Of a DNA stretch of 14,228 bases, positions 1 through 14,228 are shown in pieces (the first letter of the stretch is position 1; each line of letters begins with the position of its first letter). Both the position numbers and the translations under genes were made by a program. The stretch spans positions 1-14,228 of the forward strand of contig JAESSU010000479.1 in the NCBI GenBank assembly GCA_016763955.1, read 5' to 3'. Source of the DNA: Phycisphaeraceae bacterium. Lineage in GTDB: Bacteria; Planctomycetota; Phycisphaerae; Phycisphaerales; Phycisphaeraceae. The notes below the pieces were generated by a model that was not told the origin of the DNA, did no database searches, and saw only the letters and a list, made by a program, of their open reading frames with translations.

Positions 1-574
1 CGATGTACTCGCTTAATTTTCGGATACGTGGTGCCTTTCCGCCACGCACTTCACTGTTGATTTTTGAAATATTGAAGACATTGATATGGACATCACCTTG
101 CCAGTCCACGCCGGGCATGAAGTTGTCGGCTCGTCGGATACCTCGACCATCTTGATAATTTTCACCCGTCACGATCAATGGTGGGTTCTGAGTAAACTCG
201 CCGATCCCTTTAAACACATACTTGGGAGTGTTGGGCGTGAAGTCAGTAATCAGTTTGTTATAGATTGTCAGATTCGGTGCCAGCACAAAGAAATGTTTGA
301 TGCCCTGACTCTGATACAGGTACGTAATAAATGCACCCATCAGTCGCGTTTTACCTACGCCCGTTGCCAATGCAAAGCATAATGAAGGAAAATCCCTTTC
401 AAAATCCTTTACTGTCGGAAATTCACTGCTGATGGCTTTAATCGCTTGCGTCAGATCAGCATCTTTAGCGAGCGAGACAATCTCGCAAACACGTTGAAGA
501 ATTTCCAACGATTCCCGTTGAGGGGAACGCAGACTCAGGCGATTACTAATTGAGTTAACGTGTTGGATCGTCAT
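1..574 (-). CDS. res: Type III restriction enzyme Res subunit, N-terminal part (cut by window edge)
   Basis: The first 191 residues of a DEAD/DEAH-type translocase/endonuclease subunit can be read; the rest lies beyond the left edge. The sequence shows an N-terminal lead (MTIQHVNSISNRLSLRSPQ), then a Walker A motif ATGVGKT at about residues 70-76, followed by FFVLAPNLTIYNKL, as in motif Ia of type III Res proteins. The DEAH box, later helicase motifs and C-terminal PD-(D/E)XK nuclease of the family would be off-window. Res would cut DNA with Mod after ATP-driven movement along it. The ATG at 572-574 is two bases after the rhuM stop, with AAAGGT about 11 bases upstream as a moderate ribosome site. 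Family is inferred from the motif, and from mod lying upstream in the same operon. A related superfamily 2 restriction helicase is the main alternative. Confidence 0.8.
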   Translation of the reverse strand, partial: MTIQHVNSISNRLSLRSPQRESLEILQRVCEIVSLAKDADLTQAIKAISSEFPTVKDFERDFPSLCFALATGVGKTRLMGAFITYLYQSQGIKHFFVLAPNLTIYNKLITDFTPNTPKYVFKGIGEFTQNPPLIVTGENYQDGRGIRRADNFMPGVDWQGDVHINVFNISKINSEVRGGKAPRIRKLSEYI

Positions 575-576
575 GA

Positions 577-1626
577 TTATTTATTACCTTTTTCGTCGTT
601 GCTTTTTTTCTGGTCTTCGAGCTTCTTGATTTCCTTGACCGCCTTGAGGAAATGTTTTTCAACCGGCGTCGGTTCATTTAAAATTCGCTGACGGTATTTT
701 TCATATTCAGCTTGCGCTTTATCCAAAGCATCCTGATGACTGACCGAACCAGCATGAGTCAATAGCTCACGGCCTGTCATCTTGAGAAAATCATCCAGCC
801 GAGTCACCCAATCCTTCATGGACATGGGTTGACGATTCAATGGCTGCAACTCCGCGAGTTCCAGATATGCCGTGACCATGCGGTTGAGCATTTCAAGCTC
901 ATCAGGCTTCAGATAATTTTTAGCCACCGTAATGTCAGACTTTCGGATGTTTTCACGAGGCCAGTTCGTCATCCCCATATGCGATTCATGGGCATCGGCA
1001 CGCTCAACAATAATCTCTGCGGCTGTATGCCCGTGCGATGCCCAATGCAGTTTGTTTTGCACGACTTTGAAAAACGTTTGCGATAGCTCTGCCTTTGGAT
1101 CGTAGTCCATACTCGTCGCATAGATGTCCAGCACCTTACGCCAGAAAACTTTTTCCGACGAGCGAATGTCCCGAATGCGGGCAAGCAATTCATCAAAATA
1201 AAGGCCACCACCGGCGTCCTTGAGCCGCTGGTCGTCCATGGCAAAACCCTTGACCAAGTACTCACGCAGCCGTTGTGTTGCCCATATACGAAACTGGGTT
1301 CCGCGCAAGCTGTTGACCCGGTAACCCACCGAGATAATCGCATCGAGATTAAAATGCTCGATCACCCGTTCAACCTGGCGATTCCCTTCATTTTGAACTG
1401 TTGCAAATTTCGCAACAGTTGAGGTCATCTTCAGCTCACCTGAATCATAAATATTTTTCAAATGGCGACTTATGCCCGACTTATCCACATCGAACAATTC
1501 CGCCATCTGTTGCTGCGTGAGCCAAAGCGTCTCGCCTTCAAAGCGGCACTGGATATGTGTCTGACCGTCTTGGGCCTGATAGAGTAGGAACTCTCCGCCC
1601 GGGTCTTGGGGGATAATGTCAGCCAT
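577..1626 (-). CDS. rhuM: RhuM-family protein, accessory gene between mod and res
   Basis: This 349-residue protein looks like the virulence RhuM family, known from Salmonella SPI-3 and often found beside restriction-modification genes; its biochemical role is not established. The N-terminal third has a winged or helix-turn-helix-like segment (TLWLTQQQMAELFDVDKSGISRHL, about residues 33-57; ORF order L-W-L-T-Q-Q-Q-M-A-E-L-F), followed by the family stretch with VIEHFNLDAIISVGYRV and RGTQFRIWATQRLREYL near residues 87-125. The C-terminal tail from about residue 300 is charged and Lys/Glu-rich, probably helical. The ATG at 1624-1626 sits two bases after the mod stop and has a strong GGAGGT ribosome site (1635-1640) with 8-nt spacing. 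Position between mod and res suggests a regulatory or accessory role in that system, which is inference. Confidence 0.8.
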   Translation of the reverse strand: MADIIPQDPGGEFLLYQAQDGQTHIQCRFEGETLWLTQQQMAELFDVDKSGISRHLKNIYDSGELKMTSTVAKFATVQNEGNRQVERVIEHFNLDAIISVGYRVNSLRGTQFRIWATQRLREYLVKGFAMDDQRLKDAGGGLYFDELLARIRDIRSSEKVFWRKVLDIYATSMDYDPKAELSQTFFKVVQNKLHWASHGHTAAEIIVERADAHESHMGMTNWPRENIRKSDITVAKNYLKPDELEMLNRMVTAYLELAELQPLNRQPMSMKDWVTRLDDFLKMTGRELLTHAGSVSHQDALDKAQAEYEKYRQRILNEPTPVEKHFLKAVKEIKKLEDQKKSNDEKGNK

Positions 1627-1628
1627 GA

Positions 1629-3362
1629 TTACTTACCTCCCTTTGCATCAGTCGTGTCCAGATCGAACAACATCGGGCCTGTGTTTTGATCTTTGTTCTT
1701 GCCAAACTTCCGGGGGCGGGCGGGTTTTTTGTGGCCTCCAGAGTCCGTATCTTTTGAAACTTCCGGGGCCGGGGGGGCAGGGAGGTTCTCGATTTCCAGT
1801 GAGTAATCGTCGTGTCCCCATTCGCACTTGGTTAGCACGGCCTTGGGAATCTTTTTGATCGTCAGATTCTCAAATTGACTGGCATCACATCGAAACGCAC
1901 TGCAACAGATTAAGAGGCTGCGGTTGGGGCCGACCCCGTCGGACAGCTTGGTGAGCATGTCCTTACTCATAAATTGCGTGGTGACATAGATGAAATCGGC
2001 TTCGGTACTCTTTCCCTGCTGCCAGTACACCTGAGCATCGGGATCAAAGCTGAACCCTTCAAGTTTGCACATCGCCTCGGCAAGCATGGCGGCATTGAAC
2101 GTGGGATTGATAATCGGATTGTCCCATTCATCGTTCACAATAAGCGTAGGTCCAAGATGGTAATAGCGGAACCCGCCACCGCCTTTCCAATCAACCGTTT
2201 TTGTGATACCCCCAAGGTCTTCGCCGTCAATGACTTTTTGCAGGCGCGGGATGATATGCGTGTGGCAATGCTCGCCAAGTTCGATCATGATCCAGCGACG
2301 ACCCATCTTGTGAGCCACGGCACCCGTGGTGCCAGAGCCAGCGAAAGAGTCGAGGATAATGTCGTTGTTTTCAGTTGCAAGTGTTAGTACACGCCGAATC
2401 AATCTTTCTGGTTTAGGTGTAGAGAAAATATCAATCGAATTCAAAATATTAACTTCTTTTTTAGCTTCTTGGTTATTTCCAACATCATCATTTCTCCAAA
2501 CGGTAGTAGCAACGGTGCCTTGCCGAACACTATCGGGAAATTTCTTTAGGCGAGGTGATTTATTTAAGCCTTTTGCACCCCAATATAAATTATTAGATTC
2601 AATATTAATTTTTGTCGAATCCTTATTAAATGCCCAGACACGATTATGGTTAGGCCAGATTTCTTCACCTGTATTAGGATTCAATATTGGATAGTATAAA
2701 TTCGGTCTCTCCTCTTTAGATTTAGCACAAGTGTAATCAGAGGAAATCCACACACCCCGAGGATAATTGTCTGGATTTTTCATGTTTTTATTTTGCTTTT
2801 CACTTCTCGGCAGAAGTTTTGGTCTCCATAAAATTTTATTTTTTGCATAAACTAAAACATGATCATGATTATCACTTAACCATTTAGCATCATTTTGTGG
2901 CGAAGACTTCTTTTCCCAAATTACATTCGACACAAAATTATTCCGTCCAAACACTTCATCGCATAAAACTTTCAGATAGTGGCATTCATTGTCATCAATC
3001 GTAATCCAAAGAGAGCCATCTTCGGACAACAAACGACGAAGTAGTTCCAGCCGATCCCGCATTAACGACAGCCACAAAGAGTGTTCAACTCCATCGTCAT
3101 ACTGCTTGAAAGCCGACCCCGTGTTATACGGCGGATCGATAAAGATGCATTTAATTTTCCCTGCGAATTCCTGTTCGAGTGCTTTGAGTGCGAGGAGGTT
3201 ATCACCAAAGATGAGTCGATTATCGAAAGCATCCTTTTCGTTAACGCGATGGTCAGCATGATAGGATTTGTCCGGGTCCTCAATAAGAATACGCGGCTCA
3301 AGCTGTGGCCGATTTTCCTTGCCGATCCATGTCAATTCCAAACGATTTATATTCTTGGCCAT
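1629..3362 (-). CDS. mod: Type III DNA methyltransferase (Mod), beta-class N6-adenine/N4-cytosine
   Basis: Mod binds a short asymmetric site, methylates one strand using S-adenosylmethionine, and gives Res its specificity. The 577-residue protein has the catalytic motif DPPYNTG at residues 76-82 first and the cofactor motif [10 protein letters not shown] at 338-347 later. This is the beta-class order, with the target-recognition domain between them. Type III Mod enzymes make N6-methyladenine; N4-cytosine cannot be excluded from the motif alone. The DNA for residues about 130-320 is strikingly AT-rich. The C-terminal region (residues 525-577) is Pro/Lys-rich and low-complexity, and two copies of CCCCGGAAGTTT fall in it. 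The ATG at 3360-3362 has GAGGAG at 3369-3374 with 6-nt spacing; an ATG at 3364-3366 is not in frame. It lies 10 bp after the DUF4276 gene and 2 bp before rhuM. Confidence 0.92.
1704..1768 (-). repeat. Two copies of 12-mer CCCCGGAAGTTT inside mod
   Basis: On the minus strand CCCCGGAAGTTT occurs at 1715-1704 and again at 1768-1757, both within C-rich tracts. The first copy is read as Pro-Arg-Lys-Phe (codons 550-553). The second is read one base out of that phase, giving Ala-Pro-Glu-Val-Ser. Similarity therefore lies in the DNA and not in the protein. The same 12-mer occurs three times in the thiC riboswitch region. Confidence 0.8.
2395..2975 (-). other. AT-rich target-recognition segment of mod
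   Basis: This stretch encodes about residues 130-320 of Mod, between the DPPY and FAGSG motifs, where beta-class methyltransferases carry the target-recognition domain. Hand counts give 25 % G+C at 2401-2460, 23 % at 2581-2640 and 25 % at 2821-2880, against 45 % at 2101-2160 and 52 % at 3001-3060. The sharp contrast suggests that this domain was exchanged independently of the rest of the gene, as is known for type III mod alleles. Confidence 0.6.
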
Positions 3363-3372
3363 GCATGGCTCC

Positions 3373-3933
3373 TCAATTCTTACCTATCAATTTTTGCAAC
3401 CCGGAAATAAACACACTGAAGCTGTGAGAGCGGGTATTGGTCACATTCAGATAGGGACCGATTGCCCGAGAGCCGGCTATTTTCTGATAGCGTTTGCCCG
3501 TGAGTATTTCAAGTTCTTCTGCGGCGTTGGCCAACGAATCCGGCGTTCTGTATTTGGCTTTATTCTGTTTGGCTGCCAGATTCCGTATATTCAAAGCCCG
3601 TTCCACGGCAGCTAGGTCCGCCAGATACCAGCTTTCAAGTTCATGGCAAGCAATACGCACAAGCGTTTTGGGTTTGCGTGCCTGTGTGCATTTACGAACC
3701 AACTCATTTTTCACTGTGCGACAGTCCGCAGAATCCTTATCGCGTAGGACAACGAATCGGGCCTCCGGATTACGATAGCCTTGAAGCCGCCGCACCATCT
3801 GCTTTTCTAGATCCTGTTTACCTTCAAAGACGATATAACGGATCGCAATGTTGTCGGAGCACAAACGTGGAAGCACTCCGCGGAGCATGGCTTCGGCAGA
3901 TGATTCTTCAAGTAGAAAAACGAGTTCATTCAT
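3373..3933 (-). CDS. DUF4276-family, TOPRIM-like protein (putative nuclease partner of the ATPase)
   Basis: This 186-residue protein matches the pattern of DUF4276: an N-terminal strand ending in paired acidic residues ([12 protein letters not shown]9/E10), [11 protein letters not shown] at about 35-45, a strand ending in an acidic cluster ([12 protein letters not shown]65 and D67), and [14 protein letters not shown] at 93-106. A glutamate followed by a DxD is the arrangement of TOPRIM metal sites, so nuclease-like activity is plausible but not shown. The start codon overlaps the ATPase stop in an ATGA junction, which implies translational coupling and a two-gene unit. Similar ATPase plus TOPRIM-like pairs are known in defence modules such as OLD-type, AbiL and PARIS systems. 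Assigning this pair to any of those would need structure or HMM comparison. Confidence 0.75.
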
Positions 3934-5117
3934 TGCGGATCAACTCCCCCGAAGAATCCTTGCTTCCAGAGATATCCCATCTGGTCACCCTCGGCCATGT
4001 AGTCACTGACCTGCTGATCTTCCGAAGCACGTTTGACGCTTGTATATCCTTTTTCCTTGACCAACCAGAACACTTCTTGAAGCTTGCAGGCATTAAGAAA
4101 ATCCGGGGAATGTGTTGAGATAAAAACCTGGCCGCCTCGATGTGCATAATCCCGAAATTCTTCGGCCAGTTCCATTAGCAGTTTGGGATAGAGCTGATTT
4201 TCCGGTTCCTCGACACACAACAACGGGTGCGGGGACGGGTCATATAAAAGGATCAGGTATGCCAACATTTTGATGGTGCCATCAGACACATGACGCGCCA
4301 TGAAAGGGTCTTTAAATGAGCTGTCCTGAAACTTCAAAAGCACCCGTCCTTCCTCGGTGATTTTAGCTTCGACATGAGAAATACCGGGCACTCGACTCTT
4401 GAGCCGATCGATGATTGTGTCGAACACCTTGCGATGCCACTTGTAGAGAAACTCCGTGACCAGTGCAAGGTTCTCGCCTTGTGTGGAAAGATGTTGGGCA
4501 TGTCCGGCTTCCTGTTCGGAACGGGCGCGTTGAATATGAAAGTCCGAGACATGCCAATTGGAAATCAGTTCGCCAAGTGCCATGGCTGCGGGAAATTTTT
4601 TGAACTGCGCCAGTCCTTTGACCGCCAATGTATCAGCTGATTTAAGAACGTGATCTTCACGCTGCAAGTCCTGTTCATCGGTGACCTGATCGGGCTCATT
4701 GGTGACAGCTTGGCCTACTCCTTTGCGAAAGTCCAGAAAATGCCACGGTTGACCTCTGCTGCCGCGTCGATACTTGAGAAGTTCACGTTCGATATAGGGA
4801 GTGCCATCCTCTTCGTTGATCGCCAACGAATAGGTGATCAGAGGTGAGCCATCCTTTTCCCTAAATTTGAGTTCGATTTCGATAGGGCCTGTTGTATTGC
4901 GACTGCGAGCTTCAAGGAAACCTCGGCTGCCTCCAAGCTTAGTCAGAGCAACGTGAACATCTTCTGTCATAGCGTCTTTCAGAAATCCGAACACACTGAA
5001 GATGGTGGACTTACCGCTGCCATTTGCCCCAACTAGCACACACATTCGTGGGATGTTGCGAATTTCAGCATCTTTGAATGCCTTGAAATTTTTGAGTTTG
5101 ATTGATTCTAGTTTCAT
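3930..5117 (-). CDS. AAA ATPase of the RecF/SMC-like (AAA_15/AAA_21) type, defence sensor-like
   Basis: This 395-residue ABC-type ATPase begins with the family-typical MKLESIKLKNFKAF. Walker A is GANGSGKST (residues 30-38), a signature-like VSDGTIKMLA is at 277-286, Walker B with catalytic Glu is LLCVEEPEN (299-307), and the H-loop is STHSPDF (334-340). All motifs look intact. I chose ATG 5115-5117 over the longer frame from 5162. It has GGAAGGA with about 9-nt spacing, matches family N-termini and does not overlap the helicase, whose stop is at 5147-5149. The longer form would add 15 residues. Its stop overlaps the DUF4276 start, so the two proteins probably form a complex in which the ATPase controls the small partner. 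The trigger is unknown. Confidence 0.85.
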   Translation of the reverse strand: MKLESIKLKNFKAFKDAEIRNIPRMCVLVGANGSGKSTIFSVFGFLKDAMTEDVHVALTKLGGSRGFLEARSRNTTGPIEIELKFREKDGSPLITYSLAINEEDGTPYIERELLKYRRGSRGQPWHFLDFRKGVGQAVTNEPDQVTDEQDLQREDHVLKSADTLAVKGLAQFKKFPAAMALGELISNWHVSDFHIQRARSEQEAGHAQHLSTQGENLALVTEFLYKWHRKVFDTIIDRLKSRVPGISHVEAKITEEGRVLLKFQDSSFKDPFMARHVSDGTIKMLAYLILLYDPSPHPLLCVEEPENQLYPKLLMELAEEFRDYAHRGGQVFISTHSPDFLNACKLQEVFWLVKEKGYTSVKRASEDQQVSDYMAEGDQMGYLWKQGFFGGVDPQ

Positions 5118-5146
5118 GTGGTGATGTCCTTCCTGAGTCCCAAACC

Positions 5147-8002
5147 TTACGTGATCATCCACCTAATGGTGAACAGGGTTTGGACCGTGTTACTTTGCGT
5201 TAATTGCTTTTCAATCTTACCAATCAATTCCTCTCGCTGCATATCGATGGCATCCTGTGCTTCAAAGAGTTCACGGCGTTTACCATTACGGCGGTGTTCT
5301 AGATCACGCAGTTGTTTTTGGAAGGCTAGTTTATCCTGTAACGACTGAGACAGCGCAGAAGTACGCCTAAGTTCCCGGATGCATTTGTCGAGTTCTTTGA
5401 GTTCATGTTCCAGTGACAGCTTCAGGTCTTCGCTCCAGCGGTCGAGCTTGTTGACTTCCTCATCAAAGAACTGGCCGTTGCGGTTTTCGATTTCCTGCAA
5501 ACGGGTCTGAATATTGCTCTGACGTAAAGAAGCCATATCCGGAGCGTTAGAGACTTCAGAGCCAACCACGGCAGGCAGGGACAGCAGCTTAGCGCAGAGT
5601 TCTTGATCTAATGGCTGATCCTGATCGGTGCGGGCAGCAAAGATCAGAAATTCATCAACCTGCACAGCGGAAACGGTCAATTTAGAAATTTCCAGCCAAC
5701 CTGACTGGCCGACGAGGGGCTCGATGATACTGATCTTGGAACGGTGTTGGGTGTAATCCAAGGTCAAATGGGCGGCAGGCAGCTCACGGGCAATGGCTTG
5801 TTCGATGAGTTTTAAGGCCAACGGGTGATCCGGGCGGTAGAAATGCTCATCGGTTTGCTGGGCGACTTTCCAATCAAGGTTGTACCAGCCTGCGGGGGCA
5901 TCGCTGCCGATATAGTTAAAACGCAGGGTTTGATCATCAAACTGCGTGGTGTCTGGCAACTCTGACCGGGTTAAATCCATCAACCACATTTCACGCAAAG
6001 ATTTGAATTCGTGCGTGAGCTGATTTCGCAGCTTCAGCCGTGTGCGGACTTCCTCATCAAAATGTTCAAGTAAAGCCTGATTGGTGGATGCCATGCGGGA
6101 TTGAATTTTTTCATCCAACTCAGCCTGCAAAGTATCAAAGGCAGATTGAATTTCCTCATTGGTTCGGCAGTTCTGATAAACCTCAGCAATGCGGCGTTCA
6201 ATGTCCACGCCTGACTCCAATACGCCGAGCACTTCATCGGAAGCACCGAACACGCCATCAAAGAGTTTGAACTTTTCACTAAGCAGTTCAAAGACCCGCT
6301 TGTCAGCTTCGTTATGCAGGTTCAGGAAGTTGACGACGACAACATCATGCAACTGGCCATAACGGTGACATCGACCAATCCGCTGTTCGACACGTTGGGG
6401 ATTCCAAGGCAGATCGAAATTGACAATCAATGAACAGAACTGCAAGTTAACGCCTTCGGCAGCGGCTTCGGTGGCAACGAGAATGGTGGCCTGCTCCTTG
6501 AAGCGATCCACGAGGGCAGCTTTCATATCAATAGCCCGTGAGCCGGTGATGTGGTCGGTGTTCTGATGTTGGGCAACCCATTGCTCGTAAATGGCTGCTT
6601 GGTGGGGATGGTTGTTGGTGCCGTTGATGGTAACAACTTGGCCATCATACCCATTGGCGTTGAGCAGATTATAGAGATACTGCTGGGTTTCACGGGACTC
6701 TGTGAAGATGACGGCCTTGCGGGCAGCGCCGAGTTCATGGGCTTTGGTAAAGGCGATTTTCAATGCTGGCAAAAGCTTTTCACCTTTGGCATTGTGACCG
6801 ATGCCCGATGCCATGTCAGCATATTGACGTATCTCGGCTAGTTCTTCCTTGAGTTCTTCAGGGTCAATTTCAAGGTCTAACTGTAATGGGGTAGAGACAT
6901 CTTCCAACTCATCGGTTAATTCATCAATGCCTTCCAGATCATCATCATCAAACAAATTCAGATCATCACAGAGATTTTCCAAACGGTCTGCCAAACGGCG
7001 GAGTGTGCGAGCAATGGCAAAGGTGGATGAAGACATAAGCTTCCGCAGAACCATTGTGATGAGCATCCGTTGGCCAGCGGGCAAAGCATAGAGCACCTCA
7101 CGTTGCAAATACAGCGTAATTCGATCATAAAGATCACGCTCGGCATCCGTGGGCCAGAACTCCTGTGTAATGGGAATGCGATTGGTGAACGGCACGTATT
7201 CAGTCACCTGCTTACGCAACGTGCGTGTACAGACTGAGGCAATTCGTTGCTTAAGTAACAAGTTGCGAGTGTCATCATCTGCAACATTAATAAATTGGTC
7301 ACGGAATGATGCGACATCACCAAAAACATGCGGATCAATAACGCTAACGAGACTAAAAAGTTCCAGCAGTGAGTTTTGCAAAGGAGTTGCGGTGAGCAAA
7401 AACTTAGGAGCGTTACCGACAGCATCGGCGATTTTATGAGCGATAGATTTTTTAGATACGGGACTGTTGATTAACCGTGTTCTAGAGCGATGAATATTGC
7501 GCATTCTATGTGCTTCATCAATCACGACAGCATCCCAAGGTATCTGCGATATTTCAACCTCTTTCAAGGCTGCAAAGTTGTACGAGCAGATGACCACTTT
7601 ATCGAGTTGGTTGAAAGGGTTGCTAACACCTTCCTTACGCATGCGGTTGAAGATACGAGAATCCAGCACTTCAGATTGCAGGTAGAACTTTTCAATAAGC
7701 TCCTGTTGCCACTGATTCCGGAGCATGGCCGGGACAATGATCAGGATACGGCGGCGGCGTTCGGCCCACTTCTGTGACAGAACAATGCCAGCTTTTATGG
7801 TATTACCCAAGCCAACTTTGTCAGCTAGGATCGCACCGTTGGTGAAAGGTGAACGTAGTGCAAAGAGTGCAGCATCAATTTGATGTGGATTCAGATCGAC
7901 TCGAGCATTAGCAATTGATCGCGACAACGCAGCGATATCACCGCCAGAACCTTGAAGTGTCAAAGCGTGTGCCCAATACTGACTGTGATAGGGTGTTCCC
8001 AT
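5147..8002 (-). CDS. SNF2/HepA-type helicase with altered Walker A motif
   Basis: This 951-residue superfamily 2 protein has RapA/HepA-like architecture. An N-terminal lead is followed by motif I at about 56-71, DEAH at 162-165 (VVIDEAHRMRN), motif III TATPLQNS at 204-211, motif V VATEAAAEGVNLQ and motif VI RVEQRIGRCHRYGQ at 537-550. The C-terminal third ends in a predicted coiled coil, about residues 825-935. Motif I reads ILADKVGLGNTIKAG where family members usually have ILADEVGLGKTIEAG, so the ATP-binding lysine is asparagine (codon AAT at 7804-7802). All other motifs look normal. The ATG at 8002 is directly preceded in frame by TAA, so the start cannot be further upstream; the ribosome site is weak (GAAAG). 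It is the first gene of the six-gene operon and probably translocates or remodels DNA, if it is active. Confidence 0.88.
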   Translation of the reverse strand: MGTPYHSQYWAHALTLQGSGGDIAALSRSIANARVDLNPHQIDAALFALRSPFTNGAILADKVGLGNTIKAGIVLSQKWAERRRRILIIVPAMLRNQWQQELIEKFYLQSEVLDSRIFNRMRKEGVSNPFNQLDKVVICSYNFAALKEVEISQIPWDAVVIDEAHRMRNIHRSRTRLINSPVSKKSIAHKIADAVGNAPKFLLTATPLQNSLLELFSLVSVIDPHVFGDVASFRDQFINVADDDTRNLLLKQRIASVCTRTLRKQVTEYVPFTNRIPITQEFWPTDAERDLYDRITLYLQREVLYALPAGQRMLITMVLRKLMSSSTFAIARTLRRLADRLENLCDDLNLFDDDDLEGIDELTDELEDVSTPLQLDLEIDPEELKEELAEIRQYADMASGIGHNAKGEKLLPALKIAFTKAHELGAARKAVIFTESRETQQYLYNLLNANGYDGQVVTINGTNNHPHQAAIYEQWVAQHQNTDHITGSRAIDMKAALVDRFKEQATILVATEAAAEGVNLQFCSLIVNFDLPWNPQRVEQRIGRCHRYGQLHDVVVVNFLNLHNEADKRVFELLSEKFKLFDGVFGASDEVLGVLESGVDIERRIAEVYQNCRTNEEIQSAFDTLQAELDEKIQSRMASTNQALLEHFDEEVRTRLKLRNQLTHEFKSLREMWLMDLTRSELPDTTQFDDQTLRFNYIGSDAPAGWYNLDWKVAQQTDEHFYRPDHPLALKLIEQAIARELPAAHLTLDYTQHRSKISIIEPLVGQSGWLEISKLTVSAVQVDEFLIFAARTDQDQPLDQELCAKLLSLPAVVGSEVSNAPDMASLRQSNIQTRLQEIENRNGQFFDEEVNKLDRWSEDLKLSLEHELKELDKCIRELRRTSALSQSLQDKLAFQKQLRDLEHRRNGKRRELFEAQDAIDMQREELIGKIEKQLTQSNTVQTLFTIRWMIT

Positions 8003-8112
8003 TTAAGCTTTCAGAGCAAATTGATCATCGAAGATCACTCAGTGGAATCAGCGTTCCGCCCTATTTTCAATTTTGATGCTTGTTCGTCCCAGAGATTGAT
8101 CTGCTACACACT

Positions 8113-8141
8113 GATATATCCCGGAAGAAAACAACAGTCAC
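8113..8141 (-). promoter_or_regulatory. Candidate sigma70 promoter of the defence operon
   Basis: On the minus strand GTGACT (8141-8136) and TATATC (8118-8113) are separated by 17 bp, each matching the consensus at 4 of 6 positions. Transcription would start near 8105, leaving about 100 nt of leader. A perfect TTGACA at 8184-8179 lies upstream but has only AAAATC at the right distance. Weak prediction. Confidence 0.3.
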
Positions 8142-8364
8142 TATTGTTAAGTCATGATTTTGCAGTTATTTCAATCCTTGTCAACAAGACGGTTTATGGA
8201 CTAAGGGTAAAAGATACTCCGGCAGACCTGTGTTGCTAGATTGAGTTCTGTGTCATCTCGTATTCAAATGAATGTTTCAAAATCTGATGTCTCGCAAACT
8301 AGCAACGTACGGAGTGTTTCTTAGGTCAGTTCAAAGAAAATGGCCATTGCACATAAAACTGGTA

Positions 8365-8392
8365 TTGACACTGGGTTTTTATACGGTACAGT
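8365..8392 (+). promoter_or_regulatory. Candidate promoter of the RHH-alpA-integrase operon
   Basis: A perfect TTGACA at 8365-8370 is followed after 16 bp by TACAGT (8387-8392, 4 of 6 matches to TATAAT). The predicted start near 8399 leaves a leader of about 30 nt before the GTG start at 8429. No other well-placed pair lies closer to that gene. Confidence 0.5.
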
Positions 8393-8428
8393 TAACACAA
8401 CAGAAGCCGATTACAAAGGAGCATAACG

Positions 8429-8821
8429 GTGGCAAGACGCATTGCAAAACGCAGTCCTGATAGTGACAAAACAAGATTTGAACTACGGTTCGATACTGAT
8501 TTGTATCGAGAAATACAGAAAATTGCGGATGAAGCACAGATCAGCGTGAATCAATTGATGCAAGGAATTTCACGCTGGGCGGTCAAAACCGCTCATGTGG
8601 GTGAAGGGAAATTAGAAGGTGAAGGAACAAGTCAAGATATTACGACCACGCCACAACCGGGCTGTGTCTGGTTTGGCCGTGAATCTGATGTTGCAGAATA
8701 CACAGACTCAAAAGGCGAACAAAATTTCTATCAAACTCCGCCTGAAATTTTCTTTAATTTAGATTTTACAGAACGTCATGTCGTGCGGGAAAACTTTCCA
8801 AGCCGCATCAAGAAAGGATAA
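8429..8821 (+). CDS. Ribbon-helix-helix (Arc/HicB-like) DNA-binding protein
   Basis: This 130-residue protein has an N-terminal ribbon-helix-helix pattern: a basic lead, strand FELRFDTDLYREIQKIA from residue 17, a turn with DEAQISVNQLM, and a second helix to about residue 51. RHH proteins bind DNA as dimers and commonly act as repressors. The remaining 80 residues show no domain I recognise. The GTG start is supported by AAGGAG at 8416-8421 with 7-nt spacing. Its stop shares one base with the next start (TAATG). As first gene of the integrase operon it may regulate excision or its own promoter, which is inference. A HicB-like antitoxin is an alternative, but no HicA-like partner is adjacent. 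Confidence 0.72.
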   Translation: MARRIAKRSPDSDKTRFELRFDTDLYREIQKIADEAQISVNQLMQGISRWAVKTAHVGEGKLEGEGTSQDITTTPQPGCVWFGRESDVAEYTDSKGEQNFYQTPPEIFFNLDFTERHVVRENFPSRIKKG

Positions 8822-9033
8822 TGGGGAAAGCAATGACAACAAATCCAATTGACAAATTACTGCCACTAAAAGTAGTTGGCTCGCTAATCGGTGGTTTTTG
8901 CAAGCGGACCGTTCAACGGATGATACATGCAGGCGAATTGCCTGAGCCAGTTAAAGTCCGGGGACGATCATGCTTGCCTGAATCAGCTGTGGTCGATTAT
9001 TTGAATCGCAAGAAAAAGGAGTCCGGGGCATGA
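8821..9033 (+). CDS. AlpA-like helix-turn-helix protein, probable excisionase/regulator
   Basis: This 70-residue protein has the layout of AlpA/MerR-type HTH proteins: LPLKVVGSLIGGFCKRTVQRMIHAGELPEPVKVRGRSCL, where the recognition helix is around RTVQRMIH and the wing around KVRGRSCLPESAV, then a basic tail NRKKKE. Such proteins are typical recombination directionality factors or regulators beside tyrosine integrases. The ATG at 8821 overlaps the upstream stop. An in-frame ATG at 8833 with GGGGAA at 8823-8828 is an equally good start and would give a 66-residue protein. The stop overlaps the integrase ATG (ATGA at 9030-9033), so the two are probably translationally coupled. Confidence 0.8.
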   Translation: MGKAMTTNPIDKLLPLKVVGSLIGGFCKRTVQRMIHAGELPEPVKVRGRSCLPESAVVDYLNRKKKESGA

Positions 9034-10148
9034 TCCAGAATGTTTTTCTAAAAAAAAGAGGTGTCAAAGCCAAGAATCCTAAATCCAAGCCGCATTACTA
9101 TGGGCGGTACAAAATCGATGGCGACAAAAAGATCACGGAGGTCTCACTTCGCACCACAGACAAACGGGTTGCGGAACAAAAACTGGCCCTGATCGTCAAA
9201 GAAGCACAACAGGAACGTGCAGGCATCATTGCACCCAAGGGAATGCGACAAGCTGCGACCGTAACCGTGGCTGAACATCTTGCAAATCACGTTGCAGACT
9301 TGAAAGTCAAGGGGAGAGACAAGAAGCACTACGGCCTTGTCCAATCACGTATCACACGATTAATCGCTGAATGTGGCTGGAAACATTTGCGGGACATCAC
9401 CCCTCAAAGTTTTTTGTCTTGGCGGTCCAAAGAAGAGAAGCTGTCAGCAAATCACTCAATGAGTATCTGAGTGAAATCAAGACCATGCTCAACTGGCTGA
9501 TTAAGCAAAATTGCATCCTAGCCAATGCCTTAAACTGCATCGAAAGTGTGAGTACCGTCGGCAAGGAAACTTTCAAGCGTCGAGCATTAACCGATGATGA
9601 AGTCAGACGTCTACTTGAAGTGTCTAAAGTACGACGACCAATCTATCTTACTGCCCTGCTCACGGGGTTACGTCGAAAAGAACTCAGCAAGCTGATCTGC
9701 GAAGATTTCAAACTATACAACACCGACACCCCTACTATCCGGCTCCGCGCAGCCGTCACCAAGAATAAGCAACCCGGTGTAATGGGACTTCGAGAGGACT
9801 TGGCTAAAGAATTAAGAACAATCATTGCACCCGATGCCAAACCAACCGCATTGCCCTGGCGAGTCCCCAAGCCTGAGACAGTAAAGCGTGACTTAATTAC
9901 AGCAGGCATCGAGCCTGTTGACGCACGGAAACGGCGTGTAGACCTTCACGCCTTGCGACACACCTTAGCAACCAACCTAGCCAAGTCTGGCATCTCTCCA
10001 CGCACCGTAATGGAAGTCATGAGGCATAGCGATATGCGGTTAACGATGAAGGTCTATACCGATGAGGGGTTACTACCGACTGCTGAAGCTGTTGAGGGGC
10101 TTCCCCGGTACATGGACATGCTGAGCAATGTGACCACGCAAGATGTCA

Positions 10149-10184
10149 AAATCTGTCCACAAAAAACTGAAATTTGTCCACAAA
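10149..10184 (+). repeat. Direct repeat near the attachment site, possible integrase arm sites
   Basis: AAATCTGTCCACAAA (10149-10163) and AAATTTGTCCACAAA (10170-10184) match at 14 of 15 positions, with starts 21 bp apart, about two helical turns. TGTCGCAG also occurs twice nearby, at 10219-10226 and 10284-10291. Their place between the integrase core and the tRNA fits arm-type binding sites, but no binding evidence exists. Confidence 0.4.
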
Positions 10185-10246
10185 CAGGGGTCTTAGAAGG
10201 TCAAGCCAAGTCACAGTCTGTCGCAGATGTGCAAAGTCTAGAAACA

Positions 10247-10276
10247 ACAAAAGCCCTGAAAAATCAGGGCTTTTGT
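10247..10276. terminator. Bidirectional rho-independent terminator between integrase and tRNA
   Basis: A perfect 13-bp inverted repeat (arm core AAAAGCCCTGA) with a 4-base AAAA loop has A runs on the left and T runs on the right, so it can act in both directions. On the minus strand it lies about 50 bp beyond the tRNA-Asp 3' end. On the plus strand it lies inside the extended integrase reading frame. Confidence 0.85.
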
Positions 10277-10323
10277 CAAGGCTTGTCGCAGTCTGACATC
10301 TCGTGTCATCCTGTCTTACAAAG

Positions 10324-10345
10324 CGAGGGTGACGGGATTCGAACC
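10324..10345. other. Probable island attachment site (att) in tRNA-Asp 3' end
   Basis: The T-arm and acceptor end of tRNA-Asp lie next to a tyrosine integrase module, a standard integration target. The island would extend leftwards from the tRNA 3' end. The exact core cannot be defined because the matching copy at the other island end is not in the window. Confidence 0.6.
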
Positions 10346-10397
10346 CGCAACCTCTGGATCGACAGTCCAGTGCTCTAACCAATTGAGCTACACCCCC
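10324..10397 (-). tRNA. trnD: tRNA-Asp (anticodon GTC)
   Basis: A 74-nt cloverleaf folds on the minus strand. The acceptor is GGGGGTG/CACCCTC with one G-U pair, D stem GCTC/GAGC, anticodon stem CTGGA/TCCAG with loop CTGTCGA, and T arm GCGGG-TTCGAAT-CCCGT. Anticodon GTC reads Asp codons and the discriminator base is G, as expected for tRNA-Asp. CCA is not encoded. The gene is intact, so island insertion rebuilt or preserved the 3' end. Confidence 0.95.
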
Positions 10398-10434
10398 GTG
10401 TTCTCAAAACTGCTAAACAGTTGGGAGATGCGAT

Positions 10435-10462
10435 AATTTAAGGATTTCAAAACATTTGTCAA
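10435..10462 (-). promoter_or_regulatory. Promoter of tRNA-Asp
   Basis: On the minus strand a perfect TTGACA (10462-10457) is followed after 16 bp by TAAATT (10440-10435, 4 of 6 matches). Transcription would start near 10428, about 30 nt before the mature tRNA 5' end, which is normal for a stable-RNA gene. Confidence 0.6.
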
Positions 10463-10667
10463 GTTGACTGCCTGATTTTGGGTGTCCAAATGGAACTTTT
10501 TTTCTTTTTCACACCAACACTAAACCTATGAAGCAATGAAGGTTAATGGGTTAAGAGAAATAACAAGAACACACGATCTCATGAAGCATTTAAGTTTATA
10601 CGTCTATTGAATAATCTTGGGCACCTGCTGTTTATCTGTCCCGCTAGCACATATTGCATCATTATCT

Positions 10668-10745
10668 GCCACCCCCGGCCACCCGGAAGTGGCCCGAGAT
10701 CATTTCTAGGAGGAATTTCGAGGAAATTCCGGGGAACCCGCGGGA
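10668..10745. repeat. Cluster of small palindromes, possible REP-like element
   Basis: Three inverted repeats lie side by side: CCAC-6 nt-GTGG within CCACCCGGAAGTGG near 10679-10692, GGAATTTC-GAG-GAAATTCC at 10712-10730, and CCCGCGGG at 10737-10744. They are not followed by a T run, so they do not look like a terminator. The patch contains CCCGGAAGT, a partial match to the 12-mer repeat found elsewhere in the window. Confidence 0.45.
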
Positions 10746-10837
10746 ATCTGTGGACGCAGCTTCCGGCGGCTTGTCTGCAATCCATCAATTAAAAGACTGA
10801 CGGGGTACTAGGTATCACTTTATCCCCATTCATCAAA

Positions 10838-10867
10838 AAAAAGCACCGGCAATAACCGGTGCTTTTT
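10838..10867 (-). terminator. Rho-independent terminator of thiC
   Basis: AAAAAGCACCGG and CCGGTGCTTTTT form a perfect 12-bp stem around a 6-nt loop. On the minus strand it begins 31 bp after the thiC stop and ends in a run of eight T. The flanking A and T tracts would let it work in both directions. Confidence 0.9.
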
Positions 10868-10898
10868 AAAATCGTTCTATTGAATCGTGAGCTTGGGT

Positions 10899-12764
10899 CT
10901 ATTGGCTCACATCCACATTCACCTGCACCAACTTGGCCTGCTGGATGACCTGTGCCTGCTCGTCATCCAAGTAATCGCTGTGACAGACTGCTTTGCCTTC
11001 TTCAGCACCAACGCCCTTCTGGGTCTTGCTAGCGAGCTTATGGATCTCATCCGGTGAGAGGTGGCCACGTTGCTTGAGGATTTGAGCCTGTTCGTCGGTT
11101 AGTGCACCGCTTTGTTGAGCTTTTTCCCAGGCGTAGGATTCATCTTTGCCAGAGAAAAACTCGTTAATTTCTTTGCTAATTCGGACAGAACACCAATCGT
11201 GGCCGCACATCGCACAAAAGTCCGTATCGACATCAAGGTCTTCATCGTGATAAGCACGAGCCACATCAGGATCAAACGAGAGATCAAAATGCTTCTGCCA
11301 GTTCAATGCTGCACGGGCTTTGGTCAGTTCATCATCACGATCCCGTGAGCCGGGGATGCCCAGAGCGATGTCCGCAGCGTGTGCGGCGATTTTGTAAGCC
11401 ACACAGCCTTGCTTTACGTCATCCTTCTTAGGGAGCCCTAGGTGTTCCTTGGGCGTGACATAACAAAGCATTGCTGCACCATGATATGCAGCAGCGGTTG
11501 CGCCGATGCAACTGGTGATATGGTCATAGCCGGGGAAGATGTCAGTGACCAATGGGCCAAGGACATAAAACGGCGCACCGTGACAAAGCGTGCGTTGGAG
11601 CTTCATGTTGTATTCAATTTGATCAAAAGGCACATGGCCGGGGCCTTCGACCATGACCTGCACACCCTTTCGCCAAGCACGTTCGGTGAGGCGACCGATT
11701 TCTGCTAGTTCGAGTAATTGCAGGTCATCGGTTGCATCTGCAAGACCGCCGGGGCGACAGCCGTCTCCGATACTAAAGGTCACATCATAACTACGGAGAA
11801 TGTCACAGATTTTTTCCCAACAGGTGTTGGTTGGATTTTCTTTTTGGTGGGTAATCATCCATTTGGCAAGCAGTGATCCGCCACGAGAGACTAGGCCGAT
11901 GAGTCTCTTTTGGGCAAAAGGTAAGTGGGCTTTGAGCAGACCTGCATGGACGGTGAAGTAGTCAACGCCTTGGTTGGCTTGATGCTCGATGGTTTCGAGG
12001 ATCGTTGTTTCGTCGAGGTCTTCGAGCTTGCGGCCAATGATCATTGAATAGATTGGCACGGTGCCAATGGGAGTCGTGGAATTTTCGATTAGTGCTTGAC
12101 GGCAGGCATCTAAATCTCCGCCGGTCGATAAGTCCATAACGGTGTCTGCGCCCCAGCGTTCTGCCCATTGCAGTTTTTCGACTTCTTCATCCGTGCCACT
12201 ACTAACAGGCGATGCGCCCATATTGGCATTGATTTTGGTCTTCGATGCACGACCAATAGCCATGGGGTCGAGCTTATATTCTAGATGCTTAACGTTAGCG
12301 GGGATGACCATACGCCCTGCGCCAATTTCATCACGAACTTGTTCGACGGTCAGATGCGGTTCACGTTCAGTGACGCGAATCATCTGAGCGGTGATGATGC
12401 CAATGCGGGCACTTTCAAGTTGGGTAATGGGATGAAAATCAGCAGGCACGGTGGTGCTTCGGAAGCTGCCATCTGCTTGTTTAAAGGTGATTGTTTTAGT
12501 GCCCGCATTGACTGATTCACTTGCAGCAGCTTGGACTAACTGTGTGTTCCAGCCTTGGGGCAAAAAGTCCCACGCAGTCTTGGAAGAAGGCTTGGGCATG
12601 CCCGGGGTATCCGGTGAACTAAACGTCAGCGGCCCGCCAATCTCAGGACGGTTGGCAAAACTGCCGGGCGTGGTGGCTTGCGATTCAATGCCGGGATTCC
12701 CACCGATGGCTGGGTAGGTCCATGGGCGGTCTTCAGAAGATGCGGTATCAGTAGGTTTAATCAT
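10899..12764 (-). CDS. thiC: Phosphomethylpyrimidine synthase ThiC
   Basis: ThiC is a radical-SAM enzyme that converts aminoimidazole ribotide into hydroxymethylpyrimidine phosphate for thiamine synthesis. The 621-residue protein has the family core, including ITAQMIRVTEREP, NANMGASPVSSG, GADTVMDLSTGGDL, FSIGDGCRPGG and MVEGPGHVPFDQI. It also has the C-terminal iron-sulfur motif CAMCGHDWC (Cys 517, 520, 525), the CxxCxxxxC of this unusual radical-SAM class. I chose ATG 12762-12764 because AAGGAG (12773-12778) then has 8-nt spacing; a TTG at 12768-12770 has only 2 nt. A tail of about 70 residues follows the cluster domain, carrying DEQAQ twice and one Cys. It is preceded by a TPP riboswitch and followed by a terminator, so it is probably monocistronic. 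Confidence 0.97.
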   Translation of the reverse strand: MIKPTDTASSEDRPWTYPAIGGNPGIESQATTPGSFANRPEIGGPLTFSSPDTPGMPKPSSKTAWDFLPQGWNTQLVQAAASESVNAGTKTITFKQADGSFRSTTVPADFHPITQLESARIGIITAQMIRVTEREPHLTVEQVRDEIGAGRMVIPANVKHLEYKLDPMAIGRASKTKINANMGASPVSSGTDEEVEKLQWAERWGADTVMDLSTGGDLDACRQALIENSTTPIGTVPIYSMIIGRKLEDLDETTILETIEHQANQGVDYFTVHAGLLKAHLPFAQKRLIGLVSRGGSLLAKWMITHQKENPTNTCWEKICDILRSYDVTFSIGDGCRPGGLADATDDLQLLELAEIGRLTERAWRKGVQVMVEGPGHVPFDQIEYNMKLQRTLCHGAPFYVLGPLVTDIFPGYDHITSCIGATAAAYHGAAMLCYVTPKEHLGLPKKDDVKQGCVAYKIAAHAADIALGIPGSRDRDDELTKARAALNWQKHFDLSFDPDVARAYHDEDLDVDTDFCAMCGHDWCSVRISKEINEFFSGKDESYAWEKAQQSGALTDEQAQILKQRGHLSPDEIHKLASKTQKGVGAEEGKAVCHSDYLDDEQAQVIQQAKLVQVNVDVSQ

Positions 12765-12814
12765 GGCCAAGGCTCCTTGCGGTTAAATACGGGAAAGACT
12801 GCAAGGTCGGCCAT
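12762..12814 (-). promoter_or_regulatory. thiC expression platform: hairpin hiding the ribosome site and start codon
   Basis: On the minus strand ATGGCC-GA-CCTTGC (12814-12801) is complementary in two blocks to GCAAGG-AGCCTT-GGCCAT (12780-12762). The pairing would cover the Shine-Dalgarno AAGGAG and the start codon. Immediately upstream, CCAT-5 nt-ATGG can form a competing small hairpin using the same ATGG. No T run follows, so control is probably translational. Confidence 0.6.
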
Positions 12815-12823
12815 AAAAAATGG

Positions 12824-13014
12824 TCGCTTCCCTACGCAGCCTGCCGTATGGCGACAACTGGTCAGGTGCAAAGGGTTTGTTCTCAGCCCCCCCCCGGAAG
12901 TTTCCTATGGTGCCAATTAACACTGGGGAAAACTTCCGGGGGGGAACTCCAACCAGAACTTCCATCGTGACACTGAAGCACAAAGGAAACTTCCGGGGGG
13001 GGCACCCCTAGCGA
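12824..13014 (-). promoter_or_regulatory. TPP riboswitch (THI element) with very long P3 stem
   Basis: The thiC leader carries the THI-box signatures in order. P1 is TCGCT (13014-13010) with AGCGA (12828-12824). Then come AGGGGTG (P2 5' side), CTGAGA (12886-12881), AAACCC (P2 3' side), ACCTGA (12867-12862) and CGTAGGGA (12836-12829). P3 is expanded: C8-GGAAGTTTCC (13002-12985) pairs with GGAAACTTCC-G9 (12905-12887), about 17-18 bp, around a 79-nt insert. The aptamer is 191 nt instead of about 100. The segment between ACCTGA and CGTAGGGA also departs from the usual TAATxCC pattern. TPP binding should shut off thiC. Confidence 0.92.
12887..13002. repeat. Three copies of the CCCCGGAAGTTT repeat in the riboswitch
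   Basis: The 12-mer lies on the plus strand at 12892-12903 and on the minus strand at 12941-12930 and 12998-12987. The outer two form the P3 arms. The middle copy is a second 5' arm (C7-GGAAGTTTTCC) that could pair with the same 3' arm with one bulged base and a 21-nt loop. Confidence 0.85.
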
Positions 13015-13021
13015 TGGGGTG

Positions 13022-13050
13022 AGTATAAGCTACACTCACTGTAATCACAA
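13022..13050 (-). promoter_or_regulatory. thiC promoter
   Basis: TTGTGA (13050-13045) and TATACT (13027-13022) are 17 bp apart on the minus strand. The predicted transcription start is around 13015, immediately before the first P1 base of the riboswitch, which supports both calls. The -35 box overlaps the recX start codon. Confidence 0.65.
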
Positions 13051-13727
13051 TGTCTAACATGCAAACCATCACAGCTATCAAACCCACACTCCGGGATCCC
13101 ACGCGCTGGTCGATTAAGGTCGGGCGTAAGTTTGTGGGTGCGCTGCCTCAGGCAGAAATTGAAGAGTTGGGGCTAAAAGTCGATACGCCTTGGACTGCGG
13201 AACTGATGCAGCGGGTGGATCGAGCTGCTCAATATGACAAGATTTATCGCTCTGCTATTTTTCGTATTGGCAGGCGGATGTACAGCACCGCGGACCTTGC
13301 TAAAAAGCTCAAGATGTCCAAGTATCAGCCGACCCCGGAAATTGTCGCACAGGTCATTGAAAAATGTCAGTCACTAGGATTACTTGATGACCAAGCATAT
13401 GGCCGAGCGTTGATTCATGACATTCAACTTAGCAGACCCGCAGGCCCTAGATTGCTCCAAACCAAGCTCATGCAAAAAGGGCTTGACCGATCACTTATCG
13501 AGCAGCTCATCCGTGAGACCGAAGGTGATCGTGATGACTTTGAAGCAGCGATGGGAATGGCTCAAAAAAAGTGGCAATCACTGGCACGTTTGCCCATGCA
13601 AAAAGCTCGCCAGCGACTCTATGGCCAACTTGCACGTCGGGGCTTTGAGATGAGTACTATTTCGCGCGTGATGGAAAATTTGGATTGGAATTCACTCGCA
13701 GATGCGTCGGAAGACGAGTGGGCTTAA
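13050..13727 (+). CDS. recX: Recombination regulator RecX
   Basis: RecX binds RecA filaments and modulates RecA activity. The 225-residue protein has an N-terminal extension (SIKVGRKFVGALPQAEIEELGL) and then the helical repeats of the family: AIFRIGRRMYSTADLAKKL, VIEKCQSLGLLDDQAYGRALIHD and RPAGPRLLQTKLMQKGLD, ending with QRLYGQLARRGFEMSTISRVM. Length is somewhat above the usual 150-200 because of the extension. The start at ATG 13050 has no Shine-Dalgarno sequence; TGTAAT at 13040-13045 (5 of 6 to TATAAT) would place transcription start at the ATG, so leaderless translation is possible. A second in-frame ATG is at 13059. It is divergent from thiC and convergent with ddl. No recA is adjacent. 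Confidence 0.9.
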   Translation: MSNMQTITAIKPTLRDPTRWSIKVGRKFVGALPQAEIEELGLKVDTPWTAELMQRVDRAAQYDKIYRSAIFRIGRRMYSTADLAKKLKMSKYQPTPEIVAQVIEKCQSLGLLDDQAYGRALIHDIQLSRPAGPRLLQTKLMQKGLDRSLIEQLIRETEGDRDDFEAAMGMAQKKWQSLARLPMQKARQRLYGQLARRGFEMSTISRVMENLDWNSLADASEDEWA

Positions 13728-13738
13728 CGTTTCGAATC

Positions 13739-14228
13739 TCAATGCCCCACTGCCATGCGCACCAGTCGGTCACATAGCTCAGGCAACGTCAAACCATTGT
13801 GATGTGCAGCCATCGGCAAAAGCGAATGACTCGTAAACCCGGCCAAGGTATTGATCTCCAAAATCCACGGCTTGTGATCCTTATCGAGCATCACATCCAC
13901 GCGAGCCAGATGACGACAACCCAACTCGCAAAATGCTTGCAAAGCACACCATTGCACCTTTTTCAACACCGTTGCAGGCAAATCAATCTGATCTGGCCCC
14001 ATGCGATACTCCGTGTCATTACGGTCGTACTTGGCATCGTAATCGTAAAATTCAGTGGCTGGCACAATCTGAATCACCGGCAAAGCATGATAACCATCAC
14101 GCCCATAACCGGGCGTTCCCAAAATCCCTACCGTCAATTCAGGACCTTCAATAAACTGCTCCACAAGCACCTTGCCATGACGCTGATGAATCTGCTTCAT
14201 GGCTTGGGAAACTTCTTGATCAGTCTTA
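13739..14228 (-). CDS. ddl: D-alanine--D-alanine ligase, C-terminal part (cut by window edge)
   Basis: The last 162 residues of an ATP-grasp ligase are visible; the frame stays open to the right edge, so the Met at 14200 is internal. Ddl joins two D-alanines for peptidoglycan. Family landmarks in order are VLVEQFIEGPELTVGILG, LPVIQIVPATEFYDYDAKYD, TEYRMGP, LGCRHLARVDVMLD and EINTLAGFTSHSLLPMAA, with the metal-binding Asp in RVD and Glu/Asn in EIN. The ending ELCDRLVRMAVGH is also typical. The stop lies 11 bp beyond the convergent recX stop, with no clear terminator between them. Confidence 0.93.
   Translation of the reverse strand, partial: KTDQEVSQAMKQIHQRHGKVLVEQFIEGPELTVGILGTPGYGRDGYHALPVIQIVPATEFYDYDAKYDRNDTEYRMGPDQIDLPATVLKKVQWCALQAFCELGCRHLARVDVMLDKDHKPWILEINTLAGFTSHSLLPMAAHHNGLTLPELCDRLVRMAVGH

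Follow-up and report, generated by a model that had tools for sequence, protein, structure and literature searches.

The window, by which we mean the whole stretch of 14,228 nt analysed here (contig JAESSU010000479.1 of the Phycisphaeraceae bacterium assembly GCA_016763955.1), carries on its minus strand, at 13014-12824, an RNA element of the vitamin B1-sensing (TPP) switch type. The element lies between thiC and the divergent recX gene (13050-13727), whose product contains three RecX domains. According to the Pfam assignment of thiC, which is located directly downstream, the element is the leader of a thiamine-synthesis gene; the start of thiC is the ATG at 12764, and the list of open reading frames begins it at TTG 12770. 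The window also displays a defence island (2-8002, minus strand) composed of type III restriction and modification genes, a RhuM-like PDC-S05 gene, a HEC-01 pair (AAA ATPase and DUF4276) and a DrmD-like SNF2 helicase, beside integrase frames (9030-10378, plus strand) and a tRNA-Asp gene (10323-10397, minus strand). The integrase is split between two overlapping frames (9030-9470 and 9371-10378, plus strand; the domain search concerns the second) and may therefore be frameshifted or misassembled. The features of the leader and of thiC are listed in Table 1.

Table 1. Positions of the thiC leader features within the window, in the direction of transcription
Feature	Positions	Strand	Basis or remark
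P1 5' strand TCGCT	13010..13014	-	model alignment
P2 5' strand AGGGGT	13004..13009	-	pairs with CCCT 12875-12872, and T13004 with A12878; model alignment and Rfam structure line
P3 outer 5' arm C8GGAAGTTTCC, dispersed-repeat copy	12985..13002	-	
Proposed P3 hairpin copy 1, 58 nt	12951..13008	-	aligns with copy 2 and the P3 of G003; folds alone
P3 inner (second) 5' arm, dispersed-repeat copy	12930..12944	-	
Proposed P3 hairpin copy 2, 64 nt	12887..12950	-	alignment; folds alone, near-perfect stem
P3 3' arm, inverted repeat copy	12887..12905	-	18 of 19 nt pair with the outer arm
CTGAGA, J3-2, putative pyrimidine pocket by analogy	12881..12886	-	sequence and model alignment
P2 3' strand	12872..12878	-	model alignment
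P4/P5 arm, including ACCTGA (12867-12862) and CGTAGGGA (12836-12829)	12829..12867	-	model alignment
P1 3' strand AGCGA	12824..12828	-	model alignment
Putative expression platform	12763..12814	-	ViennaRNA fold
thiC coding sequence	10899..12764	-	Pfam ThiC_Rad_SAM, E = 1.1e-173; start from sequence and genus alignment

At the gathering score, a search of the whole window with Rfam retrieved the tRNA alone and no TPP riboswitch. At a loose threshold, RF00059 reached 30.1 bits at 12904-12812, below its gathering score of 54.3, and the 5' half of this match is wrong, the P3 3' arm being taken for P1/P2. The other seven of the eight loose Rfam matches at 12700-13150 belong to models for microRNAs, frameshift elements and SRP RNA; their scores fall far short of the respective thresholds, and these families were rejected. 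The leaders of three genus mates (G001, G002, and G003) are matched by RF00059 in the right register at 44.6-46.6 bits, also below 54.3; the length of P3 is the probable cause of these low scores. When RNAalifold was applied to 34 leaders, P3 was recovered with compensatory changes and P1/P2 were misplaced because of a misaligned CCC block. Therefore, we built a model, R1, from 13 leaders of one type from relatives, excluding the window, with a structure drawn from that of Rfam. R1 matches 13015-12821 (76 bits, E = 6.8e-19) as the sole match in the window at E<=1, and an unfiltered search of 451 bases gives no more than 3.0 bits for the runner-up. The recognition of the element by covariance search, on which the initial annotation had made its reading depend, is thus only partial with Rfam (sub-threshold score, wrong 5' half) and succeeds with the model of relatives, whose register agrees with that annotation.

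Both the sequence and the model alignment place the element exactly where the initial annotation had put it, from the 5' strand to the 3' strand of P1. The proposal that a TPP-type aptamer on thiC keeps P1, P2 and the signature sequences is borne out by the R1 score and by the sequence itself, in which the conserved CUGAGA, ACCUGA and CGUAGGGA stretches are all present (12886-12881, 12867-12862, and 12836-12829, respectively). The examined pairs of P1, P2 and P4 are all standard, and P3 is closed by C12886 with G13003. The element is, on the sequence evidence, most likely a TPP riboswitch, the response of which would have a raised threshold or be impaired.

P3 consists of three copies of one short sequence, namely two 5' arms and an inverted 3' arm. 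In its outer form, 18 consecutive Watson-Crick pairs join 13002-12985 with 12905-12888, and 79 nt separate the two arms, in agreement with the perfect stem of about 17-18 bp and the 79-nt insert described initially; the C8 and G9 tracts, thought to cap this stem, are found at its base instead. The inner arm (12944-12930) shares all of its 15 nt with 13001-12987 and is complementary throughout to 12903-12889, confirming that a second 5' arm can pair with the same 3' arm. When up to three mismatches are allowed, the 17-nt arm occurs at five sites in the window, three of them inside P3, against 0.03 expected. This count, the fold z-score of -5.96 and the copies of the repeat across the genome rule out a chance hairpin. 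Degenerate copies of the repeat are also located at 1702-1718 and 1755-1771, inside the type III methyltransferase coding region.

The size of this P3 was compared with that of relatives in several ways. R1 was searched against 246 Planctomycetota genomes with stricter filters, under which weak matches are lost, and retrieved 87 matches in 83 genomes with a median length of 88 nt; the element of the window is the longest of these (195 nt), followed by two of 154 and 153 nt. A separate R1 search on six chosen genomes gave 141, 143 and 134 nt for the genus mates and 177 nt for G020. The leader of the latter (L093) has a P3 of 73 nt, a GC-rich hairpin without the repeat, and its free fold is computed to lose P2 too. 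In a regular-expression survey of 110 thiC loci, drawn from two search sets that overlap in their origin and are thus not independent, the 3' half was found in 71 and a measurable 5' half in 59 of these 71, including the locus of the window. By this measure P3 is 116 nt long in the window, 54 nt in G003, 64 nt in G001 and 62 nt in G002, and only 10-37 nt in 53 of the 59 measurable leaders; the leader of Phycisphaeraceae bacterium NAT22 (L095, PAIY01000123.1) repeats that of G001. Two leaders with a short P3 of 29 nt (L082 of G017, and L147) also have CCCCGGAAGTG in the 5' arm.

The alignment of relatives' thiC leaders, proposed in the initial annotation as a check, shows that three genus mates also possess a long P3 (54-64 nt) with the repeat, as CCCCGGAA, in its 5' arm. 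The second 5' arm is seen in one species of the four genus members, and the 3' half of the genus alignment, from CTGAGA through CGTAGGGA and P1, is nearly unchanged. Of the mutually exclusive P3 folds suggested initially, the competition between two 5' arms stands at the level of sequence and computed pairing; a purposeful two-state P3 is not established, because the arm is a repeat found genome-wide, the second arm is absent from the genus mates and the insert fits a duplication. A purposeful double P3 switch is, accordingly, without support from conservation.

The arm of P3 is a copy of a dispersed short repeat, CnGGAAGTT, with a unit of about 11 nt. The 12-mer AACTTCCGGGGG occurs in the genome of the window (G000) 84 times forward and 85 times reverse, i.e., as 169 exact copies, against none in either orientation for the reversed control. 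Exact copies were found in 37 of the 61 genomes searched, this one included, with 77-139 per genome in the genus mates, 0-253 in the family and 1-18 in eight of the 24 genomes of other families; the reversed controls gave 0-3 per genome across the 61. CCCCCGGAAG ranks with the most strongly over-represented 10-mers of a contiguous 400-kb stretch of G002, occurring 22 times where 0.6 would be expected. The length of the C run varies by genome, often being 8 in G000 and 3-5 in G002. A second dispersed palindrome, approximately GTCAYTCCCGCG..GCGGGARTCCAGTGG, is abundant in G002 (L175-L194) and also present in G001 (L208), some copies having CCCCCGGAAG in the loop.

The repeat sites were then examined for their position relative to stop codons, a site being counted when it directly follows a stop closing an open frame of 240 nt or more; sampling was around exact copies in G000, G019 and G009, and around thiC in G002. 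In the G000 sample, 15 of 79 repeat sites are directly post-stop; the same holds for 5 of 277 C runs outside the repeat and for 37 of 28,000 positions taken at random. The corresponding fractions are 5/36, 10/2,110 and 222/100,000 in G002 (500 kb), while repeat sites and other C runs give 2/18 against 8/1,787 in G001, 2/22 against 1/60 in G019, and 0/14 against 1/36 in G009, so that the high copy count of the last genome may have another cause. Within the 22 nt downstream of a site, a degenerate second copy is present for 22 of 92 sites in G000, 9 of 39 in G002, 2 of 18 in G001, 7 of 22 in G019 and 3 of 16 in G009, the control offset giving zero in each of the five genomes. Degenerate tandem CnGGAAGTT arrays directly after stop codons were seen in G000 (L005, L008, L014, L025, and L036) and in G002 (L175-L194).

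Between G001 and G002, an 11-nt unit differs exactly after a TAA, and pieces of 7-9 nt differ at three other places. These four are among the 47 indels (5-60 nt) counted over 115,261 aligned columns, and all four have the extra unit in G002, in what is a two-genome comparison with no outgroup. At the start of the thiC coding region of G003 (L066), a 12-column in-frame extra stretch contains the repeat and is absent in the three other genus members. Insertion into hairpin loops, suggested as a general rule by three of the four G001/G002 indels, was rejected: strong flanking stems accompany 1 of the 74 G000 sites, 1 of 35 in G002, 1 of 17 in G001 and 3 of 17 in G019, against 3.3, 4.4, 6.5, and 3.5%, respectively, in re-paired controls. 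A REP/RAYT origin was likewise rejected, as a repeat copy was present at one of 12 examined Y1-domain loci, a sample of the many in these genomes; Y1 domains occur in 46 of the 51 family genomes irrespective of the repeat count. Exact inverted pairs within 60 nt were detected in five of these 51 genomes and at two places in G000, the second being C261, against its 169 exact copies; among these exact pairs, inverted doublets of the REP/REPIN type were not found to be the usual arrangement.

Regarding the second arm, the P3 of the window can be divided into two consecutive hairpins. Copy 1 alone folds at -24.5 kcal/mol (3 of 500 shuffles as low) and copy 2 at -39.4 kcal/mol (0 of 500). Beyond the shared repeat, the alignment score between them was reached by 13 of 5000 shuffles, and those with the P3 of G003 by 6 (copy 1) and 2 (copy 2) of 5000, significance being measured here and below against mononucleotide shuffles only. 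The alignments with G001 (74 and 927 of 5000) and G002 (415 and 358 of 5000) are unconvincing, and the P3 of G003 itself gave 33 and 876 of 5000 against G001 and G002, respectively. The simplest reading of these alignments, supported but not proven, is that the insert would have arisen when a P3 hairpin resembling that of G003 was duplicated in tandem. It is less probable, though worth weighing, that no duplication occurred and that P3 was lengthened by independent repeat insertions, its 3' arm being an inverted copy. Tandem second copies are indeed common (22 of the 92 G000 sites), repeat units distinguish G001 from G002 at four places, and the C261 pair offers another close inverted arrangement in the same genome; against this, the stretches between the repeats align too, and close inverted pairs are rare, with two places in G000 for 169 single copies. 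Very improbably, the structure could be an artefact of a fragmented assembly (559 contigs, 78.5% complete) with homopolymers and 15-nt repeats, since the two copies have diverged, so that neither simply mirrors the other, and since both flanks align to the genus mates, whose independent assemblies also show a long P3.

Downstream of the aptamer, 12814-12801 can pair with 12780-12763 in the ViennaRNA fold, covering the Shine-Dalgarno AAGGAG (12778-12773) and the start codon; the AAGG is paired in the window, G001 and G002, and largely paired in G003. The control of thiC would thus be translational, as in the E. coli thiM TPP riboswitch, for which translational control is described in an excerpt of PMC7237195.

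Folding energies were computed without Mg2+, ligand or kinetics. In the free ensemble, the pair probability is 0.97 for the inner P3, 0.01 for the outer P3 and 0.0 for P2, whose GGGG is engaged by the outer-arm C tract. The free ensemble energy is -97.6 kcal/mol, compared with -89.8 for the outer form and -88.9 for the inner two-hairpin form when P1, P2, P4 and P5 are enforced; the cost is thus about 8-9 kcal/mol, and the two aptamer-competent forms are equal within 1 kcal/mol. Enforcing P2 and P4 alone costs 5.4 kcal/mol in the window, compared with 1.5 in G003, 2.3 in G001 and 1.9 in G002, and, in the eight other relatives that could be used, 0.0, 0.3, 1.5, 2.4, 2.4, 4.5, 4.6 and 5.2. Among these twelve leaders, a set that leaves out G026 (wrong-register parse), the cost is greatest in the window, and G020 is close. 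Because three relatives without the duplicated arm (G053, G024, and G020) pay 4.5-5.2 kcal/mol, the computed cost alone is no proof of impairment. In folds of growing prefixes, the outer form is optimal at 131 nt, just as the 3' arm is complete, the inner form from 140 nt, and a P2 capped by both hairpins appears at 160-175 nt. These computations suggest that impairment or a raised threshold is no less likely than a new function, and that it is a better bet than a purposeful double switch.

Together, these observations lead us to a main reading, to which we give a probability of roughly 0.55: a TPP riboswitch on thiC whose P3 has been enlarged by the repeat and duplicated in tandem, the competing arms imposing a higher TPP need or a partial impairment. 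The riboswitch would control thiC, most likely by hiding the Shine-Dalgarno sequence when TPP is bound. Its P3, variable in length among relatives, would have been enlarged in the genus by CnGGAAGTT sequence, and the hairpin then duplicated in the species of the window (58 and 64 nt), so that two 5' arms would compete for one 3' arm. With no ligand, the inner arm is predicted to take the 3' arm, leaving copy 1 to form its own hairpin and the 5' strand of P2 sequestered by the C tract; the aptamer-competent fold would contain a single long outer P3 or, alternatively, a pair of tandem hairpins. TPP would then have to pay about 5-8 kcal/mol to form the aptamer, implying a higher TPP need than in the genus mates, or a partial impairment.

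Two other functional readings deserve attention. The riboswitch could be decaying, the duplication having trapped P2 with a wrong partner and left thiC little regulated. The P2 probability of 0.0 in the free ensemble agrees with such a decay, as does G019, a family member with 253 repeat copies, upstream of whose thiC neither Rfam nor R1 found a TPP element. Nevertheless, decay should have touched the 3' half and the Shine-Dalgarno hairpin, and the former, from CTGAGA through CGTAGGGA and P1, is nearly unchanged in the genus while the latter is kept; for this reason, we consider this reading unlikely. More doubtful still is an adaptive role for the duplicated arm as a second switch, in which inner and outer P3 would exchange and thereby tune or sharpen the TPP response. 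The near-equal energies of the two aptamer-competent forms and the passage of the prefix folds through outer, inner and two-hairpin forms would fit such a switch, but its second arm exists in only one of the four genus members, with no conservation favouring selection. Returning to the repeat-enlarged, duplicated P3 of the main reading, its structure is for the most part explained by the growth of a tolerant stem from a dispersed repeat. A broader proposal, which we advance tentatively and hold to be rather unlikely as a whole, is that an ultra-short proliferating repeat (CnGGAAGTT, about 11 nt) of a Phycisphaeraceae-type family forms arrays after stop codons, built the long P3 of the genus and was then duplicated into a competitor that shifts the TPP set point by strand exchange.

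Extended P3 stems have been described previously. In the thiC TPP riboswitch of Klebsiella pneumoniae Kp04, P3 carries two insertions (17 and 7 nt), and the part of that report dealing with P3 also describes extended stems in Klebsiella aerogenes and Serratia, and an effect that P3 can have on the response to an analogue (PMC12632268). Both Kp04 and the window have a thiC leader with a conserved core and extra sequence confined to P3, whereas the P3 of the window spans 116 nt and has a second, competing 5' arm from a dispersed repeat. Fungal TPP aptamers share a P3 variable in sequence and length; they are eukaryotic, and a duplicated arm is not mentioned in the corresponding excerpt of PMC5882874. 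Concerning the repeat, one of the pneumococcal BOX elements, as outlined in sections of PMC3049150, lies between two T-box riboswitches, and BOX encodes the stop codon in 36 cases; both repeats are dispersed and found in a riboswitch leader and at gene 3' ends, but BOX is longer, modular and located between aptamers, while the CnGGAAGTT unit of about 11 nt is located within one aptamer stem. REP/REPIN sequences, as characterised in extracts of PMC3116915, are also short, dispersed and extragenic; in contrast, CnGGAAGTT is mostly single or in direct tandem, has few inverted doublets and, in our sample, is not near Y1 transposase genes. Like the DNA uptake signal sequences in terminators, it is short, common to relatives and enriched just after genes; those sequences generally have 1,000 or more copies (PMC1852404, in part), a number not reached by the 169 exact 12-mers of this incomplete genome, where the repeat occurs in arrays, or by the sample maximum of 253. 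Our search of the open-access literature found no paper on the CnGGAAGTT repeat or on a duplicated P3 arm. Long P3 stems are already known, and a repeat-built, duplicated P3 is a new form of them.

In practical terms, the aptamer described here, like its counterparts in three genus mates, is missed at the Rfam threshold. The family of repeats placed just after stop codons is amenable to testing, and the genus mates without the second arm provide a natural comparison for the control of riboswitch sensitivity by a peripheral helix. Here, a very short genomic repeat appears to have entered and reshaped a metabolite-sensing RNA, the core of which is intact.
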